NCBI GenBank assembly: GCA_903873705.1
Contig: CAIQPK010000071.1
Coordinates: forward strand, 1-64,000
From: an uncultured Acidobacteriota bacterium
GTDB lineage: Bacteria > Acidobacteriota > Terriglobia > Terriglobales > Acidobacteriaceae
DNA: 64,000 bases
Reading direction: 5' to 3'
Shown: positions 1 through 64,000 of the stretch, one piece after another
Numbering within the stretch: the first letter of the stretch is position 1
Layout: each line of letters begins with the position of its first letter
The notes under the pieces: generated by a model
What the model saw: the letters and a program-made list of their open reading frames with translations, nothing else
What the model was told of the DNA's origin: nothing
The model's database searches: none
Made by a program: the position numbers and the translations under genes

Positions 1-354
1 ACGTTCATCCTGTTTACGCTGGATGAGTCGACGTTCTCGCGGGAGCTGGCGCCGCTGGCGGGACACTATCCTTGTTTGCGGCTGGGGCCGCCGTGGTGGT
101 TTCATGATTCGCCGGAGGGGATGATGCGGTTTCGTGAGGCGGCGACCGAAACAGCCGGGTTCTACAACACGGTGGGGTTCAACGACGATACGCGGGCGTT
201 TCTGTCGATTCCGGCGCGGCATGACGTAGCGCGCCGGGTGGATTGCGCGTTCCTGGCGCGGCTGGTGGCCGAGCATCGGCTGGATGAGGATGAGGCGTTT
301 GAGGTGGTGTGGGATCTGACGGTGGGGCTGGTGCGGAAGGCCTACCGGCTTTAA
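1..354 (+). CDS. uxaC: Glucuronate isomerase UxaC, C-terminal part (5' end outside window)
   Basis: UxaC interconverts D-glucuronate/D-fructuronate and D-galacturonate/D-tagaturonate, the entry step of hexuronate catabolism in the cytoplasm. The window begins in frame inside the gene; 117 codons precede the TAA. The segment LGPPWWFHDSPEGM, then TAGFYNTVGFNDDTRAF, then the arginine-rich RHDVARRVDCAFLARLV, is the characteristic C-terminal third of the family (the amidohydrolase-like barrel end). The stop overlaps by four bases the stop side of a convergent small membrane gene. The nearby uxaE, gluconokinase and SDR genes fit the same pathway, although they lie more than 4 kb away. Identification is by recognition of the conserved C-terminal motifs; the N-terminal active-site histidines are not in the window. 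Confidence 0.9.
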   Translation, partial: TFILFTLDESTFSRELAPLAGHYPCLRLGPPWWFHDSPEGMMRFREAATETAGFYNTVGFNDDTRAFLSIPARHDVARRVDCAFLARLVAEHRLDEDEAFEVVWDLTVGLVRKAYRL

Positions 355-773
355 GTGCTTTTGGCCGCTGGTTTAGGGCCGTCGGGGGTTCGTGCAATGC
401 TTCCCATCAAGTTGATTGTGCTACTCCAAAGCAGTGCTGTAAAGCAGATGCCTTGATAGCGGGGCCAGACGAAGAGACAGGACAAGTACATGGCGATGGC
501 AATTAGCCAAAGAGCCACCCAAAAACGGGACCTCATAGCAATGCGCAAATGGTGAAGTTCGTCATCATTCCAACGGCCGCTCTTGATTCCTGAGGACAAA
601 TGCAGACCGGCAGTGATGGTGACTGCTATACCGAACAGAGCTACCGCGATCGCCGGTAGAGAACGACTGTGAGGTCTTGAAAGACTCATCTCGAGATAGC
701 CCGCCGACGCGACAAGGCAGCCGAAAAACATCTGTAGTGCAATCGCGGATGGGGACTTTAGGAAGTCGCGCAT
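351..773 (-). CDS. Small polytopic membrane protein of unknown function
   Basis: A 140-residue protein that I do not recognise. It shows about four hydrophobic stretches: residues roughly 8-28 (IALQMFFGCLVASAGYLEM), 40-60 (IAVALFGIAVTITAGLHL), 84-104 (FWVALWLIAIAMYLSCLFVW) and 108-126, separated by short charged loops. No catalytic motif is visible. It starts with ATG and is followed downstream, after four bases of overlap, by the convergent uxaC stop. The 90-residue membrane gene at 780-1052 lies six bases upstream on the same strand, so the two probably form a small operon. The base composition here lacks the heavy G-skew of the neighbouring DNA, which suggests a recent insertion between uxaC and the LarA gene. 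Confidence 0.6.
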   Translation of the reverse strand: MRDFLKSPSAIALQMFFGCLVASAGYLEMSLSRPHSRSLPAIAVALFGIAVTITAGLHLSSGIKSGRWNDDELHHLRIAMRSRFWVALWLIAIAMYLSCLFVWPRYQGICFTALLWSSTINLMGSIARTPDGPKPAAKST

Positions 774-779
774 GGTGGA

Positions 780-1052
780 TTAGCGGGTGATGCAAAGATT
801 GTCTACGTCGGAACTCTGTAAATCGTTGTTGACCTCGATGTTTTTGACGGCGAAGAGTTGGGCGATCATACCGATGAGAGTGCCAGTTGCCAAGCCGATG
901 CAGAAATCGTGGCGATTGCCGGTCTTGAAGACGAACATGGCGAGTAGAAGGAAGGTCAGAATTGCGAAGCCGAAGCCGCGGAGCAGCCAGAGAGGGTTGA
1001 CGGGCTTGCCGGTGACGCTTTCGAAGTACGAGGCCGGTTTGTTGGTGGTCAT
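780..1052 (-). CDS. Small membrane protein of unknown function
   Basis: A 90-residue protein without a recognised family. Residues about 22-44 (PLWLLRGFGFAILTFLLLAMFVF) and 51-70 (FCIGLATGTLIGMIAQLFAV) are two probable membrane helices; the short N-terminus and the C-terminal tail are polar. It is the likely first gene of a two-gene unit with 351-773. Its start lies only about 30 bases from the ATG of the divergent LarA-family gene, so both must share a very compact control region. No function can be proposed from sequence. Confidence 0.55.
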   Translation of the reverse strand: MTTNKPASYFESVTGKPVNPLWLLRGFGFAILTFLLLAMFVFKTGNRHDFCIGLATGTLIGMIAQLFAVKNIEVNNDLQSSDVDNLCITR

Positions 1053-1082
1053 GGCGGTATCCTAACCCGAATTGGAGTTTTG

Positions 1083-2360
1083 ATGAGCGTATTTTTTGCG
1101 GTGGGATCGCCGGAGATGGAGATGTCGGCGGCGGACGTGCGGGCGGGGCTGTATGAGGCGCTGGGGAAGTTTGGCGAGCGGAAGAAAGTGCTGGCCGTGC
1201 CGCCGGACTTTACGCGGTTCCACTCGAAGGCGGGCGAGCTCACCGAGATGGCGTGGGAGTACTACGGCGAACGCTTGACGGACGTGTTGCCGGCGCTGGG
1301 AACGCATACGGCGATGACCGACCGCCAGATAGTGACGATGTTTGGGAAGACGCCGCGCGAGTTATTTCGCGTCCACAACTGGCGGGATGACATTGTGACC
1401 CTGGGAGAGGTTCCGGGCGAGTTTATGCGCGAGGTGAGCGAGGGGAAGGTGGATTATCCGTGGCCGGCGCAGGTGAATAAATTGCTGCGGGATGGTGGGC
1501 ATGATTTGATCCTGTCGATTGGGCAGGTGGTGCCGCATGAGGTGGTGGGATTTGCGAATGGGAATAAGAATATTTTTATCGGGACGGGTGGGGTGATGGG
1601 GATTCACCGCTCGCACTTCCTGGGCGCGGTGTATGGGATGGAGCGCATGATGGGGCGCGCGGATACGCCGGTGCGTCGGGTGCTGAATTATGCGAGCGAG
1701 CACTTTGGCGGGATGTTGCCGCAGATTGTTTATGTGCAGACGGTGGTGAGCAAGAATGACGCCGGCGAGCTGGTGATGCGGGGGTTGTATATCGGCGACG
1801 ATGCGGAGTGCTTTGAAAAGGCTGCCGAGCTGAGTTTGAAGTGCAATTTTCTGATGATGGATCGCGAGATCAAGAAGGCAGTGGTGTATCTCGATCCGCA
1901 TGAGTTTCATTCGACGTGGCTGGGGAACAAGAGTGTCTACCGGACGCGGATGGCGCTGGCCGATGATGCGGAGTTGATTGTGCTGGCACCGGGGGTGAGG
2001 GAGTTTGGCGAGGACGCGAAGATCGATGAGTTGATACGGCGGTATGGGTATTGCGGGACGCCGGCGACGCTGGAGGCAGTAAAGAACGATGCGGAGCTGG
2101 CGGGAAATTTGAGCGCGGCGGCGCACTTGATTCATGGGTCGAGCGAGGGGCGGTTTTCGATTCGGTACTGCCCGGGGCAGCTGACGCGTGAGGAGATTGA
2201 GGGCGTACATTGTTTGTACGGCGACCTGGCCGAGTACTCGGCGAAGTATGACGTGGGGGCGCTGAGGGATGGGTGGAACGTGGTGGATGGGGAGGAGATC
2301 TTTTTTGTGTCGAACCCGGGGCTGGGGCTTTGGGCTTATGAGGGACGGTTTGGCGATTGA
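1083..2360 (+). CDS. larA: LarA-family nickel-dependent racemase/epimerase (DUF2088)
   Basis: LarA-type enzymes racemise or epimerise 2-hydroxyacids with a covalently bound nickel-pincer nucleotide; lactate is the type substrate, but relatives act on malate, phenyllactate or gluconate. The 425-residue length is typical. Family features visible are VPPDFTRFHS near the N-terminus (counterpart of the DRTRP loop), ALGTHTAMTDRQI with a conserved His, and NKNIFIGTGGVMGIHRSH, which should hold the cofactor-linked Lys and the metal His. The ATG at 1083 is chosen because GGAG lies about seven bases upstream. Its neighbours are hexuronate and gluconate genes, so a hexonate such as gluconate/mannonate is a plausible substrate (inference). 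The cofactor genes larB, larC and larE are not in the window. Confidence 0.82.
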   Translation: MSVFFAVGSPEMEMSAADVRAGLYEALGKFGERKKVLAVPPDFTRFHSKAGELTEMAWEYYGERLTDVLPALGTHTAMTDRQIVTMFGKTPRELFRVHNWRDDIVTLGEVPGEFMREVSEGKVDYPWPAQVNKLLRDGGHDLILSIGQVVPHEVVGFANGNKNIFIGTGGVMGIHRSHFLGAVYGMERMMGRADTPVRRVLNYASEHFGGMLPQIVYVQTVVSKNDAGELVMRGLYIGDDAECFEKAAELSLKCNFLMMDREIKKAVVYLDPHEFHSTWLGNKSVYRTRMALADDAELIVLAPGVREFGEDAKIDELIRRYGYCGTPATLEAVKNDAELAGNLSAAAHLIHGSSEGRFSIRYCPGQLTREEIEGVHCLYGDLAEYSAKYDVGALRDGWNVVDGEEIFFVSNPGLGLWAYEGRFGD

Positions 2361-2366
2361 GGCGGG

Positions 2367-4415
2367 TTACTCGCGGTAGGGGTCGGGCATGGCGGGAACG
2401 GTGCCGGCGGGGCTGCGCTCGACGAGGTTGATCTGCTGCTGGATGAGGTTGCGAACGGAAGCGTCGTCTTTTTCGGCGTGGATGGCGAGGCGGTAGCAAC
2501 GGAGAGCCTCGGCGTTGTCGCGACGGCCGAGAGCGAAGTTGCCGAGCTCGCGCCAGGAGGTGGAGGCGTCGTCGGGCGCCATCTTGACGGCGCGGTGCAT
2601 GTAATCTTCGGCGAGAGTGCGGTCGCCGTTCTTGAGGTGGAGTTGGTGCATGGCTTCGCCCTGGAGGATGCCGGCGGCAACGATCGGCATGTAAAACGTG
2701 CCGTGATAGAGGAACGCATTACCGAAGCGCGCGGTGGGCTGGATGTCGCGGAGGGCTTCGACGCCTTTCCAGTTCTTGACGGGAAGGCCCGGGCCTTCGA
2801 CGATTTGCCAGCCGCTGATGTAACCGTTGGCGACTTCGTCGGGCTTGGGTTCGCGGCGCTTGATGCCGTTGGCCTGGAGCTCTTCGCGCATGGTTCCGTA
2901 GCCATAGAGTGGCTCTTCGGGAGAGATGTGGGCTTTAGCGAAGGCGATGATCTCGTGGCTGCGCTGGCCGAGGTCGACACTCTCGTTGAGGAAGGCGCGC
3001 CAGGCGTTGGCGGATCCTCCGGCGATGATGTTGTGGTACTCCCATATGCGGCGCTGGGGGAGGACCGTCACGGCAATGGAGAGGACCGCGATGACGGGGA
3101 TGAGGCGGACGAGGCTGCGCTGGTCGTGCAGGCAGAAAACGACAAAGGTAGCGGCGGCGATGGCTAGCAGAGGAACGGAGAAGAGCCAGTGGCGGAGGCC
3201 GGCGTAGAAGACGCCGTTTTTTGCGATGAATGCCATGAAGAAGATGAGCATGGCGATGAAGACGGTGAGGGGGCGCGCGGTGGGAGGGTCGAGTTTGCGG
3301 GAGGTCAGGAGGGCGAGACCGGCTGTTGCGAGGAAGAGGAAGCCGAGCGGGAGTTTGACGAGGAGGAAAGCAAAGGCCACCCAGGCTGGGGGCTTGCCGA
3401 AGAACTCGTGACCGAAGGCGACGACGAGCGAGGGGCGGCCTTCGACGCCGGCGCGGAGGGTGTCGGCGAGTCCCCAGATGTAGGCGCGGGGGACGAGGTG
3501 AGCGCGGGTGGCGAAGGTTAGGGAGTGGCGGAGCAGAGGTGAGTGGAGGTCGGCGATCTTGGCGTCGAGTGGGCGGTTGAAGGTTTCTATGTAGTGGCCC
3601 TGGGCGTCGCGGGCGCGGCTTTCATGGAAGCGGAATCCGTAGGCACTCCAGAGGACGGCGACGGCGAGCAGCACGGCGACGGTAAGGCGTGCGAGTTGCT
3701 GCAGTGAGTCGGCGCGATGCTCGCGGAGCTTCTGCCAGATGAGGGTGGCGGCGCAGCCGGTGGTGAGAGGAAGAACGATCAGCGGGGCGGAGTGCTTGGT
3801 GGCGAGGAGCAGGCCGCAGCCAAGGCCGAAGAGCAGCCAGTCTCGCCAGCGGCGGCAGCGCAGGGCGAGGACGGCGAGGGCGCAGCAGATGGTGCCGAGG
3901 AGCGCCATGGGGAGGTCGGTCATGACGACCGGCATGTGGGCGCTGACGGTGGGGTCGAGGGCGAGAAGAAGCAGGGTGGCGAGGGCGATGGCGGGGGAGA
4001 AGACGCGGCGGAGCAGGAAGGTGAGCGCGCCGAGCAGGAGGGTGTTGAGGATGATGAGGGCGGTGCGGGAGCGGCGCTGGACGGCGTAGGAGTCGCTGTT
4101 GAGGAATACGGCGGTCTGGGTGTAGACGCGCTCCTGGTATTTGTCGTCGACGATGCCGGGTGGCGTGAGGTGCAGGATGGAGGCGGGCTCGGCGAGGGCG
4201 ACGACAAGTTTGACGAGCGGTGGGTGCTCGGGGTTGACGCGGAAGTCGCCGTAGCGCAGGTAGGAGGCGCCGGCGGCGATGTGGTAGGGCTCGTCGATGG
4301 TGAAGCTGTCGAGGCTGGTGGCCCAGAGGGTGTGGCCGACGGCGAGAGCGAGAAGGAGGCCTAGCAGGGGCCAGAAGGGCAGGGCGGTGGCGCGATGGTC
4401 AGGTGTCCCGAGCAC
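2367..4415 (-). CDS. GT-C family glycosyltransferase (PMT/ArnT-like) with C-terminal TPR
   Basis: A 682-residue polytopic protein. The N-terminus has a membrane helix, then an acidic loop (SFTIDEPYHIAAGASYL) and a NPEHPPLVK loop, the arrangement of the Asp/Glu catalytic loop of the dolichyl-/polyprenyl-phosphate-sugar-dependent mannosyltransferase superfamily (GT39). About ten further hydrophobic segments follow to residue ~440. The last ~120 residues are soluble and TPR-like (EDYMHRAVKMAPDDASTSW, NAEALRCYRLAIHAEKDDA). It probably transfers a sugar from a lipid carrier to a periplasmic acceptor; the acceptor is unknown. It is convergent with the LarA gene, with six bases between stops, and divergent from uxaE. 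The TPR tail could contact a partner or acceptor protein. Confidence 0.75.
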   Translation of the reverse strand: MLGTPDHRATALPFWPLLGLLLALAVGHTLWATSLDSFTIDEPYHIAAGASYLRYGDFRVNPEHPPLVKLVVALAEPASILHLTPPGIVDDKYQERVYTQTAVFLNSDSYAVQRRSRTALIILNTLLLGALTFLLRRVFSPAIALATLLLLALDPTVSAHMPVVMTDLPMALLGTICCALAVLALRCRRWRDWLLFGLGCGLLLATKHSAPLIVLPLTTGCAATLIWQKLREHRADSLQQLARLTVAVLLAVAVLWSAYGFRFHESRARDAQGHYIETFNRPLDAKIADLHSPLLRHSLTFATRAHLVPRAYIWGLADTLRAGVEGRPSLVVAFGHEFFGKPPAWVAFAFLLVKLPLGFLFLATAGLALLTSRKLDPPTARPLTVFIAMLIFFMAFIAKNGVFYAGLRHWLFSVPLLAIAAATFVVFCLHDQRSLVRLIPVIAVLSIAVTVLPQRRIWEYHNIIAGGSANAWRAFLNESVDLGQRSHEIIAFAKAHISPEEPLYGYGTMREELQANGIKRREPKPDEVANGYISGWQIVEGPGLPVKNWKGVEALRDIQPTARFGNAFLYHGTFYMPIVAAGILQGEAMHQLHLKNGDRTLAEDYMHRAVKMAPDDASTSWRELGNFALGRRDNAEALRCYRLAIHAEKDDASVRNLIQQQINLVERSPAGTVPAMPDPYRE

Positions 4416-4526
4416 GACGAATCCTTATGGAGCGGAGGGGTTTGGTTTAAGTGCTGTTATATCAGTGGCGGAGGTTGAGCGCACGGTCGGCGGACGGCTG
4501 TGTGACGCGCTCAGGCTGGCAGTGGG

Positions 4527-4548
4527 TATGCTGGTATGCGCCAGCATA
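4527..4548. promoter_or_regulatory. Inverted repeat, possible hexuronate operator upstream of uxaE
   Basis: Eight-base arms TATGCTGG and CCAGCATA flank six bases, about 64 bases upstream of the uxaE ATG and inside the 196-base divergent promoter region. The core CTGGTATGCGCCAG resembles the TTGGTATACCAA class of GntR (UxuR/ExuR) operators. The 11-mer GGTATGCTGGT of its left side recurs at 6021-6031, just before gluconokinase. The regulator is not in the window. Confidence 0.4.
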
Positions 4549-4611
4549 TCGGAGCGAGCGAGGCCGGAGGATGTGTGGCCAAGTTCTGCCATGGCGGGAA
4601 GGGGGAGCGGC

Positions 4612-5859
4612 ATGTCCAGATTGACGTTGCCCAAGTTTTCCATCGGGGTAGGTGATCGGTTTGCGCGCCAGGCGCGGGCGCAGCTGACGGCGTGTGTGCT
4701 GGCGGCCGAGGCTGGGGTTGAGGTGGTGCCGGTGTGGAACAAGTCGAACCGAGAGCACCTGATTATTGGCAGCGAGCCGGCGCAGACGCGGGCGGCGGCC
4801 GATGCGGCAGTGAAGGGGATGGGGTGGGCGAAGCCTTACTTTGTGGATGCGGACCATATCACACTGAAGACGGTCGAGCGGTTCCTGGCGCCGTGTGATT
4901 TTTTCACCATCGACGTGGCGGAAGAGATTGGGAAGGCGGCGCGGGGGGAAGATGTTGAGGCGTTTGTACGGCGGCATCCTGAACTGATGGGTGAGGTGTT
5001 GATTCCGGGAATTGACGCAGCGTTGCGTGCGGACGTGGAGGGTGTTGCGCGGAAGTTTCTGGGGGCAGTGCAGGAGGCGGGAAGGATCTATCGGCGGGTC
5101 GTGGAGGCGAAGGGTGCAGGGAGTTTTGTGGCCGAGGTGTCCATCGACGAGACCGATGTGCCGCAGACACCGGTGGAGTTACTCATCATCCTGGCGGCGC
5201 TGGCGGATGAGGGTGTTGCCGTGCAGACGATTGCGCCGAAGTTTACGGGGCGGTTCAACAAGGGCGTGGACTACGTGGGAGATGTTCGGGCGTTTGCGAA
5301 GGAGTTTGAGGAGGACATTGCGGCCATCGGTTTCGCGGTGAAGACGTATGGGCTGCCGGACGATCTGAAGTTGAGTGTGCACTCGGGATCGGACAAGTTT
5401 TCGATCTACGGAGCGATCCATGCAGGGATGAAGAAGTTCGACGCCGGTGTGCATTTGAAGACGGCGGGGACGACGTGGCTGGAGGAGTTGGCGGGGCTGG
5501 CTGAGGCGGGAGGCGAAGGACTGGACATGGCGAAGGATATCTATCGGGAGGCGTTTGCGCACTCGGATGAACTGCGGGCACCTTATGCCACGGTGATCGC
5601 GATTGACGACGCGATGCTGCCCAAGCCGGAGGTGGTGGACGAGTGGACGGCTGCGGAGTTTGTGGCGGCGCTGCGGCATGACTCGCTGAATCCTGCTTAC
5701 AACGCCAGCCTGAGACAGCTGCTGCATGTGGGATTCAAGGTGGCGGCGAAGCTGGGAGAACGCTACCTGGCGGTGCTGGAGGAGCATGAGGCCGGCGTGG
5801 CTCGCCATGTTACGGGGAACCTGTTTGAGCGGCATATACGGCCGTTGTTTATTGGGTAG
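4612..5859 (+). CDS. uxaE: Tagaturonate epimerase UxaE (tagaturonate/fructuronate 3-epimerase)
   Basis: UxaE interconverts D-tagaturonate and D-fructuronate, linking the galacturonate and glucuronate branches; it was first described in Thermotoga. The 415-residue protein has the family pattern PKFSIGVGDRFARQ at the N-terminus, VVPVWNKSNREH, the PYFVDADHIT metal-ligand region, FKTYGLPDDLKLSVHSGSDK-type barrel strands around residue 255, and HLKTAGTTWLEEL. ATG 4612 is preferred over upstream in-frame starts because GGGGGAG lies directly before it and the homology begins there; ATG 4591 is an alternative. A palindrome at 4527-4548 may control it. Gluconokinase follows after a 194-base gap on the same strand, then an SDR, which resembles the reported Thermotoga hexuronate cluster. 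Confidence 0.85.
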   Translation: MSRLTLPKFSIGVGDRFARQARAQLTACVLAAEAGVEVVPVWNKSNREHLIIGSEPAQTRAAADAAVKGMGWAKPYFVDADHITLKTVERFLAPCDFFTIDVAEEIGKAARGEDVEAFVRRHPELMGEVLIPGIDAALRADVEGVARKFLGAVQEAGRIYRRVVEAKGAGSFVAEVSIDETDVPQTPVELLIILAALADEGVAVQTIAPKFTGRFNKGVDYVGDVRAFAKEFEEDIAAIGFAVKTYGLPDDLKLSVHSGSDKFSIYGAIHAGMKKFDAGVHLKTAGTTWLEELAGLAEAGGEGLDMAKDIYREAFAHSDELRAPYATVIAIDDAMLPKPEVVDEWTAAEFVAALRHDSLNPAYNASLRQLLHVGFKVAAKLGERYLAVLEEHEAGVARHVTGNLFERHIRPLFIG

Positions 5860-6020
5860 AGCTTAAGGGCCGGCGTGCACCCACGCCTACGGGCAGCGGC
5901 ATGGATGGGTTTTCTCCGGGCAGGACGTGAAGCCCTAAGCGTCCAGGCTGACCGAGAAGCGTATTGCGAGGACATCGTCCCTCAAATGTGAATTGAGTTT
6001 GGTGCAGGAAGGCTGAGGTT

Positions 6021-6031
6021 GGTATGCTGGT
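6021..6031 (+). promoter_or_regulatory. Repeat of the uxaE operator half-site before gluconokinase
   Basis: GGTATGCTGGT lies 23 bases upstream of the gntK start and is identical to 4525-4535 in the uxaE control region. It lacks the second arm here, so it is either a half operator or chance. Confidence 0.25.
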
Positions 6032-6053
6032 GGAGATTTTGTTGTGAGGTCGA

Positions 6054-6557
6054 ATGATTGTTGTGCTGATGGGGGTGAGCGGATCGGGGAAGACGACGAT
6101 AGGCACACTGCTGGCGGAGCAGATGGGCGCGATCTTTGCCGATGCCGATGACTATCATCCGGCGGCGAACAAGGCCAAGATGGCGGCGGGTGAGGCTTTG
6201 AACGATGAGGACCGGCAGCCGTGGCTGGAGGAGTTGAACGGGCTGATGCGGGGTTGGCGGGCGCGCGGTGAGAGCGGTGTTCTGGCTTGTTCGGCGTTAA
6301 AGGCGAGGTATCGCGAGACACTGAGGGCGGGAGTGCCTGACGGTGCCATCCGTTTTGTTTGGCTGGATGGGTCGAAAGAGATGATTGCGAAGCGACTGGC
6401 GGAGCGGAAGCATGAGTATATGAATCCGAAGCTGCTGGAGAGCCAGTTGGCGACGCTGGAGGCGCCGGAGGATGCGGTGCGGGTGGTGAACGATCGCGAG
6501 CCGGAGGTGGTGGTGAGTGAGATTCTGCTGCGAGCGCAGATCGAAGGTGGGTACTGA
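6054..6557 (+). CDS. gntK: Gluconokinase
   Basis: A 167-residue P-loop kinase that phosphorylates D-gluconate to 6-phosphogluconate in the cytoplasm. The Walker A GVSGSGKTTIG starts at residue 7; DADDYHP, then NDEDRQPWLEEL and CSALKARYRE, are the gluconate-binding and catalytic signatures of the GntK/GntV family, and the length is normal. It starts at ATG 6054, with GAGG a few bases upstream. It sits between uxaE and an SDR on the same strand with gaps of 194 and 115 bases, so common regulation is more likely than tight translational coupling. A complete mannonate/KDG branch is not present here, so its substrate may come from the nearby LarA-type epimerase or from imported gluconate (inference). 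Confidence 0.9.
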   Translation: MIVVLMGVSGSGKTTIGTLLAEQMGAIFADADDYHPAANKAKMAAGEALNDEDRQPWLEELNGLMRGWRARGESGVLACSALKARYRETLRAGVPDGAIRFVWLDGSKEMIAKRLAERKHEYMNPKLLESQLATLEAPEDAVRVVNDREPEVVVSEILLRAQIEGGY

Positions 6558-6672
6558 ACAGCGTAGAGCTCAGAGGTGTTAAACGTAAAAGTGCGTTCCT
6601 GAAGAGGGTTGAGGTCTAAGGGCTTGAGGAGTGAGGTTAGCGTAGCCAGTTTGAACGGCTTGAGGAGAAGTG

Positions 6673-7455
6673 ATGGCGTTTACTTACAAGGGATTCGATC
6701 TGACCGGAAAGACGGCCGTGGTGGTGGGAGGGACGTCAGGTATTGGGTTGGCGATGGCGATCGGGCTGGCTGAGGCGGGCGCGAATGTGGTGCCGACGTC
6801 GCGGCGCGTGGAGCAGGTGGAGGCCGCTGCTGCAGCGGTGGAAGCGGCTGGGGGAAGGACGCTGCGGGTGGTGTCGGATGTGGGTGAGAGGGCGACGCTC
6901 GAGAAACTGCGGGATGAAACACTGGAGGCGTTTGGGCGGGTGGACATCCTGGTGAACTGTGCGGGGAAGCTGAAGCGGGCGCCTACCGTGGATTTTCCGG
7001 AGGCCGACTGGCAGGACATTATGGACACGAATGTGACCGGGACGCTGCGGGCGTGCCAGGTGTTCGCGCCGCACATGCTGGAGCGCGGGTCGGGTCGGAT
7101 CATCAATATTGCTTCGCTGAATACGTTTGTGGCGTTGAAAGAGGTGGCGGCTTATGCGGCTTCGAAGGCGGCGGTGGGGTCACTGACGCGGTCGCTGGCG
7201 GTGGAGTGGTCGGCGAGCGGGGTGACGGTTAATGCGATTGCTCCGGGAGTGTTCCGGACCGCGCTGAATGCGGAGCTGCTGGATAAGAGCGATCGCGGCA
7301 AGGAGCTGCGGATGCGGACGCCGATGGACCGGTTTGGGAGGACGGAAGAGCTGGTAGGAGCGGCGATCTATCTTGCTTCCGATGCGGCATCTTTTGTGAC
7401 TGGCGAGATTATGGTGGTGGACGGCGGATTTCTGGCCAGTGGTGTTAACCAGTGA
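6673..7455 (+). CDS. SDR oxidoreductase, gluconate 5-dehydrogenase / hexuronate reductase type
   Basis: A 260-residue classical short-chain dehydrogenase. The cofactor loop GGTSGIG (residues ~18-24), the NCAG motif, the IASLN serine and the YAASK catalytic Tyr-Lys pair are all present, and the C-terminal VTGEIMVVDGGF is intact. It resembles gluconate 5-dehydrogenase, KduD and the SDR-type reductase of the Thermotoga hexuronate cluster. In this context it may reduce fructuronate to mannonate or act on ketogluconate; sequence alone does not decide. The ATG at 6673 has GAGGAGAAG just upstream; a GTG three bases earlier is less likely. A strong terminator hairpin follows at 7481-7506. Confidence 0.85.
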   Translation: MAFTYKGFDLTGKTAVVVGGTSGIGLAMAIGLAEAGANVVPTSRRVEQVEAAAAAVEAAGGRTLRVVSDVGERATLEKLRDETLEAFGRVDILVNCAGKLKRAPTVDFPEADWQDIMDTNVTGTLRACQVFAPHMLERGSGRIINIASLNTFVALKEVAAYAASKAAVGSLTRSLAVEWSASGVTVNAIAPGVFRTALNAELLDKSDRGKELRMRTPMDRFGRTEELVGAAIYLASDAASFVTGEIMVVDGGFLASGVNQ

Positions 7456-7480
7456 CGCGGACAAGAGTTGGGCCAACTAG

Positions 7481-7506
7481 AAGAGGCCAGCTTTCGCTGG
7501 CCTCTT
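7481..7506. terminator. Bidirectional terminator hairpin
   Basis: Perfect 11-bp stem: AAGAGGCCAGC (7481-7491), loop TTTC, GCTGGCCTCTT (7496-7506). It lies between the convergent SDR and the small membrane gene, with A/T-rich ends on both sides, so it can serve both. Confidence 0.8.
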
Positions 7507-7536
7507 TAGCTTTGGAGGAAGGTCTGACGTCGCGTT

Positions 7537-7926
7537 CTAGCCGTCGGACTCGCGGCGGCGCACGGCGTTGCGCCAGAGGGCGAGCATAAGGAGGAAGAAG
7601 AAGGCAATGGCGGCGACAAGAATGATGGGGCCGGCGCTAATGACGGTGTTGACGACGGTATCGTTGGTGGCGCGGGCCGAGGAGTTGGCGTTATCGAAGA
7701 AGGCGGAAAGCTGAGGCAGGTTGCCCGCGCCGAAAACGGCGACGATTCCGGCCAGCACGAGAAGCAGCGGAACGAAGGGCGAGGAGCGCTTGCGGGTGCG
7801 CGGGGTGATGATGGGGTCGACGGTATCGCGGCGGAAGGTGGGGGGGACGGGCTTCCTGTTGCTGGCGACGTTACCGTAGGCGCGGCTGCGGAAGCGGGGA
7901 GGAATCTGGGAAGTGGGAGCGGCCAT
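7537..7926 (-). CDS. Small membrane protein with two C-terminal helices
   Basis: A 129-residue protein of unknown function. The N-terminal 45 residues are basic and proline-rich (TSQIPPRFRSRAYG, TPRTRKRSSP), followed by two hydrophobic helices, SPFVPLLLVLAGIVAVFGAG (about 50-68) and GPIILVAAIAFFFLLMLALW (about 100-118), and a basic tail RNAVRRRESDG. The start at 7926 is chosen because AAAGG precedes it; a longer frame starting at 8007 would translate through a palindromic operator and is unlikely. The gene appears to be controlled by the 30-base inverted repeat 70 bases upstream. The nearest gene on the same strand is the DHA2 exporter, whose stop is about 170 bases upstream. Confidence 0.6.
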   Translation of the reverse strand: MAAPTSQIPPRFRSRAYGNVASNRKPVPPTFRRDTVDPIITPRTRKRSSPFVPLLLVLAGIVAVFGAGNLPQLSAFFDNANSSARATNDTVVNTVISAGPIILVAAIAFFFLLMLALWRNAVRRRESDG

Positions 7927-7995
7927 GTGGAACCTTTCGCGCCAAAGAGGCTCGGCGACGCAACTTGGTTTTTCTGGGGGGCCCGGTTCCCGCAG

Positions 7996-8025
7996 TATGT
8001 CATACAACTTTCGTTGTACGACATA
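7996..8025. promoter_or_regulatory. Long palindromic operator (13-bp arms, 4-bp spacer)
   Basis: Left arm TATGTCATACAAC, spacer TTTC, right arm GTTGTACGACATA; one mismatch in 13 pairs. Each arm also contains a TTGT-NNN-ACA half, like GntR (FadR subfamily) or PadR sites. It lies about 70 bases upstream of the 7537-7926 gene and downstream of the exporter stop. No U-tract follows, so it is read as an operator, not a terminator. Confidence 0.6.
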
Positions 8026-8096
8026 TAGTTTTCAACATTTTTGCGCGGTTTGGCGGATGACGGGAAAACGTCGGGTGGGGGCGGTATTTGTGGGGA

Positions 8097-9692
8097 TTAG
8101 TGGGCTCCGGCGGGGCCTTTGCCGGGTTTTACCTTCTTGAAGAACCAGACGACGATCACGCAGAAGAAGCAGAGCAGCGAGAGCCAGCGAAAGACGTCGA
8201 CGAAGGCCCAGCTCATGGCCTGGCGGGTGAGCTGGCCATAGAGGCTGACCTGGGCGGGGTGCAGGGTATTCGCTGCTCCGAAGTGGCTGGTGAGTGCGCC
8301 CTGGGTAGCGTGGATGGAGTTTTCGAAGGCCTGACCGGTCTGCGGGACCATGTTGATGATTTCGTTCTGGTGGACGGCGGCGCGGCGGGCGAGCAGCGTA
8401 GTGGCGATGGAGATACCGATGCTGCCGCCGACGTTGCGCATCAGGTTGAAGAGGCCGCTGGCGTTGCCGATCTGGTCGTTGCGCAGGGTGCCGTAGGCAG
8501 CCGTGCTGATGGGGACGAAGACGAAGCTGAGGCCGAAGCCGGTGATGAGGATGGGGAGGAAGAGCGTGGTGGGCGAGACGTCGAGCGTAATGGAGCCGAA
8601 ATAGAGCGTGGTGAGGCCGAAGGTGAGGAAGCCGAAGGTGAGCAGCCAACGGGGGTCGACTTTATTGGAGAGGAAGCCGATGACGGGCATGCCGCAGATG
8701 GCGCCCATGCCGCGGGGAGCGACGACGAGGCCGGCGGAGAAGGCGGTGTAGCCGAGGAGCTCCTGATAGAAGAGCGGCAGCACGGTAACGGTGGAGTAAA
8801 TGCCGACGCCGAAGAGGAAGATGAGGATGCTGCCGAGCATGAAGTTGCGGTCTTTGAGGACCTTGAGGTCGACCAGCGCGTTCTTGTGGAACCAGGAGCG
8901 GTAGACGAACCAGATGAAGGCCGCGATCATGGCGACGAAGGCCCAGCGGAGCCAGAGGGCGCCGAACCAGTCGACTTCCTGGCCTTTATCGAGGATGATC
9001 TGGAGCGCGCCGGTCCAGACGACGAGCAGGCCGAAGCCGAGGTTGTCGAAGGCGGGGGCCTTGGCGTTCTTGATGTACGGCGGGTCATGGATGAAGCGGT
9101 TGATCATGTACAGCGCCATGAGACCGATGGGGATGTTGATGTAGAAGGCGTAGCGCCAGGAATAGGTGTCCGTGAGCCAGCCGCCGAGGGTGGGGCCGAG
9201 GACGGGGGCGACGACGACGCCGAAGGCGAATACAGCCATGGCGGCTCCGCGCTTGGCGGGAGGGAAGCTTTCGAGCAGGATGGCCTGGGAGAGCGGCTGG
9301 AGTGCGCCGCCGCCGGCGCCCTGGGCGACTCGCGCGAGGAGCAGGATGGGCAGGGACCACGCGGCTCCGCAGGCGAAGCTGGAGACGGTGAAGATGGCCA
9401 CGCAGGTCATAAGGAAGCGTTTGCGGCCGAAACGGATGGAGAACCAGTTGGAGGCGGGAAGGATGATGGCGTTGGCTACGAGATAGCTGGTGAGGACCCA
9501 GGTGGCCTCGTCGGTTGTGGCGGAGAGGGAGCCGGCGATGTAGGGCAGGGCGACCGAGGCGATGGCGGTATCGAGCACCTCCATAAAGGTGGCGAGCATG
9601 ACGGAGGCGGCGATGAGCCATGGGTTGACGCCGCGGGTGAGCGCGTACTGTCCGAAGTCTTCGGTGCCGGTGGCTGGGGCGGCTGCTGCCAT
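8097..9692 (-). CDS. DHA2-family MFS multidrug exporter (EmrB/QacA type)
   Basis: A 531-residue drug:H+ antiporter of the 14-helix DHA2 family in the inner membrane. The N-terminal helix 1 motif VMLATFMEVLDTAIASVALPYIAGSL (motif D1 region), the motif A loop WFSIRFGRKRF after helix 2, RVAQGAGGGALQPL (motif B, with its Arg) and the motif C GVVVAPVLGPTLGGWL are all present. EmrB proteins usually work with a periplasmic adaptor (EmrA) and an outer-membrane channel; neither gene is adjacent here. It is divergently oriented from another MFS gene across a 125-base region. The substrate is unknown. The heavy C-richness of its coding strand creates long false frames on the other strand. Confidence 0.9.
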   Translation of the reverse strand: MAAAAPATGTEDFGQYALTRGVNPWLIAASVMLATFMEVLDTAIASVALPYIAGSLSATTDEATWVLTSYLVANAIILPASNWFSIRFGRKRFLMTCVAIFTVSSFACGAAWSLPILLLARVAQGAGGGALQPLSQAILLESFPPAKRGAAMAVFAFGVVVAPVLGPTLGGWLTDTYSWRYAFYINIPIGLMALYMINRFIHDPPYIKNAKAPAFDNLGFGLLVVWTGALQIILDKGQEVDWFGALWLRWAFVAMIAAFIWFVYRSWFHKNALVDLKVLKDRNFMLGSILIFLFGVGIYSTVTVLPLFYQELLGYTAFSAGLVVAPRGMGAICGMPVIGFLSNKVDPRWLLTFGFLTFGLTTLYFGSITLDVSPTTLFLPILITGFGLSFVFVPISTAAYGTLRNDQIGNASGLFNLMRNVGGSIGISIATTLLARRAAVHQNEIINMVPQTGQAFENSIHATQGALTSHFGAANTLHPAQVSLYGQLTRQAMSWAFVDVFRWLSLLCFFCVIVVWFFKKVKPGKGPAGAH

Positions 9693-9817
9693 TCTGGTGA
9701 GGGGGCTCCGTTGTGGCCTTGATGGCCGGATGGGAATTTGATGCGTGTCGCTTTGCGATGTTTCAGTAAATGGCGGTTATCGACCGGGAATGGCGGCCAT
9801 CTGTTAGCTTCTGAGGA

Positions 9818-11086
9818 ATGAATCCCGATGAGCCGCTGGTTTCCGCTGGTCCGATGAGTGCGCCTGTGATGGATGAGGATGGGGCGGTCAAGGAGCGGGC
9901 GTGGATTTTCGGGTTGCTGATTGCGCCATCGGCGGTGGTGGCGAATGGGGTGATCCAGGGCGGCGTCCTCGCGTATCTCTTCAGCCAGCAGGGTATGAGC
10001 AGCGGGGAGCAGTCGAAGCTGATCCAGTGGCTGGCGTTGCCGACGAGCCTTTACTTTCTGTGGAGCCCGATAACGGATTTTTTTGTGCGGCGGCGGACGT
10101 GGCTGGTTGCTGGCGCGTGGGTTGCTGCCGTGTTGCTGGCGGTGGCGTTTCGGCAGCCTCATCTTTCGTCGCAGGGGTCGCTGATCCTGATACTGATTGC
10201 CGCGTGCTGCACACAGCTGGTGGTTTCGAGCTGTGGGGGCATGATGGGTGCCCTGAGGAGCGATGGCGCGCGCAAGACGGCTGGCAGCATCTATCAGGCG
10301 GGGTCGATGGGGTTTGGAGCGCTTTCGGCGTGGCTGATGCTTTGGATGAGCTCGCGGACTTCGCAGGCGAACCTGGGGCTGGTGGCTGCCGCATGTACCG
10401 CGCTGCCGACGCTGGCGGCGTTCGCGGCGCCGGCGCAGGCGGAGATTTCCGATTCGCGTTTCGCCGACACCATGCGGCGGGTGTGGGGGGAGTTCAAGGC
10501 GACGTTCTTTCGCCGCAGCGCGATACCGTACATCCTGTGCATGACGTTTCCGATGGCGAGCGGGTCGGCGATTGGGTTGCTGACTGGCGTGGCGAAGGCT
10601 TACGGCGTGAACGGCGATAGCATCGCGTGGATGAATGGCCTGGGAGGTGGGTTGCTGACGGCGGCGGGGGCTGCTGTGATGTCGCTGATCCACTATCGGA
10701 TGCGGGCGGCGGTGATGTACATGGTGGTGGCGCTGATCAGCTGCGTGATGTCGGGGATACTGTGGCTGGGGCCGCTTACGCCGGCTACGTATTACGTTGG
10801 GTCGACGCTCTACTTCTTTACGGTGGGCGCCTGCTACGCGATGTTTACGGCGGTGGTGCTGGAGTTCCTGGGGGACTCGGGCAAGAGCGGGAGCGGGCGG
10901 TATGCCATCATCAACTCGCTGGGGAACGTGCCTGTGCTGTATATGCTGCGGGTGGACGGCTGGGGCGCTGACCGGTGGGGGGCGCGGGGGCTTTCCGGCG
11001 CGGAGACGGTGGTGGGCGGAGTGGGCGCGGCACTGTTGCTGGGATACCTGCTGCTGAACAATCCGGCGAAGGCTGCTGAGGCGTAG
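9818..11086 (+). CDS. MFS transporter, AmpG/PAT-like
   Basis: A 422-residue polytopic protein with about 12 hydrophobic segments. After a 25-residue polar N-terminus, helix 1 (IFGLLIAPSAVVANGVIQGG) and the short loop LYFLWSPITDFFVRRRTW match the peptide/acetyl-CoA/drug (PAT) and AmpG-like MFS proteins, where a DxxxRRR loop follows helix 2. The substrate is not predictable; AmpG relatives import muropeptides. The next gene, an acyltransferase-3, starts seven bases after the stop, so the two are probably co-transcribed, which could mean handling of a cell-surface building block (inference). Confidence 0.72.
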   Translation: MNPDEPLVSAGPMSAPVMDEDGAVKERAWIFGLLIAPSAVVANGVIQGGVLAYLFSQQGMSSGEQSKLIQWLALPTSLYFLWSPITDFFVRRRTWLVAGAWVAAVLLAVAFRQPHLSSQGSLILILIAACCTQLVVSSCGGMMGALRSDGARKTAGSIYQAGSMGFGALSAWLMLWMSSRTSQANLGLVAAACTALPTLAAFAAPAQAEISDSRFADTMRRVWGEFKATFFRRSAIPYILCMTFPMASGSAIGLLTGVAKAYGVNGDSIAWMNGLGGGLLTAAGAAVMSLIHYRMRAAVMYMVVALISCVMSGILWLGPLTPATYYVGSTLYFFTVGACYAMFTAVVLEFLGDSGKSGSGRYAIINSLGNVPVLYMLRVDGWGADRWGARGLSGAETVVGGVGAALLLGYLLLNNPAKAAEA

Positions 11087-11092
11087 AGGCCG

Positions 11093-12349
11093 ATGGCAGC
11101 GAGCGGTTTGCCACGTGTAGGCGAGGGTCACAATAGGGTGGCTGTAGAGCTGCCTGAGTCGGCGTCCGTGCTGCTGGATGCGGTGCGGTTTGGGGCGGCG
11201 CTGATGGTGGTGGCCGGGCACGTCACGTTTCCGTCGATTGGGCTGGGTTATACGGACCGGCGGTTCCTGGGGGACGCGGCTGTGCCGCTGTTCTTCGTGG
11301 TTTCCGGGTTTGTGATCCGGTATGTGACGCGCACTCGGGAGAGGACGGCGCGGGAGTACTTCATCGACCGGGCGTCGCGGATTTATTCGGTGGTGCTGCC
11401 GGCGATGGTTTGGACGCTGGTGGCGGGAGCGATTTGTTATGCGCTGGATCCGGCGCGGTTTGTGTGGATCTTTGGGCCGCGGTTTACGCATCCGGTGCAG
11501 CGGCTGGTGCTGAACCTGACGTTTCTAAGCCAGGCGTGGGGGCGGAGCACGATTCCTTTCAACAATGCGCCGTTCTGGACGCTGGGCTATGAGTGCATTT
11601 TCTACCTGCTGTATGGGTTTTCGTTCTACCTGCGCGGAGCGAAGCGGGTGGTGTGGTGGATGCTGACGGCGGTGGCCATCGGGCCCCAGGTGATGTTCCT
11701 GTTTCCGATCTGGTGGCTGGGTTGCGGCGTGTATGAGCTGTATGTGCGGCGCACGAAGTGGCTGACGTGGCTGGTGGTGACGCTGGGCGGGTTGTGGCTG
11801 GCGGCGGGGTTGGGTTTGCTGGCGATGGGGTGGGTTTGGTTGCTGCGCGCGCCGATGACGCTGGTGAGGTGGGTGGCGGGGTGGCCGGAGCCGCTGGGGT
11901 TGATGGGGTTGTCGCATACGCGGGCGAACATGTTTGCGGTGGCGGTGGCGGTGGTGGGCGCGGTGATGCTGTTTCCGCTGCTGTTGGCGATGGATTTTGT
12001 GCGGATTTCAGGGAATGGCCGGTGGGTTCGAGGGCTGCGGTTTGTGGCGGACGGGACGTTTACGGTGTACCTGATGCACTTTCCGTTTTTGCTGGTGCTG
12101 GCGTACGCGCATGTGTTGCGGGCGGGGCATTTGTGGGGAAACGTGGCGGTGGTGGCGGTGATGTGCCTGGTGCTGGTGGGGGTGGCGGTGCCGGTGGATG
12201 GGTTCAAGCGGTGGCTGCGGCGGTGGCTGAGGAGGAAGCTTCCGGCGGTTCAGGCGAGCCTATTGTCGGTCGAGCGTGCCGTGGTAGAGTCCGCTGGCGC
12301 AACCGGCGGGCGCGATGAAGCTGGCGATGGAATTGATGGGACCGGGTGA
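11093..12349 (+). CDS. Acyltransferase-3 family membrane protein (OafA/YrhL type)
   Basis: A 418-residue integral membrane O-acyltransferase. The N-terminus has the family pattern LDAVRFGAALMVVAGHVTF with the catalytic His (about residue 43), then VPLFFVVSGFVIRY and a basic Arg stretch DRASRIYSVVLPAM. About ten hydrophobic segments follow, with TFTVYLMHFPFLLVLAYAH near the end. Such enzymes acetylate or succinylate surface polysaccharide or lipid acceptors. The gene starts at ATG 11093, seven bases after the MFS stop. Its last 90 bases overlap the 3' end of a convergent lipoprotein gene; both frames look real because each family pattern runs to its own stop. Confidence 0.85.
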   Translation: MAASGLPRVGEGHNRVAVELPESASVLLDAVRFGAALMVVAGHVTFPSIGLGYTDRRFLGDAAVPLFFVVSGFVIRYVTRTRERTAREYFIDRASRIYSVVLPAMVWTLVAGAICYALDPARFVWIFGPRFTHPVQRLVLNLTFLSQAWGRSTIPFNNAPFWTLGYECIFYLLYGFSFYLRGAKRVVWWMLTAVAIGPQVMFLFPIWWLGCGVYELYVRRTKWLTWLVVTLGGLWLAAGLGLLAMGWVWLLRAPMTLVRWVAGWPEPLGLMGLSHTRANMFAVAVAVVGAVMLFPLLLAMDFVRISGNGRWVRGLRFVADGTFTVYLMHFPFLLVLAYAHVLRAGHLWGNVAVVAVMCLVLVGVAVPVDGFKRWLRRWLRRKLPAVQASLLSVERAVVESAGATGGRDEAGDGIDGTG

Positions 12350-13099
12350 GAAGGGAAGCGGGAGCGTGAAGCGTTCGGTGGCAACGCCAAAATTGAGCGT
12401 GAATGGGGAGCTCTGGAACTGGTCGCCGTAGACGAGTCCGTTGGTGATAGTCAGGGTCCCGGTGCAGTCGCCAGAGTAGGCAATGATGCCCGTGACGGGA
12501 TATTGGCCGTCGGCATTGGGGTTGGTTGCCTGCAGTAGGGTGGCTGTAATCGTGAGGGAGCCGGTAGTGGGGGTGAGAGCTGGCGTGAGCGTCCCTGTAT
12601 AGGTGCCACTGCCGTTGGGGACGCTGAAGCCGTTGAGGGGAAGCTGTGGCTGTGCGCAGGCTCCGCCTTCCACCTGATAGGCGCCGGCGCCGCCGAAGGG
12701 ACGCTGATTGGTGTTAGGCGGGAGAAATAGGGTGAGGACGCCTCCGGCGATCGGCGCGGTGAGGGAGAGTGTGCCGTCGGCAGCGACCGTGCCGGTGACG
12801 GCGATGTCGGCATTGTTGGCGATGCAGGCAGGGAAGGTGCCCGTGCTGGCGTTGAGGATGCCGGTTACGCGGGAATTGGATGAGGCGAGGCTGCCGAAGA
12901 GGTCAAGGATAGGCATCTGGATGTTGACGGGAGGGATTGGCGGGGGATTGGGCTGGATGGTTTCGACGTCGAACTGCCAGTCGCCTGAGATGTTGGGGTA
13001 GACGATTTGTGGTGTTGGGGCGGGGGCTGCGCCGCATCCGACTATTGCGGTCAGGAATAGAGCGGCGGCGAGGGACCGGTGGAGCGAGAGGGTCGTCAT
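12260..13099 (-). CDS. Putative lipoprotein of unknown function
   Basis: A 279-residue exported protein. The N-terminus MTTLSLHRSLAAALFLTAIVG-C is a signal peptide ending in a lipobox-like IVGC, followed by a proline-rich linker. The rest is rich in Gly, Thr, Ser and Asn in beta-strand-like repeats (ISGDWQFDVETIQ, GTLSLTAPIAGG, GTYTGTLTPALTPTTGSLTI), with a few cysteines, as in many acidobacterial lipoproteins that contain an SGxW start of a lipocalin-like barrel. No enzyme motif is visible. It ends inside the acyltransferase gene (90-base convergent overlap) and is divergent from dnaK. Confidence 0.65.
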   Translation of the reverse strand: MTTLSLHRSLAAALFLTAIVGCGAAPAPTPQIVYPNISGDWQFDVETIQPNPPPIPPVNIQMPILDLFGSLASSNSRVTGILNASTGTFPACIANNADIAVTGTVAADGTLSLTAPIAGGVLTLFLPPNTNQRPFGGAGAYQVEGGACAQPQLPLNGFSVPNGSGTYTGTLTPALTPTTGSLTITATLLQATNPNADGQYPVTGIIAYSGDCTGTLTITNGLVYGDQFQSSPFTLNFGVATERFTLPLPFSPGPINSIASFIAPAGCASGLYHGTLDRQ

Positions 13100-13194
13100 G
13101 GTCGTTTAGGGGCAGTGTAGCGGTCGCGGTTTGGGATGGTTGTCATTTCTTGGTCAAATCGCCGAACGGTGGTGTTAGGTCTTGCATCAGATAC

Positions 13195-13215
13195 CTTGAC
13201 AGTAAGTCACTCATA
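13195..13215. promoter_or_regulatory. Degenerate HAIR (HspR) element overlapping a -35 box, dnaK promoter
   Basis: CTTGACA-N7-ACTCATA matches the HspR operator consensus CTTGAGT-N7-ACTCAAG at five of seven bases per half with the exact seven-base spacing. The left half contains TTGACA, a consensus -35 box. It lies about 62 bases before the dnaK start. An HspR gene lies at 20243, which supports the reading; the right half is imperfect. Confidence 0.45.
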
Positions 13216-13276
13216 TGTGAAACTAGTGAAGTTGAAGAGTTAGTCAGGGTTACTACCCGAGGACAGGGGAACAATT

Positions 13277-15181
13277 ATGGGCAAGATTATTGGTATTGAT
13301 CTGGGAACGACCAACAGCTGCGTTGCCGTGATGGAAGGCGGCGAGCCGAAGGTGATTGCCAACGAAGAGGGCGGGCGTACGACGCCGTCAATCGTGGCGT
13401 TTACCAAGAGCGGTGAGCGGCTGGTTGGGCAGGTTGCAAAGCGCCAGGCGATCACGAACCCGGAAAACACGGTTTATTCGATCAAGCGCTTTATGGGCCG
13501 CCGGCTGAATGAAGTGGGCGACGAGTTGAAGATGGTGCCTTACAAGGTTGTGGCCAAGGGCGACAACGTGGCGGTGATGGCGCAGGGTAAGGAGTTTACG
13601 GCGCCCGAAGTGTCGGCGATGATCCTGCAGAAGTTGAAGAAGGCGGCTGAGGACTATCTTGGCCAGTCGGTGACCGAGGCGGTGATTACGGTTCCGGCTT
13701 ACTTCAACGACGCGCAGCGCCAGGCGACCAAGGATGCGGGCAAGATTGCCGGGCTTGATGTGAAGCGCATTGTGAACGAGCCGACTGCGGCGGCGCTGGC
13801 TTACGGGTTAGACAAGAAGAAGGACGAGACGATTGCCGTGTATGACTTCGGCGGCGGTACGTTCGACGTGTCGATCCTGGAAGTGGGCGATGGCGTGATT
13901 GAGGTGAAGTCGACCAACGGCGATACGCACCTGGGCGGCGACAATCTCGACGAGCGGATTGTGGACTGGCTCATTACGGAGTTCAAGTCGGAGTCGGGTC
14001 TGGATCTGCGCGCCAAGGGCAATGAGATGGCGTTGCAGCGTCTGAAGGATGCGGCGGAGAAGGCGAAGATCGAGCTTTCGACGGCGCAAGAGTCGGAGAT
14101 CAACCTGCCGTTCATCACGGCTGATGCGAGCGGGCCGAAGCACCTGGTGCGCACGCTGAGCCGGGCGAAGCTGGAAGCGCTGGTTGACGATCTGCTGCAG
14201 AAGTCGGTTGGGCCGTGCAAGCAGGCGCTGAAGGATGCGGGCATCGATGCTTCGAAGATCGACGAGGTGGTTCTGGTTGGTGGACAGACGCGTATGCCGA
14301 AGATCCAGCAGCTGGTGAAGGACCTGTTTGGCAAGGAACCGCACAAGGGTGTGAACCCGGATGAGGTTGTGGCGATTGGCGCGGCGGTGCAGGCTGGCGT
14401 GCTGGGTGGCGAGGTGAAGGACCTGCTGCTGCTCGACGTGACACCGCTGACACTGGCGATTGAGACGCAGGGCTCAGTGGCGACGCCGATGATTCCGCGC
14501 AACACGACGATTCCGACGAAGAAGACGGAGACGTTCTCAACGGCGGCCGACAATCAGACCGAAGTTGAGGTGCACATCACGCAGGGCGAACGTCCGCTGG
14601 CGGCGCAGAACCGCACGCTGGGCAAGTTCAAGCTGGGCGGCATCATGCCGGCACCGCGAGGCGTGCCGCAGATCGAGGTGACGTTCGATATTGACGCGAA
14701 CGGCATTTTGAATGTGAGTGCGAAGGACAATGCGACCGGCAAGGACGCGAAGATCACGATCACGAGCTCTTCGGGTCTGAGCAAGGAAGAAGTCGAGCGC
14801 ATGGCGAAGGATGCCGAGGCGCACGCGGCTGAAGACAAGGAAGCGAAGGAGAAGATCGAATCGCGCAATCAGCTGGACTCGATGGTTTACAACATCGAGA
14901 AGATGCTGAAGGACAGCGGCGAGAAGGTTGAAGCGGCGGACAAGACCGACGTGGAGACGGCGCTGGCCGATGCGAAGACGACGCTTACGGGCGATCCGTC
15001 GCCGACCGAGATGGATGCCGCACGCGAGCGCCTGCAGACGGCAAGCCACAAGCTGGCCGAAGCGATGTACAAGGCGAACGCGGCTAATCCACAGGCTGAG
15101 GGCGCGACTCCCCCGGTTGAGGAAGCGAAGAAGGACGAAGGTGTTATCGACGCGGAGTATGTTGACGCGGATCATAAGTAA
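13277..15181 (+). CDS. dnaK: Chaperone DnaK (Hsp70)
   Basis: The 634-residue ATP-dependent chaperone. The nucleotide-binding domain begins [20 protein letters not shown], contains the [15 protein letters not shown] and [15 protein letters not shown] signatures (about residues 165-205) and the [13 protein letters not shown] motif; the linker [13 protein letters not shown] and the substrate-binding beta domain ([16 protein letters not shown]) follow, then a helical lid ending [14 protein letters not shown], the typical tail. The start is ATG 13277 with GGGG/ACAGGGG close upstream. Expression is probably repressed by HspR through the HAIR-like site at 13195-13215. grpE is not adjacent; dnaJ lies 2.8 kb downstream after unrelated genes. 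Confidence 0.98.
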
Positions 15182-15270
15182 ACAAGCAAGCACAGACTTG
15201 TTCTTCTTCGAGACACGCTGACGAAAGTTGCGATGAGCTCAAGAACCAATCGTCAACTTTGAACGTACTT

Positions 15271-15305
15271 GAGGAGGAGCGTTCCGGAAACGGGAACTCC
15301 TCCTC
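15271..15305 (+). terminator. Strong hairpin downstream of dnaK
   Basis: GAGGAGGA (15271-15278) pairs with TCCTCCTC (15298-15305) and GTTCC with GGAAC inside it. There is no clear T-run after it, so it may be a terminator or a 3' mRNA-stabilising stem. It is 90 bases after the dnaK stop. Confidence 0.45.
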
Positions 15306-15448
15306 GCTGCATTTGGGCTATGTATCGTGGCACGAATACAGCGCACGCATCATGTGAGAGTCACCGCATCGAAAATGATTATTGAGTGTCTAAAGAAGTA
15401 GCCCTGTTGGCGTAGCATCAACGTCCAAAGGGAAGAAGGGGTGGCGAC

Positions 15449-15697
15449 ATGAACAGCGACGGAACAGAAAACGGCCAGGCGCTTCACGGCGGCTTTGAGT
15501 TTCTTGGGTTGTTCGGGCTTGGACAGACGACGGAGATGGTGTGGCGCTGCGATGCGATGCGCGCCGGGCAGCTCTACAGCCGAACGCTGTTCGATACGCG
15601 CCAGGATGCGGAGGAGTTTGCACGCACGATGCGGCAGACGGAGCCGGACCAGATGTTTCATGTAGAGGCGATGCAGGCCAGCGCGGTCTGGAACTAG
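15449..15697 (+). CDS. Small conserved-looking hypothetical protein
   Basis: An 82-residue soluble protein without recognised domain. It is rich in Glu, Gln and Met in the second half (TRQDAEEFARTMRQTEPDQMF), with a central WRCDAMRAGQLYSRTLF stretch that reads like a compact alpha/beta fold. The ATG at 15449 has a GAAGGGGTGG stretch before it. It lies between dnaK and a membrane-anchored hypothetical gene on the same strand, separated from dnaK by a hairpin. Coding is supported by codon pattern and the absence of a competing frame; function is unknown. Confidence 0.5.
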   Translation: MNSDGTENGQALHGGFEFLGLFGLGQTTEMVWRCDAMRAGQLYSRTLFDTRQDAEEFARTMRQTEPDQMFHVEAMQASAVWN

Positions 15698-15783
15698 GCT
15701 TACGATGTTGCAGTGTGGAGCCGCGGCCTCTGCGGAGTGAGGTCGCGGCTCTTTCTGCATCTGATGGAACGAGGCACGGCGAC

Positions 15784-16425
15784 ATGGTGAACTGGGTTGC
15801 GGTTGAAGCGATTGCGAATTGCGGCTTTGTGGCCACGAGTGTTGCCGCCATTGGTTACGCCGGGTTGCAGCTAAAGAACGAGCGGAACTACCGGTCGGTG
15901 AGCAATCTTGAGAAGCAGCTGAGTTTCTTTTTGAGTGAGCCGTTTGCGCTGGCGCGGAAGCAGCTGGCGATGGACCGCGTGAACGAGACGGGGTTGGTGG
16001 CGTGGGAGCTGCATGATCCGCCGGTGAGTGCGTTTGAGGTGCTGGATTTTTATGAGCACGTGGGACTGCTGGTCAAGAAGGGCCACCTGGATGTCTATGA
16101 TGTGTGGCATACGTTTTATGAGTGGGCGCAGCCGGTTTATGTCGACCTGCGGGCGCTGATTGAGGACCCGGAGAGTGCGTACTCGGACCATTACAGCGAT
16201 CTGCGCAAGCTGATGCGGGAGATGGACGAGATACAGCTGCACCGCATGCACAAGCTTAAGGCGAACCACTGGGCGTTGTGGACTCCGGAGAGGATCCTGG
16301 AGCACTACCGGTATGAGCTGGAGACGGGCGGACGGCGGCGGCGGATGAGCCGGTCGCAGCGGAAACAGGAAGCGCGCGAAAAGCTGGATGCGGGTCATGT
16401 GGAGGGCGGAGGGGTAGATGCCTGA
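15784..16425 (+). CDS. Hypothetical protein with N-terminal membrane anchor
   Basis: A 213-residue protein. One N-terminal helix (VAVEAIANCGFVATSVAAIGYAG) is followed by a soluble helical domain with many aromatic and acidic residues (LDFYEHVGLLVKKGHLDVYDVWHTFYEWAQPVY) and a basic tail (GGRRRRMSRSQRKQEAREK). The layout resembles the DUF4760 group of membrane-anchored proteins, but this is only a resemblance. ATG 15784 is chosen over an upstream in-frame start at 15541 because that extension overlaps the 82-residue gene and is not protein-like. Its end overlaps the DNA glycosylase start by eight bases, so the two are translationally coupled. Confidence 0.65.
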   Translation: MVNWVAVEAIANCGFVATSVAAIGYAGLQLKNERNYRSVSNLEKQLSFFLSEPFALARKQLAMDRVNETGLVAWELHDPPVSAFEVLDFYEHVGLLVKKGHLDVYDVWHTFYEWAQPVYVDLRALIEDPESAYSDHYSDLRKLMREMDEIQLHRMHKLKANHWALWTPERILEHYRYELETGGRRRRMSRSQRKQEAREKLDAGHVEGGGVDA

Positions 16426-17302
16426 GGGTAATGAGATACACCGCTGGGCGGAGCGCCATGCAGCGGCGTTTGCGGGGAAGACGGTGAGGGTGGATGGACC
16501 GCAGGGACGGTTTGTCGATAGCGACGTGCTTGATGGACGGAAGATGCTGCGCGTGATGGCGCAGGGTAAGCACCTGGGGTATGACTTTGGGAATGACCGG
16601 ATTCTGCACGTGCACCTGGGTTTGCAGGGAGACTTCACCGAAGGTACGGGGCCGCTGTTGCCGGTGAAGGGCGCGTTGCGGCTGCGGATGTGGAATGCGG
16701 CGGCGGTGAAGAGGCCGATGCTCCCGGGAGAGAACAAGAAGCATTCGTGGTACTCGGAGGACGATGGGACGTCGAATATTCCAGGGGAGCGCGTGGCGTG
16801 GGTGGAGCTGCGGGGGCCGATGGATTGCTCGATCTACACGAACGAGAAGTGGGCGGAGTTGCTGAACCGGCTGGGGCCTGATCCGCTGAATGGTGATGCG
16901 CCGGAGAAGGCGTTTGCGAAGATTGCGAAGAGCAAGAAGGCGATTGGGATCTTGCTGATGGAGCAGGATGTGATTGCGGGAGTGGGGAATATCTATCGGG
17001 CGGAGGTGCTGTTCCGGGCGCGGCAGAGTCCGTTTACTCCGGGGGCGGAGGTGGGGCGGAAGGTGTTGGAGAAGATGTGGGGCGAGCTGACGCCGTTGAT
17101 GCGGGCGGGGATGGTGGATCGCCGGATTGTGACGACGCTCGCGAAGGACCGGCCGAATAAGCGAGGGCCGGTGCTGAGTGAGGAGACGCACTATGTTTAT
17201 CGACGGAATGGGAGGCCATGCTGGGTGTGTGGGACGACGGTGATGAAGCTGGAAGGGTTTGCGGGACGGAATTTGTTCTGGTGCCCGACGTGCCAGAAGT
17301 GA
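16418..17302 (+). CDS. nei: Fpg/Nei-family DNA glycosylase-AP lyase
   Basis: A 294-residue base-excision repair enzyme. The mature N-terminus PEGNEIHRWA (after Met removal) has the catalytic Pro and Glu of the Fpg/Nei family; MPEG-xx-IHR is the Nei-type form, not the MPELPEV form of Fpg. GKHLGYDF contains the conserved Lys, the helix-two-turn-helix region is around IGILLMEQDVIAGVGNIYRAE, and the C-terminus carries a four-cysteine zinc finger (CWVCG ... CPTCQK). It should remove oxidised pyrimidines in the cytoplasm. It overlaps the upstream hypothetical gene by eight bases. Two insert-like segments (for example PGENKKHSWYSEDD) make it longer than E. coli Nei. Confidence 0.9.
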   Translation: MPEGNEIHRWAERHAAAFAGKTVRVDGPQGRFVDSDVLDGRKMLRVMAQGKHLGYDFGNDRILHVHLGLQGDFTEGTGPLLPVKGALRLRMWNAAAVKRPMLPGENKKHSWYSEDDGTSNIPGERVAWVELRGPMDCSIYTNEKWAELLNRLGPDPLNGDAPEKAFAKIAKSKKAIGILLMEQDVIAGVGNIYRAEVLFRARQSPFTPGAEVGRKVLEKMWGELTPLMRAGMVDRRIVTTLAKDRPNKRGPVLSEETHYVYRRNGRPCWVCGTTVMKLEGFAGRNLFWCPTCQK

Positions 17303-17357
17303 AGGCATTGACTGGCCCCCGTTGAACGTTAGGCGTTCAGCGTGCTAAGTTGAAAGA

Positions 17358-17636
17358 ATGATCCGGTCTTTTGCGGACAAAGACACCGCGGCGCTGTTTT
17401 ATGACGGCAAGAGCCGGAAGTATGCGAGCGTGGTTGCCGTGGCTCGGCGGAAGTTGCAGGTGTTGGATAACACGGCCCGTCTTGATGATCTGCGTGAACC
17501 CGCAGGGAATCGGCTGGAGGCTCTTAAGGGCGACCGCAAAGGACAGCACAGCATTCGGATCAACGACCAGTACAGGATTTGTTTTGTATGGCGCGGGACG
17601 GAACCGCACCAGGTAGAGATTGTGGATTATCACTAG
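17358..17636 (+). CDS. higB: HigB-type toxin (RelE superfamily)
   Basis: A 92-residue protein of the RelE/HigB plasmid-maintenance toxin family, a ribosome-dependent mRNA interferase. Conserved marks are MIRSFADKDTAALFYDG at the start, ARRKLQVLDNTARLDDLREPAGNRLEAL, and the C-terminal RINDQYRICFVW core strands with basic residues needed for mRNA cleavage. The toxin gene comes before the antitoxin gene, the usual order for HigBA. Eight bases separate it from the antitoxin ATG. Start ATG 17358 gives the normal family length. Confidence 0.9.
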   Translation: MIRSFADKDTAALFYDGKSRKYASVVAVARRKLQVLDNTARLDDLREPAGNRLEALKGDRKGQHSIRINDQYRICFVWRGTEPHQVEIVDYH

Positions 17637-17644
17637 GAGGGATG

Positions 17645-17959
17645 ATGGCTATCGCACGCGACCCGAACAGGCGGCCACCGCCGATGCATCCGGGAGAGAT
17701 TTTGCGAGAGGAGTTCATGGTGCCGAATGGTATCTCGGCGCACGCGCTGGCGCTTGCACTGCGGGTGCCAGCAACGCGCATTTCGGAGATTGTGAATGAG
17801 CGCAGGGGAATCACTGCGGAGACGGCTTATCGACTGGCGGTGCATTTTGGCACGTCAGCGAACCTATGGATGAATTTGCAGGCCTCGTACGAATTGGCAT
17901 GTGTGGACCGTGATCTGGCGGCAAAGATTGAACGTGAAGTAGAACGCAGGGTGGCATAG
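17645..17959 (+). CDS. higA: HigA-type antitoxin (HTH-XRE)
   Basis: A 104-residue antitoxin that binds HigB and, through an XRE-type helix-turn-helix, usually represses its own promoter. The signature [16 protein letters not shown] at the N-terminus and the HTH region [25 protein letters not shown] (about residues 27-51), followed by [25 protein letters not shown], are classic VapI/HigA. ATG 17645 is preferred because AGGAGG ends five bases before it; an adjacent ATG at 17642 is too close. Only two bases separate its stop from the dnaJ start, so dnaJ is likely read from the same transcript. Confidence 0.92.
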
Positions 17960-17961
17960 CG

Positions 17962-19197
17962 ATGGCAGCGACACAGAACAAGGACTATTACGGCGCACTG
18001 GGTGTAAAGAAGACGGCGACTGCGGATGAGATCCGCAAGGCGTTTCGCAAGCTTGCGCGCAAGCATCATCCGGATGTGAATCCCGGGGACAAAAAGGCTG
18101 AAGAGCGGTTCAAGGAAATCTCTGAAGCGAACGATGTGTTGAGCGACGAGAAGAAGCGGAAGATTTACGACCAGCTTGGGTTCTACTCAGACAATATTGA
18201 CCCGGCAGCCGCGGAAGCAGCGGCGCGCGGAGGCTATGGCGGCGGCGGTGTGCGCGCGGGCCGCGGTGGACAGGAAGTGCCGTTTGATTTTGGCGGGTTT
18301 GATTTTTCGGGCTTCCAGGGCGGTGGCGCGCGTGCTCAAGAGGGCGCTGGGTTTGGCAGCAGCTTCAAGGATGTGTTCAGCGGCATGTTCAACGGCGGCG
18401 GAAGGCAGGCTCGCGGGCCGCAGCCGGGAACAGATCTCGAGTACCAGGTGCAGGTGGAGTTTTGGACGGCGATACGCGGCGGCGTGACGCGGCTGGAGAT
18501 TCAGCGGCAGGAGCAGTGCCCGACGTGCAAGGGGCGCGCGGTGGTGGGTGGGAGTTCGACCTGCCCCGAGTGCCATGGTGAGGGCCAGGTGACGCAGATG
18601 GGCGGGCGGATGAAGTTCAACATCCAGTGCCCGCGGTGTGGTGGTTCAGGCAAGGTGCAGAACGCCTGTGGCACGTGTGATGGAGCGGGTGTCGTTACGC
18701 GGAGGGAGCCTCTGGAGTTTCGCATCAAGGCGGGGACGCGCGATGGGCAGCGGATTCGTCTGGCAGGCAAAGGCAATGCTGGAACGGAGGGCGCAGCGGC
18801 GGGTGATCTCTATCTGATCATCAAGGTTGGGCCGCACAAGTTGTTTCAGCGCGTGGGCGACGATATTCATGTGAAGATTCCGGTGACGGTAATGGAAGCG
18901 GCTTTGGGTGCGAAGATTGAGGTTCCGACCATCGACATGCCAACCGGCGGGGCTGACAACGCGGGTGCTGGACATACGCAGTTGAAGATTCCGCCAGGAA
19001 CGCAGACCGGGCAGAAGCTGCGGATGCGCGAGAAGGGTGTGCCGAGTGCGACGCGGGATGGTGTGCGCGGAGACCAGATTGTTGAAGTGCAGATCGTCGT
19101 GCCGAAGGTGCAGGACGAGCGGTCGAAGGAGATTCTGCGCGAGTTGCAGAAGCTTAATCCGGAAGACCCACGGCGGGAGATGCTGAGCGAAGTTTAG
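17962..19197 (+). CDS. dnaJ: Chaperone DnaJ (type I, zinc-finger)
   Basis: A 411-residue co-chaperone that delivers substrates to DnaK and stimulates its ATPase. The J domain (residues ~7-75) has the HHPDVN catalytic HPD loop. A long Gly/Phe-rich region with GGYGGGG and [14 protein letters not shown] follows to about residue 150. The zinc domain has four CxxCxGxG-type repeats: CPTCKG, CPECHG, CPRCGG and CGTCDG. The C-terminal peptide-binding domains end near PEDPRREML. It starts two bases after the higA stop. Its 3' end overlaps the convergent SDR by 44 bases. Separated from dnaK by 2.8 kb, it may depend on the HigBA promoter. Confidence 0.95.
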
Positions 19198-20176
19198 CGG
19201 GTGGTTCTGCGTAACGCGATGCGGGCAGCAGCCAATCGTTCACCATGGCGTTAAGGCATTGCGTGGTCTCGGGAGCGAGGCCGGCGAATCTGGCCGCTAG
19301 CCAGGCCTGCGGGGTGATGGTAATTTCGGCTCGGCCGCATTGGACGGCGTTGTAGATGCGGTTGGCGGCGTACTCCGGGGTAGCGGAGAGGCCGGGGGTT
19401 CTGGCGGCCAGTTTGAACCAACGTTGTTCTTTAGGGATGTCTCCTGCGAACTGGGCGTGTTCTTCGCCGCCGGTGCGCATGAGGCCTGGGCATACGGTGG
19501 TGACGCGGACGCCGGCGCCTCGGACTTCGGCGTGAAGGCCTTCGGAGAATCCAACCAGAGCGAACTTGGCTGCGGAGTAGGGCAGCATATGAGGGACGGA
19601 GATTTTGCCGCCGAGCGAGGCGATGTTGACGATAGCGGCGCGGCGGTTGCGGAAGGGGCCGGAACCGCGGAGTTGTGCCGTCATGTGCGGTAGTGCGGCG
19701 TAGGTGGTGTAGAGGGCGGCGAAGAAGTTGAGGCGCATGGCCTGCTCGTAGGCTTCGAGGGGCTGGATGTCGGCGGGGCCGACCTGGATGATGCCGGCGT
19801 TGTTGACGAGGACGTCGATGCGGCTGAAGCGGCGCATGGCTTCGAGGATGAGACGGTCGCAGCCTGCGGGAGTGGCGAGGTCGACGGGGACGAGGTAGAA
19901 GTCCTCGGGGCGCATGTTGGGGTGCTCGGCGAGGAGGCTGGCCTGGGCGCGTTCGAGCTCGGCGCGGTCGCGGGCGGCGAGGACGAGGCGGGCGCCGTTG
20001 CGGGCGTAGCGCGAGGCGATGGCGTAGCCGAGGCCTCGGGAGCCGCCGGTGACGATGACGACGGGTCTCGGTGCGTTGGAGCTGGGCGCGCGGAGGAAGG
20101 CGCGGGCGGCGAAGAAGGCGGCGGTTCCGGCTACGGTAATGGCGGCTGCGGGGAGCGAGAGGCGTTGGCGGCTCAT
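19154..20176 (-). CDS. SDR oxidoreductase with N-terminal membrane anchor
   Basis: A 340-residue short-chain dehydrogenase. One N-terminal hydrophobic helix ([21 protein letters not shown]) is followed by the Rossmann fold: [15 protein letters not shown] (TGxxxGxG), [14 protein letters not shown] (NNAG), VNIASLGG with the catalytic Ser, and [14 protein letters not shown] with Tyr and Lys. The C-terminal part is long ([13 protein letters not shown]..., then about 100 residues with NDWLLP), like the SDR7C/DHRS7-type membrane SDRs. Start 20176 is the Met just before the hydrophobic helix; the frame further upstream is antisense to hspR and the glycosyltransferase and is not coding. Substrate unknown; it may be a lipid-active keto-reductase (inference). 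Confidence 0.85.
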
Positions 20177-20242
20177 GCGGAGTTGGATGCGGTTGGTGTC
20201 TGATGTGGAGAGACAGCTACGATTTGGGCTATTCTGAAGGCG

Positions 20243-20641
20243 ATGGCGACGAAGCGTAAATCTCGTGGGGCTTATATGATCTCGGCGGTGGCCGAGATGT
20301 ATGAGATTCATCCGCAGACGCTGCGCCTGTATGAGCGCGAGGGGCTGCTGAGGCCGTCGCGGTCGGATGGGAATACGCGGCTTTATACGGATGAGGACCT
20401 GGAGCGGCTCGAGTTCATTCTGAACCTGGCGCGCGACATGGGTGTGAATATGGCCGGGATCGCGATTGTGCTGCAGATGCGCGAGCGCATGGAAGAGATG
20501 AACCGGCAGATGCAGGGGTTCGTGGATTTTGTGCGGACCGAGATGCTGACGCGGGTGAACCAGGCGCCGCAGTCTCCGGGGCTGGTGCCGTTCAAGCGGC
20601 CGATCCGGGTGGTGCCTAAGGAGCCGGGGAGCAAGCGGTAG
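20243..20641 (+). CDS. hspR: Heat-shock repressor HspR (MerR family)
   Basis: A 132-residue MerR-type repressor of the dnaK regulon; in actinobacteria and related phyla HspR binds the HAIR element with DnaK as corepressor. The winged-helix domain begins MISAVAEMYEIHPQTLRLYEREGLLRPSR and continues SDGNTRLYTDEDLERLEFI, the standard MerR DNA-binding segment; DMGVNMAGIAIVLQMRERM leads into the dimer coiled coil. The C-terminus is basic and proline-rich (PFKRPIRVVPKEPGSKR). It is divergent from the SDR with a 66-base gap that has no clear HAIR site. The HAIR-like site in front of dnaK at 13195-13215 is its likely target. Confidence 0.88.
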   Translation: MATKRKSRGAYMISAVAEMYEIHPQTLRLYEREGLLRPSRSDGNTRLYTDEDLERLEFILNLARDMGVNMAGIAIVLQMRERMEEMNRQMQGFVDFVRTEMLTRVNQAPQSPGLVPFKRPIRVVPKEPGSKR

Positions 20642-20719
20642 CGGCTGAGGTCGTCTGCGTGATCCTTTACACTTGAAGACGGTGCGCGCGGGCTGATCGC
20701 GGTGCCTGTTTTCTTTCCG

Positions 20720-21904
20720 ATGCGCATTCTCTTGAACATTTTGTGGTGGGTTGCGGTGGTGGGGTCGGTGACTTCTTCGATCTACTGCGGCATGGTGGTG
20801 GTGGCGGCGGCGCGGTTTCGGCTGCGGCGGCGGCAGCGTGAGCGTGCGGGTAATCCGTTCCTGCCTGCGGTGAGTATGTTGAAGCCGTTGCATGGGACCG
20901 AGCCGGGGATGGAGCGGAACCTGGAGACGTTCTTTGAGCAGGATTATCCGGCTCCTTATGAGCTGCTGTTCTGTGCTCGACAGGAGACGGATGAGGGACT
21001 GCAGCTGGCGCGGCGGGTGGGAGCGCGGTATCCGCAAGTGAACGCGCGGTTTGTGACGTGCGGCGAGCCGATGCCGAAGTTCCACAATGCGAAGGTGTAC
21101 TCGCTGGCGAAGATGGACTCGGTGGCTGCGAACGATCAGTATGTGACCAGCGACGCGGATGTTCGGGTGGAGAAGAATTATCTGCGTGAGATGGTGCAGT
21201 ACCTTGCTGATCCTCATGTCGGGCTGGCTTCGTGTGTTTATCTGGGGACGGCGCATCCGGGGGCGGGGTTGTCGTCGCGGCTGGATGCGGTGGGCAAGAG
21301 CGTGGAGATGAGCTCGGGCGTGATGGTGGCGGACATGCTGGAAGGGACGAAGTTTGCGCTGGGCGCGACGATGTCGGTGCGGCGGAAGAGCTTCCAGGAT
21401 GTTGGCGGGTTCGACGAACTCGGGCAGTTTTATGCGGATGATTTTGTGCTGGGGAATCGACTGGCTACGCAGGGGACCGGGGTGCTGCTGGCTACCCATG
21501 TGATCCGGCTGATGGTGCAGGATTCTCCTTTCTGGCTGAGCTTTCGGAATCAATTGCGGTGGATGCAGAGTACGCGGCGGTCGCGGCCGTGGGGACATCT
21601 TGGGACTGGGCTTACTTTTGCTACTCCGTTCGGGTTGGTGGGGCTGGTCTGGGGAGTGCTGAGTGGTCGTGCGCTGCTGGGTGTTGGCTGGCTGGCGTTG
21701 ATGGTTGCTAATCGCATGGTGCAGGCGTTTGCGGTGCTGCGGGCTATGGGGGATTCCGATTGGTTGAATGGGATCTGGCTTTATCCGATGCGGGACCTGC
21801 TGGGTTGGGTGTTGTGGGTGGGGAGCTATGGGGGCGATAACTTTTACTACCGGGGGAAGATCTACAAGCTGAAGGAGGGTGGGAAGGTGGAGTCGCCGGA
21901 TTAA
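20720..21904 (+). CDS. hpnI: HpnI-like glycosyltransferase (ceramide glucosyltransferase family, GT21)
   Basis: A 394-residue membrane glycosyltransferase. Residues about 4-30 are a hydrophobic anchor. The GT2/GT21 core follows: MLKPLHGTEPGMERNLETF, SDADVRVEKNY (the DxD metal site, about residue 135), ADDFVLGNRLATQG (third Asp), and the QLRWMQSTRRSRPWG (Q/R)xxRW motif. The C-terminal pair of helices ends with RDLLGWVLWVGSY and a basic sequence YRGKIYKLKEGG, as in HpnI, which adds N-acetylglucosamine to hopanoids. No other hpn gene is in the window, so a ceramide or other lipid acceptor is also possible. The ATG at 20720 is chosen; an in-frame GTG at 20702 is an alternative, and neither has a clear ribosome-binding site. 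Confidence 0.78.
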   Translation: MRILLNILWWVAVVGSVTSSIYCGMVVVAAARFRLRRRQRERAGNPFLPAVSMLKPLHGTEPGMERNLETFFEQDYPAPYELLFCARQETDEGLQLARRVGARYPQVNARFVTCGEPMPKFHNAKVYSLAKMDSVAANDQYVTSDADVRVEKNYLREMVQYLADPHVGLASCVYLGTAHPGAGLSSRLDAVGKSVEMSSGVMVADMLEGTKFALGATMSVRRKSFQDVGGFDELGQFYADDFVLGNRLATQGTGVLLATHVIRLMVQDSPFWLSFRNQLRWMQSTRRSRPWGHLGTGLTFATPFGLVGLVWGVLSGRALLGVGWLALMVANRMVQAFAVLRAMGDSDWLNGIWLYPMRDLLGWVLWVGSYGGDNFYYRGKIYKLKEGGKVESPD

Positions 21905-22050
21905 GTACCCTCCCCCCACCCCTTTGTTTGGGGATGTTGGCCTGGAATCAGTTGCTTGCGGTGATGCGAGGTTGAAAGTCTCAGATTCGAGAGATGTTGG
22001 GTGGAAGATCTCTGGGATCAGTGGGTTGAGCGTGTGCCTGCGTTGAAATG

Positions 22051-22080
22051 AAAAAGCCGTGGCGGTGGCCACGGCTTTTT
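22051..22080. terminator. Bidirectional terminator hairpin
   Basis: AAAAAGCCGTGGC (22051-22063), loop GGTG, GCCACGGCTTTTT (22068-22080): a perfect 13-bp stem flanked by A5 and T5. It lies about 145 bases after the HpnI-like gene. Confidence 0.8.
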
Positions 22081-22247
22081 GTTTGTCCCTGCTTCTATTG
22101 TAGTGGGTTGATGGGATAAGTACGCCAAGCGTTCGGTGGTTTAATCGTCAGTGTTCATGCGGGTTTTGGGGGTTTTGCACGGGTGTGGGGGGTTGACAGG
22201 ATTTGTGCGGTGAGTCCTTGCCTGACACCGAAGAGAGCATACCCCAG

Positions 22248-22600
22248 GGGCTAAAGCCCGCTTCTTTCGTAGGCCTATGAGACCCAAGGCTGAAGCCTTG
22301 GGGTACCTAGAAGCAACGGCAACGGCAAAGGGTTGAAGCCCCATTCGTGGATGGGCTATGAGACTTGAGGCTGAAACCTTGGGGTACCTGGAAGCAACGG
22401 TAAAGGCCCAGGGCTGAAGCCCGATTCCTGGCTGGCCTATGAGACCCAAGGCTGACGCCTTGGGGTACCTGGAAGCAACGGTAAAGGCCCAGGGCTGAAG
22501 CCCGATTCCTGGCTGGCCTATGAGACCCAAGGCTGAAGCCCGATTCCTGGCTGGCCTATGAGACCCAAGGCTGAAGCCTTGGGGTACCTAGAAGCCTTTT
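22248..22600. repeat. 81-bp tandem repeat array of hairpin modules
   Basis: Unit starts at 22248, 22330, 22411 and 22492 (spacings 82, 81, 81), so four near-copies, with an extra internal duplication of about 38 bases after 22530. Each unit has a small stem GGGCTGAAGCCC and a larger stem CCAAGGCTGAAGCCTTGG followed by GGTACC and GAAGCAACGG. Single copies or parts recur at 26047 and 27306. Confidence 0.85.
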
Positions 22601-22673
22601 GGGGTTGACCATTTGGGGTGGTTGAGGGGTGAGGTGGGAGGGGATAGAGCGAGGGGCGAGGGTGGCGTAGGCT

Positions 22674-22705
22674 CCCATGTCCGAGAATCCGGACATGGGG
22701 CACCC
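22674..22705. repeat. Hairpin plus GGGGCACCC element
   Basis: CCCATGTCCG (22674-22683), six-base loop, CGGACATGGG (22690-22699), then GCACCCG. Elements with different stems but the same GGGCACCC or GGGCCACCC trailer occur at about 24190-24300 and 26640-26672. Confidence 0.6.
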
Positions 22706-22766
22706 GCCTGTCAATTTTGCTGTGTCGTTAGGGACTGGAGAAGTGTCTTCCGGGTTGGGTGGAAGG

Positions 22767-24905
22767 TTATTGGTTGCTGAGGATGGTTTTGCCGCCGGCG
22801 GAGGCGAGGGTGTGGACGGGGGCGAGGGGGGATAGTTCGGTGGTGCGCTCGGCGGTGGTGAGTTCGCGGGTGGGGAGTGTGGGGTCGGGGGTGCGGGTGT
22901 CGTAGGTGAAGAGGAAGATGCGCTGCGGGCTGGACCAGAGGCGGCGGAGGGTGGTGTCGTCTTCGAAGATGGGTGGGGCGTCGGGCCAGAAGCTGCCGAA
23001 CCACGGGCCGTTGCGGCGGCCGTTGATGAGGTGGACGGGGAGGTCGGTGTAGAAGAGCAGCGTGGAGCCGGAGGTGAGTTCGCCGTCGAGGATGATGAGG
23101 TCGCCGGGGTGGGATTGGGCGTTGATGGCGAGGGCGAGGTCCTTGGAGCCGAGGGTGGGGTAGAAGCGGGTGAGTCCGGCGTGTGCGGCGAGCAGGACGC
23201 CGCACATGGCGGCGGCGAGCGTGAGGTTGGCGACGAAGGTGCGGCCGCGGCGGCGGATGAGGGTGGTTTCTATGCCGAGCGTAGCCATGCAGATGGCGAC
23301 CGTGATGAGCGGGCCGCGGAAGTAGCCCATGGCGGAGGAGGTGAGGTCGAAGATGTGGCCGAGGGAGAGGTTGTAGGCGTCGGGGTTGGAGGAGAGGACG
23401 TGAGTGAGGTCGACGCCGGGGGCGGGGGAGGGGGCGGTGATGGCGAAGTAGGCGCAGATGATGGCGACCAGCGTGGTGATGGGGGTGAGGAGCCAGAGGG
23501 ACCAGCGGAGGATGCTTTGTGTCGCCCTCGCGGTTGGCGCTGAATCTGCCCAAGCGAGTGTTCCACCTAAAAGAAGCGCAATGGCGGGAAGTGCCGGAAG
23601 TGAGTAATATTCCTGGCGCGCTGACAGGGTGAAGAAGCCGAGCACCAAGAGTGTCCAAAGAATAAGCGAGACGGCAGCTTCGTGTTCCCTATCGGAACCG
23701 GCAAATTTGCGATAGGTCTGAGGGAAAAAGAGATCGAGCGCAGCGGGGAGGAAGGCTGCCCAGGGGAGCATCCAGATGAAGGCGTAGAGCCAGAATTGCC
23801 AGATGGGGGTCTGGCCGTAGTCGTGGGGGATGCGTTTGGAGAGGAAGCGCGCGATGTGCTCGTTGTAGAGGTAGAACCAGGCCCATCCGGCTTTGGCGGG
23901 GAGGCCGAGGCCCGGGGGCATGGGGATGGCGGGGTTGCGGAGGGCGGCGAGGATGTGCCACGGAGCGGCGATGATCGCGAAGACCGCGGTGGCGGCGGGG
24001 AGTTTTAGTTTGGGGAGGAGGTTGAGTTGGCGGGTGAGGGTGAGGTAGAGGAGGACGAAGGCTATGGGGAAGACTATGCCGATGAGGCCCTTGGTGAGGA
24101 GGCTGAGGGCGACGACGGTGGCGAAGGCGAGCATGGGTGGGAGGGGGGATTGTGCCGCGGTTGAAGAGAGCGGTCGAGCTTCGCTCGATACCCCACCCTT
24201 CGCATAGTGCGCGAAGGGCGGGCCACCCGGGGTGGGGGATGTGCCTTGAGAATTTGTGGAAACCCCGATCTCCAGGTGCGAGAGATCGGGGGCACCCGGG
24301 TTTGTGGCGCTCCCAACTGCAGGTCTCTCCACTGCGCTGCGCTCCGGTCGAGATGACACATTTTGGGGGAATGCGTTGATGCGTTCGAGAGCGATCAGGA
24401 AGAGGTGGACGGAGAGGGTCATCCAGAGGGCTACGAGGATGTCGGGGATGTAGAAGCGGGTGTAGAGGTAGGGGCCGATGGAGGTGGCCATGGCGAGGGC
24501 GGCGTAGAGGCCGCCGCGGTCGGGGTGCGAGGCGGGGGAGAGGTGGGCGAAGAGGCGGATGCCCAAGGCGTAGACGGCGAAGAGCAGGGCGAGGACGCCG
24601 AGGGCGAGGGGGATGCGGGCGGCCCAGTCGTGCGTGCCGAAGAGGCGCATGGAGCCGGCGGCGAGCCAGTACATGAGGGGTGGCTTGTCGAAGAAGCGGA
24701 TGCCGTCGATGGTGGGGGTGACGAAGTCGTGGCGGGAGAGCATCTCGCGGGCGATCTGGATGTAGATGGAGTCGACGTCGTCGAGGAGGCCGGGGGAGAA
24801 GAGGCCGCCTACCTGGAGTATGAGCCAGGCGGTGGTGAAGATGGCGATGGAGGTGTAGCTCCAGCGGCGGGTGTTGAGGTGGGCGGGTTGTTGCGGGTTG
24901 GGCAT
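22767..24905 (-). CDS. ArnT/PMT-like glycosyltransferase (GT39), paralogue 1, with repeat-derived insertion
   Basis: A 712-residue polytopic inner-membrane protein of the GT-C superfamily. After helix 1 (SIAIFTTAWLILQVGGLF) comes the catalytic-loop pattern LLDDVDSIYIQIAREML with its Asp pair, then GIRFFDKPPLMYWL, as in ArnT and related lipid-carrier-dependent transferases. About ten more helices lie before a C-terminal periplasmic domain of ~190 residues (LALAINAQSHPGDLIILDGEL...). Residues ~182-250 are unlike the family: they are Pro/Ser/Gly-rich, begin SSRPERSAVERP and come from inserted repeat DNA (24155-24362) that kept the frame. Same strand and same family as the next gene, so a tandem duplicate. 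The sugar and acceptor are unknown. Confidence 0.82.
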   Translation of the reverse strand: MPNPQQPAHLNTRRWSYTSIAIFTTAWLILQVGGLFSPGLLDDVDSIYIQIAREMLSRHDFVTPTIDGIRFFDKPPLMYWLAAGSMRLFGTHDWAARIPLALGVLALLFAVYALGIRLFAHLSPASHPDRGGLYAALAMATSIGPYLYTRFYIPDILVALWMTLSVHLFLIALERINAFPQNVSSRPERSAVERPAVGSATNPGAPDLSHLEIGVSTNSQGTSPTPGGPPFAHYAKGGVSSEARPLSSTAAQSPLPPMLAFATVVALSLLTKGLIGIVFPIAFVLLYLTLTRQLNLLPKLKLPAATAVFAIIAAPWHILAALRNPAIPMPPGLGLPAKAGWAWFYLYNEHIARFLSKRIPHDYGQTPIWQFWLYAFIWMLPWAAFLPAALDLFFPQTYRKFAGSDREHEAAVSLILWTLLVLGFFTLSARQEYYSLPALPAIALLLGGTLAWADSAPTARATQSILRWSLWLLTPITTLVAIICAYFAITAPSPAPGVDLTHVLSSNPDAYNLSLGHIFDLTSSAMGYFRGPLITVAICMATLGIETTLIRRRGRTFVANLTLAAAMCGVLLAAHAGLTRFYPTLGSKDLALAINAQSHPGDLIILDGELTSGSTLLFYTDLPVHLINGRRNGPWFGSFWPDAPPIFEDDTTLRRLWSSPQRIFLFTYDTRTPDPTLPTRELTTAERTTELSPLAPVHTLASAGGKTILSNQ
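24155..24362. repeat. Composite repeat inserted in frame in GT39 paralogue 1
   Basis: Contains a hairpin CCCTTCGC/GCGCGAAGGG followed by GGGCCACCC, a second hairpin CCCCGATCTC/GAGATCGGGG followed by GGCACCCGGG, and the module CTCCACTGCGCTGCGCTCCG-GTCGAGATGA. The host frame stays open through about 69 codons. A related block sits at the same position in the neighbouring paralogue. Confidence 0.75.
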
Positions 24906-24984
24906 GGCTGGTTGGGAGACTCAATGATAGCGGTGTGTTGGGGCCCTGGAGTGTCTTGGGTGAAAGCTGCGAGGTGTTGGGGCG

Positions 24985-25070
24985 GTGCGAGCGGGCCTGC
25001 AGGTCCTTCGACTGCGTAGCTCGCCGAGTGCGCGAGCTACTCCGCTCAGGATGACGAGTTTATGGGGTTC
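24985..25070. repeat. Intergenic repeat of the CTCAGGATGAC type
   Basis: Between the two GT39 genes. GTAGCTCGC-CGAGT-GCGCGAGCTAC forms a hairpin, preceded by CAGGTCCTTCGACTGCG and followed by TCCGCTCAGGATGACGAG. It resembles the module CTCCACTGCGCTGCG...GAGATGA found inside both neighbours and probably belongs to the same repeat family. Confidence 0.55.
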
Positions 25071-25083
25071 TGGAGGAGTGGTT

Positions 25084-27240
25084 TCATGGCATGAGGGGGC
25101 GGTCGATGATGAGGGCTTTGCCGGAGGTTTCTTCGAGGATGATCTGGTGGGGGCCCAGGAGGCGGTCGACTTCGGCACGCTTTTCGGCGGGGACGAAGAG
25201 GATGTTGGGCGTTCCGTGGCCCCATTGGTGGACCAGCTGTTGGGAGGTGACGAAGATGGGGAGCGCGTCAGGGAAAGTGCTTCCGAAGAGCATGGAGGAA
25301 GAGCGGCCGTCGACGAGGAAGGCGGGATCTTCGAGGTAGAAGGGGATGGAGGAGCCGAAGGACTGGTCGCCGAAGAGGAGGATTTTTGTGGCGGGCTCGA
25401 TGCGATGCTCGGCGCGGAGCTGGGTGATTTTATCGGCGAAGTTTTTGGAGGAGAGCATGGGGGCGAAGCGGGCCAGGGCGAGGTGGGCGGCGATGAGGAA
25501 TGCAGCGCTGGTGAGGGCGATGGTGAGGGTGGCGGCTTCGTGGTGGCGTTTGAGACGGAGGGTGAGGGCGATTGCCGGGCCGAGGGTGAAGGCGGCGAGG
25601 GCGAGGACGGCGGGGAGCCGGAGGGCGGCGAAGGAGGGGCCGGTGAGGTCGAAGAAGTGGGACATGGAGAGGGTGTAGTCGCCGACGCCGCGATGGGCGA
25701 GGAGGGTGCCGATGTCGGGGATGAAGGGCTCGTGGCGGGCGGCGTAGAGGCCGGAGGCGAGGGCGGCGGCGATGGCCAGGCCGAGGGTGGTGAAGGCGAT
25801 GTGGGCGAGGAGGAGAGGGTTCAGGGCCCAGGGCCCAGGGTTTAGAGGGCTTGTTTGTTCTGCTTGGGCGATGGCGGCGGTGATGAGGATGAGGAGGGGA
25901 AGGTAGATGGGGAAGGTGTAGTACTCCTGGTTGGTGGAGAGAGAGAAGAAGACGGCGACCAGGGCGGAGAAGAGGGTGAGGAGGAGGATGGTGTGGGTGG
26001 TGAAGGGGATTGAGGCTTCGGCTTTTGTGGTGGGTGTGGAAGAAGGCCCGGGGCTAAAGCCCGCTTCTGTGGTGGGCTTGTTCAGGGGGCTGAAGCCCCC
26101 TGCTCCCTCCGTTTCGCGTGGCTGTCTGGAGAGGAGTGATGGGCCGCCCATGTGTTGTTGCCAAGTTGAGCGGTGGCGCCAGGCCTGGATGAGGGCGGCT
26201 GGGGCGAAGAGGCTCCAGGGGAAGAGCCAGATGAGGTGTAGGGACCAGTAGAGGGTGGTGGGGAGCTTGTTGTAGTCGCGGGGGATGCGGCGGCCGAGGA
26301 AGCGGAGGACGTGCTCGTTGATGAAGTAGAACCAGGCGAAGCCGTGGCCATTTTCTCCGGCGGTGTTGCGGAGGGAGGCGAGGATGTGCCAGGGGGCGGC
26401 GATGGCGAGGAAGAGAGCGAGGCCGGTGAAGGGTTTCAGGCGGCGCCATTGGTTCAGCTGGCGGGTGAGGGCGAGGTAGAGGGTGGCGGTGGCGAAGAAG
26501 AAGATGAGGGCGACCAGGCCTTTGGTGAGGACGGCGAGGGCGAGGGCGGTCCACATGAGGTAGGGGTGGTGGGAGGGGCCAGGGTTCAGGGCCCAGGGTT
26601 CAGGTGGTTGTGTGGTTGTGTGGGCTTCGTGCGAACCCACCCGTGACGATGAGGCCGTCACGAATGGGGCACCCGGGTTTGTGGTGGTGCGGGTTGTGGG
26701 TCTCTCCACTTCGCCTGCGCTGCGCTCCGGCTCCGGTCGAGATGAGAGATTAGTGGCGGGTTGAAGGGAGTGGAGGAAGGTGTACAGGGCGTAGGCGAGG
26801 AAGAGGGAGAAGAGGGCTTCGGGGATGAAGATGCGGGTGAAGAGGAAGGTGCCGGTGCTGGTGAGGGTGGCTAGAGCGGTGTAGAAGGCTGTTCGTTCGT
26901 CAAACGCGCGGCGGGACCAGTGGTAGCCGAGGGCGGCGAGGGCGAGGACGGCGAGGGCTGAGGGCAGGTGGACGGCGAAGGTGTTGAAGCCGAAGAGGCG
27001 GAAGCTGAGGGCGACGAGCCAGTAGGGGAGGGGCGGCTTTTCCAGGTAGCGGATGCCGTTGACGTGGAGCGTGACCCAGTCGTTGGTGGTGACGATGGCG
27101 CGGGCGGCCTGGGCGTGGGTGGCGTCGGCGTCGTCGAGGAGCGGGGGGGAGAAGAGGGAGGCGAAGAAGATGGCCAGCCATAGGCCGAGGAGGATGAGGA
27201 GGTGGCGGCGTCCGGGATGGGTGGGTGGGGTGGCGGGCAT
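25084..27240 (-). CDS. ArnT/PMT-like glycosyltransferase (GT39), paralogue 2, with several repeat-derived insertions
   Basis: A 718-residue GT-C membrane transferase homologous to the preceding gene: LLILLGLWLAIFFASLFSPP, then the acidic loop LLDDADATHAQAARAIV and GIRYLEKPPLPYWL. It carries extra low-complexity segments missing from the family: residues ~163-222 (beginning SSRPEPERSAGEVERP, from 26574-26754), ~365-405 (from 26026-26148) and a short LNPGPWALNP near residue 470, which also occurs inside the first insert. All keep the frame. The C-terminal periplasmic domain ends ETSGKALIIDRPLMP. The start at 27240 is chosen because homology begins there; longer frames run into the repeat unit at 27306-27394. 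The acceptor is unknown. Confidence 0.8.
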   Translation of the reverse strand: MPATPPTHPGRRHLLILLGLWLAIFFASLFSPPLLDDADATHAQAARAIVTTNDWVTLHVNGIRYLEKPPLPYWLVALSFRLFGFNTFAVHLPSALAVLALAALGYHWSRRAFDERTAFYTALATLTSTGTFLFTRIFIPEALFSLFLAYALYTFLHSLQPATNLSSRPEPERSAGEVERPTTRTTTNPGAPFVTASSSRVGSHEAHTTTQPPEPWALNPGPSHHPYLMWTALALAVLTKGLVALIFFFATATLYLALTRQLNQWRRLKPFTGLALFLAIAAPWHILASLRNTAGENGHGFAWFYFINEHVLRFLGRRIPRDYNKLPTTLYWSLHLIWLFPWSLFAPAALIQAWRHRSTWQQHMGGPSLLSRQPRETEGAGGFSPLNKPTTEAGFSPGPSSTPTTKAEASIPFTTHTILLLTLFSALVAVFFSLSTNQEYYTFPIYLPLLILITAAIAQAEQTSPLNPGPWALNPLLLAHIAFTTLGLAIAAALASGLYAARHEPFIPDIGTLLAHRGVGDYTLSMSHFFDLTGPSFAALRLPAVLALAAFTLGPAIALTLRLKRHHEAATLTIALTSAAFLIAAHLALARFAPMLSSKNFADKITQLRAEHRIEPATKILLFGDQSFGSSIPFYLEDPAFLVDGRSSSMLFGSTFPDALPIFVTSQQLVHQWGHGTPNILFVPAEKRAEVDRLLGPHQIILEETSGKALIIDRPLMP
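26026..26148. repeat. Repeat module inserted in frame in GT39 paralogue 2
   Basis: Contains CCCGGGGCTAAAGCCCGCTT and GGGGGCTGAAGCCCCC, hairpin modules of the 81-bp array at 22248, here within the coding frame (about residues 365-405). Confidence 0.7.
26574..26754. repeat. Composite repeat inserted in frame in GT39 paralogue 2
   Basis: Contains CCAGGGTTCAGGGCCCAGGG (also at 25816-25845), a CGTGACG/CGTCACG hairpin followed by GGGGCACCCGGGTTTGTGG, and a CTCCACTTCGCCTGCG...GGTCGAGATGA module. It is at the position equivalent to 24155-24362 in paralogue 1. Confidence 0.72.
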
Positions 27241-27302
27241 GTCGGACGTGTCTTGTTCAGGATACCGCTGGTGGGGATTGATTTGTGTGGGCATGGGGGA
27301 GG

Positions 27303-27394
27303 GCGTACCCCAGGGGCTAAAGCCCTTTTTGTGCCTTGACCTATGAGACCCAAGGCTGAAGCCTTGGGGTACCTTCGAGCAACGGCAACGGCGC
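27303..27394. repeat. Single copy of the 81-bp repeat unit
   Basis: GTACCCCAGGGGCTAAAGCC, then CTATGAGACCCAAGGCTGAA-GCCTTGGGGTACC and GCAACGGCAACGG. This matches the first unit of the 22248 array and lies in the divergent space between GT39 paralogue 2 and ppx. Confidence 0.8.
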
Positions 27395-27504
27395 TTGTGG
27401 GATAGGCGCAGGACTTGCAGGGCCGCGGTTATCACAGGAGGAGAGGATGTATCGTGACGGTATCGGTGCGGAGGCGCGTCGGTGTCGGGGAGGAAGTCTA
27501 CGGA

Positions 27505-29091
27505 ATGCCTACGTTTGCGGCTATTGATATTGGGTCTAACTCATGCCGGTTGGCGATTGCTTCGGTGCAGGCGCACAAGTTGAAGGTGCTGCATGAAGAC
27601 CGCGAGGTTACTCGGCTGGGTGAGAGCGTGTTCGAGGCCGGGGTGATTTCGCCGGAGGCGATGGCGAACACGATCAAGGCGCTGAAGCGGTTTCATAAGG
27701 CTGTGCAGGCGCACGTGGTGGATCGGGTGCGGGTGGTGGCGACCAGTGCTATGCGCGATGCGCGGAACTCGGAAGCGTTTCGGGCGTGGGTGAAGTCGAC
27801 TACGGGGTGGAATGTTGAGGTGATTTCGGGGTTGGAGGAAGGGCGGCTGATTCACCTGGGGGTGATTACGCATGAGCCGGGGGCTAAGGGGAAGGTGTTG
27901 GTGATCGACCTTGGCGGTGGGAGCTGCGAGGTTACTTTTTCTGAGGGGGGGCGGATTCGGGAGATGGTGAGTCTGCCGCTGGGGGCGGTGCGGCTGCAGC
28001 AGGAGTTTCTGCGGAACGATCCGCCGACGAAGGAAGATGTGGCGCGGCTGCGGAAGTATATCGATCGCGAGCTGAGAAGGGGTGGGCGGCGGCTGGGAGT
28101 GCCGAAGGTGGGGTTGGTGATTGCGAGCTCGGGGACGGCGGCGGCGCTGGCTGAAGCGAGTGAGGCGTTGCGGAATGCGGCGATTAAGCCGGGGAAGGTG
28201 AAGGCTGCTCGGGCGAAGGTGCAGGGGATTCCGGGGAAGCGGAGCGGCCGGGTGCTGCTGGCGGATACGGTGGGGGTTCGGAAGATTGCGGACCGGCTGT
28301 TGAAGTTGAACAATGCGCAGCGGGCGGCGGTGCCGGGGATCGGGCCGCGGCGGTCGGAGATTATTACGGGTGGTGCGCAGGTTTACGCGATGCTGCTGGA
28401 GCGGATGGGGCTGAAGGGATTTCGGTATACGCCGCTGGGTCTGCGCGATGGGATGCTGGCGGAGATGCTGGGCAATGCGGACATTCGGGCTTCCGTACAC
28501 CGGACGATGGAGGCCGAGCGGTGGGAGGGGGTGCTGCAGGTCTGCCGGCGGTATGGGGTTGATCCGAAGAAGATGGAGCCGGAACGTGAGCATGCCTTGC
28601 AGCTGTTCAAGCAGCTGCTACCGGTGCATGGGCTTCCTGAGGAGTACAAGCCGTGGCTGGAGGCGGCGGCGATGATGCAAGGGGTGGGGAAATTCATGAA
28701 CCACCAGGGGCATCATCGGCACACGCAGTACATTATTGCGAACTCGGAGGTCTTCGGATTTTCGCCGGAGCAGCGGGCGATTGTGGCGGCGATTGCGCGT
28801 TACCTGGGCAAGAGCCGGCCGGAGCCGATGGACCGTCCGATGCGGATGGTGCCGGTGGAAGAGCATGCGCACGTGACGCGGGCGATTGTGCTGCTGCGGC
28901 TGGCGGCGGCGTTGAACCAGGACCAGGCGAGCGCGCCGGTGCGGCTGCGGACGAAGATTTATCCGAAGCGCGTGGTGCTGGAGCTGCTGCCGGGGCGTGG
29001 CGGAGCGGCGCTGGAAGCTTGGTCGTTGAAGAAAGAGGCGGCTTACTTCCGCGAGATCTTCCGCAGGGAGCTTCTGGTCGAAGTGGTGTAG
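27505..29091 (+). CDS. ppx: Ppx/GppA-family phosphatase with degenerate HD domain
   Basis: A 528-residue member of the exopolyphosphatase / pppGpp phosphohydrolase family. The ASKHA domain is complete: FAAIDIGSNSCRLAIA (phosphate-1), ATSAMRDARN, VISGLEEGRLIHLG and VIDLGGGSCEVTF (phosphate-2) with its catalytic Glu. A C-terminal helical domain of the HD type follows, but the expected LHDIG is MQGVG (about residue 390), so the metal-binding His-Asp is missing; the later HHRHTQYII remains. ATG 27505 has GGGGAGGAAG upstream and starts the homology. It probably degrades polyphosphate or pppGpp in the cytoplasm. Its last 49 bases overlap the convergent sixA-like gene. Confidence 0.88.
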   Translation: MPTFAAIDIGSNSCRLAIASVQAHKLKVLHEDREVTRLGESVFEAGVISPEAMANTIKALKRFHKAVQAHVVDRVRVVATSAMRDARNSEAFRAWVKSTTGWNVEVISGLEEGRLIHLGVITHEPGAKGKVLVIDLGGGSCEVTFSEGGRIREMVSLPLGAVRLQQEFLRNDPPTKEDVARLRKYIDRELRRGGRRLGVPKVGLVIASSGTAAALAEASEALRNAAIKPGKVKAARAKVQGIPGKRSGRVLLADTVGVRKIADRLLKLNNAQRAAVPGIGPRRSEIITGGAQVYAMLLERMGLKGFRYTPLGLRDGMLAEMLGNADIRASVHRTMEAERWEGVLQVCRRYGVDPKKMEPEREHALQLFKQLLPVHGLPEEYKPWLEAAAMMQGVGKFMNHQGHHRHTQYIIANSEVFGFSPEQRAIVAAIARYLGKSRPEPMDRPMRMVPVEEHAHVTRAIVLLRLAAALNQDQASAPVRLRTKIYPKRVVLELLPGRGGAALEAWSLKKEAAYFREIFRRELLVEVV

Positions 29092-29591
29092 AGAACGCGG
29101 ACGGTGCGTGGGTCTAGGAGCCACTGGAGGGTGGCGGGGCCGCGCTGGAGGCTGAGGCGGGCCATGGAGCCTTTGCGCAGGCGAACGCGGGCGCGGTCGG
29201 TTTCGTCGGCGGGGTTGACGTTGGCGCCGATGAGCGATCCGAGGAACGTGCTGAGGTTGGGGTTGTGGCCGACGACGAGGAGGTTTTCGTAGGCGGCGCA
29301 CTCGCGGAGCAGGCGCTGGAACTGCGGGAGCTTGGCGCTGGGGGAGAGCGCGTTGGAGATGAGGATTTTGGACTCGTAGCCGGTCTCGGTGCCGACTAGC
29401 TGAGCGGTCTGGAGGCTGCGCTTGAGGGGGCTGGAGACGATCAGGTCGAACTGCATATCCATGGCGTTGAGGATCATGCCGAGATGGAGGCAGTGGCGCT
29501 TGCCGTCCTTGTCGAGCGGACGCTTGAGGTCGAGGACGGGATTGACGCGGCGGGTTCCGGCGCTGGCGTGACGGAGTACGAAGAGGTTCAT
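29043..29591 (-). CDS. sixA: SixA-type histidine phosphatase
   Basis: A 182-residue histidine-phosphatase superfamily protein. The catalytic RHG-type loop is FVLRHASAG at the N-terminus; the second-half catalytic His is in LLVVGHNPNLSTFLG (about residue 107), and LIVSSPLKRSLQTAQL is the conserved Arg/Ser region. SixA dephosphorylates histidine phosphotransfer proteins such as ArcB HPt or PTS NPr. The length is slightly longer than E. coli SixA because of a C-terminal strand that overlaps the ppx gene. A hybrid kinase with an HPt domain lies 3 kb downstream and could be a target (weak inference). Confidence 0.85.
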   Translation of the reverse strand: MNLFVLRHASAGTRRVNPVLDLKRPLDKDGKRHCLHLGMILNAMDMQFDLIVSSPLKRSLQTAQLVGTETGYESKILISNALSPSAKLPQFQRLLRECAAYENLLVVGHNPNLSTFLGSLIGANVNPADETDRARVRLRKGSMARLSLQRGPATLQWLLDPRTVRVLYTTSTRSSLRKISRK

Positions 29592-29862
29592 TCTGCGGTT
29601 TCTGTGCCTTTGGTTGTGTTGGGGTGGAAGACGGCCGGGTCGGGCTGGTCGAGCGAGGGTGGAGCGGGCTCGGGGTTGGGGAGGGCGTCTTCGGGAGGTC
29701 GAGTTGTGGGGGCGTCGCTCATTCGGGCAAGAGGGTTGCGGGTTTTGTCGCGCTAGTTCGATTGTAAGCTGCGCGCGCGACGGATTGTTACAGGCGGCTT
29801 TGTGTGAGGCCGCTGCTGCGGCTGCCTGGTGATTTGATGCGGAGTTTGGGGTGGGAAGGAGC

Positions 29863-30570
29863 TTAGAGCTTTGAGGTGGTGAGCTCAGAAGGGCTGGATA
29901 CTGCCGAGGTGCGAGGTTTGGAGGGGTTGAGGGGCGAGGTGCGGTGCCAGAGCTCGGTGTAGAGGATGCCGGCGGCGAAGTGGTGGTGGGCGATGCGTTC
30001 GAAGCCGGCGGCGGAGAGGGCGGCTGCGGGGTCGGGGAGGCGGGTGACGCGGAGGCTGGTGAGGAGGCGGAAGGCGAAGTAGAGGCTGCGGATGTAGGCG
30101 CGGGCTAAGGGGCGAATGGGCCCGGCGGGGATGCGGAAGTCGGAGAGGAGCCAGAGGGTGCCGGGGGCGGTGGCGTGCGCGAGGTGGAGGGCGAGAGTGT
30201 TGAGCTGGGGTTGGGTGAGGCAGTCGAGGAAGAAGTGGGTGACGATGAGGTCGGTTGCGGGCGGCGGGGTCTGGGTGAGGGCGTCGGCTTCGATGGTATG
30301 GAGACGGGCGGCGGCGGGGGCGCAGCGGCGGCGGAGGAGGGCGACCATGGTGGCGCTGGTATCGACTGCGGTCGCGTGGAGGTCGGGGTTCTGTTGAAGA
30401 AGGCGGGCGAGGAAGCGGCCGTCGCCGTCGCCGAGGAGGAAGGCGTGGCGGGTGTTCTTGAGCTGGGGGAGGAAGTGGGTGCGGGTGCGCTGGAGGAGCG
30501 GGCCGAGGGTGAGATATTCCGCCCAGCGATAGAGGCGGGCGACGCGGTTGAAGTTGGGATGGGTGGTCAT
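29863..30570 (-). CDS. Class I SAM-dependent methyltransferase
   Basis: A 235-residue methyltransferase. Motif I is HAFLLGDGDGRFLARLL (GxGxG, about residues 43-58), followed by the acidic end of strand 2 in HATAVDTSATMV and motif post-I IEADALTQ; LIVTHFFLDCL is motif II. It resembles UbiE-like small-molecule methyltransferases. Its start overlaps the stop of the upstream membrane gene by four bases, so the two are translationally coupled. Substrate unknown; pairing with a polytopic membrane protein suggests a lipid or quinone head group (inference). Confidence 0.82.
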   Translation of the reverse strand: MTTHPNFNRVARLYRWAEYLTLGPLLQRTRTHFLPQLKNTRHAFLLGDGDGRFLARLLQQNPDLHATAVDTSATMVALLRRRCAPAAARLHTIEADALTQTPPPATDLIVTHFFLDCLTQPQLNTLALHLAHATAPGTLWLLSDFRIPAGPIRPLARAYIRSLYFAFRLLTSLRVTRLPDPAAALSAAGFERIAHHHFAAGILYTELWHRTSPLNPSKPRTSAVSSPSELTTSKL

Positions 30571-31385
30571 CGGATGAATGGGGCGATGAGGAGTGGGGTG
30601 AGGAGGGCGAGGTCGGCTGCGGCGCGGAGCGGGAGCGGCGGGATGCGCGTGCGCAGTCGGTGAAGGGTGAGCAGGAGAAGGATGCTGAGAGCGGTGGCAG
30701 CGGGGATGGCGGCGAGGGAAAGGAGTAACGCGGCGCAGAGGAGCGACGCGGTGAGCGTGGCGATGGCGATGGCGGTGAGGTGTTGGAGTGCGATGCGGGT
30801 GGTCCAGTTGGCGTTGGGGCGGAGGTGGGGGTGCTCCCAGGCGTAGAGGAAGATGCAGTTGAGGGCGCAGGCGGCTCCGAAGAGGATGGCGGGGGCGAGG
30901 AGGTGGAGGCGGAGGTCGGGGCGGCGGGCGACGGTGGGGATGAAGATGGCGGCGGCGAAGAACAGGCCGACGGCGAGTTCTTTGGGGAGGCGGCGCTCGT
31001 GCGCGAGGCGGACGTGGATGAGGAGGAACCAGCCGGCGAGAAGGGCCCCAAGGAGAGCGTAGAGGCGGACGGCGCTGGGGAGGAGTGCCGGGGCGAGTGC
31101 AGTGAGGGTGATGGCGGCGGCGGCGATCATCAGCACGAAGAAGGTGCGGTGGCGGTGGTGGAAGTGGTGGCGGTCTTCGAGGGTGGCGGGGTCGGCGTTG
31201 TGGGCGTCGAGGAGGCGGTCGGCGGCGTAGAGGATCCAGACGGCGACGAACATGGCGGCGGGCGCGGCGAAGGGCAGCGCGATGCCGGCGGAGCGGGCGA
31301 TGAACCAGGTCCAGAGCGCGGCGACGGTGGGGGCGTCGAGCGAGAGGAGATGCCAGAGGGTGAGAGGGGAGTGGCGAGATGCCAT
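30567..31385 (-). CDS. Polytopic membrane protein, possibly UbiA-like prenyltransferase
   Basis: A 272-residue protein with about eight hydrophobic segments. The loop after helix 2 reads YAADRLLDAHNADPATLEDRHHF, which looks like the first Asp-rich NDxxD loop of the UbiA superfamily, though the leading Asn is missing; a second loop (HERRLPKELAVG) is less clear. It is therefore only a candidate aromatic or lipid prenyltransferase. It lies directly upstream of, and overlaps by four bases, the SAM methyltransferase, the classic arrangement for quinone or lipid tailoring. It is separated by 61 bases from the Crp/Fnr gene on the same strand. Confidence 0.6.
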   Translation of the reverse strand: MASRHSPLTLWHLLSLDAPTVAALWTWFIARSAGIALPFAAPAAMFVAVWILYAADRLLDAHNADPATLEDRHHFHHRHRTFFVLMIAAAAITLTALAPALLPSAVRLYALLGALLAGWFLLIHVRLAHERRLPKELAVGLFFAAAIFIPTVARRPDLRLHLLAPAILFGAACALNCIFLYAWEHPHLRPNANWTTRIALQHLTAIAIATLTASLLCAALLLSLAAIPAATALSILLLLTLHRLRTRIPPLPLRAAADLALLTPLLIAPFIR

Positions 31386-31446
31386 GATTTATCGCGGAGG
31401 ACGCAGTCTGCTGCGCTTCCGATAGAAAAGCCGGTGTCAGAAGAAA

Positions 31447-32352
31447 TTATAGAGAGTTGCCGGCGGTTTGGGCGGTGGCACGGGGATTCCGGGCTGCGAT
31501 AGCGGGGTCGGGGCCGACTCCGCTGTCGAACTCCGTGTAGTTGTCGAGGTGGTCCTTGATGACCAGGTAGCACTCGCAGGAGGTTTTTTCGAGCCTGGCA
31601 GTGTCGAGGATCGTGATGACGCCGCGGGTGTAGGAGATGAGGCCCTTGTCTTTGAGGAGCTTGGCGGCGACCGAGACGGAGGGGCGGCTGCAGCCGAGCA
31701 TGTCGCCGAGAAACTCATGCGGCATGATGAAGGTGTTGTTGTGGGCGCGGTCGGCGCAGATCAAGAGCCAGCGGGCGAGGCGCTGCTCAACGTCGTGCTT
31801 GATGTTGCAGCCGGCGGACTGAGCTGTTTGGACAAGCTGGGCCTGGACGTAGGCGAGAGCGAGTGACTGGAAAAGGCCACCGAGGTCGAACTCCTTGCGA
31901 CCGATCTCGATGCCGCAGGAGTAGCCGCGACCGGCGATCTGGGTATAGATGCGGTTGAGGCTGCGCTTGGTGCCCATGAGGGCGGAAACGCCCATGATGG
32001 ACTCATAGCCGAACATGCCGACCTCGACCTGCGAGCCGTCCTTGAAAGTGGTGGTCATGGAGGCCATGCCCTCTTCCACGAAGAAGAGGTGCTCGATGGG
32101 CTCGCCGGGAAACTCGATCTCATGATTGAGTTCGAAGTTAACTTTGCGCAGCGCGAGACGGCGGATCGACTCAGCGTCCAGCGCTTTTAGAACGACGTTC
32201 ATGAAGTCGGTGGCGGGCAGGGTGGGCCTTCTATCCGGGGCGTTGTGTGCGCTAGCCGACGATGAGCCAAGTGGAACAGAATTCGGGGCCGCTGTCACCT
32301 GCCATGGTCGCGTGCGGGGCGGGGCGGCTGGCGATTGGGGAGCGAGAGGCAT
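31447..32352 (-). CDS. Crp/Fnr-family transcriptional regulator
   Basis: A 301-residue cyclic-nucleotide-binding-fold regulator. The effector domain (residues ~60-190) has FPGEPIEHLFFVEEGMASMTT and GMFGYESIMGVSALMGTKRS, with no CRP phosphate-binding cassette and no FNR N-terminal cysteines. The C-terminal helix-turn-helix is EFLGDMLGCSRPSVSVAAKLL; the CRP recognition RETVGR is replaced by RPSVSV, so it should not read the usual GTGA half site. Start 32352 is supported by GGAG spaced five bases away; Met at 32202 is an alternative without good spacing. The first 50 residues are Pro/Ala/Ser-rich and odd for the family. Divergent from the hybrid kinase across ~190 bases. Confidence 0.82.
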   Translation of the reverse strand: MPLAPQSPAAPPRTRPWQVTAAPNSVPLGSSSASAHNAPDRRPTLPATDFMNVVLKALDAESIRRLALRKVNFELNHEIEFPGEPIEHLFFVEEGMASMTTTFKDGSQVEVGMFGYESIMGVSALMGTKRSLNRIYTQIAGRGYSCGIEIGRKEFDLGGLFQSLALAYVQAQLVQTAQSAGCNIKHDVEQRLARWLLICADRAHNNTFIMPHEFLGDMLGCSRPSVSVAAKLLKDKGLISYTRGVITILDTARLEKTSCECYLVIKDHLDNYTEFDSGVGPDPAIAARNPRATAQTAGNSL

Positions 32353-32543
32353 GGTTCTCCACAGGGATGGGGCGGCTGTACCACTGATGCGTCATTACGT
32401 TGGTGCTAGAGGAGTTAACGGGTTTGTCCCATTCCGGGACAGTCGGCCCTAGGCTGATAGAAGGCCTTTCTGGAGAGACATTTGCATTCCGGATGGGTGC
32501 GGGGAGTGGAAGCGTAACGCGGCCATGGACATGAGGTGTCATC

Positions 32544-35336
32544 GTGAATGTGATGAGTATGGATGGACCGGTTCTCAATGGTTTCTATGACTATCGTCTG
32601 GTGTTGCTGTCGGTGTTTATCGCCATTCTGGCGGCATATGCGGCGCTGGATCTTGCCGGGCGGGTGACGGCGACGCGGGGCGGAGTGCGGCTGGCGTGGC
32701 TTTCGGGTGGCGCGATTGCGCTGGGCATGGGTATCTGGTCGATGCATTACATCGGCATGGAGGCGTTCCACCTTCCGGTGGCGGTGAAGTATCACTGGCC
32801 GACGGTGCTGCTTTCGATGGTGGCGGCGGTGCTGGCGTCGGCGGTGGCGCTGTTTGTGGTGAGCCGGAAGACGATGGGTTTGGGCGCGGCGGCGACCGGT
32901 GCAGTGCTGATGGGGAGCGGCATTGCGGCGATGCATTACACGGGTATGGAGGCGATGCGGCTGCCGGCGATGTGCAGCTACTCGGCTGGGCTGGTGGTTC
33001 TGTCGGTGGTGCTGGCGGTGGTGATTTCGTTTGTGGCGTTGTGGCTGTCGTTTGCGCTGCGGACGGAGACGTCGAATGCGTGGAACTGGCGGAAGCTGGG
33101 GAGCGCGCTGCTGATGGGGCTGGCGATCCCAGTGATGCACTACGTGGGTATGGCGGCGGTAAAGTTCCGTGCGATGCCGATGCTGGATGCGAACAGCGCG
33201 AACACGATTACGATGTCTGACCTGAGCATCTTTGGCGTGGTGATTACGACGCTGACGCTGCTGGGCATTGTTCTTTTGACGGCTACGCTGGACCGGCGGT
33301 TCTCGCTGCAGAACCTGCAGCTGGAGATGAGCGAAGAGCGGTATCGCATGATGGAAGAGATGAACACCGAGCGGGCGATTCGCGCAGCGGCGGAGTCTGC
33401 CAGCAAGGCGAAGAGCGAGTTTCTGGCGAATATGAGCCACGAGATTCGGACGCCGCTGAATGGCATCATTGGCATGACTGACCTGACGCTGCAGACAGAG
33501 TTGACGCTGGAGCAGCGGGATTACCTGGAGACGGTGAAGCTGTCGGCTGACTCGTTGCTGAATGTGATTAACGACATTCTGGACTTCTCAAAGATTGAGG
33601 CAGGCAAGGTCGATCTGGAGGAGATGGACTTCAATGTGTGCGACTGCATTGAGGGGTCGCTTAAGACGCTGGCGCTGCGGGCGGATGAGAAGGGTTTGGA
33701 GCTGCTGTGTGACATACCGCCGCAGATCCCGGAAGTGGTAGCGGGCGATGCGGGACGGCTGAGGCAGATTCTGATCAACCTGCTGGGGAATGCGATCAAG
33801 TTTACGAACGAGGGCGAGGTGGCGCTGCGGGTGTCGTCGGAGCCGACGGAGGATGGCGGGCATGTGATGCACTTCGTGGTGATCGATACAGGGATCGGAA
33901 TTGCGCCGGATAAAGTGGCGGCGATTTTTGATTCGTTCAGCCAGGCCGATACTTCGACGACACGAGAGTTTGGCGGGACGGGGCTGGGGCTCACGATCTC
34001 GCGCAGGCTGGTGCAGTTGATGGGTGGCGAGGTGTGGGTGGAGAGTGAGCCTGGTGTGGGGTCGAAGTTTCACTTCACCATTCGCGTGGCTCAGGCGCAG
34101 AACCTGCCCACGGTGGCGAGTGTGACCGCGCAGCATGAGCACCTGGGCAATGTGCGCGTGCTGGTGGTGGATGACAACCGCACCAATCGGCGGATTCTGG
34201 ATGGCTTGTTGAAGCACTGGGGTATGGTGCCTACGCTGGCTTCAAGTGGTGAGCAGGCGCTGGCTGAGCTGGAGGCGGCACGGGTGTCGGGGGTTTCGTT
34301 TGCGCTGGTGATCACTGATATGCACATGCCGAAGATGGATGGCTTTGGGCTGGTGGACCGGATTCATGCGCGGGCTGATGGGGCGTCGTTGCCGATCATG
34401 ATGTTGAGCTCGGGTGCGCAGCGGGGCGATGCGACGCGGTGCGTGGAACTGGGCATTGCGGCTTATCTGTTGAAGCCGGTTCGACAGTCTGAGCTGCATG
34501 GTGCGATCTCTCGCGTGTTGCAGACCAAGGAAGTGATGCCGATGGCAACGATTACGGAAGACCTGCTGCTGAACGAACGCGATCCGCGCCGGACGTTGAA
34601 CATCCTGGTGGCGGAAGATAACGTCATCAACCAGAAACTGGCTCGGCGGCTGCTGGAGAAGCGCGGGCACCGCGTGGTGATTGCGGGCAATGGACGCGAG
34701 GCGCTGGCGAGGATTGAAGGCGCGACGTTCGACCTGGTGCTGATGGATGTGCAGATGCCGGAGATGGATGGTCTGCAGGCAACGGAAGAGTTGCGGCGAA
34801 GCGAGAAGCTGAGCGGCAAGCATTGTCCGGTGGTGGCGATGACGGCGCTGGCGATGAAGGGTGACCAGGAGCGGTGCCTGGCTTCGGGCATGGATGCATA
34901 CTTGTCGAAGCCGATCCGGCCGCAGGAGCTGGATGCGGTTCTGGATCTTTACTCTTCGAGGCCGCTGGCGACGGCGGCTGTTGAGGGAGCGTCGTTTATC
35001 GATGTGGATGAGCTGATGGCGCGGGTGGATGGCGATCGCGAGTTGATTGCAGAGTTGACGGAGATCTTCCAGGAAGACTATCCGAAGCAGCTGCGGCTGG
35101 CGCGAGAGGCGCTGGTGTTGAACGATGCTGCGGCGGTGCGGCGGATTGGGCACTCGCTGAAGGGTGCGCTGGCGAATCTTGGGGCGACGAACGCTTCTAG
35201 CCTGGCGGCTTCGATTGAAGCGATGGGGAAGGCGGGCGACCTGGCGCGGCTGCATGAGCGGCTGGCGGAGATGCAGGTCGTGCTGGCGGATGTGGCGAAC
35301 CGGTTGCAGTCGCTGTGCGTGGAGTCGGTTGCATGA
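32544..35336 (+). CDS. MHYT-domain hybrid histidine kinase with two receivers and HPt
   Basis: A 930-residue membrane sensor. The N-terminal ~240 residues form a seven-helix MHYT domain with the three motifs MHYIGME, MHYTGME and MHYVGMA, thought to sense a gas via copper or haem. Then HisKA with [13 protein letters not shown] (phospho-His), HATPase with [23 protein letters not shown] and GTGLGLTI. Receiver 1 ([15 protein letters not shown] ... [11 protein letters not shown]) and receiver 2 ([17 protein letters not shown] ... [13 protein letters not shown]) are both complete, and a C-terminal HPt has [12 protein letters not shown]. The GTG start at 32544 is backed by GAGGTG about seven bases upstream. 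The stop overlaps the next gene by four bases, a two-component unit with the cyclase. Confidence 0.92.
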
Positions 35337-36337
35337 GAATCCTGGTTGCAGATGACGATCCTGTCTCCTGCCGGATGATGCAGCGCATGCTGGAGCGCAG
35401 TGGGTACGACGTGAGTGTGGCGGTGGATGGGCGCGCCGCTGCGCTGGAGTTGACCAGCGGGACGGGGCCGAAGCTGGCGCTCATTGACTGGATGATGCCG
35501 GAGCTGGATGGGCCGGGGGTGTGCCGCGAGGTGCGGCAGCGGCAGGATGGGTCGTATGTGTACATTGTGCTGCTGACTTCGAAGCAATCGAACGATGACA
35601 TTGTGGAAGGTCTTGAGGCGGGGGCGGATGATTATCTGACCAAGCCGTGCAATCCTGCGGAAGTGAAGGCGCGGCTGCTGACGGGGCAGCGGATACTGCA
35701 GCTTGAGGAGAAGCTGGTTGAGGCGCGCGAGGATATGCGGTTTCGGGCGACGCACGATGGGTTGACGAAGCTGCTGAATCGGTCTGCCGTGCTGGCTTCG
35801 CTGCGGCAGTCGCTGGATTTGTTCGAGCGGGAGAGCGTGCCGTTCTCCATCCTGCTTTGCGATATCGACCACTTCAAACGCATCAACGACGTGCATGGGC
35901 ACCTGGCGGGGGATGCGGTGCTGGACCACTTTGCGTCGCGTCTTCGCAATGCGGTACGGTCAGGCGATTTGATTGGACGGTATGGTGGGGAAGAGTTCCT
36001 GGTGCTGCTTGGAGGTTGTGGAGCTGACGACCTGCTGATGCGCGCTGAGAGAATTCGGCAGGTGATTTCCGATAGCCCCTTCTCAATCCGTGAGGGGCTG
36101 CTGCGGGTGACGGTGAGCGTGGGTGGTGCGACGGTGGATGCGCGCCATCGCGTGGGGTCGATTGAGGCGATGCTGGCGATGGCGGATGCGTCGCTGTATG
36201 AGGCGAAGGCGGCGGGGCGGGACTGCGTGCGACTGGCTGAGGGGTCGATGCTGGATGCGGCAGCGGAGCCGGAGCAGGGCCGCCGCCGAACGGACAGCGT
36301 GGAGCGCGTCGCTGGAGTGGCACCGCTGCCTGCCTAG
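35333..36337 (+). CDS. Response regulator diguanylate cyclase (REC-GGDEF)
   Basis: A 334-residue response regulator that makes cyclic di-GMP. The receiver (residues 1-120) has the acidic pair VADDDPVSC, the phospho-acceptor [11 protein letters not shown], and the TSKQS and [10 protein letters not shown] ends. The GGDEF domain (about 150-310) has [13 protein letters not shown] and the active GGEEF, with an inhibitory-site RxxD (RSGD) five residues before it. The ATG at 35333 overlaps the kinase stop, so the cyclase is translationally coupled to the MHYT kinase whose HPt domain should phosphorylate it. Output would link the sensed gas or redox signal to c-di-GMP (inference). Confidence 0.92.
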
Positions 36338-36682
36338 GGGAGTTGCGGCAGCTGGGTCGGCGATGTTAGTTCAGCGCTGCGCAAGTGGCAATGTTCGGTA
36401 ACCGAAACGCACCGGTGGGATATTCAGGGTGTATTTCCCGCCTAAATAAGTGGATGCGCGGGCAGCCCACTAATTTCCCGTTGACAAGGTAATTACCGAG
36501 AAGATACAAGGCTTACGACGAGCGGCCATGCTGCGCCATGTAGGGACTTACACAAATGGCTAAATAGCGCGTTTGCGTGCGAGCCAGCGGAGATTTTAGC
36601 TCATCAACAAAGGTCCCTTTCACTTTCGAACTTTGTCTGAATGGATTTTCAACTCAACCTAACAAACGAAAAGGGGTAAGTG
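36338..36682. other. 345-base intergenic region with a promoter and a small palindrome
   Basis: No gene is seen. It holds a palindrome TTCGGT-A-ACCGAA at 36394-36406 and a candidate sigma-70 promoter at 36481-36508 in front of the beta-propeller gene. The long leader of about 170 bases after the promoter ends with AAGGGG six bases before ATG 36683. Confidence 0.5.
36481..36508 (+). promoter_or_regulatory. Candidate sigma-70 promoter
   Basis: Consensus -35 TTGACA (36481-36486), 16-base spacer, -10-like GATACA (36503-36508). It precedes the secreted beta-propeller gene by about 175 bases. The -10 fit is weak. Confidence 0.4.
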
Positions 36683-38401
36683 ATGCAAAGAGTCATTCTC
36701 TTAGTCTCAACGCTGTGTGCGTTGATACTTTTTCCTGCTGTGAGTGCGTATGCCGAACACCATAGTGTGATCGTACTGAGCAAGGACGACCGTTCGATTT
36801 ACGATATGGACCCTGCTACGGGGAAGGTCCTGAATAAGCTGCAGTTTGAAAGCGCTCCTACGGATGCTGTTTTCAGCTGGGATGAACAGTCGCTGTTTGT
36901 CTCTGTGCCGGATTCGGGTTACATCGCGGTGGTGAACCTTCCAACCTTCAAGGAAGCTTCGCGGCTTTCGGGACCGGAGTTCAAGCGCGGCGCGGGCGGC
37001 GGAGGCATGGTCGATGTTCTGGCGACGACGCCGGATTATCGGAAGCTGTATGTTTCCGTCCCGGGCGGGTTGGAGGTATTCGACCAGCAACTGTTGGTGT
37101 TTTCTCCGGAGTACAAGCAGCCGGTGAAGAAGATTGCGCTCACCGGCATGGACGGGCAGCACATGCTGGTGCACGGACCTTCGAACAAGCTGTACTACAC
37201 CTTCGAGAAGGACAACCAGGTCGCGGTGATCGATACGATGACCGACAAGGTGGTGAAGATGGTGCCCGTGAAGGGCGGACCGACGGATGTGACGTTCTTC
37301 TTCGGCGGCGAAGCCTGGGTAACAGCGGCGGATGGATCGGTATCCATCATCGATATCAGCAAGGATGAAGTGGTCAAAACGATCGCGACCAGTGGTAAGG
37401 GCTACAGCCGGTTTGCGATTGCGCACGACATCCGCTACATCGCCGCAACCCATGACGATACGGGTGATGTGACGGTGTTCCAGCCGATGGCCAAGGAAGT
37501 GGCCGGCACGATCAAGGCCAGCAAGGGACCGCTTTCGGTTGGCTTTGCGCCGGCCGGCATCGGCACCAATCCGGGATACCGGGACGGTGATAAGCCGATC
37601 TACAAGTACCCGCCCACGACGCAGATGTACATTGTGGGGCAGTCGACGGTGAGCAACGTCGATCTGGAGAAGATGGCTGTGAGCGGGACCCATAGCGTGG
37701 GGCAGAATCTGACCGACGCGGTGATCCACTATACGTATCCGAATTCTTTTGGCGATGGCACGCCGCGTGATGAAACGGCCAGCCGGACGATGGATAACGA
37801 CACGTTTATCTATTACAACAACGCGATGGCGGCGAACGACGTCTCTCCGATTCACGAGCATCGTGAGGACATGGTCGGCATTCACATTGGACAGGGAACT
37901 GCCAAGGTGGGCTGCTGGAGCCCGAAGTGCCCGCCGGACAACTCGGATGCAGGACGTCCGCCCGACCAGTACAACTACGGCCTGGCTCGGGTTGGCGACT
38001 TCACGGCAGAACCGCACGGCGAACTCCACATGGAAGAAGGCGCATCACAGAGCCCTCGGCGTATGGCCATCTTCATGATGAAGAACAACTACTTCCGGTT
38101 TACCAACCCGAAGAAGAAGTCTTCTTTTGAGGGGATGCCGGGATTTGCGTTGAACATCAACATGGCTCGGGCGTGGCTCTGGAATGTTTACCTGGAGCCG
38201 GGTAAGCCGATCCATCTTCCTAAGACGGATTACGCGATCCTGTACCTGGGTGGCGGATTGGTGAAGGAAACGCATAATGGTGTGCCGAGCATTACGCATC
38301 ACCTGTTTTCCGAAGCCGACTACGATCCGACCGACAAGACGATCGAGGCGGTGGGGACTTATGGCAATCGGATCAAGGTTGTCATCGTCGAATTCAAGTA
38401 G
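36683..38401 (+). CDS. Secreted YVTN beta-propeller protein with C-terminal cupin-like domain
   Basis: A 572-residue exported protein. The signal peptide is MQRVILLVSTLCALILFPAVSAYA (about 24 residues). Residues ~28-350 are propeller blades of the YVTN type, for example KLYYTFEKDNQVAVIDTMTDKVVKMVPV and GSVSIIDISKDEVVKTIATSG. The last ~200 residues form a different domain with metal-site-like histidines (IHEHRED at about 390 and HGELHMEEG) and a NNAMAANDVSPIHEH start, resembling a cupin fold (inference). ATG 36683 follows AAGGGG by six bases. It has its own candidate promoter and a perfect terminator at 38416-38458, so it is monocistronic. Neighbouring nickel and hydrogenase genes suggest a metal or redox link, but none is shown. 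Confidence 0.75.
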   Translation: MQRVILLVSTLCALILFPAVSAYAEHHSVIVLSKDDRSIYDMDPATGKVLNKLQFESAPTDAVFSWDEQSLFVSVPDSGYIAVVNLPTFKEASRLSGPEFKRGAGGGGMVDVLATTPDYRKLYVSVPGGLEVFDQQLLVFSPEYKQPVKKIALTGMDGQHMLVHGPSNKLYYTFEKDNQVAVIDTMTDKVVKMVPVKGGPTDVTFFFGGEAWVTAADGSVSIIDISKDEVVKTIATSGKGYSRFAIAHDIRYIAATHDDTGDVTVFQPMAKEVAGTIKASKGPLSVGFAPAGIGTNPGYRDGDKPIYKYPPTTQMYIVGQSTVSNVDLEKMAVSGTHSVGQNLTDAVIHYTYPNSFGDGTPRDETASRTMDNDTFIYYNNAMAANDVSPIHEHREDMVGIHIGQGTAKVGCWSPKCPPDNSDAGRPPDQYNYGLARVGDFTAEPHGELHMEEGASQSPRRMAIFMMKNNYFRFTNPKKKSSFEGMPGFALNINMARAWLWNVYLEPGKPIHLPKTDYAILYLGGGLVKETHNGVPSITHHLFSEADYDPTDKTIEAVGTYGNRIKVVIVEFK

Positions 38402-38415
38402 AGGCGTAAGGGAAG

Positions 38416-38458
38416 TCGGCCCAGTTCACGCGGTAGCGTGGGCTGGGCCGATTTTTTT
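38416..38458 (+). terminator. Rho-independent terminator of the beta-propeller gene
   Basis: TCGGCCCAG (38416-38424) pairs with CTGGGCCGA (38443-38451), an inner stem CACGC/GCGTG extends it, and seven Ts follow (38452-38458). It starts 14 bases after the stop codon. Confidence 0.92.
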
Positions 38459-38503
38459 GCACGGTGACAACGGTGCCAGAGGCCAAGTGGGCGGGGGATG
38501 CTG

Positions 38504-39241
38504 CTAGCCGCTAATGGGGAAGAGGCGGTCGGAGTAGCCGAGCAGGAAGATGATGCCGATACCGAAGCTGTAGACTGCGGTGAGGCCGGTGAGGAGTGGG
38601 GTCCAGCCGGACCAGGCGCGGCCAGCGGTGAAGAAGCCCGCTACTGAGGCGGTCATGAGCGTGTTCATGGCCAGGAGACCAAGCAAGAAGAGTGCGAGCC
38701 CAATAAAACCTTTTCCTGTTCCGCCCATGTTCGCGGCGAGCAGGAAGAGTGCGAGCTGGCTGGGGGTTTCGGCGCCGAGGCCGTGGATGATGCCGATGCC
38801 GAAGCAGGTGGGTCCGTTGACGTCTGACTGCGTTGCGGTGTGGAGGAGATCGTGGCCGGTGACCCACTTGTGGCCGCGTGCGTGGAGCCAGCGGCCAGCG
38901 CCGATGAGGAGCGCGGCGCGGGACTTCGGCACTCCCTTGCGGAAGAACAGCGTGCTGAGGACGTAGATGGCGAGGACGATGAGAGTGAGTCCGACGAAGC
39001 GCTCGGACCAGCGATCCATGCTGCGCGGCAGGGCGAGTTGGAAGCCGATGACGAGGCCGCCGAGCAGAGCGACGGTGGCGGCGTGGCCGAGTGCGTACAT
39101 CAAGCCGAGGCGCATGGCGTCGGCGGTGCGGCGCTGCACGCCGGCGATGTCGGTGATGGCGGCGATGTGGTCGTAGTCGAAGCCGTGGCGGAAGCCGAGC
39201 AGGGCGCAGGAGAAGACGACGACGTTGAGCGGGGCGCTCAT
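38504..39241 (-). CDS. Nickel/cobalt permease (NiCoT/HoxN family)
   Basis: A 245-residue inner-membrane transporter that should supply nickel for the hydrogenase and possibly for LarA. The signature of the NiCoT family, RHGFDYDHIAAITD, is in helix 2 (about residues 18-31); later loops carry RHG/GHD-type motifs (VTGHDLLHTATQSD) and GIGIIHGLGAETPSQLALF. About seven helices are visible, slightly fewer than the eight of HoxN because the protein is short. It is the last gene of a minus-strand row hypA-hypB-hypC-hypD-hypE, with a 37-base gap after hypE, so it is probably in the same operon. Confidence 0.88.
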   Translation of the reverse strand: MSAPLNVVVFSCALLGFRHGFDYDHIAAITDIAGVQRRTADAMRLGLMYALGHAATVALLGGLVIGFQLALPRSMDRWSERFVGLTLIVLAIYVLSTLFFRKGVPKSRAALLIGAGRWLHARGHKWVTGHDLLHTATQSDVNGPTCFGIGIIHGLGAETPSQLALFLLAANMGGTGKGFIGLALFLLGLLAMNTLMTASVAGFFTAGRAWSGWTPLLTGLTAVYSFGIGIIFLLGYSDRLFPISG

Positions 39242-39278
39242 GGGAGCGGCCTGGTGGTGCGGGGGGTAAGTGGACGGG

Positions 39279-40339
39279 TTAGCATATGCGCGGTATCTGC
39301 TCTCCGATCTGGAGGGGAATGATGCGCGTGCCGCCGACCGCCGTCTTTGCGGCTAACAAGCCGGGGTGCTGGCTGGTGACCCGGCCGATGATGGCGGCAT
39401 CGCGGCCGTGCTCGTGCTCGCGGATGCGGGCGAGGACGGCATCGGCTACCTGGGGGGCGACGACGGCGACGAGCTTGCCTTCGTTGGGAACGTAGATGGG
39501 GTCCATGCCGAGGAGGTCGCAGGCGGACTGGACGTCGGGCAGGACAGGGACGGCGCGCTCTTCGATGAGGATGCCGACGCCGGATTGCGCGGCGATCTCG
39601 TTGAGCGAGCTGGCGAGGCCGCCGCGGGTGGGGTCGCGGAGAACATGGAGGTGGGGAGCGAAGGGGAACAGAGTGGCGACCATGGTGTTGAGGGCTGCGG
39701 TGTCGCTGCGGATGATGGTCTCGAAGTCGAGGCCTTGGCGGACGCTCATGATGGCCATGCCGTGGTCGCCGATGGTGCCGCTGACGATGATGACGTCGCC
39801 GGGGCGAGCGAGCGTGGGTGCGATGTGGATGTGGTTGGCGATGACGCCGATGCCGGCGGTGTTGATGTAGCAGCCGTCGCCGTGACCCTTCTCGACGACC
39901 TTGGTGTCGCCGGTGACGATCTGTACGCCGGCGGCGCGGGCGGCGGCGCCCATGCGATCGACGATCGCGGCGAGATGCGCGATGGGGAAGCCTTCTTCGA
40001 GGATGAAGCCGGCGCTGAGATAGAGCGGCGTTGCTCCGCTCATGGCGAGGTCGTTGACGGTGCCGTGTACGGCGAGGTCGCCGATGGAGCCGCCGGGGAA
40101 GAAGAGTGGCTGGACGACGTATGAGTCGGTGGAGAAGGCCAGGCGACCGGTTGGCGGTGGAAGGACGCAGGAGTCGGCCATGCCTTCGAGTGTGGGGTTG
40201 CGGAATGCGGGGACGAAGATGTGCTCGATGAGCTCGCTGGTGAGCTGGCCGCCGCCGCCGTGGCCCATGACGATGGTGGGGTAGTCGCGCAGGGGGAGCG
40301 GGCAGCTCCACTGAGAGAGGTCGGGTTGGGCGAGGGTGC

Positions 40340-40343
<4 letters not shown>
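39279..40343 (-). CDS. hypE: Hydrogenase maturation protein HypE
   Basis: A 354-residue AIR-synthase-like ATPase that dehydrates the thiocarboxamide on its C-terminal Cys to make the CN ligands of the Ni-Fe site. The [17 protein letters not shown] start, the [34 protein letters not shown] block (ATP site) and the C-terminus EQIPRIC with the terminal Cys are exactly as in the family. Start ATG 40343 overlaps the hypD stop by four bases, showing translational coupling. HypF provides the carbamoyl group. Confidence 0.96.
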
Positions 40344-41446
<1,103 letters not shown>

Positions 41447-41477
41447 GGCTGCGTCCCTTCTGCGATTGCGGTGAGGG

Positions 41478-41729
41478 TCATTGGGATTCACCGAGCTCTT
41501 CATCGAGGAGGCCCATTTGCTGGAAGGCGTAGAGGGTTTTCCTGGCGGAGTCTTCGTCTACGCGACTGATGGCAAAGCCGACGTGGACCATGGTGTAGTC
41601 GCCGACGGCGATGTCGGGGAGGTAAGCGAGGCAGACTTCCTTGATGATGCCTCCGAAGTTCACGCGGCCCATGCGGGTGCCGACGGCGTCGTAGATACTG
41701 ATCACTTGTCCTGGAACGGCGAGGCACAT
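41478..41729 (-). CDS. hypC: Hydrogenase maturation chaperone HypC
   Basis: An 83-residue chaperone that carries the Fe(CN)2CO unit with HypD and delivers it to the large subunit. MCLAVPGQV has the essential Cys2, and [16 protein letters not shown] and [20 protein letters not shown] are the typical OB-fold strands. It begins the minus-strand run hypC-hypD-hypE, separated from hypB by 143 bases that contain a Crp-type inverted repeat (41842-41857), so it may have its own promoter. Confidence 0.96.
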
Positions 41730-41841
41730 GGGCGTCTCCTGCTTTGAGCGGGACGGCAGGGCTGCGAGCGGGGTGGAAGGTGGGCGCGCGGCAGGCCACT
41801 GGCGAACTGCTCCATGGGAGCATAGGGCGGAGGCGATCGTC

Positions 41842-41857
41842 TGTGATTGGAAACACA
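41842..41857 (-). promoter_or_regulatory. Crp-type site upstream of hypC
   Basis: On the minus strand TGTGTTTCCAATCACA, nine of ten consensus bases of TGTGA-N6-TCACA. It is 113 bases upstream of the hypC start, just after the hypB stop. It differs at two positions from the site at 42968-42983. Confidence 0.55.
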
Positions 41858-41872
41858 GTCGGCTTGGAAACG

Positions 41873-42547
41873 TCAGATTGTGACGAAGTCTGCCTGTTTA
41901 TGTTGCTGAAGGCAGCTGAGCCACTCTTCCATGCCCGAGCCGGTTTTGGCGGAGGTAGCAAAGATTTGCATTCCGGGGCGCACGGCGCGGATGTTGGCAC
42001 AGGCGGCTTCAAGGTTGAATTCGCAGGGTTGAGCGAGGTCCATCTTGGTGATGACGGCGATGTCGGCAGAGTTGAAGATGTTGGGGTACTTCAAGGGTTT
42101 GTCTTCGCCTTCGGTGACGGAGAGCAGGACGACGCGGAGGTCTTCGCCGAGATCGTAACTGGAGGGGCAGACGAGGTTGCCGACGTTTTCGATGAAGAGG
42201 TATTCGAATTGGTTGAGGTTCCAGCCGGCGAGGTGGTCTTCGATCATTTGAGCTTCGAGGTGGCAGCGGCCGTTGGTGTTGATCTGCTTGACGGGGACGC
42301 CGGCTTCGGCGAGGCGGCGGGCGTCGTTGTCGGTGGCGAGGTCTCCGACGAGGGCGGCGGTGGGGGTCCCCTGCTCGCGGAGGGTGCGGAGGGTGCGCTG
42401 CAGGAAGGCGGTCTTGCCGCTGCCGGGGCTGGAGACGAGGTTGACGGTGAGCAGGCCGGCGTGGTGAAGGCGTTGCCGCAAGTGACGTGCGATCTCGTCG
42501 TTCTTGTTCAGAATGCCTTTGCGGATTTCAAGTACGCGGGTTTCCAT
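41873..42547 (-). CDS. hypB: Hydrogenase nickel-incorporation GTPase HypB
   Basis: A 224-residue SIMIBI GTPase that inserts Ni with HypA. Walker A is LVSSPGSGKTAFLQ, the CHLEAQMIEDHL metal/switch segment and IENVGNLVCPSSYDLGE with its conserved metal-binding Cys are present, and TKMDL is the guanine motif. The N-terminal CxxCGC and histidine-rich nickel store found in many HypBs is absent; the protein begins directly METRVLEIRKGILNKNDEIA. Start 42547 overlaps the hypA end by 20 bases. Nickel may be provided by the NiCoT permease. Confidence 0.95.
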   Translation of the reverse strand: METRVLEIRKGILNKNDEIARHLRQRLHHAGLLTVNLVSSPGSGKTAFLQRTLRTLREQGTPTAALVGDLATDNDARRLAEAGVPVKQINTNGRCHLEAQMIEDHLAGWNLNQFEYLFIENVGNLVCPSSYDLGEDLRVVLLSVTEGEDKPLKYPNIFNSADIAVITKMDLAQPCEFNLEAACANIRAVRPGMQIFATSAKTGSGMEEWLSCLQQHKQADFVTI

Positions 42548-42914
42548 TTTTCCCGTCCTCTGCATCGGGTACGTCGATTTCGATGGATTCAATTTCCAGC
42601 TCGCGGCCCTGGCGCACGTCGCCGCTGGGGGTGTTGCAATGGGGGCAGCAAAAGTTCTGGATGCTGGGGAGTTCGGCTTCGGCATCGCAGACGGCGCAGT
42701 AAATTCTGACGGGGAGTTCCACGACAACCAATGTGGAATCGGCCAGGAGAGTATCTGCGGTCGCGGCTTCGTAGCCGAACTCGAGGGCTCCGCGAACCAC
42801 GCCGGAGAGCACACCGAGGCGCAGGCGTACGCTGAGGACGCGCGTGGCCCCGGCAGCGAGCGCGCTCTGGGTGACGGTTTCGACCATACTGTAGGCGATC
42901 GAGAGTTCGTGCAT
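42528..42914 (-). CDS. hypA: Hydrogenase nickel metallochaperone HypA
   Basis: A 128-residue nickel chaperone. The N-terminal MHELSIAYS gives the His2 nickel ligand; the zinc site has YCAVC and FCCPHC pairs (about residues 78-100). The C-terminal tail (SIEIDVPDAEDGKNG) is a little longer than usual because it runs into the hypB overlap. It is the first gene of the minus-strand set and is divergent from hypF, with a Crp-type site in the 114-base space (42968-42983). Confidence 0.95.
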   Translation of the reverse strand: MHELSIAYSMVETVTQSALAAGATRVLSVRLRLGVLSGVVRGALEFGYEAATADTLLADSTLVVVELPVRIYCAVCDAEAELPSIQNFCCPHCNTPSGDVRQGRELEIESIEIDVPDAEDGKNGNPRT

Positions 42915-42967
42915 CGTCTGCTTCCGTTGCTGCTGGTTGATAGTAGACGCCCAGGGCAGGTAGATCA

Positions 42968-42983
42968 TGTGTTTCTGATCACA
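42968..42983 (+). promoter_or_regulatory. Crp-type site in the divergent hypA-hypF promoter region
   Basis: TGTGTTTCTGATCACA: TGTG and TCACA with six bases between, nine of ten consensus bases. It is about 54 bases from the hypA start and 46 from the hypF start, so it could control both. Confidence 0.55.
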
Positions 42984-43028
42984 GACCGTGATGGGTGGAG
43001 TGATACGGTGGAGGCATTGTCGAGTGGG

Positions 43029-45332
43029 ATGATGCCGATGAAACAACGACTGCAGATTGAGGTGCGCGGCATTGTGCAGGGCGTGGGCTTCCGTCCCCAT
43101 GTTTATCGGCTGGCCCGGCGATTTCAGCTGGGGGGGAGTATTCGGAATGGCGACCGCGGGGTAGTGATCGAGGTGCAGGGGAGGGCTGAGGACGTCGCGG
43201 ACTTTCTGGCGGCGCTGGCTGCGGAGGCACCGACGCTGGCGCGGATAGAAGCGATTGAGAGTGTCGCGATAGGGCTGGCGGAGGATTCCGAGTTTGCGAT
43301 TCTGGAAAGCAGCAAGAGTGGGCGGGCTGGGACGCTGATCTCGCCTGACATTGCGACGTGCGAGGCCTGTGTGAAGGAGCTGCTGAATCCTGAGGACCGG
43401 CGCTATCGGTATGCGTTCCTGAACTGCACGGATTGTGGGCCGAGGTTCACGATTGTGCGCGGCGTGCCCTACGATCGCGGCCTGACTTCGATGGCGGCGT
43501 TCCCGATGTGTGAGCGTTGCAGGGCGGAGTATGAGGATCCTTTGGATCGAAGATTTCATGCTCAACCTACGGCGTGCCGGGATTGCGGGCCGCAGCTGGA
43601 GCTTGTTGGCCCGGACGGCGAGCGACAGTCGGGCGACCCGGCGGGCGAGACGGTTCGGCGGTTGAACGAGGGTTGCATCGTCGCAGTTAAGGGCCTGGGT
43701 GGTTTTCATCTGGCGGTGGATGCCTTTCAACCGGACCGCGTGCGTGAGCTGCGACGGAGAAAGCATCGCGGCGAAAAGCCGCTAGCGGTGATGGTGGCCA
43801 GCGTTGCGATGGCGAGGGAGCTTTGCACGGTGAGTGGCGAGGAGGCTGCGCTGCTGGAGTCGGCACAGCGGCCTATCGTGCTGCTGCGGAAGCGCGACGA
43901 TCGCGCGGAGCTGGCGGAGGTGTATGTCGCACTGGCGGAGGATCGAAACGAAGTTGGCGTGGTGCTGGCTTACACGCCGCTGCATCATTTGTTGTTTGCG
44001 GAGGGCGGACCGGCGGCGCTGGTGATGACGAGCGGCAATTTGAGCGAGGAGCCGATCGCGATTGCGAACAGCGAGGCGATGGAGCGGCTAGGTGATATTG
44101 CCGATTATTTTCTGTTGCACAACCGCGAAATTCTGCTGCGCTGCGATGACTCTGTCGTGCGGCAGGATGCGGGAAAGATGCGTTTCATAAGGCGTTCGCG
44201 GGGGTACGTGCCATCGCCGATTCTGCTGCGGGAGCCGGTGCGACCGATTCTGGCGGTTGGCGGTGAAATGAAGAATACGATCTGCCTTTCGCGGGGGCAT
44301 CATGCTTTTCCGGGTCAGCATATCGGCGATTTGGAAAGTCTGAGTGCGTTTGAGTTCTTTGAGGAATCGATCGCTCATTTTGGGGCCATTCTCGAGGTGA
44401 AGGCGGAAGTGATTGCGCATGATTTGCATCCGGGTTACCTGGCTACGCGATGGGCGAAGAAGCAGTTGGGTGTGGAGTTGATCGGCGTGCAGCACCATCA
44501 TGCGCATATCGCGGGCTGCATGGCGGAGAACCACCTGGAGGGCGCCGTCATTGGCGTTGCGCTGGATGGGACGGGGTTTGGGAGTGATGGTCATGTGTGG
44601 GGTGGGGAAGTGTTGGTGGCGGATTTGCAGCGATTTGAGCGCGCAGCGCACCTGGCGAACGTTGCCATGCCGGGAGGAGACCAAGCTATCCGCGAGCCGT
44701 GGAGGATGGCGGTTTCGTTTTTGTGGCAGACGTTTGGCGAGGATTGGCGCAGTTCGGTGCCGCCTGACTGGCTTGTCGGAGTTCCAGAGCGCAGTGTGAA
44801 CGTGGTGGAACAGCTGTTGCGGAGCGGGGCGAAGAGTCCGCTGACGTCAAGCTGTGGCCGGCTGTTCGATGCGGTGTCGGCAATGATTTGTCAGCGGGCT
44901 ACGGTGAGTTATGAAGCCCAGGCAGCGATGGCTTTGGAGGCGTGTTGCGAGGAGGATGCGGAGGGCGGTGCTTATCCTTTCGCCATTGAGGGCGAGGGGT
45001 GCCTGCAGATTCGGACCGAGCCGCTGTTTGCTGCACTGGCTCAGGATCTTTGTGACGGTGTGGCGCGCGGCGTGATGAGCGGGCGCTTTCATCGCGGCCT
45101 GGTGGAGGTGCTGTCGGAGACCGTGAAGCGTGTTGCGCTGCGCACAGGTTTGCAGCGCGTGTGCCTGAGCGGCGGGAGTTTTCAGAACGCGATACTGCAA
45201 CGCGGGTTGGAAGCGAAGCTGACGGATGCGGGATTTGAAGTGTTTACGCACACGCAGGTGCCGCCCGGCGATGGTGGCTTGAGCCTGGGGCAGTTGGCGA
45301 TTGCGGCAGCGCGGAGTGGCGAATCAGTCTGA
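43029..45332 (+). CDS. hypF: Carbamoyltransferase HypF
   Basis: A 767-residue enzyme that activates carbamoyl phosphate and transfers the carbamoyl group to HypE. Domains in order: acylphosphatase (GVGFRPHVYRLARRF, residues ~10-95), two zinc-finger blocks (CEACVKELLNPEDRRY, NCTDCGPRFT, CERCRAEY, CRDCGPQL, ~110-185), a YrdC-like domain (CIVAVKGLGGFHLAVDA, ~205-385) and a C-terminal Kae1-like domain with VQHHHAHIAGCMAENH and CLSGGSFQNAIL. Three in-frame ATGs lie at 43029, 43032 and 43038; the choice among them is uncertain. Divergent from hypA, and followed 13 bases later by the convergent cytochrome b gene. Confidence 0.95.
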   Translation: MMPMKQRLQIEVRGIVQGVGFRPHVYRLARRFQLGGSIRNGDRGVVIEVQGRAEDVADFLAALAAEAPTLARIEAIESVAIGLAEDSEFAILESSKSGRAGTLISPDIATCEACVKELLNPEDRRYRYAFLNCTDCGPRFTIVRGVPYDRGLTSMAAFPMCERCRAEYEDPLDRRFHAQPTACRDCGPQLELVGPDGERQSGDPAGETVRRLNEGCIVAVKGLGGFHLAVDAFQPDRVRELRRRKHRGEKPLAVMVASVAMARELCTVSGEEAALLESAQRPIVLLRKRDDRAELAEVYVALAEDRNEVGVVLAYTPLHHLLFAEGGPAALVMTSGNLSEEPIAIANSEAMERLGDIADYFLLHNREILLRCDDSVVRQDAGKMRFIRRSRGYVPSPILLREPVRPILAVGGEMKNTICLSRGHHAFPGQHIGDLESLSAFEFFEESIAHFGAILEVKAEVIAHDLHPGYLATRWAKKQLGVELIGVQHHHAHIAGCMAENHLEGAVIGVALDGTGFGSDGHVWGGEVLVADLQRFERAAHLANVAMPGGDQAIREPWRMAVSFLWQTFGEDWRSSVPPDWLVGVPERSVNVVEQLLRSGAKSPLTSSCGRLFDAVSAMICQRATVSYEAQAAMALEACCEEDAEGGAYPFAIEGEGCLQIRTEPLFAALAQDLCDGVARGVMSGRFHRGLVEVLSETVKRVALRTGLQRVCLSGGSFQNAILQRGLEAKLTDAGFEVFTHTQVPPGDGGLSLGQLAIAAARSGESV

Positions 45333-45345
45333 TCGCGTAACGCGG

Positions 45346-46083
45346 CTATTTGGTTTCGGGAGCTTCGGCCAGTTCCTTCTTGAGGTGGTCCTGCGGGACG
45401 AACTTGTAGCCGCTGAAGATGCTGTCCATCAAGCCGCTGTGTTCTTCGATAGAGACGAGTATGGCGGTGTAGAGGTGATGGATAAAGAACATCCCGAAGC
45501 CGAACATGATGAGGAAATGAATTTCGCGAAGCCACTGGATGTCGATCAAGCGGGGCAGCCAGCCGATGAGGACGGTGAGCAGATGGCTGCCGAGGATTTG
45601 ACTGTACAACGCGAAGCCGGTGAGGATTTCGACGATGGCCATGAGATAGATCACGGCGTAGGCGGCGCCTGCCAGCGGGTTGTGTCCGATGTAGGCGACG
45701 GGAGACCAGGCGACGAAGGTGTAGAACTTCGCGATGGCCTTCATACCTTTCCAGCGATTGCGGGTGGTGGGAATGTACTGGCTGATCCGCACCCAGCGGT
45801 TGCCGAAGAAGAACCAGACCATGCGTAACAGGATGGCAAAGCTGAAGGCAAAGGCGGAGAGCAGGTGTACGAACCGGATGGTGCCCATCACGTAGGCGGT
45901 GTGTCCTATTGCGAGAAAATAGGGCGAGTGCATGTAGTAGCCGGTGATCGATAGCGATACGATGGTGAGCACCATTACCCAGTGGCTGATGCGGATGGGC
46001 CACTCCCAGACATAGAGGCGGACCTGGTTGGGTGCTGGCTGTCTCCAGGGGGCGGCGTCAGCGGTGAGTTGTGTGTGCTTCAT
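45346..46083 (-). CDS. hyaC: Hydrogenase cytochrome b subunit (HyaC-type)
   Basis: A 245-residue di-haem b-type membrane anchor that takes electrons from the small subunit to the quinone pool. Four hydrophobic helices carry the expected histidines: VWEWPIRISHWVMVLTIV (helix 1), IRFVHLLSAFAFSFAI, and the last helix HFLIMFGFGMFFIHHLYTAIL with closely placed His residues; the family motif around RWKGMKAIAKFY is present. The C-terminal tail is soluble. It lies 27 bases downstream of the small-subunit gene on the same strand, clearly co-transcribed. Confidence 0.92.
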   Translation of the reverse strand: MKHTQLTADAAPWRQPAPNQVRLYVWEWPIRISHWVMVLTIVSLSITGYYMHSPYFLAIGHTAYVMGTIRFVHLLSAFAFSFAILLRMVWFFFGNRWVRISQYIPTTRNRWKGMKAIAKFYTFVAWSPVAYIGHNPLAGAAYAVIYLMAIVEILTGFALYSQILGSHLLTVLIGWLPRLIDIQWLREIHFLIMFGFGMFFIHHLYTAILVSIEEHSGLMDSIFSGYKFVPQDHLKKELAEAPETK

Positions 46084-46110
46084 GGAGTGTGCTCCGTACG
46101 GCTGACGGTC

Positions 46111-47244
46111 CTATGCTGAGGTGTTGGTGGGCTCGTGAGTGTCGCTGTCAGCGGGGGGCGGCTTGAGCCTGTCGCGGACCATATTGGCGCCCACCTGGAG
46201 GGCCGTGGCGCCGGCGATGACTGCGGTTGCGGTCCAGCCGATGTCCTCGGCTTTGACGTCGACTCCGAAGCCGGGCACGGTGGGGAGGCGGTCGTAGAAG
46301 GGCGACTTGGTGTCCCAGAAGCGATGCGAAGCGCAGGCGATGCATCCGTGGCCGGCTTTCACCGGCCAGCTTGTGCCTTCGTTCCAGCGCACGGTTGGGC
46401 AGTTGTAGGTGGCCTCCGGGCCTTTGCATCCCATCTTGTAAAGGCACCATCCTTTGCGTGCACCTTCATCGCCCCATTCCTGGACGTAGCGTCCGGCGTC
46501 GTAGTGGGCGCGGCGTTCGCACTGGTCGTGAATGACGTTGCCGTAGGCGAAGAGGGGACGGCGGTATTGGTCCAGCGCGGGGAGCTCATGGAAGGTGAGA
46601 TAGTGCACGAGGACGGCAGCGGTGTTGACGGGATTGTGCGGGCAGCCGCCGAGGTTGATGAGGTTCTTGATGCCGGGTACTGCTTCCTGGAGGCCTACTG
46701 CGCCGGTGGGATTGGGGCTGGCGCTGACTATGCCGCCGTCCCATGCGCAGGCGCCTATGGCGATGTTGACGGCGGCGTTCGCGCAGACCTGCCTGGCGAT
46801 GTCGAGGGCTGTGCGGCCGCCTATGGTGCAGTAGACGCCGTTCTCGGCCATGGGGATCGAGCCTTCCACGACGCAGATGTATTCGCCGGCGCACTCGCGC
46901 ACGACGCGTTCGAGGGCGTCGGAGGCGTGCTGACCGGAGCCGGCCATGATGACCTCGTGGTACTCCCAGGAGAGCATCTCGATGACGATGTCTCCGACGT
47001 TAGGGCTGCCGGAGCGGAGCATGGATTCGGAGTTGCCGGTGCAGTCCTGGAACTCGAGCCACACGAGCACGGGACGCTTCACTTGTTCCATAGCCTTGGA
47101 GATGGCATGGGCGTAGCGGTGGGGGAGAGCGAGGGTGGAGGCCATGAGTCCGCAGAACTTGACGAACTGGCGGCGGGAGACGCCGCGCGCCTCCAGCGCC
47201 GATCTGAAGGGGGTGGGCGAATCGACTTGCAGCGATGTATTCAT
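46111..47244 (-). CDS. hyaA: Uptake [NiFe]-hydrogenase small subunit (group 1), Tat-exported
   Basis: A 377-residue Fe-S subunit of a periplasm-facing uptake hydrogenase. The twin-arginine signal is SRRQFVKFCG (residues 23-32). The proximal-cluster region reads LEFQDCTGNSE: Cys68 is present but Asn71 stands where CTxC is expected; other cysteines are at 118, 124, 139, 154 and 166. Distal and medial cluster motifs follow (GCPHNP, HDQCERRAHYD, GWCLYKMGCKGPEATYNC, GHGCIACASHRFWD). A C-terminal helix (TATAVIAGATALQVGANMV) anchors it. Start 47244 begins the homology. It is transcribed away from the large-subunit gene; cytochrome b follows. Exact subgroup (1d, 1e or 1f-like) is not decided here. 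Confidence 0.93.
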   Translation of the reverse strand: MNTSLQVDSPTPFRSALEARGVSRRQFVKFCGLMASTLALPHRYAHAISKAMEQVKRPVLVWLEFQDCTGNSESMLRSGSPNVGDIVIEMLSWEYHEVIMAGSGQHASDALERVVRECAGEYICVVEGSIPMAENGVYCTIGGRTALDIARQVCANAAVNIAIGACAWDGGIVSASPNPTGAVGLQEAVPGIKNLINLGGCPHNPVNTAAVLVHYLTFHELPALDQYRRPLFAYGNVIHDQCERRAHYDAGRYVQEWGDEGARKGWCLYKMGCKGPEATYNCPTVRWNEGTSWPVKAGHGCIACASHRFWDTKSPFYDRLPTVPGFGVDVKAEDIGWTATAVIAGATALQVGANMVRDRLKPPPADSDTHEPTNTSA

Positions 47245-47340
47245 CAGGACGTCCAGACTAAGCGCGACCGCGCTTCCATCACGCCGCATGCCGCGGCACA
47301 AAGCTGGGACAGATTATGCGGACGCCGTCATGCCTCGTGC

Positions 47341-47356
47341 AGTGACGGTCATCACA
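47341..47356. promoter_or_regulatory. Crp-type site, small-subunit side
   Basis: AGTGACGGTCATCACA: AGTGA-N6-TCACA, nine of ten consensus bases. About 97 bases upstream of the small-subunit start codon. Confidence 0.55.
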
Positions 47357-47461
47357 GGCGATCGATTTGGCTGCGCGGGCTGCTTTCGCGGTCGTTCTCT
47401 CGACGCCTGCATGGCGTGCGGAGGAAGAGTTTTTCGCGCAGGGGATGGTTCCTGCTCTTAA

Positions 47462-47477
47462 CGTGACAGGCGTCACC
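47462..47477. promoter_or_regulatory. Crp-type site, large-subunit side
   Basis: CGTGACAGGCGTCACC: exact GTGA-N6-TCAC core with C on both flanks. About 132 bases upstream of the large-subunit start codon. Confidence 0.5.
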
Positions 47478-47608
47478 GACACTCGCTTTTGGCGCGCGTA
47501 CCGTTTTCCCCGTCGATGTATTTTCGAAGGCCGATGAGCCTTCAGCCGGCTCGCCATCCTGAATGGAGCCGGCAATATGCTTCGGCAGGCTTGCACGCGG
47601 AGGGTACG

Positions 47609-49330
47609 ATGGCGCGAATTGTGATTGATCCTGTGACACGCATTGAAGGTCACCTTCGGATCGAGGTTGAGGTTGAAGGTAAGCACGTCGTCGATGCGTG
47701 GAGCTCGGGCACGATGTTTCGTGGGATCGAGAAAATCCTGCGCGGGCGGGATCCTCGCGAGGCATGGATCTGGGCGCAGCGGATTTGCGGTGTGTGCACG
47801 ACGGTTCATGCGCTGGCGTCAGTACGGGCCGTGGAAGATGCGCTCGGCGTTGAGATTCCCGAGAACGCTGCGCTGGTGCGGAACATTATTGCGGGCAGCC
47901 AGAATGTGCACGACCACATTGTGCACTTTTACCATCTGCACGCACTGGACTGGGTTGACGTTACGCTGGCGCTGAAGGCTGACCCGGCGAAGACGTCGTC
48001 GATTGCGCAGTCGATTTCCAATTGGCCGAAATCGAGCGCGACGTATTTTGCGGAAGTGCAGAACCGGGTTAAGACGCTGGTGAACAGCGGACAGCTTAGC
48101 CTCTTCTCGAGCGGTGACTGGGGGCACCCGGCGTATCAGCTGCCGCCTGAGGTGAACCTGCTGGCTGTGGCTCACTACATTGAAGCGCTTGATCTGCAGC
48201 GTGAGTTCATCCGCATTCATGCTGTGCTGGGCGGCAAAAACCCGCATCCGCAGACGTACCTGGTGGGCGGCATGGCTACCGGCATGGATGGCAACGAGCC
48301 GGGAGCGGCACTCAATCCGGTGACGATTACGTTGCTTAGCCAGCTGGTACAGAATGCCAAGAAGTTTGTTGAGCAGGTTTATCTTCCTGATGTTGTCGCC
48401 ATTGCGGGCTTTTACAAGGAGTGGTTTAACTACGGGCAGGGCATTGGGAACTACATGGCTTACGGGGACTACACGCTGGGTAGTTTGAAAGATACGGCGT
48501 CGTTTGAGTTTCCGCGGGGCATTATTCTCGATCGCAACCTGGCCGTGCTGCATCCTGTCGATCCCGGGCTGGTGACCGAGTCTGTTGTGCACTCCTGGTA
48601 TACGTACGCGGAGGGCGACCAGGTGGCGAAGCACCCGTCGCAGGGCGAAACATCTCCGAAGTACACCGGGCCGGCTCCGCCGTTTCAATTTCTGCACACG
48701 GACGAGAAGTATTCGTGGGTGAAGTCTCCGCGCTACGATGGCAAGCCGATGGAGGTTGGCCCGCTGGCAAGGACGCTGATTGCGTATGCCAAAGGCAGCG
48801 AACCGGTGAAGAAGATCGTGGATGGTGCGCTGGCCAAGTTGAACCTTCCACTGACGGCATTGTTCTCCACGATGGGGCGCATTGCGGCTCGCGCGCTGGA
48901 ATCGCAGATCATGGTGGACAACCTGGAGACATGGGTGGCCAAGCTGGACGACAACATGGCCCATGGCAATGTGAAGATGCATAACGGAGAGATGTGGAAC
49001 CCGGATAGCTGGCCGAAGTCGTGCCAGGGGTTTGGGCTGCACGAGGCGCCGCGGGGATCGCTGGGCCACTGGGTTGAGATTGAAAACAAGAAGATCGTGA
49101 ACTACCAGGCGGTGGTGCCTTCAACGTGGAACGCAGGGCCGCGCGATGCGAAGGGTCAGCGTGGAGCGTATGAGGCTTCGCTGCAGGGCACTCCGATTGC
49201 GGATCCAACGCGGCCGCTGGAAGTGCTGCGCACGGTGCATTCGTTCGATCCGTGCCTGGCGTGCGCGGTGCACGTGGTGAACGCGGAAGGTGTTCCGTAT
49301 GGGAACGACGTGATGGTGCCGGTAGCATGA
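47609..49330 (+). CDS. hyaB: Uptake [NiFe]-hydrogenase large subunit (group 1)
   Basis: A 573-residue catalytic subunit carrying the Ni-Fe(CN)2CO site. The N-terminus ARIVIDPVTRIEGHLRIEVEV is typical. The L1 motif RICGVCTTVHA (about residues 57-67) and the L2 motif DPCLACAVH near the C-terminus give the four nickel Cys ligands; the 18 residues after the His (VVNAEGVPYGNDVMVPVA) are the tail removed by the protease. ATG 47609 is chosen because GGAGGG is four bases upstream; a long in-frame extension to 47489 has no homology. The stop overlaps the protease start. It is unusual that the small subunit is on the opposite strand. Export would be by hitchhiking on the small subunit. Confidence 0.96.
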   Translation: MARIVIDPVTRIEGHLRIEVEVEGKHVVDAWSSGTMFRGIEKILRGRDPREAWIWAQRICGVCTTVHALASVRAVEDALGVEIPENAALVRNIIAGSQNVHDHIVHFYHLHALDWVDVTLALKADPAKTSSIAQSISNWPKSSATYFAEVQNRVKTLVNSGQLSLFSSGDWGHPAYQLPPEVNLLAVAHYIEALDLQREFIRIHAVLGGKNPHPQTYLVGGMATGMDGNEPGAALNPVTITLLSQLVQNAKKFVEQVYLPDVVAIAGFYKEWFNYGQGIGNYMAYGDYTLGSLKDTASFEFPRGIILDRNLAVLHPVDPGLVTESVVHSWYTYAEGDQVAKHPSQGETSPKYTGPAPPFQFLHTDEKYSWVKSPRYDGKPMEVGPLARTLIAYAKGSEPVKKIVDGALAKLNLPLTALFSTMGRIAARALESQIMVDNLETWVAKLDDNMAHGNVKMHNGEMWNPDSWPKSCQGFGLHEAPRGSLGHWVEIENKKIVNYQAVVPSTWNAGPRDAKGQRGAYEASLQGTPIADPTRPLEVLRTVHSFDPCLACAVHVVNAEGVPYGNDVMVPVA

Positions 49331-49860
49331 TGCCGGTGGAAGATCTCTCGGGCGGGCGCATCTGCGTGATGGGGCTTGGAAACCTGATGTGTACCGACGA
49401 TGCAGTGGGTATGCTCGCCGTTCAGTTGCTGCAGAGCGATCCGCGGCTGCCTGGTCATGTGATGGTGATCGAAGGCGGCACTTTGGGGCTGGACCTGCTT
49501 GGCCGGCTGGATGGGGTGACTCGTCTGCTGGTGCTGGATGCGGTGGACTGTGGGGTGACCCCTGGAAGTGTGATGCGGTTTGAAGGCGAGGCGATCAGAC
49601 GGCTGCCGACGGGAAGAAGCGTACATTTGCTGGGGTTGTCTGACCTGCTGAGCGTGATGCTCCTGTTGGACGCGGCGCCGATGGAGGTGGTTTTGCTGGG
49701 CGTGCAGCCTGCGTCAACGGAGCTGGGAACAACGCTGACTTCAACCGTGGAGCAGGCCCTGGACGTGTTGTTGGCGGGGGCACTGCAGCAGGTGTTGACG
49801 TGGAAGGTTGATGAAAAGCGGGAAAGGCTTGCCAGCCCTGGCGTTGCCGTTGGTGTGTGA
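49327..49860 (+). CDS. hyaD: Hydrogenase maturation endopeptidase (HyaD family)
   Basis: A 177-residue nickel-dependent protease that cuts the large-subunit tail after the L2 His. ICVMGLGNLMCTDDAVGML has the GxGNxxxxDDxxG pattern with the first metal Asp; VLDAVDCG contains the second Asp, and SVHLLGLSDLL supplies the His. The ATG at 49327 overlaps the large-subunit stop by four bases, so it is coupled; ATG 49330 is an alternative. The C-terminal basic extension (LTWKVDEKRERLASPG) is longer than in E. coli HyaD. Confidence 0.92.
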   Translation: MMPVEDLSGGRICVMGLGNLMCTDDAVGMLAVQLLQSDPRLPGHVMVIEGGTLGLDLLGRLDGVTRLLVLDAVDCGVTPGSVMRFEGEAIRRLPTGRSVHLLGLSDLLSVMLLLDAAPMEVVLLGVQPASTELGTTLTSTVEQALDVLLAGALQQVLTWKVDEKRERLASPGVAVGV

Positions 49861-49862
49861 GG

Positions 49863-49894
49863 GGCGCCGTGCCGGTTTGAACCGGCAACGGGCG
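49863..49894. terminator. Hairpin between convergent protease and MFS genes
   Basis: Core stem GCCGGTT (49871-49877), two-base loop, AACCGGC (49880-49886), extended by outer GCGCC/GGGCGC pairing with some mismatches. No T-run, so a terminator is likely only by position. Confidence 0.5.
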
Positions 49895-49896
49895 CA

Positions 49897-51198
49897 CTAG
49901 CGCGCGGGTAAGAGTCTGGGCTGCAGGTCTTCTTCGGAGATGGGTTTACGCACTCCGACTCCGTAGAGCAGAGCGGCGGCAGTAGCGATGGCTCCGCCGA
50001 GAATGAGGGCCGAGACAAACGAGCCGGTTCGTTGCGCAATGTAGCCGGTCACGATGGCCGAGAGCGATCCGCCCAGCGCTCCGCCGAAGTTGTTAAATCC
50101 GCTGAACGTGGATACGCGGGTGGGGGGTGCAACGATGCTGACCAACGCCCACTGCGCGGGTTGCGACATGCTTCCGCAAAAAACAGCGATGGAGAAAAAG
50201 ATGATGGCAAGGTTGTTGTCTTTGACTATTGCTGCGGGTACGGTGCCGAGTGCCATGCCCAGAAGGCCGATGATGATGGGAATTTTGCGGCTGTTCATGG
50301 GTGAAACGCCGGAACGCAGCAAGCGGTCTCCGAGCAGGCCGCCGGTCCAGAAGCCGAAGACGCCGGCGAGCTGGGGAAGTCCGGCGTAGATGCCCGCGCG
50401 CGAGACCGACATGTGACGCTCAATTTCCAGATAGCCGGGAAGCCAGGTGATGTACAACCACGCCAGATAGACGAGGCCGAAGTTGCCCATGACCAGGCTC
50501 CAGAACGCGGGGAAGCGGAAGAGCTGGATGGAATGGGCGATGGTAATTTTTTCGGTGCGCGGAGTTTCTTCGTCGGGGAGTTCGGCGCGCTCGGCTTCAG
50601 AGAAGGCGTAGTGCGAAGGATCGCGATAGGCGGCCCACCAGAGGAGGGAAAGCAGCACGCCGACGGCTCCGACGATGACGAACATGGCGCGCCATCCCCA
50701 GCCAAGCATCAGCCAGGTGAGCACGGGTGGGGCAATTGCGGGGCCGAGTGCGCCGCCGGAGAAACAGATGCTGATGGCGAGTCCACGGTCTTCGAGACGA
50801 AACCAGCTGCGCAAGGCGCGGATGCTGCTGGGGGAAAGGGGCGACTCCGTAAACCCCAGACCGACGCGTGCCCAGAACAACTGGCGCATGCTGCCGACCA
50901 GGCCTGTCGCCGACTGCATCAGCGACCACAACGATATTCCGAGACCGGCGAGCAGGCGCGGGCCGCCGCGGTCAACGACGGGTCCTGTGATGAGTTGCGA
51001 TAGACCATACGCCCAGGGGAAAACGGAGAGCAGGATGCCCATGGAAGAGAGGCTGAGGCCGAACTCCTTGCGGACCGCGGGCGTGGCGATCGAGAGAGCT
51101 GAGCGGTCCATGTAAGCAATGATGAAGGCGCAGAATATCAGCGCCACCGTGACCATCTGCTTGCGCCACACACGAGATCCTGGACGGAAATAGGACAC
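49897..51198 (-). CDS. MFS transporter, anion:cation symporter type (organic acid uptake)
   Basis: A 433-residue 12-helix carrier. Helix 1 (VTVALIFCAFIIAYMDRSALSIATPAV), the motif A loop GPVVDRGGPR and the FTESPLSPSSIRALRSWF segment are typical of the ACS family that imports galactonate, glucarate, tartrate or phthalate-like acids. The GTG start at 51198 is chosen over an upstream TTG because GAGGAG lies seven bases before it, at the end of the synthetase gene, which points to translational coupling. The substrate is probably a sugar acid or small hydroxyacid handled by the downstream enzymes (inference). It is the last gene of the minus-strand set hydratase-synthetase-carrier. Confidence 0.82.
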   Translation of the reverse strand: MSYFRPGSRVWRKQMVTVALIFCAFIIAYMDRSALSIATPAVRKEFGLSLSSMGILLSVFPWAYGLSQLITGPVVDRGGPRLLAGLGISLWSLMQSATGLVGSMRQLFWARVGLGFTESPLSPSSIRALRSWFRLEDRGLAISICFSGGALGPAIAPPVLTWLMLGWGWRAMFVIVGAVGVLLSLLWWAAYRDPSHYAFSEAERAELPDEETPRTEKITIAHSIQLFRFPAFWSLVMGNFGLVYLAWLYITWLPGYLEIERHMSVSRAGIYAGLPQLAGVFGFWTGGLLGDRLLRSGVSPMNSRKIPIIIGLLGMALGTVPAAIVKDNNLAIIFFSIAVFCGSMSQPAQWALVSIVAPPTRVSTFSGFNNFGGALGGSLSAIVTGYIAQRTGSFVSALILGGAIATAAALLYGVGVRKPISEEDLQPRLLPAR

Positions 51199-51199
51199 G

Positions 51200-53338
51200 T
51201 TACGGCTCCTCAACGATCAGCAGGCCATCGACCGCGGTGACGTTCGCGCCTTGCCATTTGATGGGGTTGACTTCGAGAACGAATTTGCTCCAGGGTGCGG
51301 TAGCTGCGAGTTGGGAGAAGCGGGAGAGAAAGTCTGCTGCGGCGCCGATCTGGGCGGTGGGGTCGATGTGCGATGCGCGCTGGATGATGCGGAGCCGCTG
51401 GAGGACGAGTTGCGCGCGGGCGTTATCGAAGGGGGCGCGTTCGAGGGTGATGTCGTCGATGAGCTCGGCGAAGTTGCCGCCGGCACCGCAGACGACCATG
51501 ACGCCGAAGATGGGGTCGCGGAAAGCGGAGACGAGCAGCTCCAGGCGTCCCTTCACCATGTGCTGGATGTAGAGTCCGTCGAGGGGAACGTTGTCTGCTG
51601 CGGCGCGCTGGGATAGCTGGTCGTATGCGGCAGTCACTTCGTGTTCGTCCCGGAGATTCAGGGAGAGGAGGCCGGCGTCGGCGCGGTGGGTGACTTCGGC
51701 GGAGATGCCTTTCATGGCGACGGGAAAGCCGACGGTGTTGGCGATGGTCAGTGCTTCGCTGGGTGAAGTGGCGAGGCGTCCGGCGGCTACGGAGAGGCCC
51801 GCGGCGTGGAGGAGACGGTGGCATGCGTCTTCGGATACGACGGTTGCGGTACCGGGGACAACGGTGGGGACGAAGCTGTTCCAGTCGAATGGCGGCGGCG
51901 TGGTGAGGGTGCAGGGCGTTCGGATTGGGATTGCGTTGCGCTGCGCGAGCTTGCCCATGACGCCGATGGCACTGGAGGGTTCGGGGAAGGCGTAGGTTCC
52001 GTTTTCGCGCAGTACGGCGAGCCCATCAGACGGCGCGAGGACCCAGGAGATGAAGACGGGTTTGCGGGTGCGGCTGGCGAGTTGGACGAGGTCGCGGGCT
52101 ACTTCAGTGGCTCCGCGCGCCATGGCGCTAAGCGGGAAGAGGAGCATGTCGACGTTGGGGTCGGCCGCGATAGCGTCCATCGCTGCGGGGAATTTTTGCA
52201 GGAACTCCGGCTGAAACATGTCCGGGGTGAGGTCGATGGGATTCGCTACGGAGGCGATTGCAGGAACGAGGTTGAGGAGGCACTCCCTGGTGCTTGCCGT
52301 GAGGGCTGGAATTTCGAGGCCGCGGCGAGCGCAGAGGTCGGCGGAGAGAACGCCTCCTCCTCCGCCGAATCCGATGATGGCTACGCGGTTGCCCTGGGGA
52401 AGACGGGCGGTGTCGACGGTGCTGAGATACATGGCGACGTCGAGCAGCTCGCGGTTTGACTCCACGGTGATGACGGCCTGCTCACGCAGGATCGCCTGCC
52501 AGACGCGGTCTTCGCCGCTGAGTGCGCCGGTGTGCGCGAGTGCTGCGCGCGCGCTGGCCGCGGAGAAGCCGGCCTTGAGCATGACTACCGGCTTGCCGGC
52601 AGCGTAAATTTTCTCCATCGCGCGGAGGAAGGCTGGGCCGTTGGTGAGGCCTTCGAGGTAAACGGCGATGACCCTGGTCTCGGGGTCCTCGGCGAACATG
52701 GTGAGATAGTCCGCGGTGGTGAGTATGGCTTCGTTGCCGGCGCTGACGAGGTAGCGAAATCCGATGCCGGCTTGCTGCGCGAGGCTGAACGTGGCCATAC
52801 CGATGCCGCCGCTCTGGCTGACCATGGAGATGTTGCCCGGGATGAGGCGATCTGCGCTGACGAGGCTCGATGCGAAGGTTCCCGGCATAGGCAGCCACGT
52901 ATTGATGACGCCCAAGGAGTTGGGACCGCACAGCGTGAAGCCGGTTCGCTTGCAAACGTCGACCAACTCCTGTTGCAGCGCGACGCCGTCACCACCGACT
53001 TCGGCAAATCCCGCGGCCCACGCGATTCCCGTGAGCATGCCGGCGGCTGCACAGGCTTCAATTGCTGCGGGGATTCGCGCGGCGGACACTGCGAAAATTG
53101 CCAGCGCCGCGGGCTCCGGCAGGTCGGTTACGCTGCGGAAGCAGGGCAGGTCACCTACCGTGGACCCGCCAGGGTTAACCGGCCAGATGGGACCCGGGAA
53201 GTTGAATTTGCGCAGGAAGCGAACCACCCTGCCGCCCAGGTTGCCGGGTTTATCCGACGCACCAATGATGGCGATGGAACGCGGCTCAAACAGATCGGCC
53301 CAGTCGTGTCGCGCTGATGGTTCTTTAGCGGTCGACAT
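51200..53338 (-). CDS. NDP-forming acyl-CoA synthetase (CoA-binding + ATP-grasp)
   Basis: A 712-residue enzyme of the ADP-forming acetyl/acyl-CoA synthetase superfamily. The CoA-binding domain has SIAIIGASDKPGNLGGRVVRFL (residues ~23-44) and CGPNSLGVINTW; the succinyl-CoA-synthetase-like domain (SMVSQSGGIGMATFSLAQQ) holds the region of the phospho-His, ALAHTGALSGEDRVWQAILRE. An ATP-grasp domain (SEDACHRLLHAAGLSVAAG ... VAMKGISAEVTHRADAGLLSL) ends the protein. Such fused forms activate or release an unknown acyl-CoA with ATP. Start 53338 is the Met before the homology. It overlaps the preceding hydratase gene by 14 bases, so both probably act on one acyl-CoA. Confidence 0.85.
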   Translation of the reverse strand: MSTAKEPSARHDWADLFEPRSIAIIGASDKPGNLGGRVVRFLRKFNFPGPIWPVNPGGSTVGDLPCFRSVTDLPEPAALAIFAVSAARIPAAIEACAAAGMLTGIAWAAGFAEVGGDGVALQQELVDVCKRTGFTLCGPNSLGVINTWLPMPGTFASSLVSADRLIPGNISMVSQSGGIGMATFSLAQQAGIGFRYLVSAGNEAILTTADYLTMFAEDPETRVIAVYLEGLTNGPAFLRAMEKIYAAGKPVVMLKAGFSAASARAALAHTGALSGEDRVWQAILREQAVITVESNRELLDVAMYLSTVDTARLPQGNRVAIIGFGGGGGVLSADLCARRGLEIPALTASTRECLLNLVPAIASVANPIDLTPDMFQPEFLQKFPAAMDAIAADPNVDMLLFPLSAMARGATEVARDLVQLASRTRKPVFISWVLAPSDGLAVLRENGTYAFPEPSSAIGVMGKLAQRNAIPIRTPCTLTTPPPFDWNSFVPTVVPGTATVVSEDACHRLLHAAGLSVAAGRLATSPSEALTIANTVGFPVAMKGISAEVTHRADAGLLSLNLRDEHEVTAAYDQLSQRAAADNVPLDGLYIQHMVKGRLELLVSAFRDPIFGVMVVCGAGGNFAELIDDITLERAPFDNARAQLVLQRLRIIQRASHIDPTAQIGAAADFLSRFSQLAATAPWSKFVLEVNPIKWQGANVTAVDGLLIVEEP

Positions 53339-54125
53339 AGACAGGATCCCGCTTCTCAAGGAACGCCTTGATGCCCTCTTTGGAATCGGAATGGGTCGTC
53401 AGGCCAGCGCTCGTGAGCTGGCCGCTCTTGTAGGTTTCGATCCAGCTGGTTTGGGTTTCGCCCTTGTTGATCGCGGCCTTGTTGGCCTTGAGCGCCGGCA
53501 GACTCTTCTTCGCCATCTTACGTGCAATGTCGATGGCGGTGGGGAGCACATCCTCTTTGGGGACGATGCGATTGAAGACGTTAGCGTCGCGGAGCTCGTC
53601 GGCCATGAAGCGGCGGCCGGTGAAGATCATTTCGCGAATGAAACCTTGCGGCATACGCAAACGAAAAAACATGCCGCCGCCATTGGCGAGAACGCCGCGA
53701 TCGATCTCGGGGAGCGCAAAGAAGGCGTCCCTGGATGCGATGCGGAGATCGCAGAGTGTGCTCAGGACGAAGCCGGCGCCGATGGCGTGATTGTTGACTG
53801 CAGCAATGATCGGGCGGTCGAGATTGAAGACGCGCTGGAAGGTTTGGTTGACGAGCGCATAACGTGCCAGGCGAGTGTCGTAGTCCAGTCCTACGAAGTC
53901 GTTGAGGTCGGCACCGCCGCCCCAGGCGCGGGCGTCGTGCGGGGACGTGAGGACGGCGACGCGGGTGGTGTCGTCGGCTTCGATGATGTCCGCGAGGTCG
54001 CAAATGTCCTGGTAGCAGTCAGTCGAAAAGGCGTTGACCGGAGGCCGGTTGAAGGTGACAACGGTAACGCCTTCGGAGTCGGTCTCCAACGAAAAATACT
54101 TCAACTGCTTGCTGCCCTCTGACAT
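53325..54125 (-). CDS. Enoyl-CoA hydratase/isomerase family protein
   Basis: A 266-residue crotonase-fold protein. The first oxyanion-hole segment is ARAWGGGADLNDFVGLDYDTR, the second AVNNHAIGAGFVLSTLCDLRIAS, and EIDRGVLANGGGMFF supplies the catalytic-region glycine loop. GVLANGG differs from the usual GLxPxxGG, so the reaction (hydration, isomerisation or acyl-CoA hydrolysis) is not certain. It is the first gene in the minus-strand row with the NDP-forming synthetase (14-base overlap) and the MFS carrier. The SMP-30 gene lies 107 bases upstream on the same strand. Confidence 0.82.
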   Translation of the reverse strand: MSEGSKQLKYFSLETDSEGVTVVTFNRPPVNAFSTDCYQDICDLADIIEADDTTRVAVLTSPHDARAWGGGADLNDFVGLDYDTRLARYALVNQTFQRVFNLDRPIIAAVNNHAIGAGFVLSTLCDLRIASRDAFFALPEIDRGVLANGGGMFFRLRMPQGFIREMIFTGRRFMADELRDANVFNRIVPKEDVLPTAIDIARKMAKKSLPALKANKAAINKGETQTSWIETYKSGQLTSAGLTTHSDSKEGIKAFLEKRDPVYVDR

Positions 54126-54232
54126 TCCTGACCCCTTGTTTTAAGCGTTGCCGAATTATTGCGTTCGTCTGCGTCGATCAGCTTAACACACGCTAAGGGC
54201 CTATTGGCGCGGTGTTTATGCGCTCTATGTCG

Positions 54233-55162
54233 TTAGAAATGTGCGTACATCGCACATCCCGCTACAGGAAGCTCTGCGCGCAGTATGACGCCCTGTTCTG
54301 ACTCGGTAATAAACAAGCTCTTAAGGTCGTGGCCACCGAAGGCGACGTTGGTTGTACGGATGCCCGCACACGAGCGAATGCGTGCGAGTGGCTCACCAAG
54401 GGGAGTGAAAACCCAGACAGCAGCAAGTCCGGAGTGAGCGACAATGAGGCCTCCGGATTGGTCTATCGCCATGCCATCGGGCCCGGCCAGGCCGCCGGAA
54501 AGCTGGAGAAAGACTCCGGCTTTGAAGACGCGTCGAATGTCTGGATCCGAAGGATGGCTGCGCAGAGGCAGCCGAAGCACCTGCAAGGTGCGCGTGACCG
54601 CTACGTACAGGATGTCCTGTTTCGCATTCAGCACAAGTCCGTTGGGGTACGCGAGTCCGCTCATCAGCAGGTCGAGCTCTCCGGTGGAGCGAAGCCGGAA
54701 GACACGTCCATCAGGGTTTTCGAGCGCGCTTTCACCGGGATCGGTGAAGTAGAGATCGCCGTTATCGGCAAACACGAGGTCGTTCAGGCCGCGGAAACCG
54801 CCGTGTTCGGCGCCGTCGGATAGCTGCGTCCGGTGGCCGGTTTGGGGATCGAAACACAGCAGACCGAACTTCTGATCGGCAACAAAGATGCGCCCATCGC
54901 GATGGATCTTGAGGCCATTGGGATGGCCGTCATATTCGGCGAAGACGTTCCAGTGGCCCTCTGGCGTGATGCGGAAGATGCGGCCATGACAAACATCAAC
55001 GCAATACAGATTGCCGGCGCGATCAAACGATGGACCCTCGAGAAAGGAATGCAGCGGACCTGATCCGCGAGCACGGGTCCATGCGTTCTCATGCTTGATT
55101 CGCAGCGAGTCAGGCAGACGCGTAAACACCGTGGTTTCGATGATGGGAGGAGCGCCAAACAT
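54233..55162 (-). CDS. SMP-30/gluconolactonase family lactonase
   Basis: A 309-residue six-bladed propeller of the SMP-30 family, which hydrolyses sugar lactones with a divalent metal. FLEGPSFDRAGNLYCVDVCHG has the conserved Glu and Asp metal region; HPNGLKIHRDGRIFVAD, FRGLNDLVFADNGDLYFTDPG (Asn and Asp ligands) and YPNGLVLNAKQDILYVA complete the pattern. No signal peptide is seen, so it should be cytoplasmic. It is divergent from the hydroxypyruvate isomerase across about 290 bases. It could open a lactone that feeds the same organic-acid pathway. Confidence 0.85.
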   Translation of the reverse strand: MFGAPPIIETTVFTRLPDSLRIKHENAWTRARGSGPLHSFLEGPSFDRAGNLYCVDVCHGRIFRITPEGHWNVFAEYDGHPNGLKIHRDGRIFVADQKFGLLCFDPQTGHRTQLSDGAEHGGFRGLNDLVFADNGDLYFTDPGESALENPDGRVFRLRSTGELDLLMSGLAYPNGLVLNAKQDILYVAVTRTLQVLRLPLRSHPSDPDIRRVFKAGVFLQLSGGLAGPDGMAIDQSGGLIVAHSGLAAVWVFTPLGEPLARIRSCAGIRTTNVAFGGHDLKSLFITESEQGVILRAELPVAGCAMYAHF

Positions 55163-55289
55163 TCAGGATTGCCTCGCGACTAGGTCGAGCTGTGTCATGA
55201 TGCGTAAATTGTGTCACACCGTGGGCCGGAACAAGTCGCAAGTTGAGGAACTCCTGAGCCAAACAATTAAAGGCGTAGGCGCTTGCCGC

Positions 55290-55318
55290 TTCAACCAGAC
55301 GGGGTGTCGATTTATACT
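55290..55318 (+). promoter_or_regulatory. Candidate promoter of the hyi-glxR unit
   Basis: -35-like TTCAAC (55290-55295), 17-base spacer, good -10 TATACT (55313-55318). It would give a leader of about 130 bases before the GTG start at 55454. Two direct TGTGTCA copies (55192 and 55211) upstream may be regulator sites. Confidence 0.4.
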
Positions 55319-55453
55319 GGGCCCTGCAATCGCAGCTCGGTGCGGGAATTATGCTGGTGGAAGAGCGACGGTCTGTCAGGTGCGTGTGTGCGCCGCGGCG
55401 CCATTATTCGATCCACGATTTTAGCGGTACAAATTATTCGGAGACCATTCAAA

Positions 55454-56230
55454 GTGCCTAAATTCGCCGCCAATCTTTCCATGATGTTCAACGAAGTGCC
55501 GTTTCTCGATCGCTTCGCCGCTGCTGCCGATGCCGGCTTCCAGGGTGTCGAGTATCTGTTTCCTTATGAGTTTTCGGCGGAAGCTATTGGGGAACAACTT
55601 GAGAAGCATGCGCTGAAGAACGTGCTGTTCAACCTGCCTGCTGGTGACTGGGGTAAAGGAGAACGGGGGACAACTTGCCTGCCAGGGCGTGAACAGGAGT
55701 TCCGCGATGGTGTGGCCAAGGCCATCGACTATGCGAAGAAGCTCAACACGCCCCAACTCCACGCGATGGCTGGAGTAGTGCCTGACGGTGTCAGCCGGTT
55801 AGACGCACGGGCAATTTATGTGGCCAATATTGCCTACGCCGCTACCGAACTGCAGAAGCATGGACTTACGCTTTTAATAGAAGCCATCAACACGCGCGAT
55901 ATTCCCGGGTTTTTTCTAAATACGCAGGCGGAGTCTTACGCCATTTTGCAGGAAGTGGGCGCGAGCAATCTGAAAATGCAAATGGACCTTTATCACATGC
56001 AGGTGACAGAGGGCGATTTGACAATGAAACTCACAAAATATGCGAAGGAGTGTGGCCACGTTCAGATAGCCGGCAATCCTAAACGCAATGAGCCAGACAA
56101 GGGTGAGGTCAACTACGCATTTCTTTATGACCACCTGGATGCCAGTGGCTATGGCGGATGGGTGGGATGCGAGTACCGCCCTGAAGGTAAAACGGTAGAT
56201 GGTTTGGGATGGTTCAAGCGGCAGCGCTAA
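55454..56230 (+). CDS. hyi: Hydroxypyruvate isomerase
   Basis: A 258-residue TIM-barrel isomerase that interconverts hydroxypyruvate and tartronate semialdehyde. KFAANLSMMFNEVPFLDRFAAAADAGF at the start, FNLPAGDWGKGERG, LLIEAINTRDIPGFFLN and MDLYHMQ with metal Glu, Asp and His are the family marks; the C-terminus has GWVGCEYRPEGKT. The GTG at 55454 matches the family length (GGAG ten bases upstream); the longer frame from 55283 has no homology. Tartronate-semialdehyde reductase follows 84 bases later, so both work in one glyoxylate/glycerate route. Confidence 0.9.
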   Translation: MPKFAANLSMMFNEVPFLDRFAAAADAGFQGVEYLFPYEFSAEAIGEQLEKHALKNVLFNLPAGDWGKGERGTTCLPGREQEFRDGVAKAIDYAKKLNTPQLHAMAGVVPDGVSRLDARAIYVANIAYAATELQKHGLTLLIEAINTRDIPGFFLNTQAESYAILQEVGASNLKMQMDLYHMQVTEGDLTMKLTKYAKECGHVQIAGNPKRNEPDKGEVNYAFLYDHLDASGYGGWVGCEYRPEGKTVDGLGWFKRQR

Positions 56231-56314
56231 GCACTCTGGAAAGCGTTCCTAATACTGAAGTACTCAAGCTCATGAAGGTCCAGGCTGCCGTTACGAACGA
56301 AGGAGAAACAAACT

Positions 56315-57205
56315 ATGTCGAATATTGGATTTATTGGCCTGGGTATTATGGGTAGCCCAATGTGCCGCAATTTGCTGAAGGCGGGACACAAGCTTGTGGT
56401 TTACGGCCGCAACGAAGAGCGCGTCAACGATCTTGTCGCTGCCGGTGCTCAGAGCGCCGCAAGCCCGCGGCAAGTGGCGGAAAAATCGGACATCATTATT
56501 ACCATGTTGCCGGATGGGCCTGAAGTTGAAGAAGTGGTGATGGGGCCGGACGGCTTGCTGCAGGGCGCCAAGCCGGGTTCAGCGATTGTGGATATGAGTT
56601 CGATCAACCCGATTGTTGCTCAGAAAGTGGGCGCCGCTTGTGCGGCCAAGTCAGTTCGATTTATGGACGCTCCGGTAAGCGGTGGCGAGCCAAAGGCGAT
56701 TGACGGAACGCTTGCCATCATGGCTGGCGGCGACGCAGCCTTGTTCAATGAAGTGAAGCCCGTATTGGAGGCGCTGGGCTCAAGCGTGACACTCACGGGC
56801 CCGATTGGCGCGGGCAACGTTACCAAGCTGGCGAACCAGATTATGGTGGCCTGCCATATTGCTGCGATGGGCGAGGCGCTGGTGCTAGCTACTCGGGCTG
56901 GCCTTGATCCACAAATCGTTATCGATGCCATCAAGGGTGGTCTTGCCGGCAGCACGGTGCTCAATGCCAAGGGCCCCATGGTTGTCAGCCGCAACTTCAA
57001 ACCCGGCTTTCGCATTCGCCTGCACCAGAAGGATCTCCGCAACGCGCTGCAGGCTGCGGAATCGATGAAAGTAAGCCTTCCGCTCACCAGCTCCGTGCAA
57101 CAGATGCTCATGGCGCTGATGAACGACGGAAAGGGCGATCTGGATCATTCCGCAATCGTTACCTTCATTGAGGAGATGGCAGGAGTCGAAGTAAAAGCTC
57201 ATTGA
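56315..57205 (+). CDS. glxR: Tartronate-semialdehyde (2-hydroxy-3-oxopropionate) reductase
   Basis: A 296-residue beta-hydroxyacid dehydrogenase that reduces tartronate semialdehyde to D-glycerate with NAD(P)H. The GFIGLGIMGSPMCRNLLKAGH nucleotide loop, MDAPVSGGEPKAIDGTLAIM substrate motif and the catalytic Lys in GAGNVTKLANQIMVA are all present, and the C-terminal helix domain is normal. AGGAG is just before the ATG. It is paired with hydroxypyruvate isomerase. A weak hairpin followed by T6 at 57280-57296 may end the unit. No glyoxylate carboligase or glycerate kinase is in the window. Confidence 0.9.
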   Translation: MSNIGFIGLGIMGSPMCRNLLKAGHKLVVYGRNEERVNDLVAAGAQSAASPRQVAEKSDIIITMLPDGPEVEEVVMGPDGLLQGAKPGSAIVDMSSINPIVAQKVGAACAAKSVRFMDAPVSGGEPKAIDGTLAIMAGGDAALFNEVKPVLEALGSSVTLTGPIGAGNVTKLANQIMVACHIAAMGEALVLATRAGLDPQIVIDAIKGGLAGSTVLNAKGPMVVSRNFKPGFRIRLHQKDLRNALQAAESMKVSLPLTSSVQQMLMALMNDGKGDLDHSAIVTFIEEMAGVEVKAH

Positions 57206-57521
57206 TGGTGAGCTGCCATCGCCGTTGATTGGGTCCCGAAAGGCATATCCCACTGGACTTCCTTAGGATTACGGTGCGAGGGCAGCTGCCTTTTTTGCAG
57301 ACAAATACGCCCTATTGCAGCTGTGACATGACGACAGTCAGGGCGGAATCCTCGTGAAAGAATTTGTTCGCGTAGGCTGGGATTCAGCAATGCGCTGTGC
57401 GTTGGTGAACCCGGGGGCAGGCTGATGGGATGGGCTGGCCCGGCTCCTGTCCGGAAAGAATCGTCTGAGGAAGGCCCCTAATCGGTTGCCTGGGCCAGTC
57501 ACAAGGAGGCAAACTGGAGCG
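57206..57521. other. 316-base intergenic region
   Basis: No gene is recognised. It holds a small GATGG/CCATC hairpin at 57204-57220, a short GGCAGCTGCC palindrome followed by T6 (57281-57296) that may end the glxR unit, and AAGGAGG and GGAG shortly before the sigma-factor start. Confidence 0.45.
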
Positions 57522-58085
57522 ATGAGGACCCAAACGCCAGATGAGTTGATGCATGGCGACGCAGGCGGCGACGGCTCACTGAACGAGGTGATGCCCCTGG
57601 TCTACAACGAGCTGCACCGGCTTGCTTCGGTTTATATGCGGAACGAACGGCATGGTCATACGTTGCAGCCTACTGCGCTTGTGAATGAAGCCTACCTGCG
57701 CCTGCTGGGACAGCATAGCGTCAACTTTGCCAATCGCGCGCAGGTGCTTGGCGTCGCTGCCCAGCTTATGCGCCGCATCCTTAGCGCACACGCAGAAAGG
57801 CGCAGCGCGGAAAAACACGGTGGCGGCATTACGATGATCTGCCTTTCCGACTCTCCTGAGCCTGCATCCTCCTCCTCCGTGGTCTATAGCGATGTCGACG
57901 AGGCCCTCGAGCGGCTTGCGCAGTTGGACGAACGCCAGGCAAAGGTTGTTGAACTCCGTATCTTTGGAGGACTCACCGTGGAAGAAATAGCCGGACTACT
58001 GAACATATCCGTGATCACGGTGCACCGTGACTGGACGACGGGCAAGATCTGGCTGGCTCGGGAGCTGCAGGCCAAGACGACTTAA
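57522..58085 (+). CDS. ECF-type RNA polymerase sigma factor
   Basis: A 187-residue sigma-70 family protein of the kind common in Acidobacteriota and Planctomycetota. Region 2 is LNEVMPLVYNELHRLASVYMRNER with LQPTALVNEAYLRLL, and region 4 is LDERQAKVVELRIFGGLTVEEIAGLLNISVITVHRDW, ending in a basic helix. No anti-sigma gene follows. The start at ATG 57522 has GGAG directly before it, although the spacing is short. It is convergent, with a four-base overlap, to a Ser/Thr kinase gene, a recurrent pairing for this sigma type, so the kinase may regulate it (inference). Confidence 0.88.
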   Translation: MRTQTPDELMHGDAGGDGSLNEVMPLVYNELHRLASVYMRNERHGHTLQPTALVNEAYLRLLGQHSVNFANRAQVLGVAAQLMRRILSAHAERRSAEKHGGGITMICLSDSPEPASSSSVVYSDVDEALERLAQLDERQAKVVELRIFGGLTVEEIAGLLNISVITVHRDWTTGKIWLARELQAKTT

Positions 58086-60688
58086 GATGTCGCCAGTATT
58101 TTGGCCCTCGCCAGCAGGCTGGATGCCTGGGGTTGAACGGGGTGCTCGGCGAGCACCGCGGAGAGTTTCTGGATCGCGGATTGCAGATGTTCCTGCTCCT
58201 GGTCCCGGGCGTGTTGATCATGGGCTATTCCAGCGAGCCCGAGTTCGCACTGTGCGTGCAGCATCAATGGGCTGAGTACATGCGGGTGGTTTGCCGCGTA
58301 GTCGTCGGCCACCCCTATCGCTATGCGGTAAAGCCGGGTTCGGGTGTTCGGATCGAGAGCTTTCTCGCCTGCGAGACGGAACGAGTCCCAGGCCAGTTCG
58401 GTCTCGACATCACCGTCGTATGGGATGCTCTTGTGGAGCTCCTGCAAGGTCTTCACGCCGCGCTCCATCCTCGCCCTGCCCTGGGCAATGCGTCCGTTTT
58501 CGAGGTCGATGCGAGCCAGCAGGGTTAGCTCATCAGCCTCATCACTGGTCGGCAGGCGATCGCTTCCTGCTTCATGAAAAGCCGGGGGCATCAACAACGG
58601 CGCGAGCGCATCGGCGCCATGCGGATCGCCTATGGCGAGCAGGTAGCCGGCATAGTAGGCGCGGATCTGACGCCGCATTTCATCCTCGATGGTGGACTGG
58701 TGTGAGGTGGTGGTGAGCCTGAGCGCTTCCTCGTAGTAGGGTCTGGCTGCGGCAGCCTGGTTGAGTTGCATGAGGATGTCTGCCCGCGTGATGGCGATGC
58801 GTTCCAGAGTTCCGATGGTCAGATTATTGTTGACGGCTTCGGGGTGTTCCTTCTGATACCGTTCCATCAGTTCTTTCGCGCGGTCCAACCACCGGGAAGC
58901 CTCAACGGGGTCGGCCAGGTTCCACATGTCACCGTTGCCGCAATGCAGCCAGGCGATAATCCAGGCGACGACGGGCATCTGAATCAGGTCGCGGGATGAC
59001 GGCTGTGTGTTGATGAGGGGCTGGCCCGTGGTCCAGGTATCCCGCATCATTTTGTCGGCGTCGAGAATTTCGCCGCGCGATGCGGTGAGCGTTCCGACGT
59101 GGCGCATCTGCACCACCAGAAGGTTGCGCTCCTTTAAATCCGCCGGATGTTTGTCGACCAGGTGACGCTCAATGAGGAGTGCCTTGTCCAGCGACTTCAT
59201 GGCACCACTCCAATCGCTGAGGCTGGGGACGCCGAATGTCTGCTGGACCTCGGAGATCTGGACATAACCCTGAGCCGTTTCGCGAGCGAGGTCGTCGTCT
59301 GCGGCAAACTCTTTCGACATCGCTTCAAGATATTTCTGCGCGTTTTGCAGCACGAAATGCCGGACATTGACCGTACCGGGGATGTTCTCGAGTTTGGGAT
59401 CGAGATCGAAGACGTAGGAGTGGGCCAGACCGCGCATGTCCCTCAATCGCTGCTCGGCAACGGCTCGCTGGCGTCGCGCAACGATCGCCGACTGCACCAC
59501 GGCGGCAACACTGACAACGAGGATGATGGTTGCCGCCGAGGCAGCAATTACGGTGACGCGGTTGCGCTGCCAAAACTTGCCTGCGCGATATCCGAGGCTG
59601 TCAGCGTGTGCCAGCACGGGCTGCGACTGCAAGTGGCGGAGGACGTCATCCGCGAAGGCCGCGATGGTGGGATAGCGGCGTTCGGGCTCCTTGCGCAGGG
59701 CCTGCAAGAGAATTGTGTCGAGGTCTCCGCGCAACCCCGCCTTGCGTTCGTCCGGTGCAGCCTGGCTCGGCGTCATGGGAGGCGTGTCGCGCAACATCTG
59801 GGCCGCGTCGAGGGGACTGGCGTCCTCCAGAGGGTAGGGCAGTTTTCCGGTGAGCAATCGGTAAAGCAGAGTGGCGAGGGAAAACACGTCGCTGGCGACG
59901 CCCAAAGGAGCACCCGAGGCCTGCTCTGGGCTGGCATAGCGCGGGGTGAGCAAGCGCAAGGTGGTTTCGCTGCGGTCGGACGCTGTTTCCGCTTCGGACA
60001 CAATGCGGGCAATGCCGAAGTCGAGCAGGCGGGGGTCGCCTTCCGGGGTGACGAGGATGTTTGCGGGCTTCAGATCCAGATGCAAGACCAGCTGTTGATG
60101 GGCGGATTGCACCACCTCCGCAACCTGCAGAAAGAGGCGAAGCCGCGCCTCAACGTTGAGTTGCCTTTCATCGCAGAAGCGGTCGATTGGCAAGCCTTCG
60201 ACGTATTCAAGAACCAGGTAGGGTCTTCCGTCCGGCATGACGCCGCCGTCGAGCAGACGGGCGACGCCGGGATGCGAAAGTCGCGCAAGAATCTGGCGCT
60301 CCTGGCGAAACCGGTCTGCCAGTGCCGGAGTAAAGATGTTCTCCTGCAGAACCTTTATCGCAACCCTCTGCAGGTAGGCGCCGTCAGCACGTTCGGCGAG
60401 ATAGACGGTGCCCATTCCTCCGCGGCCCAGTTCATCGATGAGGCGATAGCTCCCGATGACGGTTCCGGAGAGATTGGCATCATGCTCCGACCGCGCCATT
60501 CTCTGCTGCCAGTCTTCGATGGAGAAAATGAGGCTGGACTGACGATCGAAAACCATCAGCGCCCTTACTTCGGCGATGACCTCCGGGTCGGACGCAGCAC
60601 GCGCGAGGAAGGCGTTGCGCTCGTCCGCAGGAAGAGCGAGCGTGGCGTTCAATAACGCCCTAACTTCGACCCAACGCTCTGCTGTCAT
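58082..60688 (-). CDS. Serine/threonine protein kinase with TPR-like sensor region
   Basis: An 868-residue membrane kinase. The kinase domain (residues ~80-355) has LGRGGMGTVYLAER, the catalytic VAIKVL Lys, HLDLKPANILV (HLD in place of HRD, the Asp kept), LLDFGIARI and YASPEQASG. One membrane helix (VTVIAASAATIILVVSVAAVV, about 400-420) leads to a long extracytoplasmic part with helical TPR-like pairs to the end. N-terminal residues are a helical ERWVEVRALLNATLALPADERNAFL region often found in these kinases. It is convergent with the ECF sigma factor (four-base overlap). Confidence 0.9.
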   Translation of the reverse strand: MTAERWVEVRALLNATLALPADERNAFLARAASDPEVIAEVRALMVFDRQSSLIFSIEDWQQRMARSEHDANLSGTVIGSYRLIDELGRGGMGTVYLAERADGAYLQRVAIKVLQENIFTPALADRFRQERQILARLSHPGVARLLDGGVMPDGRPYLVLEYVEGLPIDRFCDERQLNVEARLRLFLQVAEVVQSAHQQLVLHLDLKPANILVTPEGDPRLLDFGIARIVSEAETASDRSETTLRLLTPRYASPEQASGAPLGVASDVFSLATLLYRLLTGKLPYPLEDASPLDAAQMLRDTPPMTPSQAAPDERKAGLRGDLDTILLQALRKEPERRYPTIAAFADDVLRHLQSQPVLAHADSLGYRAGKFWQRNRVTVIAASAATIILVVSVAAVVQSAIVARRQRAVAEQRLRDMRGLAHSYVFDLDPKLENIPGTVNVRHFVLQNAQKYLEAMSKEFAADDDLARETAQGYVQISEVQQTFGVPSLSDWSGAMKSLDKALLIERHLVDKHPADLKERNLLVVQMRHVGTLTASRGEILDADKMMRDTWTTGQPLINTQPSSRDLIQMPVVAWIIAWLHCGNGDMWNLADPVEASRWLDRAKELMERYQKEHPEAVNNNLTIGTLERIAITRADILMQLNQAAAARPYYEEALRLTTTSHQSTIEDEMRRQIRAYYAGYLLAIGDPHGADALAPLLMPPAFHEAGSDRLPTSDEADELTLLARIDLENGRIAQGRARMERGVKTLQELHKSIPYDGDVETELAWDSFRLAGEKALDPNTRTRLYRIAIGVADDYAANHPHVLSPLMLHAQCELGLAGIAHDQHARDQEQEHLQSAIQKLSAVLAEHPVQPQASSLLARAKILATS

Positions 60689-60730
60689 GCTTTCACCCTC
60701 GTGTTGTAACTGGGCACGGGAGGCCGCTCA

Positions 60731-60749
60731 GGGAACGCTAGCCGTTCCC
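60731..60749. terminator. Short GGGAACG/CGTTCCC hairpin
   Basis: Seven-bp stem with loop CTAGC, located between the multihaem gene stop and the kinase start. A second inverted repeat AGTAC-N6-GTACT lies at 60790-60805. No T-run follows, so termination is uncertain. Confidence 0.35.
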
Positions 60750-60854
60750 CGACGCTGGTTTCCAACGCACAACGATATCTCTCAGAATGAGTACTTTACC
60801 GTACTTTCAACCTAGATGATGACAGTCTGTTCAAGTTCTTCTCAACTTAGCTTT

Positions 60855-63215
60855 TCAGTAATTCTCGATCCAAATATAGCTGGGGGGATTTTGCAGGTTG
60901 AGGATGCGGTTGACGTCGGCGTCGTCGGCTTGATCGCCGGCCGAGTAGACGTGGGAGGGCATAGCCTGATGTGCGATGGTGAGATTTTCGCGCCAGTAAC
61001 GCTGCATCACCCAGCCGGCAGCTCCGTCCGGGTTTGTTTGAGCGGCGAGGGCGGCCTCGGCTCGCGCTCCGGCGTGGTCGCCTAACGCGTCGAGCACGGG
61101 ACCCAGCCAGCGGTGGGCAAGCGCGTCGTCGGGGTCGATGTTGAGCACGGTCTCGTACTCTTTTTTCGAATCCTCGTAGCGCTTTCGGATCATGTAGATG
61201 TATCCCAGCTCCTGGTGGACCTGACGGAAACGCGGGTACTCGTGCGCGACGGGCTCGAGGACGGCGATGGCCTCCTCGTAATGTGTTTGCCAGCGGAGGT
61301 TGAGGCCCTTGTAGTACATCGCGCGGGAGTCCGTGGGGTCCATGCGCAGGGCGCGGTCGAGCCACTTCAGCGATTCGTTGTAACGGCCGCGCATGTACTC
61401 GGCAATGGCGACGTTGACGTAGCCGCGCTGGTATTTGGGATCGACCTTGATGACGTGCGAAAACGCGTCGAAGGCCTCGGCAAATTGCTGGCGGTCGAGC
61501 ATGCCGATGCCGTAGTTGTTCCAGCGCATCAGTTCGGTGAGGTCCTGGGGGAAGGAGCCGGCAGGGAGTGGATTGTTGAGGCCAGCAGCAACGTGGAAGC
61601 TGCCCGTGGCCATGGTGACGGTGGGAAAGCGGTCGGGTGCGGAGGGCGTTTCGTCGAAGACAAACTCCGAGAAGTCGCGGCGGAAGCGGCGATAGCGCAC
61701 GGACGCTGAAACCTTGAAGCCCCTGGAACCTGGCGGGACGCGGAAGCGGTAGCGCACCACGTCACCGCGCCCGGGGCCGATGGTGGCATCGTAGGCGCGG
61801 GTGTAGATGTTCCAGACCTGGTGGTGGGCGAGCATTTTGCCGTCGTTGCCGATGATGCGGGTGGTGTAGGCGTGGGCTTCGGGGTCGACGCGATGCGTGG
61901 CCTGATCGACTGCGCCGGAGCGGTAGAGTGTGTGGCCGTCATCGTCTGTGGCTTCGAAGTCGAGCCAGCTTTCGTAGAAGTCGCGGAGCTCTGGAACGAG
62001 CGTGTGGCCGATGCCCTTGTTGCGGACGACGACGTCGACGCGGACCCAGTCGCCGGGAGTCAGGACGAAGGGGTGCAGGCCAAGCGGGGCGATAAGAGCG
62101 CCTGGAGTAAAGGTGGCGTTAGTTGCAGGATTGCGCTCGACGGTGATGCCGAAGATGTCGATCTGGAGCTGATCGGCCTTGAGGTACTCAACGATTTTTT
62201 TAGCTTGCTCGTCAAAGTGATACTGCGCGGGGACGGCGGTGTTGGCTCCGAGCCAGCGGTGGGAGGCGACCTCGGTGTCCTTGTGACTGGCGGACGCGGT
62301 CATCACCTTTTCCATGTGGCAGCCCTGGCAGGTGGTGGCCTGGGGCTTCTTGTAGAAGGGGAGCGGCGTCTCGTTCGACCACGAGGATTGCTGCCAGTCG
62401 TCGTACGTGCTGAAGGTGCGCAGCCACTTATAGCCGTTCAGCATGGAGGGCATCGCCGCTTTATGGCAGACGGCGCAGTAATCGGCCGTGCGATAGAAGG
62501 GCTTCATGACGGCTGCCTTGTGGCGGTCGAGATGGGCGAGAATCTCGGCGTCGTTGGGCATGCCTTTGATGGGCTGGCCGTCGGCGGTGAGCATGACAGC
62601 CGGGACGCCCATGACGTAACTGCCGATGCCCCTGGTGTTGCGTACCTGGGCGATAGAGTGGCAGACCATGCAGGTGACGCCGTCGTCGTCGTTGGGCCGC
62701 TCGACTTTGCTGCCGGTGGTGAGCGCACCCGTGAACAGGGCAGCGGGATTGTGGCAGCTTTCGCAGTGGCGGGTGTAGGGGATGCCTTTGGTGTCGGCCA
62801 GCTCGTTGACGTTCTTGACGTACCACGGAGCCCGGAAGCTGTTGGCATGGGCTGACTGACGCCATTGCGCATGCAGGCCGGTGTGGCAATGGCCACAGTA
62901 GTTCGCCGTAGGGAACTGCGCGGGATCCAGGAAGCCAGTGAAGGTGGCTTTCGCTTCGGAGGGATAGTAAGCATTTGCGCCGAAGGGGAGCTCATACGGC
63001 GCGGCGTGGAGCGCGTCGGCAGGCAGATGGGAAGACCCTTCTGCCCGCGGTATGGTTGCGCTGGACTGCAGTGTCGCCGGTGGGGTCTTCGATTGCGCCA
63101 GCACGGTTGCCGTCAGCACGCGCAGGGTGCCTGTGAAAGCGGCAACAGCGAGGCCGCACGACATCGCCAGCTTGCGCCAGTTTGTTTTAGCGGGGGGCCT
63201 ATTGGGTATCATCAT
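60855..63215 (-). CDS. Periplasmic pentahaem cytochrome c with C-terminal TPR domain
   Basis: A 786-residue exported protein. The N-terminal hydrophobic stretch LAMSCGLAVAAFTGTLRVLTATVLA is a signal peptide. Five CxxCH haem sites are present: CGHCH (residue ~107), CESCH (~151), CMVCH (~182), CAVCH (~240) and CQGCH (~289), a cytochrome c554-like N-terminal half. A beta-sandwich middle follows, then TPR repeats near the C-terminus (YQRGYVNVAIAEYMRGRYNESLKWLDRAL, AMYYKGLNLRWQTHYEEAI). The first Met of the signal is taken; a longer frame is antisense-like. It may carry electrons in the periplasm; partner and direction are unknown. A DsbA-like gene lies directly upstream, 16 bases away. Confidence 0.85.
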   Translation of the reverse strand: MMIPNRPPAKTNWRKLAMSCGLAVAAFTGTLRVLTATVLAQSKTPPATLQSSATIPRAEGSSHLPADALHAAPYELPFGANAYYPSEAKATFTGFLDPAQFPTANYCGHCHTGLHAQWRQSAHANSFRAPWYVKNVNELADTKGIPYTRHCESCHNPAALFTGALTTGSKVERPNDDDGVTCMVCHSIAQVRNTRGIGSYVMGVPAVMLTADGQPIKGMPNDAEILAHLDRHKAAVMKPFYRTADYCAVCHKAAMPSMLNGYKWLRTFSTYDDWQQSSWSNETPLPFYKKPQATTCQGCHMEKVMTASASHKDTEVASHRWLGANTAVPAQYHFDEQAKKIVEYLKADQLQIDIFGITVERNPATNATFTPGALIAPLGLHPFVLTPGDWVRVDVVVRNKGIGHTLVPELRDFYESWLDFEATDDDGHTLYRSGAVDQATHRVDPEAHAYTTRIIGNDGKMLAHHQVWNIYTRAYDATIGPGRGDVVRYRFRVPPGSRGFKVSASVRYRRFRRDFSEFVFDETPSAPDRFPTVTMATGSFHVAAGLNNPLPAGSFPQDLTELMRWNNYGIGMLDRQQFAEAFDAFSHVIKVDPKYQRGYVNVAIAEYMRGRYNESLKWLDRALRMDPTDSRAMYYKGLNLRWQTHYEEAIAVLEPVAHEYPRFRQVHQELGYIYMIRKRYEDSKKEYETVLNIDPDDALAHRWLGPVLDALGDHAGARAEAALAAQTNPDGAAGWVMQRYWRENLTIAHQAMPSHVYSAGDQADDADVNRILNLQNPPSYIWIENY

Positions 63216-63231
63216 CGCGTTACCGATTAGT

Positions 63232-64000
63232 TTATGGTTTTTGCAGCGTCGCTGCCGCCGGGACCGAGGCAGAAAGCGCCGGTTTGAGCGCATCAAGCTG
63301 TCGATCCAGAATCGTCGTGTAGGCATCTTCACGCTGCAGCCCATCGATCCGGCGATCGCCGAGGAAGACGACGGGTGCTCCGCGCACCCCACGCGTCTCG
63401 GCTTCATCCAGGTCCTGGGTGACTGCCTGGCTGGCTGAATCGAGCTCTGCCGCAAATGCATTGATATCGAGGTGCGCGGTAGTTGCCAATCCAAGAAGCT
63501 GCGTACGATCAAGTGTATCGCGGCGCTCGGCAATCATCCTGTAAACCTGCCAAAACGCGGGCCGACCTTGATGTAGAGCGGCCAGCAGTGCGGCGCTGGC
63601 TATGCGGCTGTCTTCCCGCGAGGCGACTGGGAAAGGCTTGAATATTACTCGGATGGATGCCGGGGAACGGCTAATCAAGTCCTGGATCAGATCGGCCTGG
63701 CTTGCTGCCAGGGGGCTGCGGACGTCCGTAAACCAGGTGACCGTGATGAGGCGATCGTTGCGTTGGCCGACGCCTGGGAGGTCTTCGGGCGTTGCCACCA
63801 GGTGTTCGGCGGCTGCGAGCGGCGAGGTTTTCGAAGCCGTGGAGGCAAGCACGACGCTCGGGTCTATCGAAGCGAGCTCACGGTCAACGATTTGATTGAG
63901 CTCGGGTAGAGAGCGTGCGCCGCTGAGCATCTGACCGTCGATGAAGAAGGTCGGCGTGCCCGAGACGCCGGCCCTGGTTCCCAGTGCGCGATCGGCTGCG
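63232..64000 (-). CDS. Tandem DsbA-like thioredoxin-fold protein (5' end outside window)
   Basis: About 256 residues are visible; the gene continues past the window end. The first part, GVSGTPTFFIDGQMLSGA, is the cis-Pro end of one DsbA-type domain. A second thioredoxin-fold domain follows: LITVTWFTDVRSPLAASQADLIQ, where the CxxC active site is replaced by RSPL, then a helical insertion and RGVRGAPVVFLGDRRIDGLQ with the cis-Pro loop. So the second domain is redox-inactive, while the first may be active, but its CxxC is outside the window. It lies 16 bases upstream of the cytochrome gene and may assist its folding or haem attachment (inference). Confidence 0.75.
   Translation of the reverse strand, partial: AADRALGTRAGVSGTPTFFIDGQMLSGARSLPELNQIVDRELASIDPSVVLASTASKTSPLAAAEHLVATPEDLPGVGQRNDRLITVTWFTDVRSPLAASQADLIQDLISRSPASIRVIFKPFPVASREDSRIASAALLAALHQGRPAFWQVYRMIAERRDTLDRTQLLGLATTAHLDINAFAAELDSASQAVTQDLDEAETRGVRGAPVVFLGDRRIDGLQREDAYTTILDRQLDALKPALSASVPAAATLQKP

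Follow-up and report, generated by a model that had tools for sequence, protein, structure and literature searches.

Acidobacteriota are among the commonest bacteria of soil, and a search of the literature found no description of a regulator of their hydrogenases. The closest described systems belong to the Crp/Fnr family. The FNR box is TTGAT-N4-ATCAA, and FNR proper carries a C-x2-C-x5-C motif and a fourth Cys, which ligate a 4Fe-4S cluster. The cAMP-CRP of E. coli has a recognition helix of the form R-E---R and class II geometry, class II activators being spaced at about -41.5, and in cAMP-CRP an Arg-Ser/Thr pair binds the phosphate of cAMP. In Desulfovibrio, according to passages of PMC545781, the Crp/Fnr-family regulator HcpR recognises the palindrome TTGTGA-N6-TCACAA and controls genes of energy metabolism, including one hydrogenase operon, hcp being the most conserved target; the same passages give a role to Arg 180 in the recognition helix. 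For Rhizobium leguminosarum, passages of PMC3534401 describe the control of hypBFCDEX by FnrN from an FNR-type promoter under microaerobic conditions, and that of hupSL by NifA. Differences in expression between hhyS and hhyL, of another hydrogenase type, are ascribed in a passage of PMC8027828 to different promoters and presumably to different, unnamed factors. A switch of the Crp/Fnr type, as predicted here, is a familiar kind of control, though the search found none described for this bacterial group.

The hydrogenase gene block and its four palindromes

The window, i.e. the whole 64-kb stretch of acidobacterial DNA that was analysed, contains a hydrogenase block with three gaps. Its hyp run lies on the minus strand and consists of hypA (42531..42914; TIGR00100, 87.8 bits, slightly below the cut-off of 88.1), hypB (41873..42556; TIGR00073), hypC (41478..41729; TIGR00074), hypD (40340..41503; TIGR00075), hypE (39279..40277; TIGR02124, start inferred from the matched residues) and, closing the run, a nickel transporter-like gene of the NicO/HoxN class (38504..39241), every match of which is below the curated cut-offs. 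The gene hypF (43038..45332; TIGR00143, start taken from the sequence) is on the plus strand. The genes for the b-type cytochrome (cytb, 45346..46083; TIGR02125) and the [NiFe]-hydrogenase small subunit (hupS, 46111..47244; TIGR00391, with a Tat-like leader judged by eye) are on the minus strand, and divergent from hupS on the plus strand are those for the large subunit (hupL, 47609..49330; NCBIfam large-subunit models, all below cut-offs, start taken from the sequence) and for a maturation protease of the HycI family (hycI, 49327..49860; PF01750, start inferred). The names hupS and hupL are labels used in this analysis.

An earlier note on this DNA described four sites of the GTGA-N6-TCAC class, at 41842, 42968, 47341 and 47462, and all four are found at these positions. 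Operator-like sites are present in the hypB-hypC gap (41842..41857, TGTGATTGGAAACACA; PWM 14.5, shuffle p 0.002) and in the hypA/hypF gap (42968..42983, TGTGTTTCTGATCACA; PWM 14.7, shuffle p 0.004). The predicted Crp/Fnr-class operator of hupS (47341..47356, AGTGACGGTCATCACA; PWM 20.3) is the top position of the window, with its centre 104 nt before the hupS start, and that of hupL (47462..47477, CGTGACAGGCGTCACC; PWM 12.4, rank 4 in the window) has its centre some 140 nt ahead of hupL. The core is perfect only at 47341 and 47462, one core mismatch being present at each of 41842 and 42968. The assignment of the sites to the three gaps is borne out, as the only matches to TGTGA-N6-TCACA with at most one mismatch in the window (viz. 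41842, 42968 and 47341) fall one in each gap. Their reported absence from within the tightly coupled genes agrees with the PWM, which gives no score above 7.5 inside the hydrogenase genes among the top 14 positions of the window.

The comparison of hit frequency with shuffled sequence, which the note had proposed as a check, gives a divided answer. At up to two mismatches the window holds 15 matches to TGTGA-N6-TCACA, compared to 15.8 expected from shuffles, and at up to one mismatch 20 matches to the GTGA-N6-TCAC core, compared to 18.8; as these window-wide counts are at chance, density taken alone argues against the regulatory claim. However, a PWM trained on 47 distinct sites near the genes of the candidate regulator CRP1 (see below), none of them in the hydrogenase block, puts the four sites at ranks 1 to 4 of the 64 kb (12.4-20.3; next position 7.8), with the qualification that it was seeded with sites of at most one mismatch and favours the consensus by construction. 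A reversed-pattern control has 27 matches with at most one mismatch in 4.18 Mb, so that roughly 0.41 would be expected in 64 kb and 0.004 in 630 nt of gap sequence, versus 51 sites of this kind genome-wide; exact TGTGAY sites number only 5 in the genome, versus 1 in the control. The four palindromes are genuine, and their placement and quality, unlike their raw counts, exceed chance.

Conservation and promoter spacing of the hup sites

In divergent hupS/hupL loci a site is present before hupS in 6/6 and before hupL in 6/6, whereas in same-strand acidobacterial hupSL loci it is found before hupS in 16/32 and before hupL in 0/32, and in hup loci of other phyla in 0/14, these counts including near-duplicates (L121 and L049 have the same length and the same site, and L045/L053, L059/L076 and L063/L065 look alike) and excluding L037 and L069 as copies of L119 and L120. 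No site scoring at least 12 was found at 16 of the 32 same-strand acidobacterial loci, in some of which hypB is directly upstream. In the other five divergent loci (L117, L118, L119, L050 and L120) the hupL site is 160-167 nt before the start. Hydrogenases with a small subunit 39-46% identical have an upstream site in 5/8 loci. For those 23-30% identical, which we guess to be of group 1h, 12 loci were scored (L021-L028 and L032-L035, of which some share a genome); no upstream site scoring at least 12 was found, the best score being 9.4.

The hupS operator is followed after 22 nt by the -10-like hexamer CATAAT (47313..47318, minus strand), and L117, L118 and L050 likewise have AATAAT 22 nt past the site, whereas in L120 it is found at 21 nt. 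Past the hupL operator, a weak -10-like TANNNT hexamer, TACCGT (47499..47504, plus strand), is found at 21 nt, and all six hupL promoters have TANNNT 21-22 nt past the site. Over 33 oriented promoters, with sites identical over their first 40 downstream bases counted once, -10-like hexamers peak 22 nt past the site (mean TATAAT match 2.76 vs 1.29 overall) and TANNNT is present at 20-23 nt in 13 of them, compared to at most 3 for other four-offset runs outside 17-26, in a test that was devised after the first promoters had been inspected. This spacing is that of class II activation. A plain sigma-70 scan found no promoter in the hup or the hyp region, and the lack of a full -35/-10 promoter is expected if an activator stands in for the -35 box.

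The hyp sites

The two hyp sites share the 19-mer GTCTGTGATYRGAAACACA (41839..41857, plus strand; second copy 42968-42986, minus strand), of which the whole genome holds only these two copies at up to two mismatches, and which is asymmetric, unlike the symmetric hup sites. Such a pair could mean that only the hup sites are true operators, the hyp elements being a 19-mer of another factor or, at 41842, what is left of an NHL-repeat-like coding sequence that has decayed but that a relative, G005, retains as an open frame between its hypB and hypC. In the latter gap the site lies across a reading frame with a weak match to NHL repeats (PF01436, E 0.0009, 19.6 bits vs the cut-off of 20). The only matches to this peptide below E 0.05 among the loci compared are its own two copies, and no NHL frame was seen by eye in the gaps of L233-L236. 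Further, the hypB of G005 is 85% identical, yet its hypA/hypF gap is without a good site, and at 41842 no TANNNT hexamer is found at 20-23 nt towards hypC. However, the 42968 site has TACTAT (42940..42945, minus strand) exactly 22 nt away towards hypA, with TACGGT (43004..43009, plus strand) at 20 nt towards hypF, and both hyp sites outscore every background position of the window.

Sites scoring at least 10 occur in 6/11 hyp gaps of relatives. On the hypC side they are present in 5/6 (G381 20.7, G046 20.6, G005 12.5, G014 12.1 and G160 10.1; none in G008), though in G014, as in G008, hypB is not followed by hypC. On the hypA side G014 alone has one, in 1/5 gaps. The five gaps without such a site are the hypA/hypF gap of G005, those before hypB of G160 and before hypA of G008 and G381, and that after hypB of G008. 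That the hyp elements are something else we consider rather unlikely, and the hyp sites are kept in the same motif class as the hup sites, even though the pair is distinct, weaker and patchily conserved. Conservation in orthologous regions, on which the earlier note had staked its proposal, is seen for the hup sites, whereas for the hyp sites it is patchy.

The candidate regulators

Protein and site sequences point to CRP1, CRP2 or both as the most probable regulator. These are FNR-like paralogues whose genes lie outside the 64-kb window, on contig C72 of this genome; their names are coined here and are unrelated to mycobacterial Crp1 and Crp2. The window has a Crp-like gene of its own (31447-32352, minus strand), which was rejected as the likely regulator, as its helix, CSRPSVS, does not show the R-E---R pattern. 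CRP1 has a cNMP-type sensor domain (PF00027) and a Crp helix-turn-helix (PF13545), both above cut-off. The recognition helix is RETV[TN]R in 15/15 aligned proteins from 13 loci (RETVTR in CRP1 and CRP2), a C-x2-C-x8-C N-terminus, with a spacing unlike the C-x2-C-x5-C of FNR, is found in 14/15, and a further Cys is invariant in 15/15. The C-x2-C-x8-C motif is present in both CRP1 and CRP2.

The CRP1 genes of nine relatives are each surrounded by 2-7 such sites. Exact sites number 127 in the 17 genomes where CRP1 is matched at E <= 1e-70, 38 in 13 genomes with CRP2-like matches only and 8 in 21 genomes with none or weak ones (CRP1 genomes vs none/weak, Mann-Whitney p 6.7e-8; within genus rho 0.78), with thresholds chosen by the analyst, 51/81 genomes covered, and related genomes not being independent samples. 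Several genomes outside the 51-genome CRP1 search (e.g. G031, G033 and G037) carry 18-23 sites. In G067 a CRP1-like gene and hupS are oriented divergently with a site in between, and in Bryocella CRP2 is located 1.3 kb from cytb-hupS.

Control of the block by a classical cAMP-Crp under carbon or energy starvation would also account for the motif, since TGTGA-N6-TCACA is the E. coli CRP consensus too (passages of PMC545781), and indirect activation of enterobacterial hydrogenase genes by cAMP-CRP is cited in a passage of PMC13098282. Palindrome, R-E---R helix and class II geometry are all shared with the E. coli protein. CRP1-type proteins differ in having lost the effector-site residues and in carrying N-terminal cysteines: the R-T pair of the mycobacterial-type chain 3h3u aligns with Y-E in CRP1, and R-[S/T] is present there in 0/15 aligned proteins. 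For CRP1, the only one of the pair scanned, the FNR model gives 62.4 bits and the CRP model a lower 48.6, neither coming near its cut-off, and among PDB chains FNR-type ones lead (52.4 bits) with this mycobacterial-type Crp/Fnr chain close (50.6). The regulator is probably not cAMP-Crp, and we regard starvation control of this kind as very unlikely. CRP1 is like HcpR in its predicted GTGA-type palindrome, in the Arg at the position called 180 and in its predicted energy-metabolism and hydrogenase targets. However, HcpR controls and often adjoins hcp, whereas in G005 and G020 the gene hcp adjoins a paralogue only 22% identical to CRP1; hcp is present in 7/51 genomes searched, and identity with HcpR was rejected on the lack of an hcp match in the own genome. 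The FnrN-hyp system of R. leguminosarum is similar in its FNR-type control of hydrogenase maturation genes, but the FNR box TTGAT-N4-ATCAA differs from the GTGA-class TGTGAY-N4-RTCACA conserved here.

Proposed mechanism and wider regulon

Taken as a whole, the best explanation, which we consider likely, is that a Crp/Fnr-family activator, most probably CRP1 and/or CRP2, controls the hup and hyp genes through the four sites. It would bind TGTGAY-N4-RTCACA at 47341 and 47462, with transcription predicted to start about 42 nt past each hup operator, in class II geometry, and would switch on two divergent promoters, for hupS-cytb and hupL-hycI. The sites at 42968 and 41842 would be weaker operators of the same regulator, placing hypAB, probably hypF, and hypC-E under common control, and CRP1 and/or CRP2 would respond to a shortage of oxygen or to a redox signal related to it. 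The sites, the hup conservation, the spacing and the CRP1/CRP2 association are features of the sequences, from which we infer binding, activation, the acting paralogue and the signal.

The same sites could in principle work as repressor sites, as repression is possible for Crp/Fnr proteins, and passages of PMC545781 predict it for sites that overlap the -10 box; here the -10-like hexamer comes after the site at the distance expected of an activator, and the lack of a full -35/-10 promoter fits an activator in place of the -35 box, so that we regard repression as very unlikely. That the matches are due to chance is hardly credible, and for the hup sites it is contradicted by PWM rank, conservation and spacing, despite window counts at one to two mismatches that equal those of shuffles.

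Similar sites in the own genome also precede a bc-type cytochrome operon and genes for cytochrome c maturation, acetate kinase and universal stress proteins, and phosphoketolase is also among the genes behind such sites. Of the own-genome sites examined, 10/27 fall within predicted reading frames (from crude gene calls). The targets suggest a low-oxygen or redox regulon wider than the hydrogenase, and judging by the cytochrome, acetate kinase/phosphoketolase and stress genes, a shortage of oxygen or a related redox signal is the most probable stimulus; the activator would probably switch the hydrogenase genes on at low oxygen. In Acidobacterium capsulatum, passages of PMC11636273 report increases at low oxygen of 7- and 56-fold for two universal stress genes and of 84-fold for a sensor histidine kinase; these passages name no transcription factor, and the word "hydrogenase" is absent from the main text. 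Universal-stress and histidine-kinase genes, the same gene kinds, adjoin CRP1 among such sites in the own genome, and by this analogy we infer that the A. capsulatum response may be linked to CRP1. The earlier note's proposal of a hydrogenase regulon under a Crp-like activator is largely supported, by the spacing and by the Crp/Fnr-family candidates, but the protein appears FNR-like rather than cAMP-binding and the regulon looks wider.

Biological significance

More tentatively, it is plausible, though somewhat less likely than not, that CRP1 and CRP2 are the master low-oxygen regulators of the Acidobacteriaceae, viz. an FNR-like pair whose DNA specificity resembles that of CRP and whose sensor motif, C-x2-C-x8-C, is unusual, and that an ancestral hupSL operon was split into divergent halves, the second of which gained its own operator. 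Such a pair would control more than one kind of hydrogenase, a bc-type cytochrome operon and genes for cytochrome c maturation, for phosphoketolase/acetate kinase and for universal stress proteins. With an operator, a class II promoter layout and two candidate regulators predicted, the proposal can be tested in cultured relatives such as Silvibacterium bohemicum S15 and Bryocella elongata. A split hup operon with an operator for each half would be a case of regulation following rearrangement; if this is true, the gain of its own operator by the second hup half after the split would have kept both subunits under one switch.

Palindromes in the hydrogenase block

In the window, a nickel transporter-like gene, hypE, hypD, hypC, hypB and hypA form a run on the minus strand, followed by hypF on the plus strand, by the cytochrome b (cytb) and hydrogenase small subunit (hupS) genes on the minus strand, and by the large subunit gene (hupL) and that of a HycI protease on the plus strand. 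Three gaps of this block require a promoter, viz. hypB-hypC (143 nt), hypA/hypF (123 nt) and small/large subunit (364 nt). The four palindromes of the GTGA-N6-TCAC type reported in the earlier note, at 41842 (hypB-hypC), 42968 (hypA/hypF), 47341 and 47462 (both between hupS and hupL), are all present at these positions. When hit density was compared with chance, simple mismatch counts in the window were at chance level, but matrix scores set the four sites apart. The matrix was trained on 47 distinct sites around the genes for CRP1, a Crp/Fnr paralogue encoded outside the window, from ten loci (nine in other genomes), with hydrogenase sites excluded. The scores are 20.3 (47341), 14.7 (42968), 14.5 (41842) and 12.4 (47462), and the next-best anywhere in the window is 7.8. 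Because the seed sites were picked at no more than one mismatch, the matrix is biased toward the consensus by construction, and given this bias the argument for the sites rests on their placement and conservation. The window's three matches with at most one mismatch all lie inside promoter gaps of the hydrogenase block, and genome-wide there are 51 such sites, compared to 27 for the reversed pattern.

With Bryocella, Silvibacterium and Granulicella among the named relatives of the small subunit, the host falls in the Acidobacteriota, and we infer that it belongs to the family Acidobacteriaceae. GC skew is about 0.20-0.44 across positions 1-36000 and then falls to about 0.07-0.27, which looks unusually strong over such a length.

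Conservation of the hup sites and promoter geometry

Where hupS and hupL are divergent (the window, the related genomes G007, G044, G027 and G005, of which the last two are of the same genus as the window, and Silvibacterium), the site is present before hupS in 6/6 loci and before hupL in 6/6. The hupL site is centred 160-167 nt from the gene start in five of them, against about 140 nt in the window. Of 32 acidobacterial loci with hupS and hupL on the same strand, 16 have a site scoring at least 12 ahead of hupS and none has one ahead of hupL; such a site is missing from all 14 loci of other phyla. These counts include near-duplicate loci. As operators precede both genes in the divergent loci, and none precedes hupL in the same-strand loci, the split halves each carry an operator. 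For distant hydrogenases (small subunit 39-46% identical), the same operator lies upstream of the small subunit gene in five of the eight loci having upstream DNA (L015-L018 and L030), the remaining three (L014, L019 and L029) showing no upstream site; at 23-30% identity the site is seen in 0 of 12 loci.

A -10-like hexamer begins 22 nt downstream of the hupS site in the window, G007, G044 and Silvibacterium, and 21 nt downstream in G005, and TANNNT is found 21-22 nt from the site in 6/6 hupL promoters. When 33 oriented promoters are pooled, agreement with TATAAT is on average best at offset 22 (mean match 2.76 vs 1.29 overall), and TANNNT occurs at 20-23 nt in 13, while four-offset runs outside 17-26 give at most 3, in a test anchored on the sites and framed after the first promoters had been inspected. 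Due to this spacing of about 22 nt, the site centre would lie near -42, the position of a class II activator. A generic sigma-70 scan detected no promoter, which fits an activator replacing the -35 box, as can happen.

The proximal cluster of the small subunit normally uses a C-x-x-C motif. In hupS of the window (46900-47100) the motif reads C-[AT]-G-N, Asn replacing the second Cys, as it also does in nine relatives (L117, L118, L120, L122, L123, L038, L058, L070 and L080) in a comparison covering a handful of loci; CxGC is present in the small subunits of L014, L016, L017-L020 and L029.

The hyp sites

The 19-mer GTCTGTGATYRGAAACACA is common to both hyp sites, in the same orientation relative to hypC and hypF, and has no other copy in the genome within 2 mismatches. 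The site at 42968 is flanked by TACTAT 22 nt toward hypA and by TACGGT 20 nt toward hypF; at 41842 no -10-like hexamer lies 20-23 nt toward hypC. A search of 396 other genomes of the order yielded close relatives of the window's hypB (E <= 1e-100) in 5. The relatives' hyp gaps score at least 10 in 6 of 11 cases (hypC side 5/6; hypA side 1/5): before hypC in G381 (20.7) and in G046 (20.6), which has a different hyp set, between hypB and hypC in G005 (12.5) and G160 (10.1), and before hypA (15.5) and after hypB (12.1) in G014. The other five gaps lacked a site: hypA/hypF of G005, those preceding hypB in G160 and hypA in G008 and G381, and the one following hypB in G008. In G014 and G008 the gene after hypB is other than hypC, and the G005 match overlaps an NHL-like open frame. 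This frame, weakly resembling NHL repeats (L203, 5531-5773), takes up the greater part of the space between hypB and hypC and stops where hypC begins.

The earlier note took the four sites to mark the control regions of the hydrogenase and to indicate a regulon under a Crp-like activator. Both parts of this reading are supported for the hup sites, which we hold with very high confidence, and moderately supported for the hyp sites, which we favour with reasonable but clearly lower confidence.

The hypF of the window (block 41873-45332) is at most 65% identical over its length to proteins in 28 genomes of the genus (a 64-residue fragment in G013 reaches 69%), and at most 59% in a family sample of 200, whereas hupL is 77-81% identical across divergent loci. 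In view of this difference and the few close hypB relatives, the hyp set and the hydrogenase may have had different histories.

Candidate regulators

Four proteins of the genome match the Crp-type helix-turn-helix (PF13545) above the Pfam cut-off. The RETVTR helix is present in CRP1 and CRP2, two paralogues encoded on contig C72 (distinct from mycobacterial Crp1/Crp2), and absent from the products of the window gene and the C93 gene. The Crp/Fnr-type gene in the window (31447-32352, minus strand), whose helix reads CSRPSVS without R-E---R, is probably not the regulator of the block.

CRP1 orthologues in nine relatives each have 2-7 such sites around them (loci of 6.6-16 kb). Across 51 genomes, exact sites number 127 in the 17 with CRP1 (E <= 1e-70), 38 in the 13 with only a CRP2-like protein and 8 in the 21 with none or a weak match. 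Site number thus follows the CRP1 match (Mann-Whitney p 6.7e-8; rho 0.78 within the genus), with thresholds of our choosing and figures inflated by relatedness among the genomes; the comparison covers the 51 genomes in which CRP1 was sought, and 30 further site-counted genomes, some with 18-23 sites, lie outside it. In G067 a CRP1-like gene (35% identity) and hupS are transcribed divergently, with a site between them; in Bryocella CRP2 lies 1.3 kb from cytb-hupS, and in Silvibacterium a CRP1-like gene whose product lacks the N-terminal cysteines is about 4 kb from cytb.

By model scores CRP1 leans FNR-like (62.4 bits for FNR vs 48.6 for CRP, both below the cut-off), and slightly so by PDB sequences (52.4 vs 50.6 bits). 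C-x2-C-x8-C is present in CRP1 and in 14/15 aligned proteins, with a further Cys in 15/15, and the Fe-S cluster is putative. CRP1 has Y-E where the mycobacterial-type Crp/Fnr chain has an R-T pair.

In G005 (C44:26812-29276) and G020 (C10:51994-54454), hcp adjoins a further Crp/Fnr paralogue, with 22% identity to CRP1, which is perhaps the true HcpR there.

Relationship to known systems and the likely signal

An FnrN-type promoter of Rhizobium (PMC3534401) exemplifies FNR/CRP control of hydrogenase and maturation genes, with the same layout as here. HcpR (PMC545781) shares the CRP-like specificity of this system; however, association with hcp was not found here. A literature search, mostly of papers outside subscription, found no account of this operator or regulator in Acidobacteriota, and term searches of the accessible text of PMC8407424 and PMC8510549 gave no matches. 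The proposed acidobacterial operator and regulator would be a further instance of an already known FNR/CRP-controlled layout of hydrogenase genes.

Of 27 sites examined in the window's own genome, 17 are intergenic and 10 lie within predicted frames, based on crude gene calls. Intergenic sites are found upstream of a cytochrome c-Rieske-cytochrome b operon, of genes for a small cytochrome c, acetate kinase and phosphoketolase, and CcmE, of a multihaem cytochrome gene in an operon which we take to resemble alternative complex III, of USP genes together with CRP1, and of a sensor kinase gene; others precede genes lacking such a connection, e.g. aminotransferase-like, shikimate kinase and SpoIIE-type phosphatase genes. 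In Acidobacterium capsulatum, USP genes and a sensor kinase are strongly up at low oxygen (PMC11636273). From the genes behind the sites and this response, we infer that low oxygen is the likeliest signal.
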